A stretch of DNA of 64,000 nucleotides, from the NCBI GenBank assembly GCA_009692105.1, contig SHZS01000004.1, positions 1 through 64,000 on the forward strand, read 5' to 3'. The notes under the pieces are model-generated. The model searched no databases. It was not told where the DNA came from and saw nothing but the letters and a program-made list of their open reading frames with translations. Below, one piece after another: positions 1 through 64,000 of the stretch. This DNA comes from Gemmatimonadota bacterium (lineage in GTDB: Bacteria > Gemmatimonadota > Gemmatimonadetes > Longimicrobiales > Gaopeijiaceae). Position 1 is the first letter of the stretch; every line of letters starts with the position of its first letter. The position numbers and the translations under genes were made by a program.

Positions 1-33
1 CCCGGCACGAGCAGGGTTCCGCGAGGAGGTGGG

Positions 34-604
34 GTGAATAGAGAGGGCAACGAGATCGTGCGCGCACCTGGGATCCCACAGGAGGCGGGTCGGCGAACCG
101 TTGCGCCAAGACCGGCCCGAGGTTGGGGCGATCTCGTAGACGACCTCAATGCCGTCGTCTGGGAAGCCATCCCCGCGACTCTCCGCCTCACGTACGTGAA
201 CGCCGCCGCCGAGAGGGTCCTCGGGTACCCGCCTCACCAGTGGCTCGACGAGCCGGACTTCTGGGTCGGAATCGTGCACCCTGAGGACCGAATGTCCGTC
301 GACGCCTCGCAAGCCAGGGCCAGGGGGGGTACGACCGCCACTACGATTGCCGGGTCCTCCACAGGGACGGCCACACCCTCTGGATCCGGAACTAGGTACG
401 CGTCGTGAAGGACCTGAATGGCCGGGTCAGACTGTCCTTCTGGTGGAGGACGATCCCAGCGTCCGGAACCTTGTCGTGTCGGTGCTCGAGCGGTCCGGAT
501 GCCAGGTGATCACGACGGGCTCGATGGAGGAAGCGCTCGCGCGCCGCTTCCGTGCGATGGCGCGTGACCTAGGCCCCGCCCCCGCTGCGAGGCGAGCCAT
601 GTAG
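34..604 (+). pseudogene. Remnant of a PAS hybrid histidine kinase with a receiver domain
   Basis: The reading frame opens at GTG 34 after an AGGAGG-like site and encodes the first half of a PAS domain (residues about 30-95, including VLGYPP and HPEDR). At a run of seven G (323-329) the PAC half (YDCRVLHRDGHTLWIRN, then VKDLNGRV) continues in another frame and meets an in-frame TAG near 394. Straight after it, in a third frame, comes the start of a response-regulator receiver domain (TVLLVEDDPSVRNLV) that stops at 604, after its second alpha helix. The HisKA and ATPase domains expected between PAS and receiver are absent. The gene therefore carries a frameshift, a nonsense codon, a large internal deletion and a 3' truncation. 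A single sequencing error could not explain all of these. Confidence 0.75.
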
Positions 605-670
605 CACGGATCCGTCGCCGCTGACCACTGCACCATTTGCACGGCCGGGCTTTCCCGGACATCTTCTCCC

Positions 671-703
671 GCCGATCCCTAACGAGGATCGGCTCTTTTT
701 TCT
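671..703 (+). terminator. Rho-independent terminator after the kinase remnant
   Basis: The 8-bp arms GCCGATCC (671-678) and GGATCGGC (686-693) are perfectly complementary around a 7-nt loop and are followed by a T-rich run. It closes the upstream pseudogene and lies 25 bp before argJ, so argJ probably has little transcription from upstream. Confidence 0.75.
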
Positions 704-727
704 CCCTGTTCCCGAGATTGCCCCGCG

Positions 728-1894
728 ATGGATTTCCACGACGTACCCAGGCTTCCGCGCGGGTTCCGGTGCGCCGGGCGTCACTGCGGTCTCAAGGCCA
801 CGGACCTCGACCTCGCGGTATTCGTTTCGGACGTGCCGGCCCGGGCTGCGGCACTGTTCACGCTGAACCACTTTCCGGGCGCTCCGGTCGTGGTGGGACG
901 GGAGCGGATCCGGACGGGCATTCTCCAGGCACTCGTCGTGAATGCCAAGGTGAGCAACGTCGCCACCGGAGCGGAGGGTGTGGAGGATGCTCGGCTCATG
1001 GGGCGGATCGCCGCGCAGGAGCTCGGGCTCCAGGAAGAGTTGGTCCTCATGAGCTCCACCGGGGTGATCGGTCGGCGGCTTCCGATGGACAAGATTCGCT
1101 CCGGGCTCCAGGGAATCTCGAAGGAGCTGGCTGCCGACCCCTGGCCGGCCGCCCGCGGGATCATGACGACGGATACCGAGCCCAAAGTGCTCTCCATCGG
1201 GGTGGGGGAGGCCACGCTGACTGCGGTGGGGAAGGGCGCCGGCATGATCGCCCCCAACCTTGCCACGATGCTGGTCTTTCTCTTCACGGATGCGGAGCTC
1301 GAGGCCGGGACCCTTCAGGCGCGTCTCGTACGAGCTGCGAGCGGGAGCTTTCAGTGCCTATCGGTGGATACGGACACTAGCACTTCCGACAGCGTCGTCC
1401 TGATGGCGAACGGACTAGCCGGATCGGTTGCCTTGGACCCCTTCCAGGAGGCTCTGGACGCCATGTGCCGGCGCATGGCCGAATGGATCGCGCGGGACGG
1501 AGAGGGTGCGACGAAGCTGATCCGCGTGCTCGTCGAAGGTGCGGCCAGCGACGAGGAGGCGCGGCGTGTGTCCCGATCCGTCGTGGACTCCCCTCTAGTC
1601 AAGACGATGGCGTTCGGGGCCGATCCGAATGTGGGCAGGGTCCTCATGGCGGTTGGGAAGTGCTTCGACTGCCGGATCGTGCCGGAGCGGGTGTCCGCCC
1701 ATATCCAGGGAGTCGAGGTGATCCGGGGCGGCGTACGGGCGCCCTTCGAGGACTCCGACGTGCGGGCGCTCCTTCAGCGGGATCTGATCGAGATCCGGAT
1801 TTCGCTGGGGGTGGGCGACGGGAGGGGCCTCGCACTCGGGTGCGACCTTACGGAAGGCTACATCCGGGAGAACGCCGCGTACGCGTCCTCCTGA
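728..1894 (+). CDS. argJ: Bifunctional glutamate N-acetyltransferase / amino-acid acetyltransferase ArgJ
   Basis: Transfers acetyl from N-acetylornithine to glutamate in the cyclic arginine pathway, and in bifunctional members also makes N-acetylglutamate from acetyl-CoA. The 388-residue length fits the family. The self-cleavage motif KGAGMIAPNLATML is present, with Thr180 as the expected N-terminal nucleophile of the beta chain. The N-terminal region (GFRCAGRHCGLK) and the C-terminal part (FGADPNVGRVLMAVGK) also match ArgJ. The start at ATG 728 begins just before conserved sequence. It stands alone between a terminator and apgM; no other arg gene is in the window. Whether it is bifunctional or only the ornithine-dependent enzyme cannot be told from sequence alone. 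Confidence 0.93.
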   Translation: MDFHDVPRLPRGFRCAGRHCGLKATDLDLAVFVSDVPARAAALFTLNHFPGAPVVVGRERIRTGILQALVVNAKVSNVATGAEGVEDARLMGRIAAQELGLQEELVLMSSTGVIGRRLPMDKIRSGLQGISKELAADPWPAARGIMTTDTEPKVLSIGVGEATLTAVGKGAGMIAPNLATMLVFLFTDAELEAGTLQARLVRAASGSFQCLSVDTDTSTSDSVVLMANGLAGSVALDPFQEALDAMCRRMAEWIARDGEGATKLIRVLVEGAASDEEARRVSRSVVDSPLVKTMAFGADPNVGRVLMAVGKCFDCRIVPERVSAHIQGVEVIRGGVRAPFEDSDVRALLQRDLIEIRISLGVGDGRGLALGCDLTEGYIRENAAYASS

Positions 1895-1990
1895 CCGGGA
1901 GTCTCCCCGCCGGCTCAGCGGGGTCAGATCCACCTTTTGCCCGGACCGCCGTTCTCAAGCCCCGGGGGCGCGGGGTATATTCCGCACGCC

Positions 1991-3202
1991 ATGGACTCCA
2001 TCCAACTCCCGGACGATCTAACCCGCCGTGACGGTGGGGGTAGCATCCTCCTCGTCGTGCTGGACGGGCTGGGGGGCCTTCCCGATCCGGACCGCCGGCG
2101 GACCGAGCTCGAGGCCGCGAAGACCCCGAGCTTGGATGCGCTCGCGGCCCGCAGCTCGTTGGGGATGACGATTCCCATCGGCCATGGGATCACGCCCGGA
2201 AGCGGGCCGGCCCACCTCGCCCTCTTCGGCTACGATCCCCTGCGTTGGGTGATCGGTCGCGGGGTCCTCAGCGCGCTCGGCGTGGGCTTCGACCTGGCTT
2301 CGGGGGACGTGGCTGCCCGCCTGAACCTCGCCACGCTCGACCCGAAGGGGCGGATCACGGACCGGCGAGCTGGCAGACCCTCGGATGCGGAGGGACGCCG
2401 TATCGTGGAGCGTGTGAAGGGTGCGGTATCGCTCGACGGGCCCGAAGAGTTCTTCTTGGTTCATGAGAAGGAGCACCGGGCGGTGCTGGTGTTGCGTGGC
2501 GCGGGACTCGAGGCCGAGGTATCCGACACGGATCCCCAGGTGGAAGGGGTTCCTCCACTCGTCCCGGAAGGTCGTACTCCGGGGTCTGTGCGAACGGCGC
2601 AGCTCGTCTCCCGGTTCCTCGACCAGGCCCACGCCGCGCTCCGCGGAGAGCCGGCCTTGAGTGGGCTCCTCGCGCGTGGGTTCGCGCGCTACGACCCGTT
2701 GCCCACGATCACGGAGCGCTTCGGGCTCCAAGGGGTCGCCGTGGCCAACTACCCCATGTATCGGGGTGTGGCCCGCCTCCTCGGGATGCGGGTGCCCGGA
2801 GTCCCGAGCACGGACGACGAGTCGGTCACTCTTCTGACGAAGCACTTCGACCCTTCCGCATTCCACTTCCTACACTTCAAGGCAGTGGACGCGAGGGGTG
2901 AAGACGGGGATTTCGACGCCAAGGTGCGGGCGATCGAGGCTGTGGACGCCCTGATGCCGCGCCTCACCGCCCTCGCGCCCGACGTGCTTGTGGTCACGGG
3001 AGATCACTCCACCCCGGCCCGGATGAAGGCGCACTCCTGGCACCACGTGCCCCTCCTCCTCTCCTCGAAGTGGGCCAGGCCCACCGGCTCCGAGTTTTCC
3101 GAAAGCGCCTGCCGGGGGGGAGATCTCGGCACGTTCGAGGCGCGACACCTCATGAGCCTGGCACTCGCGCACGCGGGACGCCTCTCCAAGTTCGGGGCGT
3201 GA
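1991..3202 (+). CDS. apgM: Archaeal-type cofactor-independent phosphoglycerate mutase (ApgM)
   Basis: Interconverts 2- and 3-phosphoglycerate without 2,3-bisphosphoglycerate and belongs to the alkaline-phosphatase superfamily. About 403 residues. Metal and catalytic motifs are seen in order: LLVVLDGLGG near residue 20, GITPGSGPAHLALFGYDP near residue 65 (containing the expected phospho-acceptor serine), and TGDHSTPARMKAHSWHHVP near residue 340. ATG 1991 was chosen because conserved sequence begins soon after it. An in-frame codon at 1937 would add a tail without family resemblance. A TATATT box at 1976-1981 lies only 10 bp upstream, which would allow a very short or leaderless mRNA. The stop overlaps the next gene by four bases (GTGA). 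Confidence 0.9.
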   Translation: MDSIQLPDDLTRRDGGGSILLVVLDGLGGLPDPDRRRTELEAAKTPSLDALAARSSLGMTIPIGHGITPGSGPAHLALFGYDPLRWVIGRGVLSALGVGFDLASGDVAARLNLATLDPKGRITDRRAGRPSDAEGRRIVERVKGAVSLDGPEEFFLVHEKEHRAVLVLRGAGLEAEVSDTDPQVEGVPPLVPEGRTPGSVRTAQLVSRFLDQAHAALRGEPALSGLLARGFARYDPLPTITERFGLQGVAVANYPMYRGVARLLGMRVPGVPSTDDESVTLLTKHFDPSAFHFLHFKAVDARGEDGDFDAKVRAIEAVDALMPRLTALAPDVLVVTGDHSTPARMKAHSWHHVPLLLSSKWARPTGSEFSESACRGGDLGTFEARHLMSLALAHAGRLSKFGA

Positions 3203-4488
3203 GGTTGAGGGGCTCTTCGATTGCCCTGACCACGGAAACGAGAAAGCTCGAGAACGGGCTTACGGTGGTGCTCGCTCCCGACCGTGCGACGCCGATCGTG
3301 GCTGTGAACCTCTGGTACGGGGTGGGATCCCGGAACGAGAATGTCGGCCGCACCGGTTTCGCGCACCTCTTCGAGCACATGATGTTCCAGGGGTCCGAGC
3401 ACGTCCCCAAAGGGCATCATTTCCAACTCGTCGAGCAGGCAGGCGGCACCGTCAACGCTTCGACCTGGTTCGATCGCACGAATTACTTCGAGACCCTCCC
3501 GGCACACCACCTGGATCTTGCGCTCTGGCTCGAGTCCGATCGGATGGGCTGGCTGCTTCCCGCTATGGACCAGGAGAAGTTGGATAACCAGAGGGACGTG
3601 GTGCGGAACGAGAGGCAACAGCGCTACGACAACCAGCCCTACGGGGACTGGGACGAGCGAATGCACGCTCTGGTCTTTCCCCACGATCACCCTTACCACC
3701 ACTCGGTGATCGGGTCGATGCAGGACCTCGCGCGGGCGTCCCTCTCTGACGTGGAGGAGTTCTTCCGCACGTATTACCGGCCGAACAATGCGGTGCTCAC
3801 GCTCGCCGGCGACTTCGACCCGGACAGCGCCTTCGCTCGGGTCGAGCGGTACTTCGGAGAGCTGCCGCGCGGGAGGGAGCCACCTCCGGTTCCGGGGAAG
3901 CCGGAGCTGGAGCCGTGGATCGGGCGCGTATCCCCGGCGCGCGTGACTGGGCAGGTGCCGCTACCGCGAGTCTACCTCGGTGCACGGATCCCTTCCTTTG
4001 CCGATCCGAGCTACTACGCGGCGGATATGGCATCGTCTGTGCTTGCCGCCGGCCGGGCTTCCCGCCTGTACCGAAGGCTCGTCCGGGAGCAGCGGATCGC
4101 GAGGGACGTGGTCGCCTTTAGCCTCCCGCTCGTCACCGGGAGGAGTCTGCTCGCGTGCTGGATCACGGGCTTTCCCGGGGGGGATCCGGACGAGCTGGAA
4201 GGGGCGCTGGTGAGGGAGCTCGAGGGCCTTGTCGACGTCCGTAGTGAGGAGATCGAGCGGGTGTTGGCGTTGGCCGAGACCGCCCACCTTCGGGGCCTGG
4301 AACACCTCTCCACGCGCGCTGATCACCTCTCCATGCAACAGATGCTGTTCGGCGATGCGTCCCGGGTGAACACGGAGGTAGATCGACTCCGCGCCGTGAC
4401 TGCGGAGGACGTCCGCGCATTCGCCGAAGCCGTGCTCGTCCCCGAGAATCGGGCCGTCCTCACGTATGTCCCGGGGGAAGTGACGTGA
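3199..4488 (+). CDS. M16 family zinc peptidase, catalytic subunit type
   Basis: A pitrilysin/M16B-type metallopeptidase of 429 residues. The inverted zinc motif HLFEH is at residues 56-60, and the distal glutamate of the family is at about residue 138 (in VRNERQQR). No signal peptide is obvious, although the family is often periplasmic in Gram-negatives. The GTG start at 3199 overlaps the apgM stop, and the gene's own stop overlaps the next M16 gene, so the two peptidase genes are translationally coupled. The pair fits the usual two-gene arrangement of one active and one inactive M16 subunit forming a heterodimer. Substrates are not predictable. Confidence 0.9.
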   Translation: MRLRGSSIALTTETRKLENGLTVVLAPDRATPIVAVNLWYGVGSRNENVGRTGFAHLFEHMMFQGSEHVPKGHHFQLVEQAGGTVNASTWFDRTNYFETLPAHHLDLALWLESDRMGWLLPAMDQEKLDNQRDVVRNERQQRYDNQPYGDWDERMHALVFPHDHPYHHSVIGSMQDLARASLSDVEEFFRTYYRPNNAVLTLAGDFDPDSAFARVERYFGELPRGREPPPVPGKPELEPWIGRVSPARVTGQVPLPRVYLGARIPSFADPSYYAADMASSVLAAGRASRLYRRLVREQRIARDVVAFSLPLVTGRSLLACWITGFPGGDPDELEGALVRELEGLVDVRSEEIERVLALAETAHLRGLEHLSTRADHLSMQQMLFGDASRVNTEVDRLRAVTAEDVRAFAEAVLVPENRAVLTYVPGEVT

Positions 4489-5897
4489 CGGGGCGCCGAG
4501 GGGAGAAGCCTCCGCACGAGAGCCGCTCGGCGATCGAGTCCTCGCCGCACGTGGAACGAGCCACGGCTCCACCGCCCGGGCCCCTGCAGCCCTTCCACCT
4601 CCCAGAGGTGCGCGCGGGCGCGCTCCCGAACGGACTCGCTCTACGCTCGATGGAGCGGGGCCAGGTACCGCTGGTGAGCGCCCGCCTCGTCCTGGCGGCA
4701 GGAGAGATCTCGGTGCCGCGGGAGCGAGCGGGGCTGGCGGTCCTGACGGGGGATTCCCTCCAAGGCGGAACCGCCCGCCGGTCGGGCGTCCAGCTTGCGG
4801 AGGCGCTCGAGAGCCTCGGGAGTGCGCTGCGGGTGTCGGTCGGATGGGAGGCCATGTCGGTGGAATTCACCTGTCTGGCCGAGCGACTCGACGAGATGCT
4901 CTCTCTCCTCGCGGAGGTGGTCCGGGAGCCGAGCTTCCCGGACGAGGAGGTCGAGCGGATCCGGCGCCAGCGGCTCGCCACGATCCACCAGCGCAGGATG
5001 GAGCCGGACGAGCGGGCCGACGACGAGCTCGACCGGGCGATCTTCGCCCCGGACCATCCCTTCCATCGGTCGCTCGCGGGCACGGCGGAGGCCGTGGGCT
5101 CCCTTGGGGCGGCCGATGCTCGGACGTATGCGGCGGCTTCGTACGGCGCGGCAGGCGGGGGATTCGTGCTCGTGGGCGACATCCCTCGGGAACGGGTGGT
5201 CGAGCTCGGGGAGCGCCACTTCGGGGAATGGTTGCCAAATCGCTCGGGGGCGTACCCCTCGTTTGAGGCTCCGGCGTCCGAGCGCCGCGTCGTGATCGTG
5301 AATCGCCCGGGGTCGGTCCAGTCCGAACTTCGCATCGGTCTTCCTGGCCCGTCGAGGGGCCATCCGGACGAGGTCCCGCTCCGCGTGGCGAACCTCGCCC
5401 TGGGCGGCTCCTTCACCAGCCGGCTCAACCTGAGCCTCCGGGAGCGACACGGGTTCACCTATGGAGCGCGCTCCGGCTTTGCCTTTCGGAAGAGGGGCGG
5501 ACTCTTCTCGATCTCGACTGCCGTACAGACAGACGTGACCGTGGCGGCCCTGGGCGAGACCATGGAGGTCTTCCGCCGGTTCGTGGAAGAGGGTCCCTCG
5601 CCGGTGGAGATGGAGAGGTCGCGCGACTATCTCGCGGGCGTGTTTCCCCTTCGAATGGAGAGCACCTCGCAGCTTGCCGACCGGTTGGCGGAGCTGGTGA
5701 TCTACGGGCTTCCGCACGACTACCACCATCGGTATCGGGACGAGATCCGGGGGGTGCAGATCGAGGGCGCCCGGGCGGCCGTGCTAGCGCACCTAGACCC
5801 CGCAACGTGCGCGGTCGTCCTCGTGGGCGATGCGGACCGCATCGCCTCGGGAGTGAGTGAGCTGGGCCTGGGACCGCTCGAGGTATTGGACGCGTGA
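4485..5897 (+). CDS. M16 family peptidase-like protein, non-catalytic partner
   Basis: An M16-fold protein of 470 residues. It has the family's C-terminal signature (SFTSRLNLSLRERHGFTYG, with the Arg/Tyr pair that binds substrate) but no HxxEH motif in the N-terminal half, where GDSLQGGTARRSG occupies that place. It is therefore expected to be the inactive, substrate-binding half of a heterodimer with the upstream gene. About 40 residues rich in Pro, Glu and Arg precede the domain. The GTG start overlaps the previous stop and its stop overlaps the Nudix gene by GTGA. Confidence 0.88.
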   Translation: MTGRRGEKPPHESRSAIESSPHVERATAPPPGPLQPFHLPEVRAGALPNGLALRSMERGQVPLVSARLVLAAGEISVPRERAGLAVLTGDSLQGGTARRSGVQLAEALESLGSALRVSVGWEAMSVEFTCLAERLDEMLSLLAEVVREPSFPDEEVERIRRQRLATIHQRRMEPDERADDELDRAIFAPDHPFHRSLAGTAEAVGSLGAADARTYAAASYGAAGGGFVLVGDIPRERVVELGERHFGEWLPNRSGAYPSFEAPASERRVVIVNRPGSVQSELRIGLPGPSRGHPDEVPLRVANLALGGSFTSRLNLSLRERHGFTYGARSGFAFRKRGGLFSISTAVQTDVTVAALGETMEVFRRFVEEGPSPVEMERSRDYLAGVFPLRMESTSQLADRLAELVIYGLPHDYHHRYRDEIRGVQIEGARAAVLAHLDPATCAVVLVGDADRIASGVSELGLGPLEVLDA

Positions 5898-6586
5898 GCA
5901 CCCCGGCGCACCAGGGGGGAACCGACCCGCAGTCGGGCGCGCAGTCGGGCGCCGAGTCAGGGAAAGACCGCGCCCCCTTTCCCGGGGGCGCAGCGGCGGG
6001 GGCGGACTCGACCGCCCGCATCGCCCGTGAGGAGATCTACGACGGGCGGATCGTCCGACTCAGCAGGGATTCAGTACGGTTCCCAGATGGTGAGGTGGGT
6101 GTCCTCGAGCTCATCCGACACCCGGGGGCTGCCGCGGTCGTCCCCTTCCTTGATTCCCCACTTGAACCCAACCCTCGAATCGTGCTCGTCTACCAATACC
6201 GTTACGCGGCCGGGGGCCTGATCTACGAGGTTCCGGCCGGGATCCCGCGGACGCCCCGGGAGTCATGGGAGGAGTGCGCCGCCCGGGAACTGGCGGAGGA
6301 GACCGGATTCCAGGCTGACGACCTGCGTTACCTGAGCCGAATCCTCACGACGCCAGGCTTCACCGACGAGGTCATCCATCTTTTCGCGGCCACGGGACTC
6401 CAGGAGGTGGGCACCCAGCGGGACCCGGACGAGTTCCTGGAGGTTGTGACCCTTCGCTTCTCCAAGGTCCTTCACATGGTAGAGGCCGGGGAGATCGTGG
6501 ACGGGAAGAGCGTCGCAGGGCTCCTGTTCGCAGCGTCGTTCCTGTCGTCGGTCTGGCCGGAGAAGCGACGCCCCCCGCCCAGGTAG
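5894..6586 (+). CDS. Nudix hydrolase, ADP-ribose pyrophosphatase-like
   Basis: Probably hydrolyses ADP-ribose or a related nucleoside diphosphate derivative. The Nudix box begins at PAGIPRTPRESWEECAA and ends REL-AEE-TGF; its first spacing is one residue longer than the canonical GX5E, a variant found in some ADP-ribose pyrophosphatases. The upstream YQYRYAAGGLIYEVPAG segment is typical of that subfamily. The first 40 or so residues are Gly/Ala/Ser-rich linker, so the true start could lie further in, but GTG 5894 overlaps the previous stop by four bases like its neighbours. The 242 bp downstream, up to the sigma gene, hold no gene. Confidence 0.88.
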   Translation: MSTPAHQGGTDPQSGAQSGAESGKDRAPFPGGAAAGADSTARIAREEIYDGRIVRLSRDSVRFPDGEVGVLELIRHPGAAAVVPFLDSPLEPNPRIVLVYQYRYAAGGLIYEVPAGIPRTPRESWEECAARELAEETGFQADDLRYLSRILTTPGFTDEVIHLFAATGLQEVGTQRDPDEFLEVVTLRFSKVLHMVEAGEIVDGKSVAGLLFAASFLSSVWPEKRRPPPR

Positions 6587-6828
6587 TCCCCGGTGCGGGG
6601 CTCCCCCGGGGCTCCCGCGAGGCCGCTTTCCGCTGTCCTGCCCCGGCTCATCAGCCCGTCCCCCAGCGAGGACATTCGCCGCCGCCGCCGCCCGCCAGGC
6701 CAGCGGCAGCGCCCTCCCTGGCCCACGTCGTTTCTGGTACGGTTCCTGCAAGTTAGTATCGATGGAAGGCTTCCCCGGTCTTCCGCCTCGCGGAGGGGCC
6801 CACCCTTCGCACTGGGAGGTACGGAACC

Positions 6829-7479
6829 ATGTTTGCCGAAGAGAGCCGCAGTGCGGGAACGGCGGTGATGAGCTCTCCCGCCGGCAAGATCCGGGAGGAG
6901 CTTGGTGCGCTCTCGGACAGCGAGGTCGTTCAGCGATTCCTGGACGGCGAGCAGCGGGGCTTCGGGGAGCTCGTCGACCGTTACGACGCCCGGCTAGCCA
7001 ACTTCGTGTACCGGACCGTGGGCGACCGCGAGAGGGCCCAGGACCTTGTGCAGGAGACCTTCGTTAGGGTGTACCGCCACCTCAAGCGGTTCGACCAGAA
7101 CAAGAAGTTCTCGACCTGGATCTACACGATCGCGAGCAACCTAGCGAAGAACGAGCTCCGGAACCGCTCGCGGAACCCGCTCGTTCTCTTCCAGACACTC
7201 AAGAAGAATTGGGACGCGGACCATCGACCGCTCGAGTGGGAAGACGAGACCATGAAGCCGGACGATCTGTTTCGGAAGCGGCACCTGAAGGAGGTCGTCG
7301 GGCGCGCGGTTCAGGAGCTGCCCGAGCACCACCGGATCGTGTTCGTTCTGAGGGAGCTCGAAGGCCGCACGTATGAAGACATCGCGGAGATCACGCACAC
7401 GAATCTCGGGACCGTGAAGAGTCGGCTGAACCGCGCCCGGAACAACTTTGCGCGGATCGTGGCACCGATGATCGAATGA
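6829..7479 (+). CDS. ECF-type RNA polymerase sigma factor
   Basis: Directs RNA polymerase to a specific promoter set. The 216-residue protein has region 2 (VQRFLDGEQRGFGELVDRY, then DLVQETFVRVYRHLKRF and STWIYTIASNLAKNEL) and region 4 (LPEHHRIVFVLRELEGRTYEDIA, then GTVKSRLNRARN). It resembles RpoE-like ECF factors. ATG 6829 follows GGGAGG at good spacing; a second ATG 14 codons further in is possible. The gene is free-standing, with 242 bp upstream and a strong terminator downstream. A probable anti-sigma factor follows that terminator. Confidence 0.93.
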   Translation: MFAEESRSAGTAVMSSPAGKIREELGALSDSEVVQRFLDGEQRGFGELVDRYDARLANFVYRTVGDRERAQDLVQETFVRVYRHLKRFDQNKKFSTWIYTIASNLAKNELRNRSRNPLVLFQTLKKNWDADHRPLEWEDETMKPDDLFRKRHLKEVVGRAVQELPEHHRIVFVLRELEGRTYEDIAEITHTNLGTVKSRLNRARNNFARIVAPMIE

Positions 7480-7830
7480 CGATCGGCCGCACCGCGGATG
7501 GCGGTGGTTGCCATCGTCGCCCGTGCGTTCGGGACCGGTCGGGACCGACCCTGAACGGACCCTGAGTCCGACATCGAATCCCCCGGCGGGCTTGTCCCGC
7601 CGGGGGATTCTGTCTTGTGGAACCACTCTCGTCGATGCCCAGTACAACGCTGCATCGATCTTTCCGAAGGTTGGGCCCCGAGTGTCGATGACGGGTGGAG
7701 GCGGAACCCACGAACCCTCCGACACGTATGAGTCAGCGTTGGGCCCCGGTGAACCGGCTTGACGCCGACCCGATGCCATGCACGGCGACACCACGTGAGG
7801 GTGGAGTGCTTCATTGAAGAGTATCGTGCT
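7480..7830 (+). other. Non-coding interval between the sigma and anti-sigma-like genes
   Basis: This 351-bp interval carries one strong hairpin terminator near its middle. No reading frame in it looks protein-coding. The distal part, 7611-7830, should hold the promoter and leader of the anti-sigma-like gene, but I see no clear promoter consensus. Confidence 0.6.
7576..7616 (+). terminator. Strong hairpin terminator behind the ECF sigma gene
   Basis: The arms GAATCCCCCGGCGGG (7576-7590) and CCCGCCGGGGGATTC (7596-7610) form a perfect 15-bp stem around the loop CTTGT and are followed by TGTCTTG. The U-tract is weak, so it may act in both directions or partly as an mRNA 3' stabiliser. Confidence 0.8.
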
Positions 7831-8403
7831 ATGAAGTGCGCCGAGTTCCTCGCGAGCTTCTCGGACTTTCGCGACGCGGGCCCCTCCTTCGAGGGGCGCG
7901 TGGCGTTCGAGGAGCACACGGCGGACTGTCCTTCCTGTGCACGGTATGTCGCCGTGGTCCGGCAGGGCGTGGAGCTTCTTCGGGAGCTGCCTCCTGCCCC
8001 CCTCCGGGACGATTTCCACGAACGCCTTAGATATTCGATCTACCGCTTCGAAGAAGAGAGTCGCCCCGAGAGGAATGTCCTGGGAGCGGCCCCCGTCATG
8101 CTCCTTGTGGCGGCCGCGGCGATCTTCGCGGTATGGATCGGAGCCCCGCGGATGGTGGAGCCCGATCCCTCCGTCGAGCTCGCGCCCATCGTCGTCCGGT
8201 GGCCGCTCGAACCGGACCCGTACCCTTCTCCTTCTCCTTCCCGTTCTCTCTCCGTCGCCGACTCTCCGTCGCTCCGTCCCGAAGGGGCTTTGTGGTTGGA
8301 GAGCTCGGACCTGTGGGCCGAATCGAACGTGCTCCTATACGAGCACTCGCGGCTGTTCCAGCGCTATCAGGAGCCGGGGCTCGTGCGTACCGGGCTCCGC
8401 TGA
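7831..8403 (+). CDS. Putative zinc-finger anti-sigma factor, single-pass membrane protein
   Basis: A 190-residue protein with an N-terminal zinc-binding H-x3-C-x2-C motif (His29, Cys33, Cys36; in EEHTADCPSCARY), the hallmark of zinc-containing anti-sigma domains. A single hydrophobic segment lies at about 87-104. The extracytoplasmic part contains a Pro/Ser-rich stretch. This is the expected plan of a membrane anti-sigma that holds the ECF factor encoded just upstream. ATG 7831 is the first start that keeps the compact zinc domain; GTG 7801 or an in-frame ATG at 7759 would lengthen it. The partner assignment rests on gene order. A perfect 15-bp terminator hairpin separates it from the sigma gene, which is unusual. 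Confidence 0.72.
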   Translation: MKCAEFLASFSDFRDAGPSFEGRVAFEEHTADCPSCARYVAVVRQGVELLRELPPAPLRDDFHERLRYSIYRFEEESRPERNVLGAAPVMLLVAAAAIFAVWIGAPRMVEPDPSVELAPIVVRWPLEPDPYPSPSPSRSLSVADSPSLRPEGALWLESSDLWAESNVLLYEHSRLFQRYQEPGLVRTGLR

Positions 8404-8410
8404 TAGGGGA

Positions 8411-9415
8411 ATGGGTCGGGCGGAGCTCGATGCGGTTCTGAAGGACGGACGGGGCGGGGTCTTCTTCCTACACGGATCCGACGAGTACGGGAAGGAGCGC
8501 TTCGCCGGGGCCCTGCGCGACGCGTACCTGGACCCCAGCACGGGCGACTTCAACTTCGACCTGCTCCGGGGGTCGGAGGTGCGTGGTGAGGAGCTGGCCA
8601 CGGTCCTCGGGACCCCGCCGATGATGGCGCAGTGGCGAGTTGTGCTCCTGCGTGAGACGCAGGCATTGTCCTCCTCCCCGAAGGCGCGAGATCTCCTCCT
8701 GGAGACGACGAAGTCGCCACCGGAGGGGCTCGTCCTGATCCTCCTTTGCACCGTGCCCCAGCGATCCTCGGCTCGCTTCTACTCCGACCTCCGGCGAGGG
8801 GCCCGCTCGGTCGAGTTCCGGAACCCGGACCCGAACGACCTCCCGGGTTGGCTCATGGGATGGAGTCGGGAGTCGTTCGGCAGAGAGCTCGACGAGGATG
8901 CGGCCCGGGCGCTTGCCCAGGCTGTAGGAGCCGATCTGGCGATCCTCGCCAGCGAGCTGGAGAAGTTGAGCACGCTCGTGGGGGAAGGAGGGCGGATTAC
9001 CCGGGAGGCTGTAGAGGCGGTGGGGACGAGAATCCCGCGCCAGGACCGATGGGAGTGGTTCGATCTCGTTGGGGCGAAGCGGTTTTCGGACGCAACACGT
9101 GGGCTCCAGGTGCTTCTCGATCATGGGGAGTCTGGTGTGGGCCTCGTCACGGGGCTCGGCACCCATCTTCTCCGGCTAGGGCTTGTTCGCACGGGAGGTC
9201 CTCCGGCGCTCTCGTCCGCCCTCCCGGAGAAGCAGCGATTCCTGGTCCCCCGGCTGGCGGACCAGGCGCGCAATTGGACCGTGGTGGAGCTGCGGCGGGC
9301 GATCGACGGGCTGCTACGCGCTGACGAGCTCCTCAAGTCGAGCCGAATCCCGGCCGCTTTTCTACTCGAGCAGTGGCTCCTGGAACGGATGGTCATGCGG
9401 GAGGCGGTTGCATGA
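8411..9415 (+). CDS. holA: DNA polymerase III subunit delta
   Basis: The delta subunit opens the beta sliding clamp within the clamp-loader complex. The 334-residue protein starts with DAVLKDGRGGVFFLHGSDE, the usual delta N-terminus around a degenerate P-loop, and carries LASELEKLS and the C-terminal helical domain (WTVVELRRAIDGLLRAD). ATG 8411 lies 7 bp after the anti-sigma-like stop. The 3' end overlaps the next gene as ATGA. The family is poorly conserved in sequence, but length and order of elements fit. Confidence 0.85.
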   Translation: MGRAELDAVLKDGRGGVFFLHGSDEYGKERFAGALRDAYLDPSTGDFNFDLLRGSEVRGEELATVLGTPPMMAQWRVVLLRETQALSSSPKARDLLLETTKSPPEGLVLILLCTVPQRSSARFYSDLRRGARSVEFRNPDPNDLPGWLMGWSRESFGRELDEDAARALAQAVGADLAILASELEKLSTLVGEGGRITREAVEAVGTRIPRQDRWEWFDLVGAKRFSDATRGLQVLLDHGESGVGLVTGLGTHLLRLGLVRTGGPPALSSALPEKQRFLVPRLADQARNWTVVELRRAIDGLLRADELLKSSRIPAAFLLEQWLLERMVMREAVA

Positions 9416-10287
9416 TGCCCGATCGGTGCCTCCGCGTTCTCTCCGTTCTCGGCTTACCCGTCATCCTCCTCGCGATGTGCGCCTCGCCGGGAGGCGCCGC
9501 CGCACAGGGCCAGGACCTGCTCGCGGTGGAGCGGCTGGCAGACGATGGCCGCTTCGTGCAAGCGCGAGCCGCTCTCACCGATTGGCTGGACGGGGAATGG
9601 AGCGGGGCGACCCGTGCGGATCGTCAGCTGGGAGTCTGGCTCCGGGCTCTCCTCTCCCTCGATCCCGACAGGGCCGAGCTCGACTATCGACGGCTGGTCG
9701 TGGAGTACCCGGGGGGAGCGTATTCCGACCAGGCCCTGATCCGGCTTGCCCAGGGGTCTCTGGCGCGCAGCGACGTCTCGGCGGCCCAACAGTATCTCAC
9801 GATATTCCTCCGGGACTATCCCGAGAGCCCGCTTCGGGTGGAGGCACGCTCGTTGATGTCACGGCTGGAGGAAGGGCCCGTCCCGGACGCGATCGCGGTC
9901 TTGATTCCCACCTTAGGCCCGGGCGTTTCGTCGAGTCCTCCCTCGCTCCCCACGGATACTCCGCCGCCCGCCCCCCCTCCCTCCAGTCGGCCGACCATCG
10001 AGGTTTCCGGTGCCGCCGGACTCGACGAGCGTTCCGGAACGGATCCCTTCACCCTACAATTGGGTGCCTTCTTCACCGAGGGTCGGGCGCTCTCGCTCAC
10101 CCTCGACGCCCGGGTGGCAGGGCTCGAGCCACGGCTCGTGCGGGTGCAGGGAAGCGAGTTGCTCCGGGTCCGCCTGGGTCGGTTCGCGACACGGGAGGAG
10201 GCGGAGGCCAGGGCGGAGGCGCTCCGGGAGTTGGGCTTTCAAGCCGTCATATCGTCGGACCGTGCACTGGAGGAAGAGATTCCGTGA
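9412..10287 (+). CDS. Exported TPR-like protein with C-terminal SPOR domain
   Basis: A 291-residue protein with an N-terminal signal peptide (about residues 1-33, ending near GGAAAQ). TPR-like helices follow (about 35-145; LDYRRLVVEYPGGAYSDQALIRLA is split between two repeats), as in outer-membrane assembly or tetratricopeptide proteins. A Pro/Ser linker comes next, then a SPOR domain at about 211-285 (FTLQLGAFFTEGRA and LRVRLGRFATREEAEA). SPOR domains bind denuded septal peptidoglycan, so the protein probably acts in the periplasm at division sites. The start ATG 9412 overlaps the holA stop, and its stop overlaps the receiver-domain gene by GTGA, so all three are coupled. Confidence 0.82.
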   Translation: MMPDRCLRVLSVLGLPVILLAMCASPGGAAAQGQDLLAVERLADDGRFVQARAALTDWLDGEWSGATRADRQLGVWLRALLSLDPDRAELDYRRLVVEYPGGAYSDQALIRLAQGSLARSDVSAAQQYLTIFLRDYPESPLRVEARSLMSRLEEGPVPDAIAVLIPTLGPGVSSSPPSLPTDTPPPAPPPSSRPTIEVSGAAGLDERSGTDPFTLQLGAFFTEGRALSLTLDARVAGLEPRLVRVQGSELLRVRLGRFATREEAEARAEALRELGFQAVISSDRALEEEIP

Positions 10288-10850
10288 AGGCGGGCTCCAA
10301 GAGCGGAAGGACGTGGAAGGTCCTCCTCGCGGATGACAACGACGATCACGCGCTCCTGATCCAGATGGCGCTGGAGCGGGTGACGGATGGCGAAGTTGTT
10401 CTCCGGAGAGCCCGAGACGGGGACGAGGCGGTCCGGATGGTTGCCGAGGAGCTGCCCGAGCTCATCCTCCTGGACCTGCACATGCCCGGGCGCTCCGGCC
10501 ACGAGGTGCTTCAGCATCTGAATGGCAGCCAGGAGTACCGCCGGATTCCGGTTGCCGTGCGCACCTCCTCCGACCGGGACGAGGATGTAGCCGAGAGCTA
10601 CGGCCTGGGTGGGAACCATTTCATCACCAAGCCGGGCGATCCAGCGGAGCTGGTCCAGCGGCTACGGCCGCTCTTCACGAACCTTCGCGAGTTGCAGGGG
10701 ATCAGCCGCGGTGCCCGTGGGATGGCCACGACGGGGAAGGCCGCCGAGGGCCCCGCGAGCTACGTCCTGAAGAAGGCCATTCCAGCCATCGGGTTCATCG
10801 CAGTCCTCGCGATTCTCCTCTTTTGGGCTTGGGTTAGCGGCGTCTTCTGA
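10284..10850 (+). CDS. Receiver-domain protein with a C-terminal membrane anchor
   Basis: A 188-residue protein. Residues about 12-135 form a response-regulator receiver domain with all key residues: acidic pair Asp17/Asp18, phospho-acceptor Asp64 (LLDLHMPG), Thr94 and Lys116 (FITKPGD). The fold style resembles Rcp1/CheY-like single receivers. Instead of an output domain it has a short linker and one hydrophobic segment at about 164-188 (IPAIGFIAVLAILLFWAW) that ends at the C-terminus, so it should be tail-anchored with the receiver in the cytoplasm. GTG 10284 overlaps the stop of the SPOR gene. No histidine kinase is adjacent. The function is unknown; membrane recruitment or phosphate buffering are possibilities. 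Confidence 0.8.
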   Translation: MKAGSKSGRTWKVLLADDNDDHALLIQMALERVTDGEVVLRRARDGDEAVRMVAEELPELILLDLHMPGRSGHEVLQHLNGSQEYRRIPVAVRTSSDRDEDVAESYGLGGNHFITKPGDPAELVQRLRPLFTNLRELQGISRGARGMATTGKAAEGPASYVLKKAIPAIGFIAVLAILLFWAWVSGVF

Positions 10851-10869
10851 CGAACGCGAACCGGCTCCG

Positions 10870-13551
10870 ATGGTTCCGGGTTCAGCTGTGAACGAGGAGA
10901 CTCCCCTGATGAGACAGTGGCGGGAGGCCAAGGCCCGCCACCCCGATTCCCTCCTTTTCTTCCGGGTCGGCGACTTCTTCGAGCTCTTCTACGAGGACGC
11001 TCAGGAGGGCTCACGCCTGCTCGGGCTGACGCTCACGTCGCGGAATAATGGGGCCGCCGCGGAGGTGCCCATGGCGGGTGTTCCTGCCAGGGCTCTCGAG
11101 GAGTATCTCGGCCGGGTGATCCGGTTGGGGAGGCGGGCGGCGATCTGCGACCAGGTAGAGGACCCCTCGGAGTCGCAGGGAATCGTGCGGCGCGAGGTGG
11201 TAGAGACCGTCACCCCAGGAACGGTTCTCTCCGACGGTCTGCTCCAGTCCAAGAGAAACAACTTCCTCGTCGCCCTGGCTCCACCCCGGAGCGGAAGGGT
11301 GGCGCTCGCGGCGGCGGACCTCTCGACCGGTGAGTTCCAGGTACGGGAAATGGAGCTGGAGTTCCTCTCGTCCGAGCTGGGGCGCCTCGCCCCGTCGGAG
11401 CTCCTCCTCCCACGGTCGTTCGAGGACGACCCCATCCCTGGGCTGGAGGGGGACGGGCTCTTCGGTCCGTCAGGCCGGACCTTTCGGGACGAATGGGTCT
11501 TCGACGAGTCCCTGGGCGGCGAGGAGATCAGGAGTCGGTACGGGGTCCGGTCCCTCGAGGCGCTGGGCTTCGAGTCCGCCGACGGGCTCCTGGTCCAGGC
11601 GGCCGGAGCGCTCTCCGCGTACGTGAAGGAGATCCGCCCCACGGGAGCCCCTCCGCTCCGGCCTCCCCGCATCCTCCGTCCGGGCACCGAGATGGCGCTC
11701 GACGAGATGACGCGCAGAAACCTGGAGCTCACGGAGCCCCTCCGCACGGGCGACGAGAGCTCCACCCTGGTTTCCGTCCTGGACGACACGGTGACCGCCA
11801 TGGGAGGCCGGCTCCTGCGCCAGTGGATCATCCGTCCGCTCGTCGTTGTCGAGGAGATCCGGCGGCGGCAGGAGGCCGTGAAGGAGCTAGTCGACGACAG
11901 GGAGCTCCGCGGTTGCCTTCGCTCGCATCTGGAGCGCATGCACGATCTGGAGCGTCTCGCGGGGAAGGTGGGGGCGAATCGGGTCACCCCGAGAGAGCTC
12001 CTCTCGATCGCGGCGTCCCTCGACCGGATCCCCCCGATCCGGGAGGTGGCGGCGAAGGTTGAGTCACCGCTCCTTCGGGAGGTGTCGGTGGAGCTCGATA
12101 CGCTCGAGGACCTTGCACGGCGGATCGAAGCCGGGATCTCACCCGACGCTCCGTCAACCCTCCAGGAGGGCGGGGTAATCCGCGCCGGGTTCTCGGAACC
12201 GCTGGACGAGCTCCGGGAGGTGAGGGATGGCGCCCGAGACTTCATCGCCTCGCTCCAGGTTCGAGAGCGGGCGAGGACTGGGATCCAGTCTCTCAAGGTC
12301 GGTTTCAACCGCGTCTTCGGATACTACTTGGAGGTGACGAGGGCGAACGCGGTGCGGGTGCCGGACGACTACGTGCGGAAACAGACCCTCGCGAACGCCG
12401 AGCGCTACTTCACCCCCGAGCTCAAGGAGTGGGAGGAGAAGGTTTCGGGTGCCGAGGAGAAGATCCTGGCGCTCGAGTCAGAGCTCTTCCAGCGGATCCG
12501 AGGCGAGGTTGCCGCCCGGGTCGGGCGCCTCCAGGAGCTCGGCTGTCGCGTTGCCGTGCTCGATCTTCTTGCGTGTCTGGCTCAGGTGGCCGTGCGCCGG
12601 AGCTATTCGTGCCCTGTGCTGCACTCGGGCTTCGACGTCGAGATCCGCGGTGGGCGCCACCCCGTGGTCGAGACGATGATGCCACGGGCAGAGTTCGTCC
12701 CGAACGACCTCCTGCTTGGCGAGGGCGGGCGGATCGTGATCCTCACGGGCCCCAACATGGCCGGGAAGAGCACGATCCTCCGGCAGGTGGGGCTGATCCA
12801 GCTGCTCGCGCAGATGGGCTCTTTCGTCCCTGCGGAATCGGCCCGGATCCCAATCTGTGACCGCATCTTCACGCGAGTCGGAGCGTCGGACAACCTCGCC
12901 CGTGGGCAGTCCACCTTCATGGTCGAGATGAACGAGACGGCGGCGATTCTTCACCAGGCGACCCCGCGGAGCCTCGTGCTCCTAGATGAGATCGGCCGCG
13001 GAACCTCGACCTACGACGGTGTGTCCATCGCGTGGGCGGTGACGGAACACCTGCACGAAGTGGTCGGAGCCAAGACGGTCTTCGCCACCCATTACCACGA
13101 GTTGACCCAGCTCGCGGATCTTCTCACGGCGGTCCGGAATATGAACGTCGCAGTCAGGGAGACGGGGGACCGGATCGTCTTTCTCCGCCGACTGGAGGAA
13201 GGCGGAGCAGATCGCTCGTATGGAATCCACGTCGCTCGTCTCGCAGGTCTCCCCGACCCGATCATCGTCCGGGCGAGAGAGTTGCTTGCCGAGCTGGAGG
13301 GGAGCCACTCGGGGGGAGGGGAAGGGCTGGGGCGGCGGCGGGCACATCGCCCGGGCTCCACTCCTGGCTTGGATCAACTTTCCCTCTTCGTCGCCGAGGA
13401 TCCGGTGATCACCCGACTCAGGAAGCTCGAACCGGAGAAGATGACGCCTCTGGACGCCATGAATATGCTTGCCGATCTGCGGAAGGAGCTCGACCGTCGA
13501 GGTCGGGGTGGGGACTCCGCCGCCGGTGAGGAGGGAGGCTCCTCGAGATGA
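10870..13551 (+). CDS. mutS: DNA mismatch repair protein MutS
   Basis: Recognises mismatches and, as an ATPase clamp, starts repair. The 893-residue length is typical. The mismatch-wedging Phe-x-Glu motif is at residues 36-38 (VGDFFELFY). The P-loop GPNMAGKST is at about 627-635, followed by the Walker B/signature region LVLLDEIGRGTSTYDG and ATHYHEL. The C-terminal linker is Gly/Arg-rich before the dimerisation helix (DQLSLF, later LRKLEPEKMTPLDAMN). The start is uncertain between ATG 10870 and GTG 10888; neither has a clear ribosome site. MutL is not in the window. The stop overlaps the next gene as ATGA. Confidence 0.96.
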   Translation: MVPGSAVNEETPLMRQWREAKARHPDSLLFFRVGDFFELFYEDAQEGSRLLGLTLTSRNNGAAAEVPMAGVPARALEEYLGRVIRLGRRAAICDQVEDPSESQGIVRREVVETVTPGTVLSDGLLQSKRNNFLVALAPPRSGRVALAAADLSTGEFQVREMELEFLSSELGRLAPSELLLPRSFEDDPIPGLEGDGLFGPSGRTFRDEWVFDESLGGEEIRSRYGVRSLEALGFESADGLLVQAAGALSAYVKEIRPTGAPPLRPPRILRPGTEMALDEMTRRNLELTEPLRTGDESSTLVSVLDDTVTAMGGRLLRQWIIRPLVVVEEIRRRQEAVKELVDDRELRGCLRSHLERMHDLERLAGKVGANRVTPRELLSIAASLDRIPPIREVAAKVESPLLREVSVELDTLEDLARRIEAGISPDAPSTLQEGGVIRAGFSEPLDELREVRDGARDFIASLQVRERARTGIQSLKVGFNRVFGYYLEVTRANAVRVPDDYVRKQTLANAERYFTPELKEWEEKVSGAEEKILALESELFQRIRGEVAARVGRLQELGCRVAVLDLLACLAQVAVRRSYSCPVLHSGFDVEIRGGRHPVVETMMPRAEFVPNDLLLGEGGRIVILTGPNMAGKSTILRQVGLIQLLAQMGSFVPAESARIPICDRIFTRVGASDNLARGQSTFMVEMNETAAILHQATPRSLVLLDEIGRGTSTYDGVSIAWAVTEHLHEVVGAKTVFATHYHELTQLADLLTAVRNMNVAVRETGDRIVFLRRLEEGGADRSYGIHVARLAGLPDPIIVRARELLAELEGSHSGGGEGLGRRRAHRPGSTPGLDQLSLFVAEDPVITRLRKLEPEKMTPLDAMNMLADLRKELDRRGRGGDSAAGEEGGSSR

Positions 13552-14012
13552 GCTTCCGCTCACCGAGGCGGGAGAGAGGCTTCCCTCCAGCATCCTCCAG
13601 GGTGCCGAGCGCGTCGCAGGAACGCAGCCGGGCGTCCGCCGGCTGGTCCGCCGGAGACGCACCCATTAGGCTCATTTGGCTCGCCTCGTTTGCCGTCGTA
13701 GGTTGCTTCGGGCCGAACGAGATCGAGCAGCCGGTCCCGCTCTACGGTGAGGAGCCGATCGAGTACCCGCTCGGCCTCTGGGACGAGGGGCTCGAGGGCC
13801 AGACCGTTCTCCGTGTCCGCGTCACGGACGTAGGGACCGTCGACTCCGTGGAGGTGACAGAGTCGTCGGGTCATCTCGCTCTCGACTCCGCGGCCGTGGC
13901 GGGGGTGCGGGACCTACGGTTTCAGCCCGGGCAGAGGAACGGAAATCGCGTCCGCATGTGGGCCACCCTGCCCGTGCTCTTCTCCCGGCGGCCTCAGGCT
14001 CCCGGGGGCTGA
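13548..14012 (+). CDS. Probable lipoprotein with a TonB C-terminal-like domain
   Basis: A 154-residue protein. A hydrophobic stretch with a lipobox-like VVGC lies at about residues 47-58 (LIWLASFAVVGC). A TonB_C-type domain follows (VLRVRVTDVGTVDSVEVTESSGHL, then AVAGVRDLRFQPGQRNG). The 40 residues before the hydrophobic segment are Arg/Ser-rich and unusually long for a lipoprotein signal, so the true start may be internal, although ATG 13548 overlaps the mutS stop. No ExbB/ExbD or TonB box partner is nearby. The role is unknown; such free TonB-like domains occur in many envelope proteins. Confidence 0.68.
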   Translation: MSFRSPRRERGFPPASSRVPSASQERSRASAGWSAGDAPIRLIWLASFAVVGCFGPNEIEQPVPLYGEEPIEYPLGLWDEGLEGQTVLRVRVTDVGTVDSVEVTESSGHLALDSAAVAGVRDLRFQPGQRNGNRVRMWATLPVLFSRRPQAPGG

Positions 14013-14086
14013 CCTCGGGTCCGGCAGCCGCCGAGCGTGGCCGAGGGGGTCACGCTGCCGACGGTCGACACCAGGAGCCACACCTG

Positions 14087-15475
14087 ATGAACGAACGCCA
14101 TGCGGCGCCCTACGAGGACGTCCTCGACCTCGTGGGGTGGACTCCGCTGGTACGCTTGAAGGGCGTGACCAAGGGGATCCGCACGCCCGTGTACGGCAAG
14201 TGCGAGTTCATGAACCCAGGCGGCTCCGTCAAGGACCGGATCGGGCGGGCGATCGTCGAGGGCGCCGAGAGGAGCGGGAAGCTCCGACCCGGCGGGACAA
14301 TCGTCGAAGCGACTTCGGGGAACACCGGGGTCGCACTCGCCATGGCCGCGGTCGCGAAGGGCTATCGGTGCATCTTCACGATGCCCGACAAGATGAGCCA
14401 GGAGAAGGTGAAGCTCCTGCGCGCCTTCGGGGCCGACGTGGTCATCACTCCCACCGCCGTTCCGCCGGACCACCCCGATAACTATCTCCAGAAGGCGAAG
14501 AAGATTGCGGCGGAAACTCCGGGCGCCGTGCTCGCCGACCAGTTCTACAACCCGGCCAACCCGGAGTGCCATTACGAGACCACGGGACCGGAGTTGTGGA
14601 AGCAGACCGGGGGGCGCATCACCCACTTCCTCGCGGGAGCGGGCACCGGAGGGACGATCACCGGTGTGGCGCGTTATCTGAAGGAGCAGAACCCGAAGAT
14701 CCGGATCATCGGCGTGGACCCGAAGGGGTCCGTGCTCGCTACGTACTTCCACACCGGCGAGCTCCCGGTAGGTGAGCCATACCAGGTCGAGGGGCTCGGG
14801 AATGACAAGATCCCCGGCACGCTCGACCTGGATCTCGTGGACGACTACGTGACGGTCGTCGACCGGGATTCCTTCCTAATGGCGCGGCGCCTGACCCGTG
14901 AGGAGGGCCTCTTCGTGGGCGGCTCCTCGGGGCTGATCGTGCATGCGGCTCTGGATGTCGCGCGTGAGGTGGACGACCCGGAGGCGCTGGTGGTCGCGAT
15001 GCTATGCGATTGGGGTGAGCACTACCTGACCAAGCTGTACGACGACGAGTGGATGCGGTCGAACGGCTTCCTCCTGGCAGAGCGGAGGAGCGTGGGAGAG
15101 CTTCTCGGCGGGAAGCCGAGAGACGTGCCGCCACTGGTGTCCGTTGCCCCCTCCACGCCGGTCCGCATGGCGCTCTCGACCCTGACCACGCACGACGTGT
15201 CGCAGCTTCCGGTGATCCTGGACGGAGAGTGTGTGGGCTCGATTTCCGAAGGCGAGCTCATGGCGCGCGTGATCGAGGATCCCGATGTGCTGGCCGCCTC
15301 CGTCGAGCAGGTGATGGACCCGCCTTTCCCTGTGGTGGAGGCGCACCTGCCCTTGGAGCAGCTCGCCCGCTTTCTAACCCGTAAGAACGCGGCGGTGCTC
15401 GTGCGGAACGGGGAACGCATCTCCGGGATCGTGACTCGCTACGATCTGGTGCGAACCCTGACGGGGGCGGGGTGA
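14087..15475 (+). CDS. Cystathionine beta-synthase (PLP domain plus CBS pair)
   Basis: Condenses serine and homocysteine to cystathionine with PLP, linking methionine to cysteine. The 462-residue protein has the fold-type II core with the PLP lysine at about residue 49 (PGGSVKDRIG), the substrate loop SGNTG, and the phosphate-binding loop GTGGTITG. Residues about 340-460 form two CBS motifs (VSVAPSTPVRMALSTL and QLARFLTRKNAAVLV), which in relatives regulate the enzyme. The CBS tail argues against simple CysK. ATG 14087 is right before conserved sequence. A 74-bp gap precedes it, and its stop overlaps ddl as GTGA. Confidence 0.9.
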   Translation: MNERHAAPYEDVLDLVGWTPLVRLKGVTKGIRTPVYGKCEFMNPGGSVKDRIGRAIVEGAERSGKLRPGGTIVEATSGNTGVALAMAAVAKGYRCIFTMPDKMSQEKVKLLRAFGADVVITPTAVPPDHPDNYLQKAKKIAAETPGAVLADQFYNPANPECHYETTGPELWKQTGGRITHFLAGAGTGGTITGVARYLKEQNPKIRIIGVDPKGSVLATYFHTGELPVGEPYQVEGLGNDKIPGTLDLDLVDDYVTVVDRDSFLMARRLTREEGLFVGGSSGLIVHAALDVAREVDDPEALVVAMLCDWGEHYLTKLYDDEWMRSNGFLLAERRSVGELLGGKPRDVPPLVSVAPSTPVRMALSTLTTHDVSQLPVILDGECVGSISEGELMARVIEDPDVLAASVEQVMDPPFPVVEAHLPLEQLARFLTRKNAAVLVRNGERISGIVTRYDLVRTLTGAG

Positions 15476-16602
15476 GCGGAGGGTCGGCATCCGGCTCGGG
15501 ATCGGGGTCGTCGGGGTCCGAGCCAGCGTCGGGCTCCTCCCCCCGCTTGGGGCCGCGACTCCGGATCGCCGTCCTCATGGGTGGCACCTCCGAAGAACGC
15601 GACGTGTCCCTCGCCTCGGGCGCCCAGGTGAGCCGAGCACTCTTGTCCCGCGGCCACGATGTGGTGTGCGTGGACACGACGAGAGGGGTCCTCCCTGCTG
15701 CCGAGGTGAGCCGGCTCCTGGAGGAAGGCGTCCGCCCGGACCCTCCACCGCCCGAGACGCTGGACCTCCTCGAAACCGGGGATGCGACTGCCCTCACGCG
15801 GGCTCCCGAGCTTGCGGACACCCAGGTCGTGTTTCCCGCGCTCCACGGTGGCTCGGGCGAGGACGGGACGCTACAGGCTCTCCTCGACCTTTCGGGCCTC
15901 GTCTATGCAGGGAGTGGGCGGCTCGGGTGCACGCTCGCGATGGACAAGGAGGTATCGAAACGTCTCCTGCGGGACGGGGGGATCCCAACACCGGATTGGC
16001 TCGTTGGGCCCGTTTCTCTCGATCGGGTGGTGAAGGAACTCGGCCTTCCCGTGATCATCAAGCCGCCCTCAGGCGGATCCACCCTCGGTCTCACCCTGGC
16101 CCACGACCTGTCCGAGCTCCAGGCGGGGGTCGAGGAAGCACTGTGTTACGAGGAGCGGGTGCTCTTCGAGCGGTACGTCCGTGGGAGAGAGCTCACGGTC
16201 GGGATCGTGGGTCGCGAGGCCCTTCCGGTAGGAGAGATCATCCCGGCGCACGAGCTCTTCGACTATGAGTGCAAGTATCAGCCTGGGCTGGCACAAGAGA
16301 TCTTCCCCGCCGACATCCCAGAAGGGACCGCGCGGAAGGTCCAGGCGCTTGCCCTCGAGGTCCACGACGTCCTTTTCTTGCGGGATTTCTCGCGCGTGGA
16401 TTTCATCCTGGACAGCGGTGGGAACGCGTGGTGCCTGGAAGCGAACGCCCTCCCAGGGATGACCGCTAACTCGCTCCTGCCCAAGGCGGCGGCGGCGGCC
16501 GGAATCTCCTTTCCCGAGCTCTGCGAGCGTATCGTCCAGCTCGCCCTCGAGCGCAGTTCCGGTGCGGGAACAACTCCTAGGGGGGTTGGGTTGTATCCAT
16601 AG
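15472..16602 (+). CDS. ddl: D-alanine--D-alanine ligase
   Basis: ATP-dependent ligase that makes the D-Ala-D-Ala dipeptide for peptidoglycan. The 376-residue protein has the N-terminal motif VLMGGTSEERDVSL, the HGGSGEDGTLQ loop, the ATP-grasp lysine region (VIIKPPSGGSTLG) and the C-terminal metal-binding region (FSRVDFILD, then EANALPGMT). About 25 Ser/Gly-rich residues precede the domain; the GTG 15472 start overlaps the previous stop, so the tail is probably translated. A D-amino-acid transaminase in the same window could supply D-alanine. Confidence 0.93.
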   Translation: MSGGSASGSGSGSSGSEPASGSSPRLGPRLRIAVLMGGTSEERDVSLASGAQVSRALLSRGHDVVCVDTTRGVLPAAEVSRLLEEGVRPDPPPPETLDLLETGDATALTRAPELADTQVVFPALHGGSGEDGTLQALLDLSGLVYAGSGRLGCTLAMDKEVSKRLLRDGGIPTPDWLVGPVSLDRVVKELGLPVIIKPPSGGSTLGLTLAHDLSELQAGVEEALCYEERVLFERYVRGRELTVGIVGREALPVGEIIPAHELFDYECKYQPGLAQEIFPADIPEGTARKVQALALEVHDVLFLRDFSRVDFILDSGGNAWCLEANALPGMTANSLLPKAAAAAGISFPELCERIVQLALERSSGAGTTPRGVGLYP

Positions 16603-16619
16603 CCCGGGAGAGATACAAT
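16591..16619 (+). promoter_or_regulatory. Candidate sigma-70-like promoter of the rhomboid gene
   Basis: TTGTAT (16591-16596) and TACAAT (16614-16619) are 17 bp apart and match -35 and -10 boxes fairly well in an otherwise G+C-rich sequence. The predicted start is about 40 bp upstream of ATG 16671. The two boxes are also arms of an inverted repeat (TTGTATC and GATACAA). Confidence 0.5.
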
Positions 16620-16670
16620 GGTCGCCCGGCCTCTTCTCCGGTTCTGATCCGTCCTCACACTCGGTGGTCC

Positions 16671-17519
16671 ATGTCGTACGCGACCGAGCGCTTCGGTTTT
16701 GGCTACCACCTGACGCCCTGGGTCAAGCGGCTGCTCGTCGCCAACACGGCCGTCTTCCTGCTCACGGCCATTGTGGGCGGGAGCTTCTCCTACGACTGGC
16801 TCGGTTTCTCGCCCCAGCATGCCTTCACCCGGCCCTGGGGCGCCCTCACGTACATGTTCGTGCATGCCGACGTCTGGCATCTCCTTCTGAACATGCTGGG
16901 GCTCTTCTTCTTCGGCCCTCCCCTCGAGGGCCGGTGGGGCTCGCGAGAGTTCATCAAGTACTACCTGCTCTGCGGGATGGGCGGCGTTTTCCTGAGCTTC
17001 CTATTCGCCCCGAACGCCGCCATCATCGGTGCCTCTGCGGCCGTGTACGGCGTCGTGCTGGCCTTCGCGTGGTACTGGCCAGAGACCCCGATCTACGTGT
17101 GGGGGATCTTTCCGGTGAAGGCGAAGTGGCTCGTCGGCTTCTTCTTCTTCGCCACCCTCATCAGCGCCTTTGGGGGTGGAGCCCGGGGGGGGGTCGCCAA
17201 CTTCGCACACCTTGGAGGGCTCCTCACGGGCGTGGGCTACCTAAAGTTCGGAGACCGTTTTGCCGCCCGACTAGGGGAAGTCCGCACCTCAGGGGAGTCC
17301 CGGAGGTTCGCGATCGTCCCGAGGAAGGAGTCGAGGGAGGAGGTCCGGGGGAAGCGGTCCGGTGGTCGGCGCGACTCTGCTGTTCGGCGGCAGGAGGAGG
17401 ATCTCCTCGACGAGGTGGATCGCATCCTCGACAAGATCTCGGCCCGGGGGATGGGCGTCCTGACGGACGAGGAGCGGAATGTCCTAGACGAGATGTCGAG
17501 AAGGCGCCGCTCCAACTAG
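16671..17519 (+). CDS. Rhomboid-family intramembrane serine protease
   Basis: Cleaves membrane proteins within the bilayer. The 282-residue protein has about six hydrophobic helices. The catalytic serine is Ser122 (IIGASAAVYG, a GxS motif) and the catalytic histidine is His180 (NFAHLGGLLTG). The conserved HLLLNM motif sits in the second helix region. After the last helix comes a charged Arg/Glu-rich linker and a short C-terminal domain (DRILDKISARGMGVLTDEE) like the DUF6576 tail found on related rhomboids. It is free-standing with its own likely promoter, 120 bp before yebC. Confidence 0.9.
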   Translation: MSYATERFGFGYHLTPWVKRLLVANTAVFLLTAIVGGSFSYDWLGFSPQHAFTRPWGALTYMFVHADVWHLLLNMLGLFFFGPPLEGRWGSREFIKYYLLCGMGGVFLSFLFAPNAAIIGASAAVYGVVLAFAWYWPETPIYVWGIFPVKAKWLVGFFFFATLISAFGGGARGGVANFAHLGGLLTGVGYLKFGDRFAARLGEVRTSGESRRFAIVPRKESREEVRGKRSGGRRDSAVRRQEEDLLDEVDRILDKISARGMGVLTDEERNVLDEMSRRRRSN

Positions 17520-17639
17520 GGATGCTGTGCAGAGGCTCCAGGGCGCCCCTTATATTTCCCATTTCCCAATCCATTCTCGGTCTCTCGGGCAACCGGAGAT
17601 CGTGAGCCACATCGTATTCGGGAGTCGCAGGAGGACGTC

Positions 17640-18389
17640 GTGTCCGGTCACAGCAAGTGGTCTCAGATCAAGCGGAAGAAGGCCGTCACCGATCAGAAGC
17701 GCGGCCAGGCGTTCACCCGGCTGATCCGCGAAATCACGGTCGCGGCTAGGTCGGGGGTAGGGGACCCGGAGTTCAACCCGCGGCTCCGCCTGGCCGTCGA
17801 TACGGCGAAGGCGGCGAACATGCCGCAGGACAACATCGACCGGGCGATCAAGCGGGGGACCGGAGAGCTCGAGGGAGTCCACTACGAGGAGGTCGCCTAC
17901 GAGGCCTACGGGCCCGGGGGCGCGGCCCTCTATATCGAGGCGACGACCGACAACCTGAACCGGACGGTGGCTGAGATCCGGCATCTCCTCGAGCGGCACG
18001 GGGGGAACCTCGGGACGGCCGGATCGGTGGCCTGGCAGTTTTCCCGAAAGGGACAGATCTATGTGGACTCGAAGCGATACCACGAGGAGGCTATCCTCGA
18101 GGCCGCGCTCGAGGCCGGAGCAGAGGACGTCGCGTCCCTCGCCGGTGAGTTCATCGTCACCACCGAGGTCAATGCGTTTCACGAAATCCAGAGCGTCTTG
18201 AAGAACGCGGGAATCGAGTTCTCCCAGGCGGAGCTGGCGATGATCCCCCAGAATGAGATTCCCGTGACGGGGGGGGACGCGGAGCGCCTGATGAAGCTCC
18301 TCGACGCGCTCGACGGTCACGACGACGTCCAGAAGGTCTCCTCGAACGCGAACATCGACGAGAAGCTCCTCGCTGAGGCGATGTCGTGA
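17640..18389 (+). CDS. yebC: YebC/PmpR (TACO1) family protein
   Basis: The 249-residue protein begins with the signature SGHSKWSQIKRKKAV and is full length for the family. YebC proteins were annotated as transcriptional regulators; recent work on the family supports a role in easing translation of proline stretches. The GTG start at 17640 follows AGGAGGAC. A TATATT box lies at 17551-17556, far upstream. It begins the ruvC-ruvA-ruvB run, the classic yebC-ruvCAB neighbourhood. Confidence 0.94.
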   Translation: MSGHSKWSQIKRKKAVTDQKRGQAFTRLIREITVAARSGVGDPEFNPRLRLAVDTAKAANMPQDNIDRAIKRGTGELEGVHYEEVAYEAYGPGGAALYIEATTDNLNRTVAEIRHLLERHGGNLGTAGSVAWQFSRKGQIYVDSKRYHEEAILEAALEAGAEDVASLAGEFIVTTEVNAFHEIQSVLKNAGIEFSQAELAMIPQNEIPVTGGDAERLMKLLDALDGHDDVQKVSSNANIDEKLLAEAMS

Positions 18390-18399
18390 CGGAACTGCT

Positions 18400-18954
18400 G
18401 TGACCGGAGGAGGCCCGGATCCGCGGATGACGGTGGTTGGGATCGACCCCGGCACGATGGTTACGGGCTACGGGGTCGTCGCCCGGGACGGAGGCACCCG
18501 GCTCACTCTCATCGAGTGCGGGGTCGTCCGGCCTACACCGCGAGCGCATCTGGCCGAGCGCATCCGCGAGATCTTCGAGGAGATGGAGCGGCTCCTCGAC
18601 CGCTTCCAGCCTTGCGTGGTCTCGGTGGAGACCGTCTTCCAGGGGAAGAACGCTCACAGCGCGCTCGTGCTGGGGCACGCTCGCGGCGTGATCCTCCTCG
18701 CCGCTGCGCTGCGTGGGCTCGAGATCCACGAGTACTCCCCCCGGGAGATCAAGAAGGCCGTGGTCGGCACCGGGGCCGCCACGAAGGACCAGGTGGGATT
18801 CATGGTTCAGGAGCGGCTCAGGCTCAAAGCTCCCCCACGGCCGTCGGACGCCGCCGACGGGGTGGCGGCTGCGCTTTGTCACTTCGTCCTCGGCGTGGAC
18901 GGTGCAACGACGGGGGTGCTCGCCCACCGCTTCGCGCGAGGCTCGACTTCATGA
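18400..18954 (+). CDS. ruvC: Holliday junction resolvase RuvC
   Basis: Endonuclease that cuts Holliday junctions. The 184-residue protein has the catalytic acidic residues in VVGIDPG (Asp16 from GTG 18400), SVETVF and PSDAADG. An internal ATG at 18427 gives the more usual N-terminus (MTVVGIDPG), so the first nine residues are doubtful. The stop overlaps ruvA (ATGA). Confidence 0.94.
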   Translation: MTGGGPDPRMTVVGIDPGTMVTGYGVVARDGGTRLTLIECGVVRPTPRAHLAERIREIFEEMERLLDRFQPCVVSVETVFQGKNAHSALVLGHARGVILLAAALRGLEIHEYSPREIKKAVVGTGAATKDQVGFMVQERLRLKAPPRPSDAADGVAAALCHFVLGVDGATTGVLAHRFARGSTS

Positions 18955-19535
18955 TCAGTCGGATTCGGGGGAAGCTCGTCGCGCGAGGGGTGGACGGGGT
19001 CGAGATCGCGACGGCGGGAGGGGTGGTGTACGAGATCGCCGTTCCGCTCACGGTCGCTGAGCGCCTCCCGCCACTGGGTGAGGAGATGGAGCTCCGAACC
19101 GTCTACGTCGTGCGCGAGGACCACGCCGCGCTCTACGGGTTCCTGGAGGTGGGCGAGCGGCTCCTCTTCCAGCGCCTGCTCGGTGCGTCCGGGGTCGGGG
19201 GGAAGGTGGCGCTCGCCATGCTCTCCACGTACTCGGCCCCGCGACTGGCGAGGGTGCTCGCCGAGAGGGACGTGGGAGCTCTCGTCCAGGTGCCGGGGAT
19301 CGGAAAGAAGAAGGCCGAGAAGCTGGTGGTCGAGCTCGCCGATCGGGTTGGGGATCTGCCTCTGGACGGGACTGAGCCGTTGGGGACGGTCGGCAGCGCG
19401 CAGGCGGCGGTGCGAGCGCTCGTGGCGCTCGGGATGTCCTTCGCGGAGGCTGAGGGGGCGGTGCGAGGCGTCCTTGAGGACGGGGCTCTCACGGACACGA
19501 ACGAGCTGGTCCGCAGGGCGTTGGCGCGCGCATGA
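18951..19535 (+). CDS. ruvA: Holliday junction DNA helicase subunit RuvA
   Basis: Tetrameric junction-binding subunit that loads RuvB. The 194 residues start [13 protein letters not shown], typical of the OB domain, with helix-hairpin-helix motifs ([20 protein letters not shown]) and a C-terminal RuvB-contacting domain. It overlaps both ruvC and ruvB by four bases. Confidence 0.95.
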
Positions 19536-20578
19536 CCGTGGAGCGGGAGGTCACCACCCCAGAGGAGCTCTCGGAAGACCGGAGCGTGGAGCCGGGTCTG
19601 CGCCCGAGTCGGCTGAAGGAGTTCATCGGGCAGGACAAGCTGAGGGACGCTCTCGGGATCGCCATCGAGGCCGCGCGTGGGCGCCGGGAGCCCCTCGACC
19701 ACGTGCTCTTCCACGGTCCGCCGGGGCTCGGAAAAACGACGCTCGCCGCGCTTCTTTCGACCGAGATGGGCGCCGACATCAGGACCACATCGGGGCCCGT
19801 CCTTGAGAAGCCTGCCGACCTGGTGGGGATCCTCACGAACCAGAAGAGGGGGGATGTCCTCTTCATCGACGAGATCCACCGGCTCCGTCCTATCATCGAG
19901 GAGTTTCTCTACCCGGCCATGGAGGATCATCGGGTGGAGATCCGGATCTCGGATGGACCGAAGGCGCAGACGATGACCCTCGCGATCGAACCGTTCACGC
20001 TGGTCGGCGCGACGACCCGCTTCGGGCTCCTGACCGCGCCGATGCGCGCCCGGTTCGGGATCGTGCACCGGCTGAATTTCTATCCCGCGGCGGATCTCGC
20101 TCGGATCATCCGGAGGAGCTCGGGAATCTTCGATGTGGAGGTCACGGAAGAAGGAGCGGAGGAGCTCGCGCGGCGTTCGAGGGGAACGCCCCGCGTGGCG
20201 AACCGACTCCTTCGCCGCGTTCGCGACTATGCAGAAGTCCGGGCGGCGGGGGTGATTGACGGGGAGGTCGCCCGGGCGGCCCTCGAGCTTCTGGACGTCG
20301 ACGAGTACGGGCTGGACGAGATGGACGCCCGGATCCTGAAAACGATCCTGGAGAAGTTCGAGGGGGGACCCGTGGGGCTCGGTTCTCTCGGTGTGGCCGT
20401 GGGGGAAGACGCGGAGACGCTGGAGGAAGTCTACGAGCCGTTCCTCATCCAGGAGGGGTTTCTGATGCGGACCCCTCGCGGCCGCGTCGCGACCCCGCGC
20501 GCGTACCGGCGATTCGGCTTCGTTCCGCCTCAGGGGCTCCGGGATCAGGCCTCCCTCTTCCGTGACCCGCAGGAGTGA
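19532..20578 (+). CDS. ruvB: Holliday junction branch migration ATPase RuvB
   Basis: AAA+ motor that drives branch migration with RuvA. The 348-residue protein shows Walker A GPPGLGKT, Walker [10 protein letters not shown], sensor GATTRFG, and the C-terminal winged helix ([10 protein letters not shown], later [10 protein letters not shown]). Its length is normal. It starts at ATG 19532 inside the ruvA stop, and its own stop overlaps queA by GTGA, so resolution and tRNA-modification genes form one unit. Confidence 0.97.
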
Positions 20579-21720
20579 GTCGCCCCCACCCCTCCTCTTC
20601 GCCGCCCCCCGATCTCAGGCGTACCGAGGCGTACGACTACACCCTTCCGCCCGGGCGCATTGCCCGGTACCCGTCCGAACGGCGGGACGGGAGCCGCCTT
20701 CTCGTCGTGCCCAGGGGGGCCCTCGAGGGCGATGGCCTCGGCTCCCCCTCAAGCTCCGACCCGTTCCAGGATCTCTCCTTCTCAGATCTCCCCTCGCTCG
20801 TGCGCGAGGGGGACGTCCTCGTAGTAAATGAGAGCCGCGTGCTGCCCGTGCGCCTTCTCGGGAGGAAGCCCACGGGTGCCGAGTGCGAGGTGCTCCTCCT
20901 CCGGCCGGTGGAGAGGGGTGCGGATCCCTCGGAGGCGGCGCGTTGGGAAGCGCTGGTCCGCCCTGGGTCGAAGCTCAAGCCGGGGCGGAGGGTCGTCGTC
21001 TCCCCGGAGCTCGAGGTCGTCGTGGAGGCGGGGCTCCCAAATGGCTTGCGGGTAGTCCGCCTCGAGAGCGCGGTCCCTCTCCGAGATGCCCTCGAGCGCA
21101 ACGGGCGCATACCCCTTCCTCCCTACCTCGAGCGGGAGGACGAGCCCGCAGACCGGGAGCGCTACCAGACCGTGTACGCTCGGACGCCCGGCTCCGTGGC
21201 TGCGCCGACTGCCGGGCTTCATTTTACCCCCGAACTTCTGGAGTGCATCGACGCCCATGGAGCACGGATCGCGAAAGTGACGCTCCACGTGGGACCCGGC
21301 ACCTTCCGTCCCGTGACGTCGGAGACGATCGAGGAGCACCGAATGGATGGGGAGCGGTGGCACGTGCCCGCGGATGCGGCGGTCGCCATCGCCAAGGCTC
21401 GCCAGCGCGGGGGGCGCGTCTGGGCGGTGGGCACGACGGTCGCACGGACGCTCGAGAGCGCTGCGGATGAGACGGGAAAGGTTCGAGACGGGGAGGGCGA
21501 AACCGACCTCTTCATCTTCCCCGGCTACCCGTTCAAGGTAGTGGACGCGCTGATCACGAACTTCCATCTGCCTCGGTCTACTCTACTCATGCTCGTCGCG
21601 GCGTTTGCAGGCTACCGGACCACCCTCGCGGCATACGCGCGCGCCGTCGCCTCCGGCTACCGCTTCTACTCGTATGGAGATGCGATGGTCGTGACGCCGC
21701 GCTCCGGGGAGCGCCCGTGA
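20575..21720 (+). CDS. queA: S-adenosylmethionine:tRNA ribosyltransferase-isomerase QueA
   Basis: Makes epoxyqueuosine on tRNA from preQ1 and the ribosyl part of SAM. The 381-residue protein starts with the family pattern [25 protein letters not shown] and contains [32 protein letters not shown] and [19 protein letters not shown] short Pro/Ser-rich stretch precedes the domain. The GTG start overlaps ruvB, and its stop overlaps tgt. Together with tgt it gives two consecutive queuosine steps. Confidence 0.96.
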
Positions 21721-22871
21721 CGGCTCCGCTTCCGGCGTTCGCCTTCGACCTCCTCGCGACGGAAGGGCGGGCCCGGACAGGCGCGTTCGCTACCCCGCAT
21801 GGAGTCGTTGAAACGCCCCAGTTCATGCCGGTCGGGACGCTCGGGGCCGTGAAGACGCTCTCCCCCCACGAAGTGGCCGGACTCGGTGCCACCATGGTGC
21901 TTGCGAACACGTACCACTTGTATCTGAGGCCCGGGCACGAGGAGGTCCACGAGCTCGGGGGGCTCCATGCGTTTATGCGATGGAGCGGTCCCATTCTGAC
22001 GGACTCCGGTGGATACCAGGTCTTCTCGCTTTCCGGGATCCGCGAAGTGCGCGATGACGGCGTCGAGTTCCAGAGCCATCTGGACGGATCGCGTCACCTC
22101 TTCACGCCGGAGCGAGTTACGGAGATCCAGCGGCGCCTCGGGGCCGACGTGATCATGGCCTTGGACGAGTGCCCGCCGGGGGGGTGCTCGGCCGAAGTGG
22201 CCGGGGCCGCGAACGCCCGCACCCTGGCCTGGCTCGCGCGGTGCCGCGATCGCTTCGCCGAGCTCTCGGGCCGGCACGAGGGCCCCGAGCAGAGTCTCTT
22301 CCCCGTCCTCCAGGGGAACGTCTATCCTGAGCTACGCCGTGAGCAGGCGCGATCGGTCCAGGATCTCAGTAGTTGGCAGGGGTATGGGATCGGTGGCCTC
22401 TCCGTCGGGGAGGAGAAGGAGCACATGTGGCGGATCCTCGAGCTACTGGATGAGGAGCTTCCGACCGACGTCCCCCGTTACCTGATGGGTGTGGGATACC
22501 CGGATGACCTTCTCGAGGCCATTGCCCGAGGGTGCGACATGTTCGACTGCGTCGCCCCCACGAGGAATGCGAGGCATGGAACGGCCTGGGTCACGGAGGA
22601 GGGGCAAGTGAACCTGAAGGCTGCCCGCTTCCGCCTCGATCGGGCTCCCCTCGACGCGCATTGCGATGCCTACTGTTGCACGCACTTCGATCGGGCGTAT
22701 CTACGGCACCTGACGATGTCGGGAGAGGCGTTCGCGCACCGCCTCCTCTCGCTCCACAACCTGCGGTTCCTCCTCCGACTCGCCGAGGAGTCGCGGCGGA
22801 GGATCCGGGCCGGAGAGTTCGCCTCTTGGGCTGGGGAATGGCTGGAACGGTATCGGGCCCAGCGGGGGTAA
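21717..22871 (+). CDS. tgt: Queuine tRNA-ribosyltransferase (Tgt)
   Basis: Exchanges the wobble guanine of GUN-anticodon tRNAs for preQ1. The 384-residue protein carries TPQFMPVGTLGAVKTL, LTDSGGYQVFSL and MGVGYPDDLLEAI, with the nucleophilic aspartate in FDCVAPTRNARHG. Oddity: the usual zinc motif CxCxxC reads Cys316-Asp-Ala318-Tyr-Cys320-Cys321. The middle cysteine is alanine and an extra cysteine sits two residues later. The zinc histidine is kept (His347, 26 residues after Cys321). The enzyme probably still binds zinc through the shifted cysteine. GTG 21717 overlaps queA. Confidence 0.95.
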   Translation: MTAPLPAFAFDLLATEGRARTGAFATPHGVVETPQFMPVGTLGAVKTLSPHEVAGLGATMVLANTYHLYLRPGHEEVHELGGLHAFMRWSGPILTDSGGYQVFSLSGIREVRDDGVEFQSHLDGSRHLFTPERVTEIQRRLGADVIMALDECPPGGCSAEVAGAANARTLAWLARCRDRFAELSGRHEGPEQSLFPVLQGNVYPELRREQARSVQDLSSWQGYGIGGLSVGEEKEHMWRILELLDEELPTDVPRYLMGVGYPDDLLEAIARGCDMFDCVAPTRNARHGTAWVTEEGQVNLKAARFRLDRAPLDAHCDAYCCTHFDRAYLRHLTMSGEAFAHRLLSLHNLRFLLRLAEESRRRIRAGEFASWAGEWLERYRAQRG

Positions 22872-22983
22872 TCACTCCTCCGCATCGAAGCCGGATGTGG
22901 CCGGCCCGGAGCTGCGGTCGGCTAGGACGAATGCGCTGGTCCCGAACCCGGGCCGGCACCCACCCACACCCGACGGAGTCGTG

Positions 22984-23310
22984 GTGACGCATCTCCCCTT
23001 GGGCCTCATGATGGCAACCCCCGAGGGCGGTAGCCCGCTCTCCTTCCTGCTGATCCAGATCCTTCTGATCGGCCTCATCTTCTACTGGCTCCTGATCCGG
23101 CCCCAGAAGAAGGAGCGCGAGCGCCACGACGCAATGATCGCCGGGCTGAAGAAGGGAGACGAGGTCACGACGGTGGGAGGCATCATCGGGACGATTGTCC
23201 ACGTGGACGACGCCCGGCTCACGCTGAGGACGGCCGAGAGCACGCGCCTGGTGATCGAGCGGGGGAAGGTCAGCAGCCTCGTGAGCGCGGGGAAAGAGGG
23301 TGAGGGGTGA
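22984..23310 (+). CDS. yajC: Preprotein translocase subunit YajC
   Basis: Small inner-membrane protein associated with SecDF. About 108 residues, with one transmembrane segment (FLLIQILLIGLIFYWLLI) followed by RPQKKERERHDAMIAGLKKGDEVTTVGGIIG, the family signature. GTG 22984 was chosen because GGAG lies 5 bp before it; ATG 23008 is the main alternative. Genes secD and secF, which often follow yajC, are not here. Confidence 0.9.
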   Translation: MTHLPLGLMMATPEGGSPLSFLLIQILLIGLIFYWLLIRPQKKERERHDAMIAGLKKGDEVTTVGGIIGTIVHVDDARLTLRTAESTRLVIERGKVSSLVSAGKEGEG

Positions 23311-23379
23311 TCACCACCGCGGACCGGGCTGGACGCGCCGCCCTCGATCGCGCGCATGGGTCGGATGGAGGGAGGCGGC

Positions 23380-23889
23380 GTGTCGGCCCGTGAGATCGTC
23401 CTGCTCGGGGACCCAATTCTCCGGGCGCGGGCCGCGGCCGTGGGGTCCTTCGACGACGAGCTCAGGGAGCTCGTCCGGGACATGTTCGACACCATGTACA
23501 GTGCCGAGGGCGCGGGGCTCGCGGCGCCTCAGGTCGGGGTGGGCATACGGGTTATCGTCGCCGAGATCGTGGAGGAGGGTGTCGCCCCGGTGCGGGTCGT
23601 GCTTGTGAATCCCGAGATCGTTGAGACGAGCGACGAAATCGACCGCGACTCCGAGGGGTGCCTTAGCATCCCCGGGGTGAGCGAGGTGGTCGCCCGTCCG
23701 GCCTCGGTCACGGTGCAGGGGCTCGACCCGACCGGAAGCCCGGTCCGGGTCGAGGCCGGCGGCCTCCTCGCACGCGTGCTTCAACATGAGGTGGACCACG
23801 TGAACGGAGTCCTCTTCATCGATCGCCTGACCCCGCTCAAGCGTCGGATCCTCCTCCAGAAGTACCGCAAGCTAGGGGCGAAGGACTAA
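23380..23889 (+). CDS. def: Peptide deformylase
   Basis: Removes the formyl group from nascent proteins using a metal ion. About 169 residues with all three family motifs: GAGLAAPQ, EGCLS and HEVDH. GTG 23380 follows GGAGG closely; in-frame ATGs at 23356 and 23365 would add a few residues. It sits directly before fmt, the usual def-fmt pair that sets and removes formyl groups. Confidence 0.95.
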   Translation: MSAREIVLLGDPILRARAAAVGSFDDELRELVRDMFDTMYSAEGAGLAAPQVGVGIRVIVAEIVEEGVAPVRVVLVNPEIVETSDEIDRDSEGCLSIPGVSEVVARPASVTVQGLDPTGSPVRVEAGGLLARVLQHEVDHVNGVLFIDRLTPLKRRILLQKYRKLGAKD

Positions 23890-23894
23890 GCAGA

Positions 23895-24830
23895 TTGTTG
23901 AGAGTCCTCTTCTGGGGCACGCCCGAGTTCGCGGTTCCCTCCCTGCGCGCGCTCCTGGGGGCGGGCCACGAGGTGGTGGGTGTGGTGACGCAACCCGACC
24001 GGCAGGCCGGGCGGGGAAGGAAGCTCAAGGCGTCGGCGGTGAAGGAGGTGGCGGTCGCGGAGGGGCTGCCGATCCTTGTTCCCGACCGCCCGAGGGGTCA
24101 GGCGTTCGTAGAGGAGGCGCGAGCGCTTCGCCCCGAGCTCTCCGTAGTCGCCGCTTACGGCCACATCCTTCCCCTCGAAGTTCTGGAGGTGCCCGAGCAG
24201 GGTTCCCTTAACCTGCACGCTTCGCTCCTTCCCGAGCTCAGGGGAGCGGCGCCCGTGAATTGGGCGCTCATCCGAGGTCTCGACCAGACCGGAGTGACGA
24301 TCATGCGGATGACCGAGGGGATGGATGAGGGGCCGATCCTTCTCCAGCGGGAGCTGCCCATCTCGGCGAATGACACGGCCTCAGGGGTCCTTGTCCGGCT
24401 GGCCGAGCTTGGAGCGGAAGCGTTGGCGGGGGCGCTCGCCCTCCTCGAGGCGGGAACGATCGAGGCGAGGCCCCAGGATCACGGACAGGCGACGTACGCG
24501 CCCAAGATTAGCCGGGAGACCGCACGCATCGACTGGTCTCGTTCGGCCGTGGAGGTGGGGAACCATATGCGAGGGATGGACGCCGTCCCCGGGGCGTGGA
24601 CGACGCTCGATGGAGAGTCGATCAAGCTGTTTCGGCCCGTGGTCCTGAAGGAGGACGCAGGCGCTGCTCCGGGGAGTGTCCTTCAGGCGGATCCGGACCA
24701 GGGCCTCGTGGTTGCCACGGGCAGAGGACGGCTCCGCCTGGACGAGGTGCAGCCCGCCGGAAAGCGGAGGATGGGAGCGGCCGCCTGGCTCCGTGGCCGA
24801 GGGCCGCTCGACGGGGCGCGATTTTCGTGA
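23895..24830 (+). CDS. fmt: Methionyl-tRNA formyltransferase
   Basis: Formylates initiator Met-tRNA with 10-formyl-THF. The 311-residue protein begins LRVLFWGTPEFAVPSL and has the catalytic motif NLHASLLPELRGAAPVNWA, with the C-terminal OB-like domain ending near 24830. The start appears to be TTG 23895 (TTG 23898 is next), five bases after the def stop; no ATG or GTG fits before conserved sequence. The stop overlaps thiE by GTGA. Confidence 0.94.
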   Translation: MLRVLFWGTPEFAVPSLRALLGAGHEVVGVVTQPDRQAGRGRKLKASAVKEVAVAEGLPILVPDRPRGQAFVEEARALRPELSVVAAYGHILPLEVLEVPEQGSLNLHASLLPELRGAAPVNWALIRGLDQTGVTIMRMTEGMDEGPILLQRELPISANDTASGVLVRLAELGAEALAGALALLEAGTIEARPQDHGQATYAPKISRETARIDWSRSAVEVGNHMRGMDAVPGAWTTLDGESIKLFRPVVLKEDAGAAPGSVLQADPDQGLVVATGRGRLRLDEVQPAGKRRMGAAAWLRGRGPLDGARFS

Positions 24831-25567
24831 AGACGACCGGCCCGGGGCGGAGCGGACTGAGGCGGAGCGGACTGCAGGTTCCGCGTCTGCACCTCGTGAC
24901 GGACGATCGGATCCTGGCCCGTCCAGACTTCCTCCCGCGGGCCGGGGATGCGCTGGAGGCAGGGGGGAGGGGGATCGCCCTCCACCTCCGGGGTCCGCTC
25001 ACTTCGGGGCGACAGCTCTGGGAGCTCGGGCGCACGCTTCTCCCGGTGGCGAGGCGCCATGGCGCTCTCCTGATCGTGAATGACCGGGTCGACCTCGCCC
25101 TGACCCTTTCCGCAGACGGGGCGCATCTGGGAGGGCGCAGCCTCTCCGCAGACGTGGCTCGCCAGCTGCTCGGTCCCACATTCCTCCTCGGTCGGTCGGT
25201 GCACCCACCGGCGGAGCCCACGCGATTTCTGGCGGAGCCTGTCGAATCCCGCACGGAGGTGAGCTACCTTCACGCCGGGACGATCTTCCCGAGCCTGTCG
25301 CACCCGGACCGGGCCGGAGTCGGCGTCGAAGGCTTCCGCGCGCTGGCCGCTGCCCATGCCGGAACCCCGGTGCTTGCGATCGGTGGGGTGACGAGTGAGC
25401 GGGTCGTCGAGCTGCTCGGCGCTGGAGCGCACGGGATCGCCGTCGTCCGGGCCGTCTGGGAGGTCTCCAGGATCACCGCTGCCGTGAGAGGTCTCCTGGA
25501 CGAGATCGAGGGAGCAGTGGATGGGAGCCGGAGCGAAGGAGGGGTGGGTGTCCGTCGGCCAGCGTGA
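24827..25567 (+). CDS. thiE: Thiamine phosphate synthase
   Basis: Joins HMP-pyrophosphate and thiazole phosphate to form thiamine phosphate. The 246-residue TIM barrel shows LHLVTDD at the N-terminus, then LLIVNDRVDLAL, GAHLGGRSL, LLGRSVH, YLHAGTIFPS and VLAIGGV, all in place for TenI/ThiE proteins. The canonical serine-containing loop reads PSLSHPD, so a TenI-like thiazole tautomerase is an alternative. Position beside thiS and thiG supports a thiamine role but does not separate the two. A tail of about 20 Gly/Arg-rich residues overlaps the start of thiS. Confidence 0.83.
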   Translation: MKTTGPGRSGLRRSGLQVPRLHLVTDDRILARPDFLPRAGDALEAGGRGIALHLRGPLTSGRQLWELGRTLLPVARRHGALLIVNDRVDLALTLSADGAHLGGRSLSADVARQLLGPTFLLGRSVHPPAEPTRFLAEPVESRTEVSYLHAGTIFPSLSHPDRAGVGVEGFRALAAAHAGTPVLAIGGVTSERVVELLGAGAHGIAVVRAVWEVSRITAAVRGLLDEIEGAVDGSRSEGGVGVRRPA

Positions 25568-25796
25568 CGAAGAGCGTGGAACCGGAGTTCTCCTTCAGGT
25601 GAACGGAAGGGAGCGCTGGGTCCCAACGGGAACCACGGTGGGGGATCTCCTCGCGGAGCTCGATCTCGTCGCGGCGCTGGTCGTTGTCGAACGGAACCGC
25701 GAGATCCTGCAGCGTGATCTGTACGGTCGGACCACCTTGGCGGAAGGCGACGCGCTCGAGCTCGTGCACTTCGTCGGGGGAGGAACGGATTCATGA
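25521..25796 (+). CDS. thiS: Sulfur carrier protein ThiS with C-terminal extension
   Basis: Ubiquitin-like carrier whose C-terminal glycine is thiocarboxylated to deliver sulfur for the thiazole ring. The core QVNGRERWVPTGTTVGDLL and LEGDALELVHFVGGG-like ending are present; here the end reads ELVHFVGGGTDS, so four residues (GTDS) follow the usual Gly-Gly end. Functional ThiS needs a free terminal Gly-Gly, so trimming would be needed or the stop is displaced. ATG 25521 has GAGGGAG at good spacing but overlaps thiE by 47 bp; GTG 25551 is an alternative. The stop overlaps thiG as ATGA. Confidence 0.85.
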   Translation: MGAGAKEGWVSVGQRDEERGTGVLLQVNGRERWVPTGTTVGDLLAELDLVAALVVVERNREILQRDLYGRTTLAEGDALELVHFVGGGTDS

Positions 25797-26626
25797 CGAC
25801 GAAAGCGAAGAAGAGGACGAGCGCGGGCCAGGATCGGCGTGCGGCGGATGCTCTGGACGGGCCGCTCCGCATCGGGGACCGGACCTTCGCCTCCCGGCTG
25901 ATCGTCGGGACGGGAAAGTATCGGGACAATAAGACGATGGTCCGCGCGATCCGGGCGAGCGGGACGGAGATGGTCACCGTCGCGGTGCGCCGCGTCGAGC
26001 TCGACCGGTCGAAGGAGGAGTCGATCCTCCGCCACCTGGACTCCGGGGAATTCTTCCTGCTCCCCAATACAGCCGGCTGTTACACGGCCGAGGAAGCCGT
26101 CCGCTATGCACGCCTGGGTCGGGCGGCGGGGCTGAACGACTGGGTGAAGCTCGAGGTAATCGGAGACCAGGCCACGCTTCTCCCCGACGTGCAGGCCACG
26201 CTCGAGGCCGCGCGAACGCTCGTCGCGGAGGGCTTCAAGGTCATGGCGTACACGAATGACGATCTCGTGACGGCCCTCCGCCTCGAGGACGCGGGATGTG
26301 TCGCCGTGATGCCGCTCGCGAGCCCCATCGGAAGCGGCCTCGGCCTCATCAACCCTTACTATATCCGTGAGATCAAAGCTCGTCTCACTTCACCGGTGAT
26401 CGTCGATGCCGGCGTGGGCACGGCCTCTGACGCATGCGCCACCATGGAGCAGGGAGTGGACGGCGTGCTCATGAACACGGCGATTGCCGCGGCGGACGAT
26501 CCCGTGGCGATGGCGCACGCGATGCGCCTCGGAGTTCAGGCCGGGCGTCTCGCCTACCTGGCCGGGAGGATGCCGGCCCGGGAGGTCGCGGTCCCGAGCT
26601 CTCCCACTCGAGGCATGCTCGGCTGA
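25793..26626 (+). CDS. thiG: Thiazole synthase ThiG
   Basis: Forms the thiazole phosphate from deoxyxylulose phosphate, dehydroglycine and ThiS-thiocarboxylate. The 277-residue barrel has the family start (IGDRTFASRLIVGTGKY), the Schiff-base lysine in DWVKLEVIGD, and MPLASPIGSGLG with VDAGVGTASDA for phosphate binding. About 25 Lys/Arg-rich residues precede the core. ThiH or ThiO, needed for dehydroglycine, is not in the window. The stop is overlapped by the next gene as CTGA. Confidence 0.96.
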   Translation: MTTKAKKRTSAGQDRRAADALDGPLRIGDRTFASRLIVGTGKYRDNKTMVRAIRASGTEMVTVAVRRVELDRSKEESILRHLDSGEFFLLPNTAGCYTAEEAVRYARLGRAAGLNDWVKLEVIGDQATLLPDVQATLEAARTLVAEGFKVMAYTNDDLVTALRLEDAGCVAVMPLASPIGSGLGLINPYYIREIKARLTSPVIVDAGVGTASDACATMEQGVDGVLMNTAIAAADDPVAMAHAMRLGVQAGRLAYLAGRMPAREVAVPSSPTRGMLG

Positions 26627-27894
26627 CCGTCACGCCGGCTCGGCGGGTTGCCCTCTCACTCCTCCGCGAGGTGGATCGGGGACGCCGGCTCGACCTGGTC
26701 TGGGAGTCGGCGGCTCCCGACCTGTCCCCCGTGAATCGTGCGTGGGTCCACGAGCTCCTGTTCGGAGTCTTCCGGCTCCGAGGGCGAATCGATCACTTGC
26801 TCGGGCTCCACCTGCATCGTGGGGTTGGCTCCCTCCCTCTCCCTCTCCTGCAAGTCCTGAGGCTGGGCGCCTACCAACTCGTCGGGATGGGGTCCGTTCC
26901 CGACTATGCGGCCGTTTCGCAAAGCGTGTCCCAGGCCCGCGATGATGCGGGAGCCAAGGGGGCGGGGGTCGCGAACGCCGTGCTCCGCGCCCTTGGACAG
27001 GCCGGCGGCGACGTGGATCGATTCCCGTCGTTCGAGCGCGATCCTGTCGAGCACCTCGTGACCTGGGGATCGCACCCCCGCTGGCTCGTGGAGCGCTGGG
27101 TGGAGCGGTTCGGGGCGGCCGCCGCGGGGGCCGTGGTCGAGGCTGGCAACCGTGTGCCGCACCTATTCCTGCGGCCGATCGGGGTCCCACTCACCCACGC
27201 CGCCGACCAGCTGGCAGCGGCGGGGATCCCGTCCGAGGATGGTCCTCCCGGCACCGCGACCCTGCGTCTTCCCCCGGGGACGGATCCGGTCGCGGCGCTC
27301 GGCGCGGTTCCCTCGATCATCCAAGATCCCGCGGCCTCGAGCGTTGCAGAGCTCGTCGGTGCCAGCCAAGGGGATCGCGTCCTCGATCTCTGCGCGGCTC
27401 CAGGGGGAAAGGGGATCGCGCTCATGGGGCTTGGCGCCCGCGTCTTTGCGACGGACCCCTCCCGGACCCGGCTTCTGCGGATGAGGCAGGCGCTTCACCG
27501 TCTCGGGCTGCCGGTGCGCATCGCGGTCGGACGAGCGGAAGCACCTCCATTCGCTCCTGCCGATGTGGTCCTCGTGGACGTCCCCTGTACGGGAACGGCG
27601 ACGCTCGCGAGGCACCCGGACACCCGCTGGCGGCTCGGTCCGGACGCTCCGGCGCACCTGGCTAGCATACAGGCTCAGATCCTCGCAGGGGCGGCGAGCG
27701 CCGTGCGTCCCGGTGGGCTCCTCGTCTACGCGACGTGCACGCTGGAGGCGGAGGAGAACGAGGGCGCGATCCAGGCATTCCTAGGACATCACCCGGACTT
27801 TGCACCGGAGGGAGAGACGGCGATACTTCAAGTGTTCCCAGGCACAATGAGCACGGACGGGGCGTTCGCCGCCCGACTCAGGAGAGCGAGGTGA
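26623..27894 (+). CDS. rsmB: 16S rRNA (cytosine-C5) methyltransferase RsmB-like, apparent CTG start
   Basis: Methylates C967 of 16S rRNA in E. coli. The protein has an N-terminal NusB-like RNA-binding domain (ALSLLREVDRGRRLDLVW and HELLFGVFRLRGRIDHLL) and a C-terminal Rossmann methyltransferase (VLDLCAAPGGKGIAL and the catalytic cysteines in VDVPCTGTATLARHPD and YATCTLEAEENE). In frame there is no ATG, GTG or TTG between the distant 26434 and GTG 26671, and the latter would cut into the NusB domain. CTG 26623 overlaps the thiG stop as CTGA, exactly like the ATGA/GTGA junctions around it, so I take it as the start (423 residues). The C-terminal GTGA leads to the PASTA gene. Confidence 0.85.
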   Translation: MTVTPARRVALSLLREVDRGRRLDLVWESAAPDLSPVNRAWVHELLFGVFRLRGRIDHLLGLHLHRGVGSLPLPLLQVLRLGAYQLVGMGSVPDYAAVSQSVSQARDDAGAKGAGVANAVLRALGQAGGDVDRFPSFERDPVEHLVTWGSHPRWLVERWVERFGAAAAGAVVEAGNRVPHLFLRPIGVPLTHAADQLAAAGIPSEDGPPGTATLRLPPGTDPVAALGAVPSIIQDPAASSVAELVGASQGDRVLDLCAAPGGKGIALMGLGARVFATDPSRTRLLRMRQALHRLGLPVRIAVGRAEAPPFAPADVVLVDVPCTGTATLARHPDTRWRLGPDAPAHLASIQAQILAGAASAVRPGGLLVYATCTLEAEENEGAIQAFLGHHPDFAPEGETAILQVFPGTMSTDGAFAARLRRAR

Positions 27895-28688
27895 GACTGG
27901 GAGGATCGCTGCGTCGAAACCGGGCCTCAGGACAGGCCTCTTCGCCGAAGGTGGGCACTCCGGATTGGAAGGCTCGCGGTCGGGTTCTGCTTCTCGCCGG
28001 CACGCTGGTCGTGACGGGATCGAGCGTCGGATACCTGTATGCGACACAGATCGCCTTCCCGCTCCCCGAACATCACACCGAGGACTACCGCGAGGTCCCG
28101 GATCTGCGCGGGAGGACCCTGGCGGAGGCAGAGACCCTGCTCACGGAGATGGGGCTCCAGGTCGGCGCCGTGGACTCGATCCGTCACCCGGAGCGACCCG
28201 AGGGGTCAGTCGTTGGACAGAGCCCCTTCCCTGGCCATCTTGCGGTCCCAGCGGGTTCCGTGGAGCTGACGCTAAGCTCCGGGCCCGAACGACGCTCGGT
28301 GCCGGATGTGACCAGCATGCGCGCCGACCGCGCGATGGCGGTTCTCCAAGCATCCGGATTCGACGTCAACGTGGATTCAGTCGAGGCCGAAATCCCCCCT
28401 GGAAGGGTGATCGCGACCTCGCCGAGCGTCGGGGAGGAGCTATCGCTTCCCGCGCGTGTGCGACTTACGGTGAGCTTGGGGCTGCCCACCTTTCCGATGC
28501 CCGGCCTCGTGGGGCTCGAAGAGGAGGAGGCCCGTGCCCTTCTGGATTCGCTCGGCCTCGTGGTTGGTGAGGTGGGGCGGCGTCTCACTTTCAACCGGGG
28601 AGGCGAGGTGATCGAGCAGTTACCTCTTCCGGATTCGCTGGTGACGCCTGGGGCCCAGGTGCAGATCGTGATTGGTCGAGGGCTGTGA
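27891..28688 (+). CDS. Membrane-anchored PASTA-domain protein
   Basis: A 265-residue protein with a short cytoplasmic N-terminus, one transmembrane helix (about 34-55; VLLLAGTLVVTGSSVGYLYA) and three PASTA repeats outside (starting at VPDLRGRTLAEAETLL, VPDVTSMRADRAMAVL and FPMPGLVGLEEEEARALL). PASTA repeats bind peptidoglycan or beta-lactams in kinases and PBPs, but there is no kinase or transpeptidase domain here. It is coupled at both ends (GTGA) to rsmB and the thioredoxin gene. The role is probably envelope sensing or scaffolding; this is inference. Confidence 0.83.
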   Translation: MRLGGSLRRNRASGQASSPKVGTPDWKARGRVLLLAGTLVVTGSSVGYLYATQIAFPLPEHHTEDYREVPDLRGRTLAEAETLLTEMGLQVGAVDSIRHPERPEGSVVGQSPFPGHLAVPAGSVELTLSSGPERRSVPDVTSMRADRAMAVLQASGFDVNVDSVEAEIPPGRVIATSPSVGEELSLPARVRLTVSLGLPTFPMPGLVGLEEEEARALLDSLGLVVGEVGRRLTFNRGGEVIEQLPLPDSLVTPGAQVQIVIGRGL

Positions 28689-29254
28689 CGATGACGAAGA
28701 AACCGTCGAACCTTCCCTATCTGATTGCCTCGACCGGGGCCCTAGCGGTCATCGTCGCGGCCTGGCTCGGTCGGGATCGGATCCCCAGCGTGGCCCCGGG
28801 AGACGCGGCCCCCGACTTCGAGGCGGTGACCCTCGACGGCCGTCCTGCCTCGCTTGACGACTTCGCTGGGAAGATCGTCCTCCTAAATATCTGGGCTACG
28901 TGGTGTGCGCCGTGTGAGGAGGAGATGCCCTCCATGCAACGGTTGTACGAGGAGTTGAACAGCCAAGGGCTCGAGGTCGTTGCAGTGAGCATCGACGCCA
29001 GGATGGGCGAAGTGGACGCTGCCGGATACCCAGGGGGAGACATCGGCAAGTTTGCCAGGGACCATGGGCTCACGTTCACGATCCTCCACGATCCCCGGGG
29101 TCGTATCCAGCGCACGTACATGACGACCGGCGTTCCGGAGTCGTTCGTCATCGGTCGGGACGGGATCATCTACGGCAAGAGGGCGGGCGCCGTGGAGTGG
29201 GACAACCCGGATCTCTCTGCCCTCATTCGACGGCTCCTGGACGAAGAGGCCTGA
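28685..29254 (+). CDS. TlpA/ResA-like membrane-anchored thioredoxin
   Basis: A 189-residue protein with an N-terminal hydrophobic anchor or signal (about 13-33; LIASTGALAVIVAAWLG) and a thioredoxin fold of the TlpA/AhpC-TSA type. The redox motif WCAPC has Cys74 and Cys77, and GVPESFVIGRDG supplies the cis-proline region. It probably reduces periplasmic disulfides, for example in cytochrome c maturation or outer-membrane protein folding. The start could be GTG 28685 (overlapping the previous stop) or ATG 28691. Confidence 0.88.
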   Translation: MTMTKKPSNLPYLIASTGALAVIVAAWLGRDRIPSVAPGDAAPDFEAVTLDGRPASLDDFAGKIVLLNIWATWCAPCEEEMPSMQRLYEELNSQGLEVVAVSIDARMGEVDAAGYPGGDIGKFARDHGLTFTILHDPRGRIQRTYMTTGVPESFVIGRDGIIYGKRAGAVEWDNPDLSALIRRLLDEEA

Positions 29255-29260
29255 CCTTCC

Positions 29261-29674
29261 GTGGGCTCCTTGTCGGGTCTCCTGATTCGGAACTGGAAGC
29301 TCAAGTTCTCCGCGTTTGGAGTGGCCCTTCTGCTCTGGGTAGCGGTGCGGGCGGAGTCGCCAAACCGCCAGGAGATCGCCGGCGTGCCCGTGCAAGTGGA
29401 TATCGGGGACCCCGCGTGGGCGCTCGTTGACGGACCGGTACCCGCGTCCGTGACTGTCCGCTTCTCGGGTCCATCCCGCGAGCTCATGAGCATAGCCTTC
29501 GACCAGCCCGCGGTCGTGATTCCGTTGGAGGAGATTGCCTCGGGCGACACGATCGTACTCCTTCGGACGTCGTGGGTCCGAGTGCAGGACCACCAGGGCG
29601 TGGTCGCGGAGGACATCCAGCCATCGTCGGTGCGACTCACCTTCGTGCGAAATGGGAGAGGGCTACCGAGGTGA
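29261..29674 (+). CDS. YbbR/CdaR-like single-domain membrane protein
   Basis: A 137-residue protein with an N-terminal transmembrane segment (KFSAFGVALLLWVAVRA, a YbbR signature) and about one YbbR domain outside. YbbR proteins regulate the diadenylate cyclase CdaA in Firmicutes and are usually encoded next to cdaA and glmM. Neither is here, and most homologues have two to four repeats, so this is a minimal form. GTG 29261 is 6 bp after the thioredoxin stop, and the stop overlaps tsaD as GTGA. Confidence 0.78.
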   Translation: MGSLSGLLIRNWKLKFSAFGVALLLWVAVRAESPNRQEIAGVPVQVDIGDPAWALVDGPVPASVTVRFSGPSRELMSIAFDQPAVVIPLEEIASGDTIVLLRTSWVRVQDHQGVVAEDIQPSSVRLTFVRNGRGLPR

Positions 29675-30714
29675 GCCGGGAGCTGATCCTCGGCATCGAG
29701 ACGTCGTGCGATGAGACCGCCGTCGCACTGCTCGCGGACGGGAAGGATCTTCTCGCGCACGTCATCCTCTCGCAGGACGTTCATGAGATCTACGGCGGTG
29801 TGGTCCCCGAGCTCGCCGCCCGAGCCCACCTCGCCGTTTTGGACGACGTCGTTCGTGAAGCGTTGGGTCGGGCGGAGGTCTCGCTCGACCAGCTGTCCGC
29901 CTTTGGAGTGACGGCCGGGCCCGGTCTGATAGGAGCGCTTCTCGTGGGCGTCTGCTGGGCGAAGGGAGCGGCGTTTGGCCTTGGGCGTCCACTCGTGCCC
30001 GTCCACCACATGGAGGCCCATCTCTTTGCTCCTTCGCTCGAGGATCCAGAGGCGGAGCCTCCCTTCGTGGCCCTTCTGGTCTCGGGTGGGCATACGCTCC
30101 TGCTCCATTGCGAGTCGTGGGGTCGGTATCGGCTCCTGGGACAGACGCGGGACGACGCGGCGGGGGAGGCATTCGACAAGACGGCGAAGCTCCTGGAGCT
30201 CCCCTACCCGGGGGGGCCTCAGATCGAGTTGCTTGCCCGGGCGGGAGATCCAGCCCGCTTTCCCCTTCCGCGGCCCATGCTCCGGAGAGACCAGGAGCCG
30301 GGTGATCCGGACTTTCTCGATTTTTCTTTCTCGGGGCTGAAGACCGCGGTCGCGGAACGGGTGTCCGAAGTGCGGAGGGCGGGCCGTCTCGAGGAGGAGC
30401 GCGCCCACCTGGCGGCAGCGTTCCAGAGCGCGGTGGTCGACACCCTCGCGGCCAAGACGCTCCGGGCGGTCGGGCTCACGGGGTGTCGACGCGTATTGCT
30501 GGGGGGAGGCGTCTCCGCGAACCGTGCCCTTCGCGAGGAGCTCTCGCGGAGGCTGGGTCCAGGGGGGCAACTCTTCTCCTCCTCGACGCGGCTCTCGCTC
30601 GACAATGGGGCAATGGTCGCTAAGGCCGCGGCCTTCCGGCTGTCGAGGGGGGAGATCGGGGAGCTCGATCTGAACGCGAATGCCTCTTTGCCTTTCCCCG
30701 GTCTCTCGGCCTGA
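29671..30714 (+). CDS. tsaD: tRNA N6-adenosine threonylcarbamoyltransferase TsaD
   Basis: Transfers threonylcarbamoyl to A37 of ANN-decoding tRNAs. The 347-residue ASKHA-fold protein begins LILGIETSCDETAVAL, has the metal-binding histidines in VPVHHMEAHLFAP, and continues with VSGGHT, DDAAGEAFDKTAKLL, YPGGP and LGGGVSANRALRE, all family landmarks. GTG 29671 overlaps the YbbR stop. Partners TsaB and TsaE are not in the window. Confidence 0.96.
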   Translation: MSRELILGIETSCDETAVALLADGKDLLAHVILSQDVHEIYGGVVPELAARAHLAVLDDVVREALGRAEVSLDQLSAFGVTAGPGLIGALLVGVCWAKGAAFGLGRPLVPVHHMEAHLFAPSLEDPEAEPPFVALLVSGGHTLLLHCESWGRYRLLGQTRDDAAGEAFDKTAKLLELPYPGGPQIELLARAGDPARFPLPRPMLRRDQEPGDPDFLDFSFSGLKTAVAERVSEVRRAGRLEEERAHLAAAFQSAVVDTLAAKTLRAVGLTGCRRVLLGGGVSANRALREELSRRLGPGGQLFSSSTRLSLDNGAMVAKAAAFRLSRGEIGELDLNANASLPFPGLSA

Positions 30715-30740
30715 CGGGGCCGGGCCGCAACGCCGTCGCC

Positions 30741-31676
30741 ATGGACACGTACGTGCCGTCCGCCCGAATGCTCACGATCGTTCACGGATCTGACCTGCAC
30801 TTCGGGAAGCCCCACGATCAGGGCGTGGCGCTCGCGTTCCTCGAGTCCGCGCGCCAGCTCCGGCCTGACCTGATCGTCCTCTCCGGGGACTTCACGCAAA
30901 GGGCAAAAGTCCGGGAGTACCAGGCCGCTCGGGACTTTCTCCGGCGGCTGCCCTCTGTTCCCCTCGTCGTCACGCCGGGGAATCACGACGTGCCCTTGTA
31001 CCGGGTGGTGGAGCGTCTCTTTGCCCCGTACCGGAACTACCGAGCCTTTATCCGGGACGAGCTCGATACCGTCACGCGCCTTCCGGGTATCACCGTGGTG
31101 AGTCTCAACTCCTCGGAGCCGTACCGCGCGATCGTGAACGGCCGGATCGGGCGCGACCAGCTCTCATTCGCCCGTAAGACATTCGAGTCGGCCCCGAAAG
31201 GAGACGTGAAGGCGGTCGTCGCACACCATCATCTGGCCCCTGCCCCAGACTACGAGGGAGGCCATCCCCTTCCCGGAGGTGGGAAGATCCTGGAGACGCT
31301 CCAGGAGATGGGTGTGGAGCTCGTCATGGGAGGTCACCTCCACCGGGCCTATATCGGGAACTCCCTGGACGTCCTTCCAGGAACGAGTCGGGACCCCGGG
31401 ATCGTGATCGTGCAGAGCGGCACGACCACCTCCCGGCGCGGCCGGGCTCGGGAGCGGGCCAGAAACTCGTTCAACTGCATCCGCATCGATGGGTCGTGCC
31501 TCGAGGTCACGCACTACATGCACTTCGAGGAAGCCGGTGGGTTCGCCCCGCTGAGTGTCCATTCGTTCCCGCGAGGGCTTCGCCGGTGGTTTGGCGAGGA
31601 ACCCCCGGCCGGCGGCGGGGGGGAGCGCGAAATGCGAGCACCGGGCCCCCGGCCGCTCCGGGGGGAGGCGCCTTGA
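30741..31676 (+). CDS. Calcineurin-like metallophosphoesterase
   Basis: A 311-residue phosphoesterase with the five metal-binding motifs in order: SDLHFG, SGDFTQRA, TPGNHDVP, AHHHLAP and GGHLHRAY. It looks like a class III cyclic-nucleotide or general phosphodiesterase; the substrate is not predictable. The C-terminal tail is Gly/Arg-rich. The start is ATG 30741; a second ATG at 30768 (MLTIVHGSDLH) is just as likely to be the true one. Its stop overlaps the next gene as TTGA. Confidence 0.87.
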   Translation: MDTYVPSARMLTIVHGSDLHFGKPHDQGVALAFLESARQLRPDLIVLSGDFTQRAKVREYQAARDFLRRLPSVPLVVTPGNHDVPLYRVVERLFAPYRNYRAFIRDELDTVTRLPGITVVSLNSSEPYRAIVNGRIGRDQLSFARKTFESAPKGDVKAVVAHHHLAPAPDYEGGHPLPGGGKILETLQEMGVELVMGGHLHRAYIGNSLDVLPGTSRDPGIVIVQSGTTTSRRGRARERARNSFNCIRIDGSCLEVTHYMHFEEAGGFAPLSVHSFPRGLRRWFGEEPPAGGGGEREMRAPGPRPLRGEAP

Positions 31677-33958
31677 GAACTCCCGTCGCGGCCCTCCTGC
31701 TCTTCCTCGCCCTTGGAGCAGCCACGACGGTTGAACCGGCCCACCTCGAGGCCCAGACCCCCAGCCGTCCGGAGATCACGTCGCTTCGCTTCGAGGGCAA
31801 CGCGAGCGTCCCGGGAGAGCTTCTCGCGGGCGCGATCCTGACCCGTCCCACGACGTGCCGTTTCACGTCGATCCTCCTCCGGCCGCTCCGGCCGCTGTGT
31901 TGGACGAAGGCGGAGTTCGCGCACGATCGCTCCTATCTGAACCCCCGGGAGTTCGAGGACGATTACCAGAGACTCCTTCTCCTGTACTGGCAGCGTGGGT
32001 TCCGCGAGGCCCTGGTCGACACCGTTGTGGTGCGCACCCCCGACAACCGGGCCGCGATCACCTTCCAGATCGACGAGGGGGAGGCGTACCGGATCGCTTC
32101 GCTTGAGGTCCTGGGGTTGGAGGAGCTCGGCGACCCGTCCCTGGAAGAGGATCTGCCCGTTTCCGTCGAGGATCCGCTGAACCAAGTCTTGCTGGAGATG
32201 GCTCGGGACACGTTGGGCCAGCGCCTCCGTAACTTGGGATACGCTCGTGTCCAGGTCCTTCGGAACGTCTTCATCCCAACGGGCTCGAGGAGAGCGGAGG
32301 TCGAGTTCGACGTGTATACGGGCCCGCGGGCCCGCTTCGGACGGATCAGTATCGTTGGAGGACCCAGCACGGGCGGCGAGGAGCTCGAGGAGACGGTGAT
32401 CCGGAGGATGCTCCCGTTCGCGGAGGGCACGGTCTACAACCGGGAGCTCCTCTTCGAGGGACAGCGGAACCTTTACGATATGCAGGTCCTGGCCCACGCC
32501 TCGATCCTCGAGGATCTGGAGCATGAGCCCGACAGCATCGTGCCCCTCACGGTGACGGTGAACGAGGGGGTCCGACATCGGGTCCGGGCCGGGGGTGCCT
32601 GGAACACGGCCGAGTGCTTCAGCGCCGAGTCCCAGTGGACCAGCTTCGACTTCTTCGGAGGCGCCCGTCGGCTGGTGGTTCGGGCAAGGGTCGCGAACGT
32701 CCTCACTCACACGTTCGAGGAGTCGTTCTGTGCCGGGGCGGGCACGGAGGTGTACGGCGATCCGAACTGGGTGGTGTCCGCGGACTTTACTCAACCATTC
32801 ATTCTTTCGCCGCGGAACTCCTTCACCGCTTCCCTTTTCGCGGAGAGGCAGAGCCTCCAAGACGTCTTCGTGCGGGAGGCCCTGGGGCTCAACTTGAACC
32901 TGATCCGGAGCCTCGGACGGGCGAGCCCCCTCACCCTTTCATACCGTCCCCAGCTCGCTCGGCTGGACGCTGCCGAGATCTTCTTCTGCACGAGCGTGCT
33001 CGTGTGCAACCCCCTCGACATCGACCTGCTTCAGGCCTCGAACCGGCTCTCGCCTTTGGGGCTCTCCTTCTTCCGGGACCGTACGAATCGGGCTCTCGCG
33101 CCCACCGGGGGATACACCCTCCTCGCGGACACGGAGATCGCGGCTACGTGGACGGGTTCGGACTTCGCCTACAGGAGGGCGCTTGGCGAGGTCACCACGT
33201 TCTGGGGGTTTGGCGGCGAGTTCGTCTTGGCCGGGAGGCTCCACGGAGGGTGGCTCGGGGCTGGTCCTTTCAAGGGGTTGACCGCGGTGGGTGGGGAGGG
33301 CAGTCGGGAGGTCGCGCATCCCCAGAAGCGGTTCTACGCTGGGGGATCCAATTCCGTGCGGGCCTACTCGCAAAACCAGCTCGGCCCGAAGGTGGCTTCG
33401 GTGCGGTTGGAAGACCTCCTCTTCCCGTTGGTGGAGGGAGAAGATCCGGCTTGCCTTCCCGACGAGGTCGTGGACCTCACCTGCGACGCCTCCACGCTCG
33501 GCGCCGGGGCCTTTGTCGCGCGCCCGACCGGCGGGAGCCGGCACGTCGAAGGTACCGTGGAGCTGCGCTTCCCCGTGTGGGGGCTGAACATATCGGGGGC
33601 CACCTTCCTCGACTTCGGCCAGGTGTGGGACGCGGCTGCGGGGTTCACTTTCGATCGGCTCGCGTTGGGTCCCGGCATCGGGCTTAGGTATGCGACTCCG
33701 GTGGGGCCCCTGCGGATCGATGTCGCGTACCACGGGCCAGAGATATCGAGGCGCCCCGTCGTGACCTCGCAGCTCCGGCCGTACGAGCCCGGACGGGATG
33801 CCCCTAAGGACCGGCTCCAGGGACCCGGGGGTCAGGTGATCGATTGGGTGCGGATCGAGGACTTGGCTCCGCTTGGTCCTCGAGTGGAATTCGCGGAGGG
33901 GTCCGGGTCGATTTGGAACCGGCTCCAGCTTCATGTCTCCATCGGCCAGGCTTTCTAG
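31673..33958 (+). CDS. BamA/TamA-family outer-membrane assembly barrel
   Basis: A 761-residue Omp85-type protein. The signal peptide (about 1-27) ends near HLEAQ. POTRA-like domains follow (ITSLRFEGNASVPGELLAGAI; AAITFQIDEGEAYRIASLEVLG; FGRISIVGGPSTGGEELEE), then a 16-stranded-type barrel with the C-terminal signature region (YAGGSNSVRAYSQNQLGP; GPLRIDVAYH). It probably inserts barrel proteins or works as TamA, since tamB follows 3 bp later. TTG 31673 overlaps the previous stop and has GGGAGG upstream; no better start exists before the signal peptide. Unusual for the family, paired cysteines occur in probable surface loops and POTRA 1. Confidence 0.86.
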   Translation: MRTPVAALLLFLALGAATTVEPAHLEAQTPSRPEITSLRFEGNASVPGELLAGAILTRPTTCRFTSILLRPLRPLCWTKAEFAHDRSYLNPREFEDDYQRLLLLYWQRGFREALVDTVVVRTPDNRAAITFQIDEGEAYRIASLEVLGLEELGDPSLEEDLPVSVEDPLNQVLLEMARDTLGQRLRNLGYARVQVLRNVFIPTGSRRAEVEFDVYTGPRARFGRISIVGGPSTGGEELEETVIRRMLPFAEGTVYNRELLFEGQRNLYDMQVLAHASILEDLEHEPDSIVPLTVTVNEGVRHRVRAGGAWNTAECFSAESQWTSFDFFGGARRLVVRARVANVLTHTFEESFCAGAGTEVYGDPNWVVSADFTQPFILSPRNSFTASLFAERQSLQDVFVREALGLNLNLIRSLGRASPLTLSYRPQLARLDAAEIFFCTSVLVCNPLDIDLLQASNRLSPLGLSFFRDRTNRALAPTGGYTLLADTEIAATWTGSDFAYRRALGEVTTFWGFGGEFVLAGRLHGGWLGAGPFKGLTAVGGEGSREVAHPQKRFYAGGSNSVRAYSQNQLGPKVASVRLEDLLFPLVEGEDPACLPDEVVDLTCDASTLGAGAFVARPTGGSRHVEGTVELRFPVWGLNISGATFLDFGQVWDAAAGFTFDRLALGPGIGLRYATPVGPLRIDVAYHGPEISRRPVVTSQLRPYEPGRDAPKDRLQGPGGQVIDWVRIEDLAPLGPRVEFAEGSGSIWNRLQLHVSIGQAF

Positions 33959-33961
33959 CCC

Positions 33962-36900
33962 ATGGCCGGGGTCGTCAGGACGTTCGCGTGGCTCGTTGCG
34001 GGGATCCTGCTCCTGGGCGTTTCGGCCGTCGGGATCGCGGTGGTCCTCGCGCGAACGCAGCCCGGTCACGAATACCTCCTCAGGGTGGCCCTCCGTCAGC
34101 TGTCGAGCGGGTTGAACGGGGAGGTGGAGGTCGCCGGGATCCGGGCCGGAAATATCCTGAGCGGCTTCCGACTCACCGGGGTCTCGATCCGGGATCCGGA
34201 CGGACGCCCGGTGTTCGAGGCGGACTCGCTCGATGTGCGCTACTCCTTCCGGGACCTCCTCCGAAAGAACGTGGTCTTGGTCCCGACCCTCATCTGGGCG
34301 CCGCGGGTCTTGATCGAGCAGATTGAGGAAGGCGGTCCAACCAACGTCGAGCTGCTGTTGGGCACCATGGACGACGGGGGCGGAAGCTCGGGGTTCTCTG
34401 TAGCCCTTCGGGACGTGGAGATCAGCGATGGGGAGCTCGTCCTCCGACTTCCCGCCGCCGCGGGGGACACGACGTCGCGGCGGATCTTGGAGCCGACTCC
34501 CGGGACGGATCAGCTGGTCCAGCTCTTTCGCTTCGATGGCATCGACGGGCGAATTGTCGAAGCCGATCTCCTCGGGGATCTGGACGGCGCCCAGCGCGTC
34601 TCGATCGATCGACTCGACGTCACGGCGTATGTCCTGGACGTGCCGTTCCGGATAGAGGACTTCCGGGGCACGGTCGTGCGGACCCCTTCCGCCGCTACAG
34701 TCTCTATCGACCGAGTCCGGCTCGGCGGATCAGGTTTCTCCGGGGGGGTGGCGGTGGGTTGGGGGGCCCCGGGGGGAGAGATGACGCTCGATGCCGAGCT
34801 CGAGTCGGACCGGCTCCACCTCGCGGATCTCAGGTGGCTCGAGCCCCGGCTCCCGGATGGCGAGGGAGCGGTCGCGATTCAGGCCGCAGGATCGCTCGCG
34901 GAGGGCGAGTGGCGGGTGACCTCGGCCGGCTTCCAGATCGGGGGGAGTCAGTTGAGCGGGACCGCCGGCGTGCGTCTCGGGGAGCCGCTCCGGATCCTCC
35001 CGTCCGACGTCGAGCTCATGCCCCTGGAACTTGCCGATCTCGAACCGTGGGTGTCCGACACGCTTGCCCTCGACGGAAGAGTTCGCGGACGCGTGACCGG
35101 GAGCGGTGAGCTCGACCGTCTCGAGGTTGCCGGGGAGCTCACGTACGAGGATCCCCGGGGGGAAGCGCTGGCCACGACCGCCCGATTCCGAGGAACGATC
35201 GGGCTGGGTGAGGAAGCGGCGTTCTCCGGGCTCTCCGTCACCTTGGAGCCGTTCCACTACGAGATCCTCTCGGCGTTCCTTCCTGATCTCCAGCTTGCCG
35301 GCGAGGGGCGCGTTCAGGCGACGCTGACCGGAAGCCTTGCCGAGGGACTCGAGCTGGATGGAGAGGTGGAGCATTGGGGTCCCGACTGGCCGCGCTCCCG
35401 GGTCCTCTTGCGAGGCCAGGTGCGCGACGAGGGCGAGGACTTCGCGGTTGGCTTGGACGCGAGCCTAGACCTTCTCTCGCTCGATGGGCTCGCCGGAGCG
35501 CTGGACCGGGAGCTTCCGGTCTCCGGAATGGTGTCCGGCGACCTCCGGGCAGAGGGCCCGCTCGGGAAGCTCTCCGTCTCGGGGCGGCTCATTACCTCCG
35601 CCGGATTCCTGGAGGCATCGGGGACGTTCGACGCCAGGGACCCGTCGCGGGAGTACGAGGTCCAGGGCTCCGTTGAGGACTTCCGCATTCAGGACATCGT
35701 TCCGGGGCTCGCTGATCGCACCGTGGTGACCGGTTACTTCTCGGTCCAGGGGGCCGGATCGGAACTGGACTCGCTCTCGGGGAGCGCGTCTCTGAGCCTC
35801 CGTGAGTCGCGGATCGCCGGGGTGGACGTGGACTTTCTCGAGACTCGGATTCTGGCGTCGGAGGGCAGGCTCAGCCTGGACCAGCTCGAGTTGGTCTCGC
35901 CGGTGGTGCACATTTCGGGGTCGGGTAGCCTCCCTCTCCGCTCCGACCAGTCGGATGGAGAGGTCTACGTGATCTTCTCCACGAGCTCTCTTGCCGCCCT
36001 GCGGCCCGTCTTCTTCGGGGCGGAGCCGATTCTGCCGGATACGCTGACCGAGCTCGAGCGCGACCTCCTGGTACTCGATGGGGTCGATCTCGATACCCTT
36101 TCGTCATTCGACAGGACCTCCCTGGATGGGAGTGCCGGGGGAGAGCTGCGCCTGTCCGGATCGCTGGAGGAGTTGTCCGCGGGTGGGTTCGTGGAAGTCA
36201 GCGAGCTCGTCTACGGCGGGAGCTCGATCGGGACGGGCCGCGCCGACGTCCTGGGCGTATGGAGCCGAGAGGAGGGGTGGGGCGCGGAAGGAGTCGTGGA
36301 TCTCGAGGATCTGAGCGTGGAACGCTTCGCCTTCGAGGCGGCGAGCGGGGAAGTCCGGTACGAGCCGGGCCGCGGGGAATATCGCTTGGACATCCGAAGG
36401 GATGCCCGGGAGACGTATCGAGTTCGAGGCACCCTCGCATATGACTCCCTTGGAGTGGATGTCGCCGTGGAGGCACTCGTGCTTGACCTCGATTCCATAG
36501 AATGGTCGCTCGCCGAGCCCACTGCCGTGCGGATCTCCGGCTCGCGGATGGAGGTGGACAGCCTCCTTATCACCCGGCCGACGGGCGGGGGCGGGCGGGA
36601 CGTCAGCATCGACGCTCGGGGTGTGCTGGACCTGGAGGGGGAATCAGACCTGCGAGTGGGTCTCGTCGGGGTGGACCTAGATCTGCTCGCGGGGATCGCC
36701 CGGAGCGACCGCTTTCCGAGTGGGGTGGTGGATCTCTCGCTCGAAGTCCATGGCCCCGCGGCCTCCCCTCGGATCGGCGCATCGCTGGTGATCGACGAGT
36801 TTGCCTGGAACGGAGCGGGCCTCTCTCGGGTGGAGGGCACCCTCGATTACGAGGACCAGCTCCTCCATGCTGAGCTTGTGGGCGAGCTTGCGGGGAGGAC

Positions 36901-38428
36901 GCTCCTGAACCTCTCGGGGCAGGTGCCCTTGGACCTCGCGCTCCAGGAGGTGAAGGAGCGGGTCCTGGACCGGGAGATGGATGTGACGCTGTCGGTGGAC
37001 TCTTTGCCCGCAGCGGCTGCGCTTGCGTACCTGGACGTGCTCGAAGAGGTGCAGGGGAGCATCAGCGGCGAGGTCCAGTTCAGCGGGACCCCGACGGACC
37101 TCCGGCCTGGTGGAAGGATCCGGCTGGCGGGAGGGAGCGTGCTCCTCTCCGAGCTCGGGATCCGCCTCTCCGACGTCGCTTTTACCCTGCGGCCGGTGTC
37201 AAACGGGCAGATGGACGTCGAGGGATCCGTCACCTCCGGTGGAGTCGCGCGTGTGTCCGGCAGTGTCGACATCGCGGATCTGACGGACCCACGCTTCTCG
37301 CTCCGCATCTCCGCGGAGGGGTTTCAGGCGGTGGACCGGCGGGACATGGCCATTCGGTTTGGGGGCGATGTAAACCTCGACGGCTCATACACGCAGCCGC
37401 AGGTGAGCGGGCAGCTCCGGGTGGAGCAGGGGGAGCTCTTTCTCGAGGAGTTCGCACGGACAGCCGAGGTCGTGGACCTGACGGCTCTCGGACTGCTGGA
37501 GGTGCTGGACACGACGTTCGTTGGTGTCCGTCCGGTTGCGGAGACCACGGAGAGTCCCTTCCTCCAGAACCTGCTGGTAAACGTGGATCTCGCGTTCCAG
37601 CGTGACTTCTGGCTCCGGAGCCGGGAGATGAACGTGGAGATCGGCGGGGCGCTCACCGTCACCTACGACCGCCCAAGGCGGGACCTCCTTCTGGTGGGTA
37701 ACCTGGAGGCGATCCGGGGCACCTACGACGTCTTCGGGAGGCAGTTCCAGGTCGCGTCCGGAGCCGTCGAGTTCGTGGGCACGCCTGGGATCAATCCGGC
37801 CCTGAACATCCAGGCCGTGACCCGACTCCGACGCGATGCAGGGGAGCCTGTGAACATCACGGCTCAGGTGCAGGGGACCCTCGTGAACCCTCGCGTGGTC
37901 CTGAGCTCGGATGCGCAGCCAGCCATCGCCGAATCCGACCTGATCAGCTATCTGATCTTCGGCCGTCCCTCCTATGCTCTCGCTTCCGCAGAGTCGTCGG
38001 TTCTCCAGCGCGCAGCGGGGGCGAGCGTCACCCTGGGCGTTGGGGCGGTCGCGTCGAGCCTGGGCTCGGTGGTCGGACGGGAGGTCGGATTCGACTATTT
38101 CTCGATCACCCAGACTCAGAACGGCGCCGCGGGCATGGAATCCACCGCTGGCCTTTCGGGTTCTCTCGCGTACACGCAGATCGAGGTGGGTCGGTACCTG
38201 GGGCAGGACCTCTTCCTCACGCTGGTGGTTCGTCCCCTCTCAGGCCTCGGGGGCGTCAGCCAGACCTTCCCCGGCGCCCGGGTCGAGTGGCGGTTCACGG
38301 ATAGCTGGTCCGTGGAAGGCTTCGTCGAGGATCGCTTCGCCCGGCAAGCGAACACGGGCTTCGGGACGCTCGGTGTTCGCCTCTCGAAGGTGCTCGGCCT
38401 CACCCTGTACCGGGAGTGGGGGTACTAG
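33962..38428 (+). CDS. tamB: TamB-family inner-membrane-anchored envelope protein (DUF490)
   Basis: A very long protein (1488 residues) with an N-terminal transmembrane anchor (about 6-30; LVAGILLLGVSAVGIAVVLA) and beta-rich repeats throughout, as in AsmA/TamB bridge proteins that span the periplasm. The C-terminal DUF490 region shows FLQNLLVNVDLAF, RGTYDVFGRQFQVASGAVEF, NPALNIQA and ESDLISYLIFGRP, which define TamB. It probably forms a hydrophobic groove for lipid transport or works with the upstream Omp85 protein. It starts at ATG 33962, 3 bp after the barrel gene, with no clear ribosome site. Confidence 0.9.
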   Translation: MAGVVRTFAWLVAGILLLGVSAVGIAVVLARTQPGHEYLLRVALRQLSSGLNGEVEVAGIRAGNILSGFRLTGVSIRDPDGRPVFEADSLDVRYSFRDLLRKNVVLVPTLIWAPRVLIEQIEEGGPTNVELLLGTMDDGGGSSGFSVALRDVEISDGELVLRLPAAAGDTTSRRILEPTPGTDQLVQLFRFDGIDGRIVEADLLGDLDGAQRVSIDRLDVTAYVLDVPFRIEDFRGTVVRTPSAATVSIDRVRLGGSGFSGGVAVGWGAPGGEMTLDAELESDRLHLADLRWLEPRLPDGEGAVAIQAAGSLAEGEWRVTSAGFQIGGSQLSGTAGVRLGEPLRILPSDVELMPLELADLEPWVSDTLALDGRVRGRVTGSGELDRLEVAGELTYEDPRGEALATTARFRGTIGLGEEAAFSGLSVTLEPFHYEILSAFLPDLQLAGEGRVQATLTGSLAEGLELDGEVEHWGPDWPRSRVLLRGQVRDEGEDFAVGLDASLDLLSLDGLAGALDRELPVSGMVSGDLRAEGPLGKLSVSGRLITSAGFLEASGTFDARDPSREYEVQGSVEDFRIQDIVPGLADRTVVTGYFSVQGAGSELDSLSGSASLSLRESRIAGVDVDFLETRILASEGRLSLDQLELVSPVVHISGSGSLPLRSDQSDGEVYVIFSTSSLAALRPVFFGAEPILPDTLTELERDLLVLDGVDLDTLSSFDRTSLDGSAGGELRLSGSLEELSAGGFVEVSELVYGGSSIGTGRADVLGVWSREEGWGAEGVVDLEDLSVERFAFEAASGEVRYEPGRGEYRLDIRRDARETYRVRGTLAYDSLGVDVAVEALVLDLDSIEWSLAEPTAVRISGSRMEVDSLLITRPTGGGGRDVSIDARGVLDLEGESDLRVGLVGVDLDLLAGIARSDRFPSGVVDLSLEVHGPAASPRIGASLVIDEFAWNGAGLSRVEGTLDYEDQLLHAELVGELAGRTLLNLSGQVPLDLALQEVKERVLDREMDVTLSVDSLPAAAALAYLDVLEEVQGSISGEVQFSGTPTDLRPGGRIRLAGGSVLLSELGIRLSDVAFTLRPVSNGQMDVEGSVTSGGVARVSGSVDIADLTDPRFSLRISAEGFQAVDRRDMAIRFGGDVNLDGSYTQPQVSGQLRVEQGELFLEEFARTAEVVDLTALGLLEVLDTTFVGVRPVAETTESPFLQNLLVNVDLAFQRDFWLRSREMNVEIGGALTVTYDRPRRDLLLVGNLEAIRGTYDVFGRQFQVASGAVEFVGTPGINPALNIQAVTRLRRDAGEPVNITAQVQGTLVNPRVVLSSDAQPAIAESDLISYLIFGRPSYALASAESSVLQRAAGASVTLGVGAVASSLGSVVGREVGFDYFSITQTQNGAAGMESTAGLSGSLAYTQIEVGRYLGQDLFLTLVVRPLSGLGGVSQTFPGARVEWRFTDSWSVEGFVEDRFARQANTGFGTLGVRLSKVLGLTLYREWGY

Positions 38429-38481
38429 CTGGTCGCTGCTGAGCGTCGGCTCGGCACCTCACGTCCGGCCGACGTGTACCA

Positions 38482-38509
38482 GAACACTCGCGAAGACGCG
38501 AGCGTGTTC
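38482..38509 (+). terminator. Stem-loop between tamB and htpX
   Basis: GAACACTCGCG and CGCGAGCGTGTTC pair around a short AAGA loop with a two-base bulge. No T-run follows, so it is either a weak terminator or an element in the htpX leader, 30 bp before the start codon. Confidence 0.35.
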
Positions 38510-38538
38510 ACCTGCGCCCTGGAGCCGAGGAGACAAGT

Positions 38539-39378
38539 ATGCAGCAGTTGAAGGTGTTCATGCTGATGGCGGGGCTCACGGCGCTCCTCGTGGTCCTGGG
38601 GGGCTACTTCGGGGGCCAGCAGGGCGCCGTCGTGTTCTTCGTCCTGGCAGCGCTCATGAACTTCGGAGTCTTCTGGTTCAGCGACCGGGCGGTGCTCCGT
38701 ATGTACGGTGCCCGGATCATCGGAGCTGACGACGCGCCCGAGCTCTACCGGATGGTGGACGCGCTCCGACAGAGGGCGGGCCTTCCCATGCCGCGGCTCG
38801 CACTCGCGCCATCCGAGCAGCCGAACGCCTTCGCAACCGGCCGAAACCAGGGAAAGGCGATCGTTTGCGTGACCTCCGGACTCCTCAAGCTCGTGGACAA
38901 GAAGGAGCTGGAGGGTGTGATCGCGCACGAGCTCGCACACGTCAAGCACCACCACATGCTGGTCTCGACGGTGGCGGCCACCATGGCAGGCTCCATCGCG
39001 ATGCTCGCCTCGGTCGCGCGCTGGGGGGCGATTTTGGGCGGCGGAGGGCGGGACGGCGACCGAAATCCGATCGGGCTCCTCGTGATGTCGATCGTGGCGC
39101 CGCTAGCGGCCGTCGTCGTCCAGATGGGGATCAGTCGGGCGAACGAGTTCCAGGCGGATCACACAGGTGCGCTCATCGCGGGCTCTCCCGACGGCCTCGC
39201 CAGCGCGCTTGGCCGCCTGGAGATGTACTCGAAGCGGATCCCCATGCGGGTGAATCCGGCCGGCGCGCAGCTCGCGATCGTGAACCCGCTGGCCGGCGTT
39301 CGCGGTGACGCCTTCATCGGCCTCTTCCGCACCCACCCACCCACGGAAGAACGGATCGCGCGCCTCATGGCGCTATGA
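38539..39378 (+). CDS. htpX: HtpX-type M48 membrane zinc protease
   Basis: Membrane metalloprotease of protein quality control. The 279-residue protein has two N-terminal transmembrane helices (about 5-50), the HEIAH-type zinc motif HELAH at 130-134, further hydrophobic segments and the downstream glutamate in [12 protein letters not shown] 38539 follows GAGGAG. The stop overlaps uvrA (ATGA). Confidence 0.93.
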
Positions 39379-42272
39379 GTCGCGGTCCTCTCACGATCCG
39401 AGGTGCCCGCGAGCACAACCTCCAGAACATCTCTCTGGAGATCCCTCGCGAGCGCCTCGTCGTCATTACCGGGGTCTCGGGATCCGGAAAGAGCTCGCTC
39501 GCCTTCGACACCATCTACGCCGAGGGACAGCGCCGGTACGTCGAGTCCCTCTCGGCATACGCCCGCCAGTTCGTGGGGCTCATGGAGAAGCCGGATGTCG
39601 ACTCGATCGACGGGCTCTCCCCGGCCATCTCGATCGAGCAGAAGACGATCTCCCGGAACCCCCGCTCGACGGTGGGGACCGTAACGGAGGTCTACGACTA
39701 CATGCGGCTCCTCTGGGCGAGACTCGGGACCCCTCACTGCCCGAAGTGCGGCCGTCCGGTCATCCGCCAATCGGCGAGCCAGATCGTGGATCGGCTCCTC
39801 GACCTGGGAGAGGGCGCGCGCATCCAGGTGCTGGCGCCGCTGGTCCGGGGGAGGAAGGGCAGTTTCCGGGACCTCTTCGAGAGGGCGCGAAAGGAAGGGT
39901 TCGTCCGGGTGCGGGTGGACGGGGAGAGCTACGACCTGGCCCGTCCTCCGGCTCTGAATCGCTACGAGAACCACGACGTAGCCGTGATCGTGGATCGGCT
40001 GATCGTAGGGGAGAAGGACCGGGATCGGCTTGCCGACTCGGTCGGGGTGGCGCTCCGCACGGCGGGCGGGATCGTCGAGGTGCTCGAGCACCCGTCGGCT
40101 AGCGGCGAGTCCCGCTCCCACCTCTTCAGCGAGCAGTATGCCTGCGTGCACTGCGGCGTGAGCTTGGCGGAGCTCGAGCCCCGGCAATTCTCCTTCAATT
40201 CGCCCCATGGCGCGTGCTCCGAGTGCGACGGGCTCGGGAGTCGGCGCGAGGTAAGCTCCGAGCTCATGATCGGAGCTCCGGAGCTCTCGATCCTCGATGG
40301 CGTGATCCTTCCCTGGGGGGAGCCGCGCGGCCATCTCCTCCGCTCGGTGCTGCCTGGGCTCGCCGAGGCGTACGAGTTCAACCCCGCCTCGCCGTGGAAG
40401 CGGATCTCACGAGAGGCACGGGACGCGATCCTTCTTGGGTCGGGGAAGATGAAGATCCGGTTCTCCCACCGACGGGGGGGACGAGACCACAGCTACTCGG
40501 AGCTCTGGGACGGGGTCGTCGAGAGCGTTCTGCGCCGCTTTCGCGAGACCACCTCCGATGCCGTGAGGACGCAGCTCGGCCAGTACATGACGGCGCGTCC
40601 GTGCACCGGCTGTGAGGGGTCACGCCTCCGTTCGGAGGCGCGCGCGGTCACGATCGCGGGACGAGGCATCGGAGAGGTCGTGGCCATGTCGGTATCGGAG
40701 GCGCGCGCGTTCTTCGACTCGCTCCCGGTCGTTGGCCAGCCTGGCGACGCCCGCGCTGCTCGGCGGTTCGGTTTCTCTCCCCTTCCGGCTGAAGTGGCGG
40801 GTCCGATTTTGAAGGAGGTTCGGGAGCGGCTCGGGTTCCTCGAGGACGTGGGGCTCCCGTACCTCACGCTAGGACGGTCCGCGGAGACCCTGTCGGGTGG
40901 GGAAGGGCAGCGGATTCGGCTTGCCACCCAGATCGGAAGTCGTCTCGTGGGTGTCCTCTATGTGCTGGACGAGCCCTCGGTCGGGCTGCACCAGCGGGAC
41001 AATGCGCGCCTCCTCGGCACCCTCGAGGCTCTGCGGGATCTCGGGAATACAGTCCTCGTTGTCGAGCACGACGAGGAGACGATCCGCCGCGCGGATCACG
41101 TGGTGGACCTCGGACCCGGCGCGGGACGAAAGGGGGGCCACGTGGTCGCCTCGGGGTCCCTCGACGACGTGATGGCGAACGAGGCATCGCTCACCGGGGC
41201 CTACCTCCGGAGGCAGCAGCGGATCGAGGTCCCGGAGGTACGACGCGCGCCCGATCGAAAGAGAATCCTACGCGTTCGTCGGGCCAGGGGCCACAACCTG
41301 GCGGGGATCGATGCCGCGTTCCCTCTGGGCTGCTTCGTGGCCGTGACGGGCGTCTCGGGATCCGGGAAGTCCACCCTCGTGAACGAGACCCTCTACCTGG
41401 CCCTGGCCCGCCACTTCTACGGCGGGAGGGAGCTCCCACTCGCGCACGATGGAATCGAGGGGCTCGATCAGGTGGACAAGGTGATCGAGGTGGACCAGTC
41501 GCCCATCGGGAGGACCCCACGCTCGAACCCGGCCACCTATACGGGCGTGTTCACCCCCATCCGAAAGCTCTTTTCGGAGCTTCCTGAGTCTCAGATCCGG
41601 GGCTACGACCCAGGTCGCTTCTCCTTCAACGTGAAGGGCGGCCGATGCGAGGCATGCACCGGGGACGGTACCATCAAGGTCGAGATGCACTTTCTCCCGG
41701 ACGTATACGTACCCTGCGATGTATGCCGCGGACGGCGGTACAACCGGGAGACGCTGGACGTGCATTACCGGGGGAAGAACATCGCGGACCTACTCGAGAT
41801 GACCGTGGACGAAGCGCTCGAGTTCTTCCAGGCAGTCCCGCGGATCAAGGAGTGCCTCCAAACGATCTCGGACGTGGGGTTGGGCTACGTGCACCTGGGA
41901 CAGTCGGCGACGACGCTCTCCGGAGGCGAAGCCCAGCGGATCAAGCTCTCCTCCGAGCTCTCGAAGCGGGCTACGGGCCGGACGCTCTACGTCCTGGACG
42001 AGCCGACGACCGGTCTCCACTTCCACGACGTGAAGCTCCTTCTCGGCGTGCTGCACCGACTCGTCGACCGCGGAAATACCGTGATCGTCATCGAGCACAA
42101 CCTCGAGGTGGTGAAGACGGCCGATTGGGTGATCGACCTCGGTCCCGAGGGAGGGGCCGGCGGCGGGCGGATCGTGGCGGAAGGGACACCCGAGGTCGTG
42201 GCCACGGTGCAGGGTTCACCCACGGCACCGTATCTGGCGGAGGCCCTCGCTGGAGTGGGAGTGGGGGCGTAG
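39375..42272 (+). CDS. uvrA: Excinuclease ABC subunit A
   Basis: DNA-damage recognition ATPase of nucleotide excision repair. The 965-residue protein has both ABC modules: P-loops GVSGSGKSS (N-terminal half) and GVSGSGKST (C-terminal half), signature loops LSGGEGQRI and LSGGEAQRI, and zinc-binding cysteines in CPKCGRP, CVHCGVS, CSECDG and CEACTGDG...CDVCRG. Its length is typical. ATG 39375 overlaps the htpX stop. UvrB and UvrC are not in the window. Confidence 0.97.
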
Positions 42273-42273
42273 A

Positions 42274-43158
42274 ATGCCAAGAATGGACACGGTCTTTCTG
42301 AACGGGAAGTATCTGCCGAAGGGCGACGCGTATGTATCGGTCGAGGATCGAGGCTTTCTGTTTGGGGACGCGGTGTATGAGGTGATTCCGATCTACGCGG
42401 GGGTGCCCTTTCGCCTCGAGGCTCACAAGAGGCGCCTCGCGCACAGCTTGGATTCTCTCCGGATCGATTTCGATCCCGAGGAGGTCGGGCCGATGTTGGG
42501 CCAGCTCGTCGAGCGAAACGGGCTCGCGGATGTGCCCACCTCCATGGTCTATCTCCAGGTGACCCGAGGGGTGGCGCCCCGGTCGCATCACTTTCCGCCG
42601 GATGGAACGCGCCCGACCGTATTTGCATTCGCGGCACCCTTCCGGCGTCCTGAGGGCTCCGTGTGGGATCAGGGTTTTGGGGCGATCACCACGCCGGACC
42701 GGCGGTGGGCTCGGGTGGACTTGAAGACGGTCCAGCTCCTTCCGAATGTCCTGGCGCAGGAGGCAGCGCGCGAGGCGGGCGCATCAGACGCGATACTGGT
42801 GCGGGACGGGATCGCTCTCGAGGCGGGGCACAGCAACTTATGGGTCGTGTTCGGGCGAACCGTCCGGACCCATCCCACCTCCCACCAGATCCTTTCAGGG
42901 ATCACTCGGGAGCTCGTGCTGGAGCTCGCGCGGGGATGCGGGTACGAGGTCGAGGAGCGGGCGACCCCGGTGGAAGCTCTGCGCACGGCGTCGGAGGTCT
43001 TTGTGACCGGGAGCCTGACCGAGATCCGTCCGATCGTGCGGATCGACGGGCATCCGGTAGGGGAGGGTAAGGTCGGCCCGGTATCCCGCGACCTCTACCG
43101 TGCCTTCCTCGACGCCGTCTCGCCTGAACGCGGCGTGCGTGCCCACGCCACGGCGTAG
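42274..43158 (+). CDS. Class IV aminotransferase, probably D-amino-acid transaminase
   Basis: A 294-residue PLP enzyme of the branched-chain/D-amino-acid aminotransferase fold. The PLP lysine is Lys151 (VDLKTVQLLPNVLAQ, close to D-alanine transaminase), with EAGHSNLWVV and VFVTGSLTEIRPI as further family motifs. D-alanine transaminase interconverts D-Ala and D-Glu and would feed ddl and the cell wall. A branched-chain or aminodeoxychorismate enzyme is less likely from the lysine context. ATG 42274 is 1 bp after uvrA; ATG 42283 is also possible. Confidence 0.85.
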   Translation: MPRMDTVFLNGKYLPKGDAYVSVEDRGFLFGDAVYEVIPIYAGVPFRLEAHKRRLAHSLDSLRIDFDPEEVGPMLGQLVERNGLADVPTSMVYLQVTRGVAPRSHHFPPDGTRPTVFAFAAPFRRPEGSVWDQGFGAITTPDRRWARVDLKTVQLLPNVLAQEAAREAGASDAILVRDGIALEAGHSNLWVVFGRTVRTHPTSHQILSGITRELVLELARGCGYEVEERATPVEALRTASEVFVTGSLTEIRPIVRIDGHPVGEGKVGPVSRDLYRAFLDAVSPERGVRAHATA

Positions 43159-43160
43159 GG

Positions 43161-43195
43161 CCACCGCGTAGGCGGAGTCGTCCGCTCTCCGGTGG
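43161..43195. terminator. Nested hairpin between convergent genes
   Basis: Outer arms CCACCG/CGGTGG and inner arms GCGGA/TCCGC lie between the transaminase stop and the convergent DUF3108 stop. There is no T-run; it may serve as a bidirectional terminator. Confidence 0.4.
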
Positions 43196-43210
43196 AGTGG
43201 AGGGGGTGGC

Positions 43211-44029
43211 CTAGTCTCGCAGGAGCAGGACGCCGGGCTCTATGGTCGTGAGGTGGAGCGAGAGGTCTCCTAGGAGGGGGACCCCTCGAGTTGTCAGGCG
43301 GATGAGGAGGCGCTTGTCGTCGTCCGTGAAGTAGACCTCGGCCTTTCCCCCTTCCCTGAAGAGCCCGCCAGACTTGAGGATCGGCTGGACCACGATCGTG
43401 TTGAAGGTTCCTGCCGGGACGTCGATTCGCTCCCTCCGGAGAACGTTCAGGACCACCGGGTTACGGTCCTCGCGGAAGTATTGGGGCAGCATATACGTCT
43501 GGCCGACCTCGAGCGACGGGAGCGTCCGGACGAAGTAGATGAACGAGATGTCGTCCAGCGGGCGATCCGTCGTGAACGCCTCGGCGTCCCCCGAGGTCAG
43601 GAGCTCCCAGCGCTTCTCCTCCGGGTAGATCTCGTAATGGCGGAGGCGCTCGTATCGAACCTCGTCGATCTCCTGGATGAACCGACGCGTTGCGAGCGTC
43701 GACACGTCGCTCCAGGACTCGAAGTGGTCGTGCACCATCAGCAGGGGGAGCCCTCCGTCGATCTGCCAGGAGAAGTGGTAGGAGAGATGGCCGCGGATCG
43801 TGTCCAGGCTCATGACCTCCATCGATCCCTCCCCGACGGAGAGGCGGCCCAGCCTGACCTCGTACATGGCCTTCTCTCCGGGCCCGAACGGGACCCGGGC
43901 GATCGAGCTCTGGACCGGTGTCGAAACGGGGAGGGCTCGGGGTGGGACGACGGCTTGTGCGGAGAGGGACGGGGACATGACACCGCCAAGGAAGCAGCTA
44001 AACAGTAGCCGTGACAGCGACCCCGACAT
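43211..44029 (-). CDS. Exported DUF3108-family protein
   Basis: A 272-residue protein with a signal peptide (about 1-26, MSGSLSRLLFSCFLGGVMSPSLSAQA). The rest is a DUF3108 beta-rich domain (FGPGEKAMYEVRLGRLSVGEGSMEV, and IDVPAGTFNTIVVQPILKSGGLF). The family is periplasmic and of unknown function, often met beside envelope genes. Start 44029 gives a clean signal peptide; 44077 or 44092 (8 bp after namZ) would lengthen the N-terminus. No good ribosome site distinguishes them. It probably forms a - strand operon with namZ. Confidence 0.78.
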   Translation of the reverse strand: MSGSLSRLLFSCFLGGVMSPSLSAQAVVPPRALPVSTPVQSSIARVPFGPGEKAMYEVRLGRLSVGEGSMEVMSLDTIRGHLSYHFSWQIDGGLPLLMVHDHFESWSDVSTLATRRFIQEIDEVRYERLRHYEIYPEEKRWELLTSGDAEAFTTDRPLDDISFIYFVRTLPSLEVGQTYMLPQYFREDRNPVVLNVLRRERIDVPAGTFNTIVVQPILKSGGLFREGGKAEVYFTDDDKRLLIRLTTRGVPLLGDLSLHLTTIEPGVLLLRD

Positions 44030-44099
44030 GGTTATTGGATAGGGAGGTCCGCCCGGACGGGTGCGCACCTTGGTCATAGCAGTTTCACTCATGGCAGGC

Positions 44100-45437
44100 T
44101 CATGGAGCATAGAGCAGGCTCGCCCGCCGCAGCCCCTCGAAGGCGTCCAGAGCTTCCGTCCAACCGTCCGCGAGCTCTGGCACGTCTCTGCCCTCTTCGA
44201 CCCCGAAGCGTAGCCGATCGGTCCCGGCGAGCCGATCGAACTGGTCGGCGTTCCAGCGCCAGGCATCCCCTGAGAGACGCCGCGCCTCCACCAGAAGGGC
44301 GACCGCGGTCCGCGTGGGATCATAGAGCGCGGGATCCGTGACCTCGAGCCGCACACCCCTGAGCTCGACGCCGTCGAACTTCCCGTCTCCCGGTGCCGTG
44401 GGGGTAAAGACTTCGGCATGGAACGCGACGCCGGGAATCCCCCGGGCGGACATCCGCCGCGTCAACTCCTCGCCATCCAGCCACGGGGCTCCGATCCGTT
44501 GGAAGGGCCGTTCCGTACCGCGGCCCACGGAGAGGTTGGTCCCTTCGAAGAGGCACGTCCCCGGGTAGTGGAGCGCGCTCTCCAGGCTCGGCATGTTGGG
44601 AGAGGGGGGGCGCCAGGGCAGGCCGGTCTCGGGGAAGAGCATCGAACGACGCCACCCGTCCACGGGCACGACCGTCAGGTCGACCTGGACGCCGAACTCA
44701 CTCTGGAAGAGCCGTGCCAGCTCGCCCGGAGTCATGCCGTGTCGCATGGGGATCGGGTAGCGGCCGACGAACGAGGCGAAGGCTGGATCGAGGATGTTGC
44801 CCTGCACTGCGAGCCCCCCGACAGGGTTCGGGCGGTCGAGCACGACGAAAGGAATCCCCTGCTCGCCCGCCGCCTCCATCGCGAGGGCCATCGTGTAGAC
44901 GTACGTGTAGTAACGGGCGCCGATATCCTGGATGTCGAAGAGGAGGACCTCCACTCCTCGCAGCATCGCTGGGGTGGGTTTCAGGGTAGCGCCATAGAGG
45001 GAATGGACGACGAGCCCGGTCCCGGGGTCGCGCTCCTCGCCGACTTCGGCCCCGGCCTGGGCGGTCCCCCGGATGCCGTGCTCAGGGGAGAACAGGGCGA
45101 CGAGCTCGACGCCCGGCTGGCGCGCGAGCCGATCGATCGACGAGACCACCTGTGCATCGATCCCCGTGTGATTCGTGATCAGGCCGACCCGACGGCCCGA
45201 CACCAGGTGGAGGGAATCTCTGAGGAGCACATCGATCCCGGGCAGGACCGGAATCCCCAGGGCCGGGATCCCGGGGATGCTCGAGGGCTCCGGAGCTCCC
45301 CCCGCCGCGACCTCCTGATCCGGAGAGCTGCCCGTGTCATTCCCTGGCGCGGCGCACCCGGAGGCCAGCGCAAAGGCGAGCCCGCAGACGGGCATGAGGC
45401 GAATGAGGCCCTGGGAGGCCAGGCCTGCGGAAGTCAC
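44100..45437 (-). CDS. namZ: NamZ-like exo-beta-N-acetylmuramidase lipoprotein (DUF1343)
   Basis: A 445-residue lipoprotein. The signal sequence ends in the lipobox LASGC. The DUF1343 core reads RVGLITNHTGID, LFSPEHGIRGTAQAG, VLLFDIQDIGARYYTYVYTM, FVVLDRPNPVGG and FEGTNLSVGRGTERPF, as in NamZ, which removes terminal MurNAc from peptidoglycan fragments. GTG 45437 was chosen to give the lipoprotein signal. It is divergent from a NagZ/serine-hydrolase fusion that can remove GlcNAc, so together they would degrade glycan strands from the end. Confidence 0.88.
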   Translation of the reverse strand: MTSAGLASQGLIRLMPVCGLAFALASGCAAPGNDTGSSPDQEVAAGGAPEPSSIPGIPALGIPVLPGIDVLLRDSLHLVSGRRVGLITNHTGIDAQVVSSIDRLARQPGVELVALFSPEHGIRGTAQAGAEVGEERDPGTGLVVHSLYGATLKPTPAMLRGVEVLLFDIQDIGARYYTYVYTMALAMEAAGEQGIPFVVLDRPNPVGGLAVQGNILDPAFASFVGRYPIPMRHGMTPGELARLFQSEFGVQVDLTVVPVDGWRRSMLFPETGLPWRPPSPNMPSLESALHYPGTCLFEGTNLSVGRGTERPFQRIGAPWLDGEELTRRMSARGIPGVAFHAEVFTPTAPGDGKFDGVELRGVRLEVTDPALYDPTRTAVALLVEARRLSGDAWRWNADQFDRLAGTDRLRFGVEEGRDVPELADGWTEALDAFEGLRRASLLYAP

Positions 45438-45601
45438 GAAATGCTCGCCCTCCCCGGATTGTCTCGGTGTGGGGATTCTCCTACCTTGGCCGTGTCCAAA
45501 ACGGCGTCCGGGCGGCGTCCGGCCAGCTGTCGCGCGGGGCTCGGTCCCGAACATCGGCTCTCGGGTGTACCAGGTCAACGCGGGCGCCCCTCATCGGCCC
45601 C

Positions 45602-48600
45602 ATGCCCCGAACCCGGTCCGCCATGACCTCTCCCTTCCAGCGGTTTCTGGCCCGGCGATTTCTCGCGTTCGGCGCCCTGCCCGCGCTCCTCCTGGTCGGC
45701 TGTGCCCCCGAGCTCTTCCCCTGGGGCCCATCCCCACGGCCAGACGCCGCGGCCGACGTCTCGGGTGATCCGATGGTGGAAGGCCCGGACGCCGTGCCGA
45801 CTGTGGCGGACGCGATGGCGCCCGACCAGGCAGCCGACCAAACAGGGGGCTTGGCGGGCGACCTGGCTGGCGGGCTCGCTGCCAGAGGGGCTGAACTAGG
45901 CGAGCCTGAACGAGGCGGGGCCGATGCGGGCGCCGCCGCCGCATCTGTCCTCAGATCTTCGACGGGCTCGCTGCGTCCCTACTATACCGTCGAGCTGGAC
46001 GACGACGCGCGAGAGTGGGTCGAGGAGACTCTCGCATCGCTCTCCCTCGAGGCTGCCGTCGGCCAGCTCGTCTTCCCCTGGATCACCGGCGCCTACGCCG
46101 CGGATGACGACCCGGATTTCATCGAGGCCGTGGATTGGGTCGAGCGGTGGGGGATCGGAGGGCTTGCGGTCTCCATAGGTACGCCCTTCGACTACGCGGC
46201 CAAGCTGAACAGGCTCCAGCTCCGGGCGGAGATTCCCCTTCTCGTCGGGTCGGATTTCGAGAACGGGGGTCCCGGGATGCGGATCAACCACACGTACGCC
46301 CTTCCCTCCCTCCTTCCCGAGGGCGGCGGCACGAGCTTTCCCCCCACGATGGCCTTCGGCGCCGTTGGGGACGAGTTCGAGATCCAGGAGTTCGCCCGGA
46401 TCACGGCCATGGAGGCGCGCGCGGTCGGGGTGCAGATGACCTTCGCACCCGTCCTCGACGTGAACTCGAATCCCGACAACCCGATCATCAACGTGCGCTC
46501 CTTCGGTGAGGACCCCGAAGAGGTCGCCCGGCTGGGGCGCGCCTATCTGCGGGGAGCGAGGGAAGGAGGCCTCCTCACGACGGCCAAGCACTTTCCGGGG
46601 CACGGGGACACCGGAACCGACTCTCATCTGGGGCTCCCGGAGGTCACGGCGGATCGCGCTCGACTCGACACATTCGAGCTCGTGCCCTTCCGGGCTGCCG
46701 TGGACGATGGGGTGGATGCGGTCATGACGGCGCACGTCTCCCTGCCGGCAATCCTGGGAGCTGGAGCCCCGCCCGCGACACTGGCTCCCGAGTTCCTGAC
46801 TCACATCCTCCGCGAGGAGATGTCATTCCGGGGGATCATCTTTACGGACGCGCTCAGCATGGGGGCGATCACGACGGGATTCGGGAACGGCCAGGCCGCC
46901 GTCCTCGCGCTCGAGGCGGGAGCCGACGTCCTCCTCATTCCTGCCTCGGTTCCCGAGGCGATCGAAGCGGTTCTCGCTGCCGTGCGGGAAGGCCGCATCC
47001 CGCGAGCAAGAATCGACGCGTCCGTGCGGCGCATCCTGGAAGCAAAGGCCAGGGTGGGCCTGCATCGAGAGCGGATGGTCTCGATGGAAGAAGTGACGCG
47101 GGTCGTCGGCGCAGCCGAGCACACGGACGCGGCGAACCGAGTTGCTTCCCGCTCCATCACGCTTCCCCGCGATCGCGATGGCCTGATCCCGCTGAGTGGT
47201 ACCCGGCGTCGGCGCGTCCTGAGCGTGACCTATGGGGCGGCGGAGGACCTTCCCGCCGGTCGCGAGTTCGACACGGTACTCCGGGGCCTCGTTCCAGCGG
47301 TGTCGAGCGTCCGGATCGGCCCGACGGCTCACGAGGACGAGCTCGTATCGCTCTTAGAGCGGGCAACTGACTTCGACGTCGTGCTCGTGAGCGCATATGT
47401 GCCGCCCACCGCCGGCGCCGGTTCCGTGGCCCTCCCCGACGCGGTCGCGGAGTTCGTCCGGATCGTTGCTGGGGCGCATCCGACCGTGCTGCTCTCCTTC
47501 GGGAACCCGTACCTGCTGAAAGCTGTCCCGGAGGTCGGCACCTACCTCGTCGCGTGGGGAGACCGGGAGGTCTCCCAACGTGCGGCGGCACTGGCCGTGG
47601 CGGGAGCCGCGGGGATCGAGGGGCATCTGCCGATCACGATTCCGGGGCTCCACCAGCGGGGGGAGGGGCTGATACGGACGGCGCCCGGCTCGGGGGTGCC
47701 TGGCTCGGGGGCGCAGGGGCCGGGAGCGGCACCGGGCGCGACGCAAGGGGACCCGGCGGGTCTCTCCCCTCTTCCGGCGGGAATGCCTCTCTCTCCAGAA
47801 GGGGTTCCCGCGCCGCAGGCGTGGCGGAGTCTCCCGATTTCACCGCTCGAGGCCAATCCCGAGTTGGTCGGCATGGATCCGGGCGCGCTCGAGGCGCTCG
47901 ATGCCTACGTCCTCCGGGCCCTGGGGGACTCGGTGGCTCCAGGGGCCGCGCTGGCCGTCGGGCGGCGAGGCCAGCTCGTGCGCCTTCGCGGGTACGGCCG
48001 GTTGGACTGGGCTCCCGGAAGCACGGCCGTGACGCCGCTCTCGATCTATGATCTCGCCTCGCTGACGAAGGTCGTGGGGACCACGTCGGCAGTCATGCTC
48101 CTCGTGGAGGAGGGGCGGCTCGGGCTGGACGATCCCGTGGTCCGGTACCTTCCCGAGTTCGGGCAAGGCGACCCCCGGAAGACGTCAGTGACGGTTCGGG
48201 ATCTCCTTCTGCACCGGAGCGGGCTTCCCGCGTACCTCCCGCTCTACCAGGAGCTCGAGGGGCCGGCGGCCTTCCGGCTCGCGGTCTACAATACCTCCCT
48301 CGCTGCCGCCCCCAAGGATGCGACCGTCTACTCGGATCTCGGCTTCATGGCGCTGGCCTGGATTGTCGAGGAGGTGGTCGGCGAGCCCATCGACGCGTTC
48401 CTCGAGCGTCGCGTCTTCCGCCCTCTGGGGATGGAGGACACGCAATTCCGCCCGGACGCGGCGGAACGACCGAGGATCGCCCCGACCGAGATGGACTCCG
48501 CGTGGCGGGGGTACCAGGTGCGAGGCGAGGTCGATGACGAGAACGCGTACGCCATGGGTGGCGTGGCGGGGCACGCCGGGCTCTTCTCCTCGGTGCGCGA

Positions 48601-49024
48601 TCTCGCCGTGTTCGCCGCGATGCTGTCGAACCACGGCATGGCGAATCCCTGTGACTATCGCCCCGGGAGGGGAGCTCCCTGCGGGGCGCGAAGCGTACCC
48701 ATCCAGCTTCGATTCCTGGACGAGGGCACCGTCGATCTCTTCACGCATCGCGCGGAGCAGGGGGTGAGCCGTGCTCTGGGTTGGGACACTCCGGAGGGCC
48801 AATCCTCCGCGGGAGACCTGCTCTCGGCGAAGTCGTTCGGCCACACCGGGTTTACTGGCACCTCGATCTGGATCGACCCCGAGCTCGAGCTCTTCGTGGT
48901 CCTCCTCACGAATCGGGTGGACCCCAGCCGCGATAATGCCCGGGACATAGAGTTCCGGAGAGTGGTGCATGACAGGGTTGCCTTGGCGATCCCAGACCGG
49001 ACGGTGGCGCCGAGGGGGCCGTGA
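45602..49024 (+). CDS. Fusion of NagZ-type glycoside hydrolase 3 and a serine beta-lactamase-like hydrolase
   Basis: A 1140-residue exported protein. The lipobox LLVGC sits at about residues 28-37. A low-complexity Ala/Asp/Gly region follows, and then a GH3 domain (about 125-490): the NagZ catalytic loop is Lys329-His330...His334-Gly-Asp336 in AKHFPGHGDT, and the nucleophile is Asp416 in FTDALSMGA. A C-terminal part of GH3 (about 490-690) and a Gly/Ala/Pro linker lead to a class C beta-lactamase/DD-peptidase-like domain (about 755-1130). Its Ser820-x-x-Lys823 motif is SLTK, with YSDLGF and HTGFTG as later motifs. It could cleave GlcNAc from peptidoglycan and act on stem peptides or esters. 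ATG 45602 is preferred; ATG 45623 is possible. Confidence 0.88.
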   Translation: MPRTRSAMTSPFQRFLARRFLAFGALPALLLVGCAPELFPWGPSPRPDAAADVSGDPMVEGPDAVPTVADAMAPDQAADQTGGLAGDLAGGLAARGAELGEPERGGADAGAAAASVLRSSTGSLRPYYTVELDDDAREWVEETLASLSLEAAVGQLVFPWITGAYAADDDPDFIEAVDWVERWGIGGLAVSIGTPFDYAAKLNRLQLRAEIPLLVGSDFENGGPGMRINHTYALPSLLPEGGGTSFPPTMAFGAVGDEFEIQEFARITAMEARAVGVQMTFAPVLDVNSNPDNPIINVRSFGEDPEEVARLGRAYLRGAREGGLLTTAKHFPGHGDTGTDSHLGLPEVTADRARLDTFELVPFRAAVDDGVDAVMTAHVSLPAILGAGAPPATLAPEFLTHILREEMSFRGIIFTDALSMGAITTGFGNGQAAVLALEAGADVLLIPASVPEAIEAVLAAVREGRIPRARIDASVRRILEAKARVGLHRERMVSMEEVTRVVGAAEHTDAANRVASRSITLPRDRDGLIPLSGTRRRRVLSVTYGAAEDLPAGREFDTVLRGLVPAVSSVRIGPTAHEDELVSLLERATDFDVVLVSAYVPPTAGAGSVALPDAVAEFVRIVAGAHPTVLLSFGNPYLLKAVPEVGTYLVAWGDREVSQRAAALAVAGAAGIEGHLPITIPGLHQRGEGLIRTAPGSGVPGSGAQGPGAAPGATQGDPAGLSPLPAGMPLSPEGVPAPQAWRSLPISPLEANPELVGMDPGALEALDAYVLRALGDSVAPGAALAVGRRGQLVRLRGYGRLDWAPGSTAVTPLSIYDLASLTKVVGTTSAVMLLVEEGRLGLDDPVVRYLPEFGQGDPRKTSVTVRDLLLHRSGLPAYLPLYQELEGPAAFRLAVYNTSLAAAPKDATVYSDLGFMALAWIVEEVVGEPIDAFLERRVFRPLGMEDTQFRPDAAERPRIAPTEMDSAWRGYQVRGEVDDENAYAMGGVAGHAGLFSSVRDLAVFAAMLSNHGMANPCDYRPGRGAPCGARSVPIQLRFLDEGTVDLFTHRAEQGVSRALGWDTPEGQSSAGDLLSAKSFGHTGFTGTSIWIDPELELFVVLLTNRVDPSRDNARDIEFRRVVHDRVALAIPDRTVAPRGP

Positions 49025-49174
49025 GCGCAGCTCCTGAGACGGGGTCCGAGTCCGAACTGGATGCGAGCTTGGAAGGGATGGGCGCACCTCCCGGTTCTTC
49101 GTCCGCCAACGTGGCCCCGGATCGGGCGCGGGAGTATGGGGGCCCGCGTCAGCTTACGGGCACGATCTGGCCCG

Positions 49175-50209
49175 TTACGAGGTGCGGGAGAACCCCCGCG
49201 TAGCGAGCTCCTCTCCTTCCTTCGTGACGATCAGTCCCTCAACACCATCGAGTTTCTCGAGGAGCGCGAGCCCCTCGCTCGGACCCAGCACGAACGCGGA
49301 GGTCGAGAGGGCGTCCGCGTCCATGGACGTCGGGGCCACGACGGTCACCGCACTCGTGTGCACCGGCGACCTCCCCGTTTTGGGATCCAAGATGTGGTTG
49401 AGGCCCCGATCCTGCGTGAACGCCTGCATGTAGTCGCCCGACGTCGAGACGCTCTCTCCGCGCAGGTGGAGGACTCCGAGCGATCCGCGGGCGTCGTGGG
49501 GATCCTGGATCGCCACCTGCCAACCCTCCCCGTCAGACACACTTCCAGAGGTGCCGAGGTCCCCTCCCGCCTCGACCATGACCCGGTCGGCCCCGGCGCT
49601 CCTGAGCGTCCGGACGGCATGATCCACCACGTATCCCTTGGCGATCCCGTCGAGCGTGATCGCCATTCCTGGACGCAGAAGCGACACGGCCCGTCCTTGG
49701 ATCTGGATCTGCCGGTAGTCCACGAGGGCCAGCGCTTTCTCCATCTCGCTCTGAATGGGCGGCAGTGCGGCGCTCCACCATAAGGTCTGGTAGAGGTCGA
49801 GAAGGGGGGCGACGGTGACATCGAAGGCCCCGCCTGTCAGGGAGGAGTAGTCGAGGGCTCGCCCGAGGACCTCGACGAGCTCCGCGGGCGCATCCGCAAG
49901 GTGCCCATCACGGTGGAGCCGGCTCAGTGGGGTATCAGGGCGGTGCCGGCTCAGGATTGCCTCGAGGCGTTCCACCTCGGCGAATGTGCCCTGGACCATC
50001 TGCTGGGCTGCGGATGGATCTGGATGGAGCACGGTCACCGTAACCTGCGTTCCCATCTGTGTGCGCGTCTCGCCAATGCGGTGGAGCCCGGCCCGCTTGA
50101 GAACAGCGCTGGTGAGCTCCCCTGCGAAAGCGAGCCCGACCCCGGCCACGGCCGTGATCTGGAGCGCCTGGCGCCGCGTGACCTTCCGGGTTCGCTCTGC
50201 TGCGCTCAC
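49175..50209 (-). CDS. apbE: FAD:protein FMN transferase (ApbE family)
   Basis: Attaches FMN covalently to Thr/Ser of flavoproteins in the periplasm, with Mg2+. The 344-residue protein has a hydrophobic N-terminus after an Arg pair (TRRQALQITAVAGVGLAFAG), possibly Tat-like. Family motifs follow: MGTQVTVTVLH, LDGIAKGYVVD, VEAGGDLGTSG, LNHILDPKTGR and MDADALSTSAFVLG. GTG 50209 was chosen because longer starts would overlap the desaturase gene. The natural targets (Rnf/Nqr or NosR-type proteins) are not in the window. Confidence 0.9.
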   Translation of the reverse strand: MSAAERTRKVTRRQALQITAVAGVGLAFAGELTSAVLKRAGLHRIGETRTQMGTQVTVTVLHPDPSAAQQMVQGTFAEVERLEAILSRHRPDTPLSRLHRDGHLADAPAELVEVLGRALDYSSLTGGAFDVTVAPLLDLYQTLWWSAALPPIQSEMEKALALVDYRQIQIQGRAVSLLRPGMAITLDGIAKGYVVDHAVRTLRSAGADRVMVEAGGDLGTSGSVSDGEGWQVAIQDPHDARGSLGVLHLRGESVSTSGDYMQAFTQDRGLNHILDPKTGRSPVHTSAVTVVAPTSMDADALSTSAFVLGPSEGLALLEKLDGVEGLIVTKEGEELATRGFSRTS

Positions 50210-50256
50210 AGGCCGCTCCCGGAGGGTATCGTGGCCAGCCGACTCTTGCACACGCG

Positions 50257-51390
50257 CTACGATACCGGCGTGAACGGGCGGGATGCAAGCGCTCGAAACC
50301 CTATCAGGCGTCCGGCCTCGCCATCCCACAGATGCAGCCTGGTCAGTGCCCAACTGCTTCGAAGCGTCACCCTGGTCACCGACTGCAGCTCAGGGTGCGA
50401 CTCGAGGCATTTGGTCAGGCGATAGTTGGGAATCCGTGGGCTCAGATGGTGGACGTGGTGAAGGCCGATGCTCGCGGTTATCCACCGGAACGGAGCCGAC
50501 AAAACCAGGTGGGAGCTTCCCTTCAACGCGGCGTCATAGAAGTCCCACTCCGGTTTCCGTTCCCAGTATGTGTTCTCGAACTGGTGCTGCACATAGAACA
50601 ACCACACCCCTACCGAGCAGGCCACGGCCACGACCGGCCCGTGTACCAGGAGGAGGCGCTGCCAACCAATCGTGGCCACCATCGTACCCGCGACTCCCGC
50701 GATGCACAGATTCGTGAGCCAGATACTCCGCCACGCTTGCTTCCACGAGCGGGGCACGTCTTTGGGATATCGCTGCTTCAAGACGACGTGCCAGAGGGCT
50801 CCGACGCCGAAGAGTACCAGAGGATTTCGGTAGATCCTGTAGGCGAGGCGCTCGGATCGGGAGCGCTCGGTATATTCGTCCACCGTGAGCGTCACGATGT
50901 CCCCGAACCCTCGAAGGTCCAGATCCCCGGAGTGGGCATGATGGTAGGCGTGGGTCTTCCGCCAGTAGTCATACGGAAACATGGTGAGAACGCCGATCCA
51001 GTGACCCAGCAAGGAAGACGCGCGACGAGAGCGGAAGAACGATCCATGCCCCAAGTCGTGCTGGATCATGAAGAGTCGGATGAGGAATCCCGCGGTTGGA
51101 AGCGCGAGAAGCAGGGTGAGGGCGTAGCTGATCTCTAGGCTGCGGAGCATTACGTACCACAGCCCGAAGAACCCCCCCGCGGTCACCAACAGCTGGAACA
51201 CGCTCCGCCCGGTGTCAGCCCCCTGGTAGGGAGCCAACATCGAGTTGAAGTGCGCGACGCGCGCACGTTCCGGGCTCAATTCGTTCAGAAGGGTTCCTTG
51301 GACTAAGTAATTGCCATACTTGCTACCCGGATCGCCTCGCAGCAAGGCCGATCCGGATGAGACTATTAGGGTCGGAAGGGTTCTGGGCAA
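50257..51390 (-). CDS. Membrane fatty acid desaturase
   Basis: A 377-residue di-iron desaturase of the membrane FA_desaturase family. The three histidine boxes are present: HDLGH (111-115), HAYHHAH (147-153) and HHVHH near residue 308. Four or more hydrophobic stretches surround them. It probably inserts double bonds into phospholipid acyl chains and so adjusts membrane fluidity; the position is not predictable. The N-terminal start is uncertain (ATG 51240 at residue 51 is the alternative). It is divergent from the MFS gene, with 64 bp between. Confidence 0.87.
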   Translation of the reverse strand: MPRTLPTLIVSSGSALLRGDPGSKYGNYLVQGTLLNELSPERARVAHFNSMLAPYQGADTGRSVFQLLVTAGGFFGLWYVMLRSLEISYALTLLLALPTAGFLIRLFMIQHDLGHGSFFRSRRASSLLGHWIGVLTMFPYDYWRKTHAYHHAHSGDLDLRGFGDIVTLTVDEYTERSRSERLAYRIYRNPLVLFGVGALWHVVLKQRYPKDVPRSWKQAWRSIWLTNLCIAGVAGTMVATIGWQRLLLVHGPVVAVACSVGVWLFYVQHQFENTYWERKPEWDFYDAALKGSSHLVLSAPFRWITASIGLHHVHHLSPRIPNYRLTKCLESHPELQSVTRVTLRSSWALTRLHLWDGEAGRLIGFRALASRPFTPVS

Positions 51391-51454
51391 GCCCCATCCG
51401 TCAGGTGTGCGCGAGCTTGAGACGAGATATCCCTGCCGCTATCCTCCCACGCTT

Positions 51455-52901
51455 ATGATCACGCCATCGCATCGCAGAGCCGAGCACCGCAGGTGGTGGA
51501 CGCTCGCCGCGGTCGCTGCCGGCCTCTTCATGATCATGCTGGACAACACGGTTGTGAACGTCGCGTTGTCTACCATCCAGCGTACGCTCGATCTAAAGAT
51601 TTCCGAGCTCGAGTGGATCGTGGCCGGGTACGCGCTCACCTTCGGCGCGCTCATGCTGACCGGCGGGAAGCTGGCCGATCTGTACGGCCGCCGGCTCGTC
51701 TTCGTCACCGGGCTTGGCATCTTCACCGTGTCCTCGCTCGCGTGCGGACTCGCGGTCAGCGCTGGTCAGCTCATCTCCGCGCGGGTGGTGCAGGGTGCCG
51801 GCGCCGCGCTGATGAACCCCGCCACTCTGTCGATCATCACCGTGGCTTTCCCGCCACGGGAACGCGGCCGGGCGATCGGGATTTGGGTGGGGATCTCGGC
51901 GCTCGCCCTCGCGATCGGTCCGCCCCTGGGCGGCCTGATCACGGAGCACATCGCATGGAGTTGGATCTTCTTCATCAACATACCGATCGGCGCCGTGGCG
52001 ATCGCCGGGGCGTTCGCGTTCATCGACGAGTCGCGCGACACCTCGCACGAACAGAGCCCTGACCTGCCTGGGCTGTTCACATCTGCGCTCGCGCTGTTCG
52101 CGCTCACCTACGGCCTGATCGAAGCGAACAGCTACGGGTGGGGCTCCGCGCGCATCCTGGGCTCGTTCTCAGTGGCAGCGATTGCGTTTGTGGTGTTCGT
52201 GGCGCTGGAGAAGCACCAGCGGCTTCCGATGCTCGATTTCGCCCTCTTCCGCGACCGGACGTTCGCGGGGGCGAACGCGGTGCTCCTAATTGAGCGCGCT
52301 CGCGATGTTTGGCGTCTTCTTCTATGTGTCGCTCTATGTCCAGCAGGTGATGGGATTTACACCGTTGGAGGCAGGAGCCTCGTTTCTTCCCATGACGATC
52401 CCGATCATCGTGCTCGCGCCGCGCGTCGGGCACATAGCCGATCAGATTGGCGCGCGACGCCTGGCCGGGGCTGGCCAGCTGCTCGTCACCGTCGCGCTCC
52501 TGCTCTTCTCGCGCTTGACGCTTGACTCGACCTTCTGGTCGTTATTGCTGCCCATGGTCGTCTCCGGAGCGGGAATGGCCATGACGATGACGCCCGCGAC
52601 CGCGGCTGCGATGTCATCGGTGCGATCGGACAAGGCGGGCGTCGGATCCGCCGTGCGCAACAGCGCACGCCAGGTGGGCGGCTCGATCGGGATCGCGGTC
52701 ATGGGGGCCGTGGTCGCCGCCCGCACCTCGACGTCGCTCGCGGCGGGGTTGCCTGAGCAGGCTGCGTTCGTGGACGGGATGCGGGGAGGATTCCTGCTCG
52801 CGGCGGTCATCACGCTCAGCGGCTCGGTGATCGCGTTTGCGACCCTGAGGGCCCACCATCCCTCGGACGGCACGGTGTCCACCCTAGCGGACGGTCTCTG
52901 A
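51455..52901 (+). pseudogene. MFS drug exporter (EmrB/QacA, DHA2 type) split by a frameshift
   Basis: The first frame (ATG 51455) encodes typical transporter helices with LDNTVVNVALSTIQ and motif A GGKLADLYGRR, reaching TFAGANAVLL near 52285. There it leaves the family sequence. A second frame (from about 52290) carries on with LSALAMFGVFFYVSLYVQQ, RVGHIADQIGARR and the remaining helices to 52901. A one-base insertion at about 52285-52290 (in CTCCTAATTGAG) would explain this exactly. The gene is therefore a recent pseudogene, or contains a sequence error; a TTG at 52290 cannot make a whole transporter. It sits in the same accessory patch as the doubly shifted K+ channel. Confidence 0.83.
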
Positions 52902-52912
52902 AGGCTCGGGGG

Positions 52913-53905
52913 TCAGGGCCTTACTGGCTCGATCTCGTGCAGCCGACTGATGTCGACCGAGAGACCAAACCGTGAGCGCTCCTGCAGGAACATGGATCGG
53001 AATCGTGCATTCCAGACGATTTCATCCGCTCGATAGGAAGAGCGCGCGTGCACGGTCTGCTCGAAGGTTTCGTCGATCCCCGAAAGAAGAACGAGGACTT
53101 CTGCCTCTGCTCGCTCCAGCTCTCCGGCTGTCTTACCGGCAAATGGGCTCGCGTCGTCGATCGGTGTACGATCCGTCCAGGAGAGCGGAAAAAAGTCACC
53201 TTGTTGCGCTCCAGTGAAAGCGGCGCATACCGCCGTACCGTGCCGCCGCGGCCGTCGGGCTCCATGGCACTGAAGAGAATCTGCGCTTCGAGCTCAATGA
53301 TCTCGTTGCGCCGGCGACGGTTCACGATGCGGAATTGAAGTCCATGGCCATCGTGATACGGAGCGACCACCGCGCTATGGTTGAAGAGAATCGATGCCGT
53401 CGGGCGGGCGAACCGCGCAAAGAGCAGCCCGGTCGCCAGGGCCTGGTACATCAGCCCCACCAACGCTTCAAGGGTTACCAAGAGGTTGGCCGGAAGGCCG
53501 TTGGGAGCGATCTGTCCGTAGCCAATGGTCGCGAACGTCTGGATGCTGAAGAAGAAGGCGCCGCTGAAGCGTCCGCCGAGCATCTCTGCCCCAGCTCCCT
53601 GCAGAGCCGTGGGCCCGCACGCCAGGTAGGCCACCGCGAACACCAGATTCAGGGCGAGATAGAGGCGCGACCAGGCCGAGAAACCCGGACCATGAGATCG
53701 TCAGCAGCTGGTGGTACGGCGCAATCGTTTCGAGGGCGCCGAGACCCGTGCGCTCGACGTTGAACGAGCCATCGCGATTGAGCAGCCGCTCCCTGGTCTC
53801 GCGGCTGACGACAGATCCGAAGCCGAGGTCACGATCGCGCGCCGGTTCCTCGAGAGTGCGGCGGGGCGCGAGAGGACTCGGCTCGAACTTTGCTTGCGAC
53901 TCCAT
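52913..53905 (-). pseudogene. Inward-rectifier K+ channel (KirBac-like) with two frameshifts
   Basis: The first frame (ATG 53905) gives the slide-helix region (RDLGFGSVVSRETRERLLN, ending HQLLTISWSGFL). Near 53670 the family sequence moves to another frame (RLYLALNLVFAVAYLACG), which has the selectivity filter in FATIGYGQIAPNG and the cytoplasmic domain to NKVTFF. At a run of six T (- strand, near 53185) it moves again and ends PLSWTDRTPIDDASPFAGKT through HEIEPVRP at 52913. Two indels thus separate three collinear pieces of one KirBac channel. The whole gene is recognisable, so decay is recent or the sequence has errors. Confidence 0.84.
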
Positions 53906-53927
53906 ACGTTACTCTCCCCATCCCCAT

Positions 53928-53961
53928 CGCTCAGGGGAACGATTCGCTCAGGGGAACGATC
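53928..53961. repeat. Two tandem copies of a 17-bp unit
   Basis: CGCTCAGGGGAACGATT (53928-53944) is followed at once by a copy with one change (53945-53961). It lies just upstream of the channel pseudogene start. No function is apparent. Confidence 0.7.
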
Positions 53962-53989
53962 CCGTCCGGGATCCGAAGGTGGTCCAGCC

Positions 53990-55435
53990 CTACCCGGTCC
54001 CTACCGTCGACAGCTCCTCCCACGACGGGCCGAACACGTCCGATTCCGTGGATTGCGGGATCAGGAGGTCGTGAAGGCGCCTCACAAGCCGATCCACGCC
54101 CTCCTCGTCCACGACGACCGTGAAGTTCAGGTCGCTCGCGGCCTGACTCACCAGGTGGATCCGGTGCCCCTCGAACGCCGCCATCACGGGGCCCATCCGA
54201 TGTAAGATCTCCCGGATCCGGCTTCCAACCAGACTCACGGCGGCGCACGGCTGGATGATCTGGACCCTGCAGAGCGGGGACAGGCCGTCGCGGACCGCGG
54301 CGAGCTTCTCCTCGTCCAGGAGGGTAGCCTTCGAGTCGAGAGAGACCGTTACGTTGGACTCCGATGTGGAGACGAGGTCGATCGAGATCCCCTCGTCCTT
54401 GAAGACGGCGAAGGCCCGGGCAAGGAACCCCACCTCTTGCCACATGCCGAGCGTATCCATCGAGACGAGGACGATCTTCCCCTTCCACGAGATCGCCTTG
54501 ACCTGGGCGGGGCCAGTGGTCCCGATGGACTCGATCATTGTGTTCGGAGAGCCCCGGTCCATCGTGCTCTTCAGCTCGATGGGGATCCCCGAATCGCGGA
54601 GTGCGCGAATTGCCCGGGGGTGGACGACCTGGCTTCCCGTCGTCGTGATCTCCTGCGCCTCGTAGTAGTTGAGGCGACGGAGTAGGCGCGCTGTGGGAAC
54701 CAGCCGGGGGTCGGCAGAAAACATCCCCGGCACGTCCGACCAGATTTCGAGCCAGTCCGCGCCCCACTTGCCCGCGAGGTATGCGGCCGCCGTATCCGAC
54801 CCACCCCGTCCGAGCACCACCGGCTCCCCCTTCTCGGTTCGGGCGGTGAAGCCCTGGGTGAGCCCCACGCCTTCGAGTGCGTCCAGGCGCGTGCGAACGG
54901 AAGGTTCGAGGTCGGAGTCGCATTCCGCGGAGAGCCAGACGGAGCTTCCGGTCTGACGGCCGGTCTGCACGGCCCGAAGTAGCGATCCAGCGTCGAGCCA
55001 CTCGACGCGGTGATGGGCCGAGAGGAGGAAGGCGGCGCCTATGCGTGTGGAGAGCCGCTCGCCGAAGGCGAGGATGCGTGCCCGAATCCTCGGCGTGACC
55101 TCTTCGAGGAGGGCCACTCCGTCCGTGGCCTTTCTGATCTCCGCGATCTCGTCCCCGAGGACGGCGGGTCCGTCGAGCCCCAGGTCGGCGCCGAGCTGGA
55201 AGTGTTGCTCGGACAGGCGGTCGAGGGGGGCCGCGTGCCTGCCCGTCAGCGCCTCATCCGGCAGGCGGTCCAGCAGGTCCGTCACGCCCGCCAGGGCGGA
55301 GTGAACGATCAGGATTCTCTGGCCGGCCTCGACCCTTGCGGTGACGAGATCGGAGATCGTGTCCCATCCTCGTCGGGACGACACGCTCGTGCCGCCGAAC
55401 TTGAGCACGACTCGCGGCGGCACGTCGCTCTTCAT
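53990..55435 (-). CDS. lysC: Aspartate kinase
   Basis: Phosphorylates aspartate, the first step to lysine, threonine, methionine and DAP. The 481-residue protein has the KFGGTS start (residues 12-17), GFTARTEKGEPVVLGRGGSD, and two C-terminal ACT-type regulatory repeats (VLVSMDTLGMWQEVGFLARA and VSLVGSRIREILHRM). Its sequence style is close to the kinase part of the fused aspartokinase/DAP-decarboxylase proteins, but no LysA domain follows. The start is at 55435. It lies 3 kb from the dap operon, on the same strand. The 264 bp upstream (55436-55699) hold no clear gene or riboswitch. Confidence 0.93.
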   Translation of the reverse strand: MKSDVPPRVVLKFGGTSVSSRRGWDTISDLVTARVEAGQRILIVHSALAGVTDLLDRLPDEALTGRHAAPLDRLSEQHFQLGADLGLDGPAVLGDEIAEIRKATDGVALLEEVTPRIRARILAFGERLSTRIGAAFLLSAHHRVEWLDAGSLLRAVQTGRQTGSSVWLSAECDSDLEPSVRTRLDALEGVGLTQGFTARTEKGEPVVLGRGGSDTAAAYLAGKWGADWLEIWSDVPGMFSADPRLVPTARLLRRLNYYEAQEITTTGSQVVHPRAIRALRDSGIPIELKSTMDRGSPNTMIESIGTTGPAQVKAISWKGKIVLVSMDTLGMWQEVGFLARAFAVFKDEGISIDLVSTSESNVTVSLDSKATLLDEEKLAAVRDGLSPLCRVQIIQPCAAVSLVGSRIREILHRMGPVMAAFEGHRIHLVSQAASDLNFTVVVDEEGVDRLVRRLHDLLIPQSTESDVFGPSWEELSTVGTG

Positions 55436-55699
55436 CTAGGAATTCGCCTGTTCAGGTTTCCAGGATCGGACGCAGCCACCTTCCGGTGACGTTGAGGATA
55501 ATGAATTCGCGTCACGAGGCTACCCGTAGCGGCGGCCTGGCGCTGCATCCTGGCGCCGTATCCTGTCATCGGCCCGCGCCTAGCTGTAGGTTCCGCAGAC
55601 CTTCCGGATCCGGGCCACGTGGGCAGCATCAGCCGGAGGAGGCATGGGCACGCTGACAGCGCTGGACGTCATGATCCGCCTCGATGACCGGGGTTCGAA

Positions 55700-56611
55700 G
55701 TGAGCCCTGCGCCCGTGCGGGTCGTCGGGATCGACGGTGGAGGCACGCGGACTCGGTACCTCCTCGCGGACGCCACCGGTGGGATCCTTGCCCACGGAGA
55801 AGGGCGGGGCAGCCTCCTCGGGGCCGGCGACGACCGGACCGTGGCCGATAGCCTTGTTCGTGAGATCAGTGCGCTGGCGGCGCGAGCGGGAACCGGGCTT
55901 CCCGTGGATGCGCTCTGTGCTGGACTCGCTGGAGTCGCGGGGCGAGTCGACGCTCGCATGCGCCTCGAGAACAGGCTCCGCGAGCTCGGGGTCGCGCGCC
56001 GCGTGAGCATCGTGCCGGACGCGGAGGTGGCGTTCGTGGATGCTTTCGGGGAAGCGGACGGGATTCTCCTCATCGCCGGGACCGGCTCGATCGCGCTCGG
56101 GCGAGCGGGGGGAGGCGAGCTTCGAAGGGTGGGGGGCTGGGGCGCCCTCCTAGGGGACGAGGGGAGTGGCTACAGGATTGGGCTCGACGGGCTGCAGGCG
56201 GCTATCCGCGGTGCCGAAAACCGCGGGGCCACGACGGCGCTGAGTGAAGCGCTCTTTCGGACGATCAAGCTCGATTCGGTCGCGCAGGTCCTGGAATGGG
56301 GACAGAGCGCGACCAAGGCCGGGATAGCCGCGCTCGCCCCGCCCGTGATCGAGCAGGCCGATCGGGGGGACTCCGTCGCGCTCGAGATCGTGGATCGCGC
56401 GGTGGAGGGGTTGGTCAGCCACGTAAAGGCGCTCGAGAAGCAGCTCGGGTCCGCTTCGCGGCCCCCGGTCGCGTTCGTCGGGGGGTTGATCGAGGTGGGT
56501 GGGCCACTGCGTGACCGCCTCCTGGCCCGCCTCACCGCCTCGGGGTTCCGGCCCCTCGAACAGCCCGTGTATCCGGCCCGAGGCGCCGTCCGTCTCGCCC
56601 TCCGGCTCTGA
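55700..56611 (+). CDS. BadF/BadG-type ATPase, probable N-acetylglucosamine kinase
   Basis: A 303-residue sugar-kinase-fold protein with the phosphate-binding motifs VVGIDGGGTRTRYLLAD, ILLIAGTGSIALG and GGWGALLGDEGSGYRIGL, as in GlcNAc kinases of the NAGK type. It would phosphorylate GlcNAc or MurNAc released by NamZ and NagZ homologues 6-11 kb away. A glucosamine or other amino-sugar kinase is the alternative. GTG 55700 is the first sensible start. It stands alone on the + strand between two - strand units. Confidence 0.8.
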   Translation: MSPAPVRVVGIDGGGTRTRYLLADATGGILAHGEGRGSLLGAGDDRTVADSLVREISALAARAGTGLPVDALCAGLAGVAGRVDARMRLENRLRELGVARRVSIVPDAEVAFVDAFGEADGILLIAGTGSIALGRAGGGELRRVGGWGALLGDEGSGYRIGLDGLQAAIRGAENRGATTALSEALFRTIKLDSVAQVLEWGQSATKAGIAALAPPVIEQADRGDSVALEIVDRAVEGLVSHVKALEKQLGSASRPPVAFVGGLIEVGGPLRDRLLARLTASGFRPLEQPVYPARGAVRLALRL

Positions 56612-56684
56612 CCGGGCGCCGGCAGCGCCGGTGAGCGGTCGGGGTTGCTCCTCTGCGGTTCTGCTCAGCCATCAGGGCCAGCCG

Positions 56685-57557
56685 TCAGCGAAAGAGCCGC
56701 GAGTAGTAGAGCGGCACGGTGAACTCGAAGCCCCATGCCGTACGGCGTCCGGCGGAGGCGCCCTGGAGTGTCCCCGTGCGGGTGTTCGTGGCGTTGATCG
56801 AGAGCGAGTGTGGCGTGGTCGGTATGCGAAGCTGGATCCCGGCGCCCCACACATCCTGCACCTCCACCCCTTGAGGGAGGAGGTCCAAGCCGTCGGACTC
56901 GAGCCGGCCACCGTCTAGCGCGAGCGCGACGCTCGCGCTGAGGTGGATGATGAGCCCGACCCCGCCGAACCATCCGCGCTCCCCGGTTCCGAGCGCGTCC
57001 GAGAACCCGCGGACAGCCCCGAGGACCTGGATGGAGTCACCCGGAAGACCTTCGGGGAGGTCGAAGGGCAAGCGGAGAGATACCTCGCCGTCCAAGCTCT
57101 TGGCAGCGCTGTTGTACCCCGCGGTCAGGGCCATGCCCACGGGCCCCGGCATGGAGGGCGGCGCCCACCTCACGAAGCCCTCCCACTCGTTGAACGTATT
57201 CTGCACTACGAGCGAGTTGCTCGCGTACTGACCACCGACGAGCAAACCGCCCGGGATCTGGAATCCGAGCAGCAGGGTGGGCGAGTTCACCACCTTCCGC
57301 TCGTTCCCCTCCCCGCCGACGAGCCAGAATCGGTGGTTGAAATTGAAGCGCCCGGTGCCGGGGGTCCCGACCCACCCGCCGGAGAGGTTCGGAGTGCGGG
57401 AAACCACGTCCTGGCTCGTGACCGGAAGAGGCGCGAGGAGGAGCACCGTGGCTGCGAGGGCCCATCCCACCACTTCACGCGCAATTCCGGGCACCGTCCG
57501 AGGCATCGCCCTGGGTTCGGACCGGGAAGCTTCACGCAAACGAGGGCTGGCTTTCAT
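56685..57557 (-). CDS. Predicted outer-membrane beta-barrel (DUF5777-like)
   Basis: A 290-residue protein with a signal peptide (hydrophobic VVGWALAATVLLLAPLPV, ending near TSQ) and a string of amphipathic beta strands (FNFNHRFWLVGG, LLLGFQIPGGLLVGGQYAS, GPVGMALTAGYNS, VSLRLPF) ending in Phe-Arg. The pattern resembles DUF5777 barrels; that assignment is from memory of the family and not certain. ATG 57506 would give a shorter N-terminus. It follows dapD by 37 bp, so it is probably cotranscribed with the DAP pathway. Confidence 0.68.
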   Translation of the reverse strand: MKASPRLREASRSEPRAMPRTVPGIAREVVGWALAATVLLLAPLPVTSQDVVSRTPNLSGGWVGTPGTGRFNFNHRFWLVGGEGNERKVVNSPTLLLGFQIPGGLLVGGQYASNSLVVQNTFNEWEGFVRWAPPSMPGPVGMALTAGYNSAAKSLDGEVSLRLPFDLPEGLPGDSIQVLGAVRGFSDALGTGERGWFGGVGLIIHLSASVALALDGGRLESDGLDLLPQGVEVQDVWGAGIQLRIPTTPHSLSINATNTRTGTLQGASAGRRTAWGFEFTVPLYYSRLFR

Positions 57558-57594
57558 GGGTTCACCTCTGTCTGAATGGTTCCCACGGACGCCC

Positions 57595-58464
57595 TCACCG
57601 GAGCACCTCCTCGAGCGCCGTAGCGGCGTCGGTCTTCTCGTCCCGGTACTTCACGATGATGGGGGCGTAAATCTGAATCCCATACTCCTTGGCAAATAAT
57701 CCGGATCCCGGCCGGGTCCCGGGGACGACCACGGCCCCGGGGGGGATGGTGAACGGGTGGCCCGGCCGGCTCCGCACGATCTCGCCCTTGGCCAGGTCCA
57801 CGAGCGGGGTCGCTGCCGTGATCTGCACTCCCGGAGCAAGGACCGCCCTGCGGCCCACGACGACCCCCTCGAAGACGCCCGCGTTCCCCCCGACGAGCAC
57901 CTCGTCCTCGATGATGACCGGGCGTAGCCCCACCGGTTCGAGCACGCCCCCGATCTGGGCGCCCGCGCTCAGGTGGACCCGGCTTCCGATCTGAGCGCAC
58001 GATCCCACGAGGGCATGCGAGTCGATCATCGTCCCCTCACCCACCCACGCGCCGACGTTCACGAAGGCGGGTGGCATGATCACGACGTTCGGGCCGAGGT
58101 AGGCTCCCGCCCGGACGGAGCTTCCGCCCGGGACGATCCGCACATGCTCTTGGACCCCCCGCGTTTCGCGAAGCGGGAGTGTGTCCCGGTCGAAGTAGCG
58201 GAAAGGATACGTTCGCTCGGCATCCCCAGGAGGGAAGGCCACGGTGTCTCCCGCGCGGAAGGCCAGGAGGATCCCCCTCTTCACCCATTCGACCGCCTTC
58301 CATCCGTCGGGCCCCCGTTCCGCGGCCCGGACCTCTCCGGTCTCGAGCAGATGGAAGAGCCGCGTCACGGCTGCCCGCGCAGCATCCCGGTCCTTGAGCG
58401 GGGACTGAGCGGCCAGTAGATCGATCGCCGCCCGCAGCTCGGAGTGGCCGCCGTCGGTGCTCAC
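57595..58464 (-). CDS. dapD: Tetrahydrodipicolinate N-succinyltransferase
   Basis: Succinylates tetrahydrodipicolinate in the DAP/lysine pathway. The 289-residue protein has a helical N-terminal domain and a left-handed beta-helix built of hexapeptide repeats (for example VVIMPPAFVNVGAWVGEGTM and ALVGSCAQIGSRVHLSAGAQ). The EDEVLVGGNAGVFEGVVVG segment is typical of DapD. GTG 58464 overlaps the dapA stop. It implies the succinylase variant of the pathway; DapC and DapE must be elsewhere. Confidence 0.94.
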   Translation of the reverse strand: MSTDGGHSELRAAIDLLAAQSPLKDRDAARAAVTRLFHLLETGEVRAAERGPDGWKAVEWVKRGILLAFRAGDTVAFPPGDAERTYPFRYFDRDTLPLRETRGVQEHVRIVPGGSSVRAGAYLGPNVVIMPPAFVNVGAWVGEGTMIDSHALVGSCAQIGSRVHLSAGAQIGGVLEPVGLRPVIIEDEVLVGGNAGVFEGVVVGRRAVLAPGVQITAATPLVDLAKGEIVRSRPGHPFTIPPGAVVVPGTRPGSGLFAKEYGIQIYAPIIVKYRDEKTDAATALEEVLR

Positions 58465-59378
58465 GAGCCGCCCGGAAGGAGCCCGGCTTCTAGGAGGACC
58501 TTTCGAAGCGTGGCGAGTGAGCCAGGGGAAAGGGGAACCAGCGGCCCTCGCACATGGGGACCCATGTGCCCCATGAGGTGAAGAGCCGTCTTCACCGGAA
58601 CCGGATTGCTCTCGATGAAGTTCGCCGTCAGAAGAGGGAGAAGCTCGTAGTGGAGGGCCCGTGCTCGACCTATGTCATTCGAGAGGGCGGCGGTGACGAG
58701 CTCCTTCATGCGGTCCGGGATCTCGTTCGCAGCTACCGAGACCACGCCGTCCCCTCCCAACGCCATGATCGCCAGTCCCAACCCATCATCCCCCGAGAGG
58801 ACCAGAAAGCCATCGGGGCGTCCGCGAATGAGTGTCATCACCTGATCGAGATCACCGGATGCCTCTTTTACCCCGACCACGGGTTCGAGCTCGGCGAGCC
58901 GAAATACCGTCTCGGGGAGCAGGTTCACCCCGGTTCGGCTGGGCACGTTGTAGAGGACGACGGGGAGTCCTTCCCCGGCCTCGGTCACCTCCGTGAAGTG
59001 CCGGCGGAGTCCGTCCTGAGAAGGCTTGTTGTAGTAGGGAGTGACCACGAGGAGGCCGCTGGCTCCCTCCTGTCTCGCCGCACGCGCCAACGATGTGGAT
59101 CTCTTGGTGCTGCTGCTTCCCGCACCGGCGAAGACCGGGACGCGTCCTTCCGCCGCCTCGACGCAGGTAGCGATGACCTGCCGCTGCTCCTCGTCGTCCA
59201 GAGTCGCACTCTCACCCGTGCTCCCGCTGGGCATGAGGGTGTCCACGCCGCCATCGATCAGCCAGAGCACATGGTGACGCAGGGCGGCGAGGTCGAGGGA
59301 GCCGTCCGCGTGCATGGGGGTGACCACCGCGACGGAGAGGCCAGCGGGGGAGGTAGGCTTCATCGAGGGGTGCGCCAT
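58461..59378 (-). CDS. dapA: 4-hydroxy-tetrahydrodipicolinate synthase
   Basis: Condenses pyruvate with aspartate semialdehyde. The 305-residue TIM barrel has the phosphate/pyruvate-binding loop SGSTGES, the catalytic tyrosine region PVVLYNVPSRTG and the Schiff-base lysine in VGVKEASGD. ATG 59378 overlaps the dapB stop (ATGA); a second ATG at 59363 is possible. It is coupled on both sides inside dapB-dapA-dapD. Confidence 0.95.
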   Translation of the reverse strand: MAHPSMKPTSPAGLSVAVVTPMHADGSLDLAALRHHVLWLIDGGVDTLMPSGSTGESATLDDEEQRQVIATCVEAAEGRVPVFAGAGSSSTKRSTSLARAARQEGASGLLVVTPYYNKPSQDGLRRHFTEVTEAGEGLPVVLYNVPSRTGVNLLPETVFRLAELEPVVGVKEASGDLDQVMTLIRGRPDGFLVLSGDDGLGLAIMALGGDGVVSVAANEIPDRMKELVTAALSNDIGRARALHYELLPLLTANFIESNPVPVKTALHLMGHMGPHVRGPLVPLSPGSLATLRKVLLEAGLLPGGS

Positions 59379-60115
59379 CAGATCTGCCCCATCAGGTCCG
59401 CCATCGTATAGATGCCGGTGCGATTCTCCAACCATTCCGCCGCCAACACCGCTCCGCGGGCAAAGCCTGCGCGATTCTTGGCCTCATGCCGGAGCACGAT
59501 CCGGTCGTCTGGTCCGTCCAGCACGATCTCGTGCATGCCAGGGTTCTCACCCACGCGGGCGACCGAAAGCTGAAGGAGGCGGGGGTCGGGTGCCACACCC
59601 GGGGTCAGCTCCGTCCACCCGTCTTTGCTGTCCAACCCACGAACGAGGAGGTCGGCCAATCCGCGGGCCGTCCCTCCTGGGTGATCCACCTTGTGGCGGT
59701 GGTGCTCCTCGAAGAGGTGCACGTCGTAGCCTTCCATCGTGTTCGCCAGGCCCGCTGCCGTCTCCGCCAATCGGGTGAAGAGGAACATCCCAACGGAGAA
59801 GTTCGGGGCGTGCAGGAGCCCCGTACCCGCCTTGCGGACGCAGGCTTCCACGGCCGCACGGTCGTCATCCCATCCCGTGGTGCCCACGACCACGCTAACC
59901 CCCAGGGCCGCCGCCTTGCATACGTTGGGGAGCACGGCCACCGCTGTCGAGAAGTCCACCGCGACCCGTGCGCCGTCCATGGATTCTGCGGTGATCCCGC
60001 TCCCTCCCGGGCTGGAGAACTCGTCCAGGATGGCGGTGATCTGATGGCCTCGTTCCTTCGCGACCTCTTCCACCGCCCGGCCCATGCGACCGTATCCAAA
60101 CAGCGCGAGCTTCAC
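59378..60115 (-). CDS. dapB: 4-hydroxy-tetrahydrodipicolinate reductase
   Basis: Reduces the DapA product with NAD(P)H. The 245-residue protein begins KLALFGYGRMGRAV (Rossmann motif) and carries VDFSTAVAVL, VVVGTTGWD, APNFSVGMFLF and the substrate motif EEHHRHKVDHPGGTA. The usual Ser in DAPSGTA is Gly here. GTG 60115 follows GGAGGAG. First gene of the dapB-dapA-dapD-barrel operon. Confidence 0.94.
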   Translation of the reverse strand: MKLALFGYGRMGRAVEEVAKERGHQITAILDEFSSPGGSGITAESMDGARVAVDFSTAVAVLPNVCKAAALGVSVVVGTTGWDDDRAAVEACVRKAGTGLLHAPNFSVGMFLFTRLAETAAGLANTMEGYDVHLFEEHHRHKVDHPGGTARGLADLLVRGLDSKDGWTELTPGVAPDPRLLQLSVARVGENPGMHEIVLDGPDDRIVLRHEAKNRAGFARGAVLAAEWLENRTGIYTMADLMGQI

Positions 60116-60207
60116 CGTTCTCCTCCGTAATGCACAAGCGGTTGCGGGGCGAACGGCCCTAATGTGTCACCTCGGCACCTCAGGAGAAAGGAAGGGGAGC
60201 AGGACCG

Positions 60208-60384
60208 TCACCGCCGGGTAATGCGCCAATGCACAACCCTTTCAGAACTGACGAACTCCACGCACTCGTATCTCTCAAGAGACCCTTCAGCGCCGGGTAG
60301 TAGGCCGTGTGCGGCCGCATGTCCGATATGGAGCCTTGCCTGGACCGGTACTCCCGAAAGCGACTGGCGAGTGGCCATGCTCAT
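60208..60384 (-). CDS. Small hypothetical ORF beside an attC-like repeat
   Basis: A 58-residue frame (ATG 60384, or GCATG two codons later) with no recognised family. It starts about 10 bp from one end of the attC-like repeat, as the first ORF of an integron gene cassette does. Its stop lies 92 bp before dapB. Coding status is doubtful; it is listed for its position. The sequence between 60116 and 60207 shows no gene and no second clear attC. Confidence 0.3.
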   Translation of the reverse strand: MSMATRQSLSGVPVQARLHIGHAAAHGLLPGAEGSLERYECVEFVSSERVVHWRITRR

Positions 60385-60393
60385 CCGGATGAT

Positions 60394-60520
60394 GTATAAC
60401 GGCTTCTGGTTGCCGACGTTCGCCGAAGGGCGCGAGCTTGCGAACGCAAGCGCAGTGACCCGGCGAATGTCCCGAAGGGGCAAGGAGCGAATGCGACGCA
60501 GCGGCGACCAGTGGTTATGC
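60394..60520. repeat. attC-like imperfect inverted repeat (127 bp)
   Basis: The ends GTATAAC (60394-60400) and GTTATGC (60514-60520) are mirror core boxes resembling integron R'' and R' sites, each off consensus at one position. Inside them, CTGGTTGCCG (60406-60415) pairs with CGGCGACCAG (60502-60511) as L boxes. Further in, GACGTTCGCCG mirrors CGGCGAATGTC. The length and nested plan fit an attC recombination site. It lies 10 bp after the 3' end of a barrel-gene remnant on the - strand, the normal place for an attC behind a cassette gene. No integrase gene is in the window. Confidence 0.5.
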
Positions 60521-60530
60521 GCCGCGGCGT

Positions 60531-60692
60531 CTAGCCGCTGATCGGAAAGGCTATTCCTGCATGGATCGCAAAGGCCCGATTTTTGAGGTCGTCTCCACTG
60601 TCATCTATCGAGGTAAGGCCGAGGTTGTACAGGACATCCAACGCCACGATGGCTCTTTCAGAGACGCGAAACGCCACCCCTGTAGCTAGGCG
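60531..60692 (-). pseudogene. 3' fragment of an outer-membrane beta-barrel gene
   Basis: The last 53 residues of a frame ending at 60531 look like the final strands of a small outer-membrane barrel (TGVAFRVSERAIVALDVLYN, then DDLKNRAFAIHAGIAFPIS). Upstream of 60692 the resemblance stops; the nominal start codon at 60752 falls in an unrelated A+T-rich stretch and in the tRNA remnant. It is a truncated gene with its 5' part lost. Confidence 0.6.
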
Positions 60693-60744
60693 ATGGGGGC
60701 ACTGTGTGTAAACTATTGTATACAAAAAAGTTGTAGGCAGTAGT

Positions 60745-60773
60745 GGGGCCATGGCTCAGCTGGGAGAGCGCCT
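60745..60773 (+). pseudogene. 5' fragment of a tRNA-Ala gene
   Basis: GGGGCCATGGCTCAGCTGGG, continuing AGAGCGCCT, matches the acceptor 5' strand, D-stem (GCTC/GAGC), D-loop and first anticodon-stem bases of bacterial tRNA-Ala. After 60773 the match ends (CTGTTTGG follows), so the anticodon, T arm and 3' acceptor strand are missing. It is a remnant, probably left by integration or deletion at a tRNA gene. It lies 78 bp before the DUF1080 gene. Confidence 0.75.
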
Positions 60774-60850
60774 CTGTTTGGTGCCGGGGAAGCTCGACTT
60801 AACCTCAAGAAGATGCCACTACGGTCACACCACTATTTGGGAGGAGAAGC

Positions 60851-61462
60851 ATGAGGAAGACCGGAATCGTTGCCCTCGCCCTGCTGATCGGCGGGGGCCA
60901 TGCTCAGATGACGTCCGCGCAAGCGGTGAACCAACTGACGGCAGAGGAGCAGCGGGATGGATGGCAGTTGCTATCGGACGGATCGACGATGAATGGTTGG
61001 ACGCAAAAAGAGATGGCGAGATGGGTGGTGGAGGACGGTGCCTTCGTCCCCGTACTCAATAGCGGCCTGGGCTTCCTGGCGACGAATGGCGTGTATGAGA
61101 ACTTCCATCTCAGGGTTGATTTCTGGGAGGACGACGTTGCAAATGGCGGGGTCTTCCTGAGGACCCCGGCGGAGGGCGCCATCAACATGTCGAATGCGTT
61201 CGAGATCAACATATTCGACGCGCACACGCAGTGGCCGACCGGGAGCATCAATGAGTTCTCGCGGGCCGCCAGACCGAACACGCAACTCAAGTGGAACACC
61301 TACGACATCACGGTGGAAGGTCAGCGTGTGAGGGTTGTCCTGAATGGCGTGCCGACGGCCGAGATATACGCGACGAATCGCCTGTCTCGCGGACCGATCG
61401 CGCTTCAGTACGTAGGTGCCGGCGTCATCCGATACCGCAACGTTCGGATCAAGACGCTGTAG
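60851..61462 (+). CDS. Exported DUF1080 (3-keto-disaccharide hydrolase-like) protein
   Basis: A 203-residue protein with a signal peptide (about 1-24, ending SAQA) and a DUF1080 concanavalin-like jelly roll (LLSDGSTMNGWTQK, FHLRVDFWEDDVANGGVFLR, EINIFDAH, QLKWNTYDITVEGQRV and IALQYVGAGVIRYRNVRI). DUF1080 proteins hydrolyse 3-keto-glycosides or bind sugars. ATG 60851 follows GGAGGAG. It is intact although its flanks are remnants, so it may be recent cargo of the scar zone. Confidence 0.83.
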   Translation: MRKTGIVALALLIGGGHAQMTSAQAVNQLTAEEQRDGWQLLSDGSTMNGWTQKEMARWVVEDGAFVPVLNSGLGFLATNGVYENFHLRVDFWEDDVANGGVFLRTPAEGAINMSNAFEINIFDAHTQWPTGSINEFSRAARPNTQLKWNTYDITVEGQRVRVVLNGVPTAEIYATNRLSRGPIALQYVGAGVIRYRNVRIKTL

Positions 61463-61492
61463 GTCGCGGTCCTACGCTCGAGGCCCCGCGTC

Positions 61493-62145
61493 TCAGGGGA
61501 TCCACTTCGGCGTGCCCATGGAGTATTTGAAGTGGTTTGTCCGCTGGCCCATGAAAGGCTCCGGACCGTGGATGAGCGCCAATCTCCCGGCGGCGATATC
61601 CCAGGTGAAGATCGCGATCCCCCGGACCGCGCCCGTCGTCCTGTCCGCGACCAATGCGTCGAAGACGAGGCGCGCTCCGTCGCGCGACCAATCCGCTGAA
61701 AGCGCGAACGTCCCCTGACCCCCATGGCCCGGGATCTCGGAGGTCGGGACCTCGGCGAGACCAAGCGTCCCGAGCTGGGTCATCATCGTCGTAGTGTGCT
61801 TGAGGTCGTTGAGCGTCGCCGGAGCGCCCGTGGCGATGAGGTAGCTCGTCATTCGCGCGCCCTGGAAGAACTCCGTGCCATCGAACTTCGGTGCGAGGTG
61901 CGCCACCGCGTTGCCACCGGGTAGGCCAATTATCACCTCCCCGCTCCCATCGGTATTGATGATGCGCCGAGCCGGGACACCGGGGATTCCGATGGAGTAA
62001 AGCACCCGCTGTGTCCCCGGCACGAAGTGCGGGAACTCCGCCGACCCCAGCCCCATGGCCGGGCCATTGGTCAGCTGCCTGGGCTCCCCCCGTCAGCACT
62101 CGCGATGTAGATATCGATCCCGCCGACCAGCCCCAACTGCGATGC
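61493..62145 (-). pseudogene. Truncated PD40/TolB-like beta-propeller with frameshift
   Basis: The main frame (61493-62056) has propeller blade repeats (FALSADWSRDGARLVFDAL, IAIFTWDIAAGRLALIHG and ending YSMGTPKWIP). Its upstream continuation PRQLTNGPAMGLG joins, across a run of six G near 62086-62091, to another frame reading VGGIDIYIASADGGS. Further upstream the sequence becomes higA, so the N-terminal blades and signal peptide are missing. It is therefore both truncated and frameshifted. Confidence 0.7.
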
Positions 62146-62341
62146 CGTTCGACAGGCCGAAGAACCGGCAGAGACGCAGATCTGTATCGGCCGTGATCGC
62201 GCGCTTACCCGCCACGATCTCGCTGATGCGCTGAGCCGGCACACCGATCTCTTTGGCAACACGGTACTGTGTGAGTTCCATCGGAATAAGGAACTCCTCG
62301 CGCAGCAACTCGCCGGGCGTCACAGGCTTAAGGGCTGCCAT
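62093..62341 (-). pseudogene. higA: higA antitoxin gene, 3' end replaced
   Basis: From ATG 62341, 66 residues match HigA-type XRE antitoxins (KPVTPGELLREEFLIPM, then QYRVAKEIGVPAQRISEIV and TADTDLRLCRFFGLSNG). After 62144 the frame runs on for 17 residues through sequence that belongs, in another frame, to the PD40 remnant, and stops at 62093. The C-terminal part that normally contacts DNA or toxin is lost. The helix-turn-helix is complete, so a residual DNA-binding peptide is possible. Confidence 0.72.
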
Positions 62342-62354
62342 GATCTGTATTCCC

Positions 62355-62400
62355 TTAGTGGTAGTCCACGATCTCGACATCTTCCGGGCCGGCATTCCGC
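62355..62400 (-). pseudogene. higB: Last codons of a higB toxin gene
   Basis: A short stretch ending at TAA 62355 reads GPEDVEIVDYH, matching the C-terminus of HigB/RelE toxins (usually DVEIVDYH before the stop). It lies 13 bp before higA, in the normal higB-higA order. Nothing of the toxin remains upstream, where suhB begins to close in. Confidence 0.6.
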
Positions 62401-62452
62401 TTGGCAAGCGAGGGAGTATCCGGACCTGGGTCTGCCTTCACCGCGCGGTTTC

Positions 62453-63268
62453 TCAGGGGCCGAGCACCATGCGGACGGCCTCCAGAAGCTCGGCCGAGTT
62501 CGCGGCCACGACACTTCCGTCCTCCGCCGTCTCGATGGGGCTTCCGTCCCGGCGGGAAGCGGCCCCTCCGGCCTCGGCGAGGATCACACGGCCGGCCGCG
62601 ACGTCCCAAGGCGCGAGGTTCCCCTCCCAGAATGCGTCGAGCGACCCCTGGGCGAGGTAGCAAAAGTCCAGGGCTGCCGATCCACCCCTCCGAATCCCTG
62701 AGCACGCTCCGAACACCCGCCGAAATTCCTCCAGGTAGCGGGGCAGCTCCTCGGGGCGCCGAAAGGGGAACCCGGTTCCCACCAGCGCCTCTGCCATGTT
62801 CCGCACGGAAGAGGTGTGGATCCTCTCCCCGTTTCGGTACGCTCCCGCGCCCTTCTCCGCCCACCAGCGGTCCTCGGTCTCGGACGCGACGATCGCCCCG
62901 ACCGTGGGCTCTCCTCCGATCGCCACGCCCACCGAGGCCGAGTACATCGGGTGGCCGTGGAGGTAGTTGGTGGTCCCATCCAGGGGGTCCACGATCCAGA
63001 GAGGACCGCCGGCGCGGACGGCGCCCGACGGCGAGGACCCTGCGGACATGGGCGACTCCTCCGCGAGGATCGCGTGCTCGGGAAATCGCTCACGGATCAC
63101 ATCGAGAGCGGCCTTCTCCGCTTCGGTGTCCACAAATGAGACGAAGTCCGAGGGGCCTTTCTGAACGGCATCCCGAACGCCCACGCGTCCCCGGTAGAGG
63201 AGATGGACCCGGGCGGCGGCCTCTGCGGCCTTCAGGGCGATGGCGAGCAGCTCAGCGGTGGGAGTCAT
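62453..63268 (-). CDS. Inositol monophosphatase family protein (SuhB-like)
   Basis: A 271-residue Li+-sensitive-type phosphatase. Metal motifs are present: LAEESP (first Glu), WIVDPLDGTTNYLHGHP (Asp pair) and APWDVAAGRVILAEAGG. Substrates may be inositol phosphate, histidinol phosphate or fructose bisphosphate; the family is broad. ATG 63268 is a good start. It is divergent from trpS; the 175 bp between hold no gene. Confidence 0.9.
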   Translation of the reverse strand: MTPTAELLAIALKAAEAAARVHLLYRGRVGVRDAVQKGPSDFVSFVDTEAEKAALDVIRERFPEHAILAEESPMSAGSSPSGAVRAGGPLWIVDPLDGTTNYLHGHPMYSASVGVAIGGEPTVGAIVASETEDRWWAEKGAGAYRNGERIHTSSVRNMAEALVGTGFPFRRPEELPRYLEEFRRVFGACSGIRRGGSAALDFCYLAQGSLDAFWEGNLAPWDVAAGRVILAEAGGAASRRDGSPIETAEDGSVVAANSAELLEAVRMVLGP

Positions 63269-63443
63269 GCGGGTCTGGCATGGGAGTGGAAATGCGATCG
63301 GGGAAGGGTCGCCCTGTCTTCGAGGGGGCGCTAAGTTAGCCGCTCTCCCACGCCGCGACCATGAACGGCGCGCCCTTGAACGGTGTGCCTTCGGACTCCG
63401 CGTCTCACGGGCCCGCAGGGGTGGGTAGCACAGCCGAGGGGAA

Positions 63444-64000
63444 ATGCCGGAAGCGCGTGTGAGGGGGCGGGTCTTCAGCGGAATGCAGCCCAGCGGCGAG
63501 GCGCACCTGGGGAACTATCTGGGGGCGCTTCGACAGTGGGTCGACCTCCAGCATGACCACGAGTGCTTCTTTTGTATCGTGGACGAGCACGCGATCACGG
63601 GAGAGTTCACCCCGGAAGAGCTCCCGGGACGGATCTTCGACCTTGCCGTGAGTTTCCTCGCCGTGGGGCTCGATCCGGAGCGGAGCACCATCTTCGTCCA
63701 GTCGGACGTGCCCGAGCACACCACCTTGGCCTGGCTGTTCAATGCCGTGACGCCCCTGGGGGACCTCGAGCGGATGACCCAATACAAGGACAAGTCGTCG
63801 CGCCTCGAGTCGGTGCCTGCCGGGCTCCTGAACTACCCCATCCTCCAGACGGCCGACATCCTCCTCTACCGCGCCTCGCTGGTTCCCGTCGGTGAGGACC
63901 AGGTCCAGCACCTCGAGCTGTCTCGCGAGATTGCCCGGAGATGGAACGGTCGTTTCGGGGATTTCTTCCCCGAGCCCCAGCCGATCCTGAGCAAGGCGGG
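63444..64000 (+). CDS. trpS: Tryptophanyl-tRNA synthetase, N-terminal part (runs off the window)
   Basis: Class I aminoacyl-tRNA synthetase. The 185 residues present show VFSGMQPSGEAHLGNYLGAL (HIGH-like HLGN), FFCIVDEHAIT, QSDVPEHTTLAWLFN, MTQYKDKS and NYPILQTADILLY...VGEDQVQHLELSRE, all TrpS landmarks. The KMSKS-type loop lies beyond the end. ATG 63444 follows GAGGGGAA. The frame is open to position 64000. Confidence 0.94.
   Translation, partial: MPEARVRGRVFSGMQPSGEAHLGNYLGALRQWVDLQHDHECFFCIVDEHAITGEFTPEELPGRIFDLAVSFLAVGLDPERSTIFVQSDVPEHTTLAWLFNAVTPLGDLERMTQYKDKSSRLESVPAGLLNYPILQTADILLYRASLVPVGEDQVQHLELSREIARRWNGRFGDFFPEPQPILSKA

Follow-up and report, generated by a model that had tools for sequence, protein, structure and literature searches.

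The receivers of two-component systems usually work through an output that binds DNA or has enzymatic activity, or they diffuse in the manner of CheY. Among the regulators that consist of a receiver domain, the Rcp1/bacteriophytochrome proteins are soluble and have phytochrome kinases as partners, and their solved relatives pair through the end of the domain. In Myxococcus xanthus the single-domain receiver EpsW activates a membrane glycosyl transferase, EpsZ, post-translationally (PMC12802240). SPOR domains of other proteins are known to bind denuded septal glycans (PMC6895207). The window, by which we mean the whole 64,000-nucleotide stretch of Gemmatimonadota DNA analysed here, encodes a receiver with a membrane tail directly behind a SPOR gene, in the following arrangement.

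8411 to 9415, plus strand: holA (DNA polymerase III delta), with a 4-nt overlap with the SPOR gene; assigned from synteny and a weak DNA_pol3_delta_C match below cut-off (Pfam).
9412 to 10287, plus strand: exported TPR-SPOR protein, 291 aa, with a signal peptide, CpoB/BamD-like TPR helices (residues ~28-163), a disordered proline-rich linker and a SPOR domain (~211-280).
10284 to 10287, plus strand: 4-nt GTGA overlap of the SPOR stop and the receiver GTG start, a translational coupling.
10284 to 10850, plus strand: tail-anchored receiver protein, 188 aa, with a REC domain (residues 13-128), a long alpha-5, a linker (~142-161) and a C-terminal transmembrane (TM) helix (~165-187).
10776 to 10847, plus strand: stretch coding for residues 165-188 (the C-terminal TM helix plus about one final residue), placed by hydrophobicity and the AlphaFold model.
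10870 to 13551, plus strand: mutS, the downstream neighbour in the window, given as context.

The best Foldseek matches of the receiver include the bacteriophytochrome/Rcp1 regulators 6xvu, 1i3c, 1k68 and 5brj (28-35% identity). Similar to these regulators, it has the receiver fold, an extended alpha-5 and a complete phosphorylation site without an output domain. Unlike them, it carries a predicted C-terminal TM anchor and does not conform to the soluble, receiver-only type, and neither a phytochrome nor any other kinase is encoded next to it. EpsW is likewise a single-domain receiver and acts post-translationally on a membrane protein; however, it has no anchor (the NCBIfam model is 131 residues long), whereas the window receiver has a built-in anchor and a SPOR neighbour.

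Response_reg (PF00072, Pfam) covers residues 13-128 of the receiver with an E value of 5e-20 and 72.1 bits, exceeding the curated cut-off of 30.2 across the full-length domain (profile positions 1-111 of 111). D18, D64, F113 and K116 are invariant in the pocket across 22 homologues, with D/E at position 17 and T/S at position 94. The acid pocket, phospho-Asp, Thr/Ser and Lys are thus conserved, in agreement with the sequence-only reading, which had described a receiver with all phosphorylation residues kept. Because these residues are invariant or conservatively replaced, the receiver looks, as judged from the alignment, like a working switch rather than a pseudo-receiver. The same reading had assigned the protein one TM helix, at the C-terminus, and no output domain; this description holds. 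The best 19-residue hydrophobic segment spans residues 169-187 and ends one residue before the C-terminus. AlphaFold, with 22 homologues as input, returned a standard REC fold with alpha-5 at residues 120-146, a low-confidence linker at 142-161 and a confident helix at 157-185. Gene calling by codon usage returned the identical open reading frame.

A comparable C-terminal helix is present in every receiver homologue found (19 genomes, ~24 genes, mostly 42-61% identical). The homologues at 42-61% identity align through the C-terminal end of the query, and their helices lie 0-7 residues from each C-terminus with no second TM segment predicted, which makes the protein a tail-anchored one by prediction and leaves no room for a periplasmic output domain. 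The net charge N-terminal to the helix exceeds the charge after it in 17 of 23 homologues, and this more positive flank favours a receiver domain that faces the cytoplasm. The helix does not stem from a frame error, as homologues at ~50% identity all carry it. We compared 208 distinct complete receiver ORFs, which were all those in the loci retrieved up to that comparison, and such a tail occurred only in the family of the window receiver. No C-terminal TM helix was present in the ~185 others (from the same genomes and further contig matches), which speaks against receiver-TM being a common plan. The plan was likewise not found among full-length plasmid matches, and an Azospirillum match was rejected as a receiver-TM protein since it is a longer multi-domain regulator. 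Nothing matching a membrane- or tail-anchored response regulator, or a combination of SPOR and receiver, was found in the open-access literature searched, of which coverage is incomplete; to that extent, the earlier description of the arrangement as undescribed fits. We conclude that the receiver is a real and conserved variant of the single-domain response regulators, restricted to one taxonomic family.

Most homologues have in common an IRRGSGxxxATAVSA motif in the low-confidence linker (around residues 141-162, window 10704-10769), and a diverged form (RG.R..AT) is common to the window copy and the G001 genome. This motif could be a modification or binding site.

In the partner protein, SPOR (PF05036, Pfam) covers residues 211-280 with an E value of 2e-10 and 41.1 bits, above the curated score of 21. 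The AlphaFold model (pLDDT 82.8) consists of helical repeats and a SPOR fold (model residues 213-289), and an alignment of 27 orthologues retains the signal peptide, the TPR-like region, a variable proline-rich linker and SPOR. Profile matches among PDB structures are CwlC, the cell division coordinator CpoB, FtsN, DedD and BamD. CpoB-like TPR and a SPOR domain of the septal-glycan-binding kind are thus features in common with CpoB (YbgF), FtsN, DedD and CwlC; unlike these, the window partner is an exported protein that carries TPR and SPOR together, and its gene overlaps that of a receiver. By analogy with other SPOR domains, binding to denuded septal glycans is predicted for the protein. As no TM segment is predicted beyond the signal peptide, it should be periplasmic. 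If the predicted topologies are right, direct contact between the SPOR protein and the cytoplasmic receiver is excluded.

The SPOR gene lies directly upstream of the receiver in 18 of 18 readable loci; the nineteenth receiver genome, G083, stands outside this count because both genes are at contig ends. The order is conserved across ~15 genera, and at least 11 of 16 loci retain a 4-nt overlap of the two genes, consistent with the coupling to an exported TPR-SPOR gene that had been proposed from the window. Upstream of SPOR, holA is found in all loci and is context, outside the mechanism considered below. The genes downstream of the receiver vary and include mutS, DUF302, CopA (copper-type P-ATPase), a cyclase, a succinylglutamate-desuccinylase-like gene and a second receiver gene. 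Both the receiver-TM plan and the holA-SPOR-receiver order expected in relatives were therefore recovered, and the outcomes that had been named beforehand as speaking against the sequence-only reading did not appear: the helix is present in all homologues, the gene neighbourhood is conserved and the reading frame is sound.

The two genes differ in distribution. The SPOR gene is present in 76 of 116 genomes of the window's taxonomic family and the receiver in 19, all within those 76; the chance of this is ~1e-4 if genomes are independent, and since they are related it is supportive only. In many receiver-less genomes holA and SPOR occupy the same setting, and among those that are complete and were read, SPOR is followed directly by mutS or other genes. 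Because the whole region is syntenic in the family, the SPOR-receiver adjacency is partly shared ancestry. Just upstream of holA-SPOR-receiver, at window positions 6829-8403, there is an ECF sigma factor with a zinc-finger anti-sigma factor that has one TM segment, a pair that keeps its position in most relatives whether the receiver is present or absent.

Sequence matching found the receiver in 18 of the 116 family genomes, and a profile search of the order added G074. The same search returned G093, which was rejected as a further member because its receiver has no tail and lies directly behind a kinase gene. Across the class the receiver occurs in 19 of 394 genomes, all within the window's family, and the next matches among 298 phylum genomes drop to E ~1e-30, most of them spanning the receiver domain only. 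Mapped on a holA tree of 37 genomes, receiver presence needs at least eight changes. The window organism's holA groups with those of G046 and G071, and the receiver was found in neither; its receiver (L041:10284-10850) groups with both G001 copies (L031, L032), in conflict with the holA tree. This conflict, together with the patchy presence, indicates that gain, loss or relocation of the receiver gene has been frequent. Horizontal transfer to the same site would fit the conflict, as would old duplicates with many losses. Three copies look damaged, by a frameshift in G057 (L050), a stop near the start in G065 (L046) and deletion of the phospho-Asp block in G074 (L102:1498-1965). These may reflect ongoing loss, and draft-assembly errors are possible. 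Extra receiver copies occur at unrelated loci in three genomes.

Two genomes, G051 and G053, have a second receiver copy immediately after the first (L249:5983-7239; L250:748-2019). These tandem copies consist of an N-terminal domain of ~200 residues followed by the receiver and the tail helix. The N-terminal domain is related to the catalytic domain of the BY-kinases Wzc, CapAB and BceF (profile E ~1e-8 to BceF and Wzc). Unlike BY-kinases, however, it lacks Walker A (the GKS/T loop) across 18 aligned sequences and so does not qualify as one, and it is fused to REC-TM, not to a polysaccharide co-polymerase. This pseudo-BY-kinase domain occurs once per genome in 82 of 112 genomes of the family. 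On the four contigs read, it heads a TM protein encoded directly upstream of smc (L245:6384-7493 in the window organism, L246:290-2044, L247:2970-4643 and L248:1179-3260). Its union with a TM segment, and in several genomes with SPOR as well, is a further difference from BY-kinases. The smc-linked protein has a C-terminal SPOR domain in G053, G051 and, weakly, G019; that of the window organism has the TM segment without SPOR. In a third genome, G001, a further receiver-TM copy forms an in-frame fusion with HEAT repeats. Fusions to the pseudo-BY-kinase domain in two genomes and to HEAT repeats in a third suggest, by guilt of association, that REC-TM behaves as a portable module, one of whose partners also partners SPOR.

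The sequence-only reading had also pointed to a partner kinase, and none emerged near the receiver: in the loci read its neighbours are holA, SPOR and the variable downstream genes. The window organism's genome encodes six HisKA kinases, five with an adjacent regulator and one orphan (G000:C13). Orthologues of the orphan follow the host clade and are found mostly in receiver-less relatives, without co-occurrence with the receiver (Fisher p 0.42), which rules it out as a dedicated partner; it could still serve the receiver in the window organism. The orphan (L282:3643-5490) is a membrane histidine kinase with PAS and may be split by a frameshift from an upstream 136-codon membrane ORF, the frames of its relatives being ~630 codons.

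Architecture, conservation, overlap and module fusions are read directly from the genomes, and from them we infer a topology, a phosphorylation step, a partner and a role. A histidine kinase encoded elsewhere would phosphorylate D64, and phosphorylation would alter receiver pairing or the alpha4-beta5-alpha5 face at the membrane surface. The switched receiver would then recruit or release a cytoplasmic or integral-membrane partner. Its production would be tied by the overlapping start to that of the CpoB-like SPOR protein. This coupling and the shared pseudo-BY-kinase fusion domain make modulation of an envelope or septum complex the likeliest role. We give an even chance to a reading in which the receiver is held at the inner membrane by its tail and acts there as a recruitment module under the control of phosphorylation, probably for work at the septum or envelope. 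Against this reading, most SPOR-bearing genomes lack the receiver, its presence is patchy, copies in three genomes look damaged, no partner kinase emerged and the adjacency to SPOR is partly shared ancestry. The division or envelope signalling unit originally proposed therefore stands in part: the gene order is conserved and the SPOR-receiver pair is plausible as a functional unit, whereas the predicted compartments (periplasmic SPOR, cytoplasmic receiver) would prevent contact through the receiver, and the two genes differ in distribution.

Several of these observations would also suit a receiver of ordinary function, a phosphate sink or adaptor that serves a membrane kinase. In that case the anchor would only raise its concentration close to membrane-bound histidine kinases, and its position after the SPOR gene would be inherited synteny, functionally unconnected with the envelope. 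Such a protein needs no output domain, and the patchy distribution, the frequency of SPOR without receiver, the synteny of the whole region and the extra copies at unrelated loci are all in its favour. It leaves unexplained that the start-stop overlap and the upstream SPOR gene are kept while the downstream genes change, and that the receiver is fused to a domain which elsewhere heads an smc-linked TM protein, SPOR-tailed in several genomes; a dedicated kinase was also not found. We regard this explanation as possible, if somewhat doubtful.

The fused BY-kinase-related domain could alternatively mark Wzc-type machinery, with the receiver controlling envelope polysaccharide synthesis at the membrane, as EpsW does on EpsZ, rather than division. 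The precedent of EpsW and its post-translational activation of a membrane glycosyl transferase (PMC12802240) is consistent with this, as are a G003 copy that adjoins a Wzc-like BY-kinase and an NCBIfam EpsW match to one copy, far below cut-off. However, the main locus has no polysaccharide genes, and the BY-kinase-like domain lacks Walker A and is found next to smc in a protein that has a TM segment and, in several genomes, SPOR; control of polysaccharide synthesis is unlikely. It is very unlikely that the gene is a dispensable remnant, decaying and without present function in a reduced (1.6 Mb) genome. Decay would produce copies such as those of G057, G065 and G074, which look frameshifted or truncated, and sister genomes without receiver, but in the window organism frame, pocket, helix and overlap are intact, and a pocket invariant in 22 homologues at ~50% identity points to long purifying selection.

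A more novel reading, which we put forward tentatively, is a new class of signalling part. A portable REC-TM may place a phosphorylation switch on the inner membrane, be combined with different adaptors (none, a degenerate BY-kinase or HEAT repeats) and work with SPOR proteins for two-component control of the division or envelope machinery without transcription. A conserved receiver to which only a membrane tail is added, coupled to a predicted septal peptidoglycan binder, would mean that phosphorylation signals can act directly on the inner membrane close to where the cell divides, through a compact, testable module in a bacterial group with little-studied division control.
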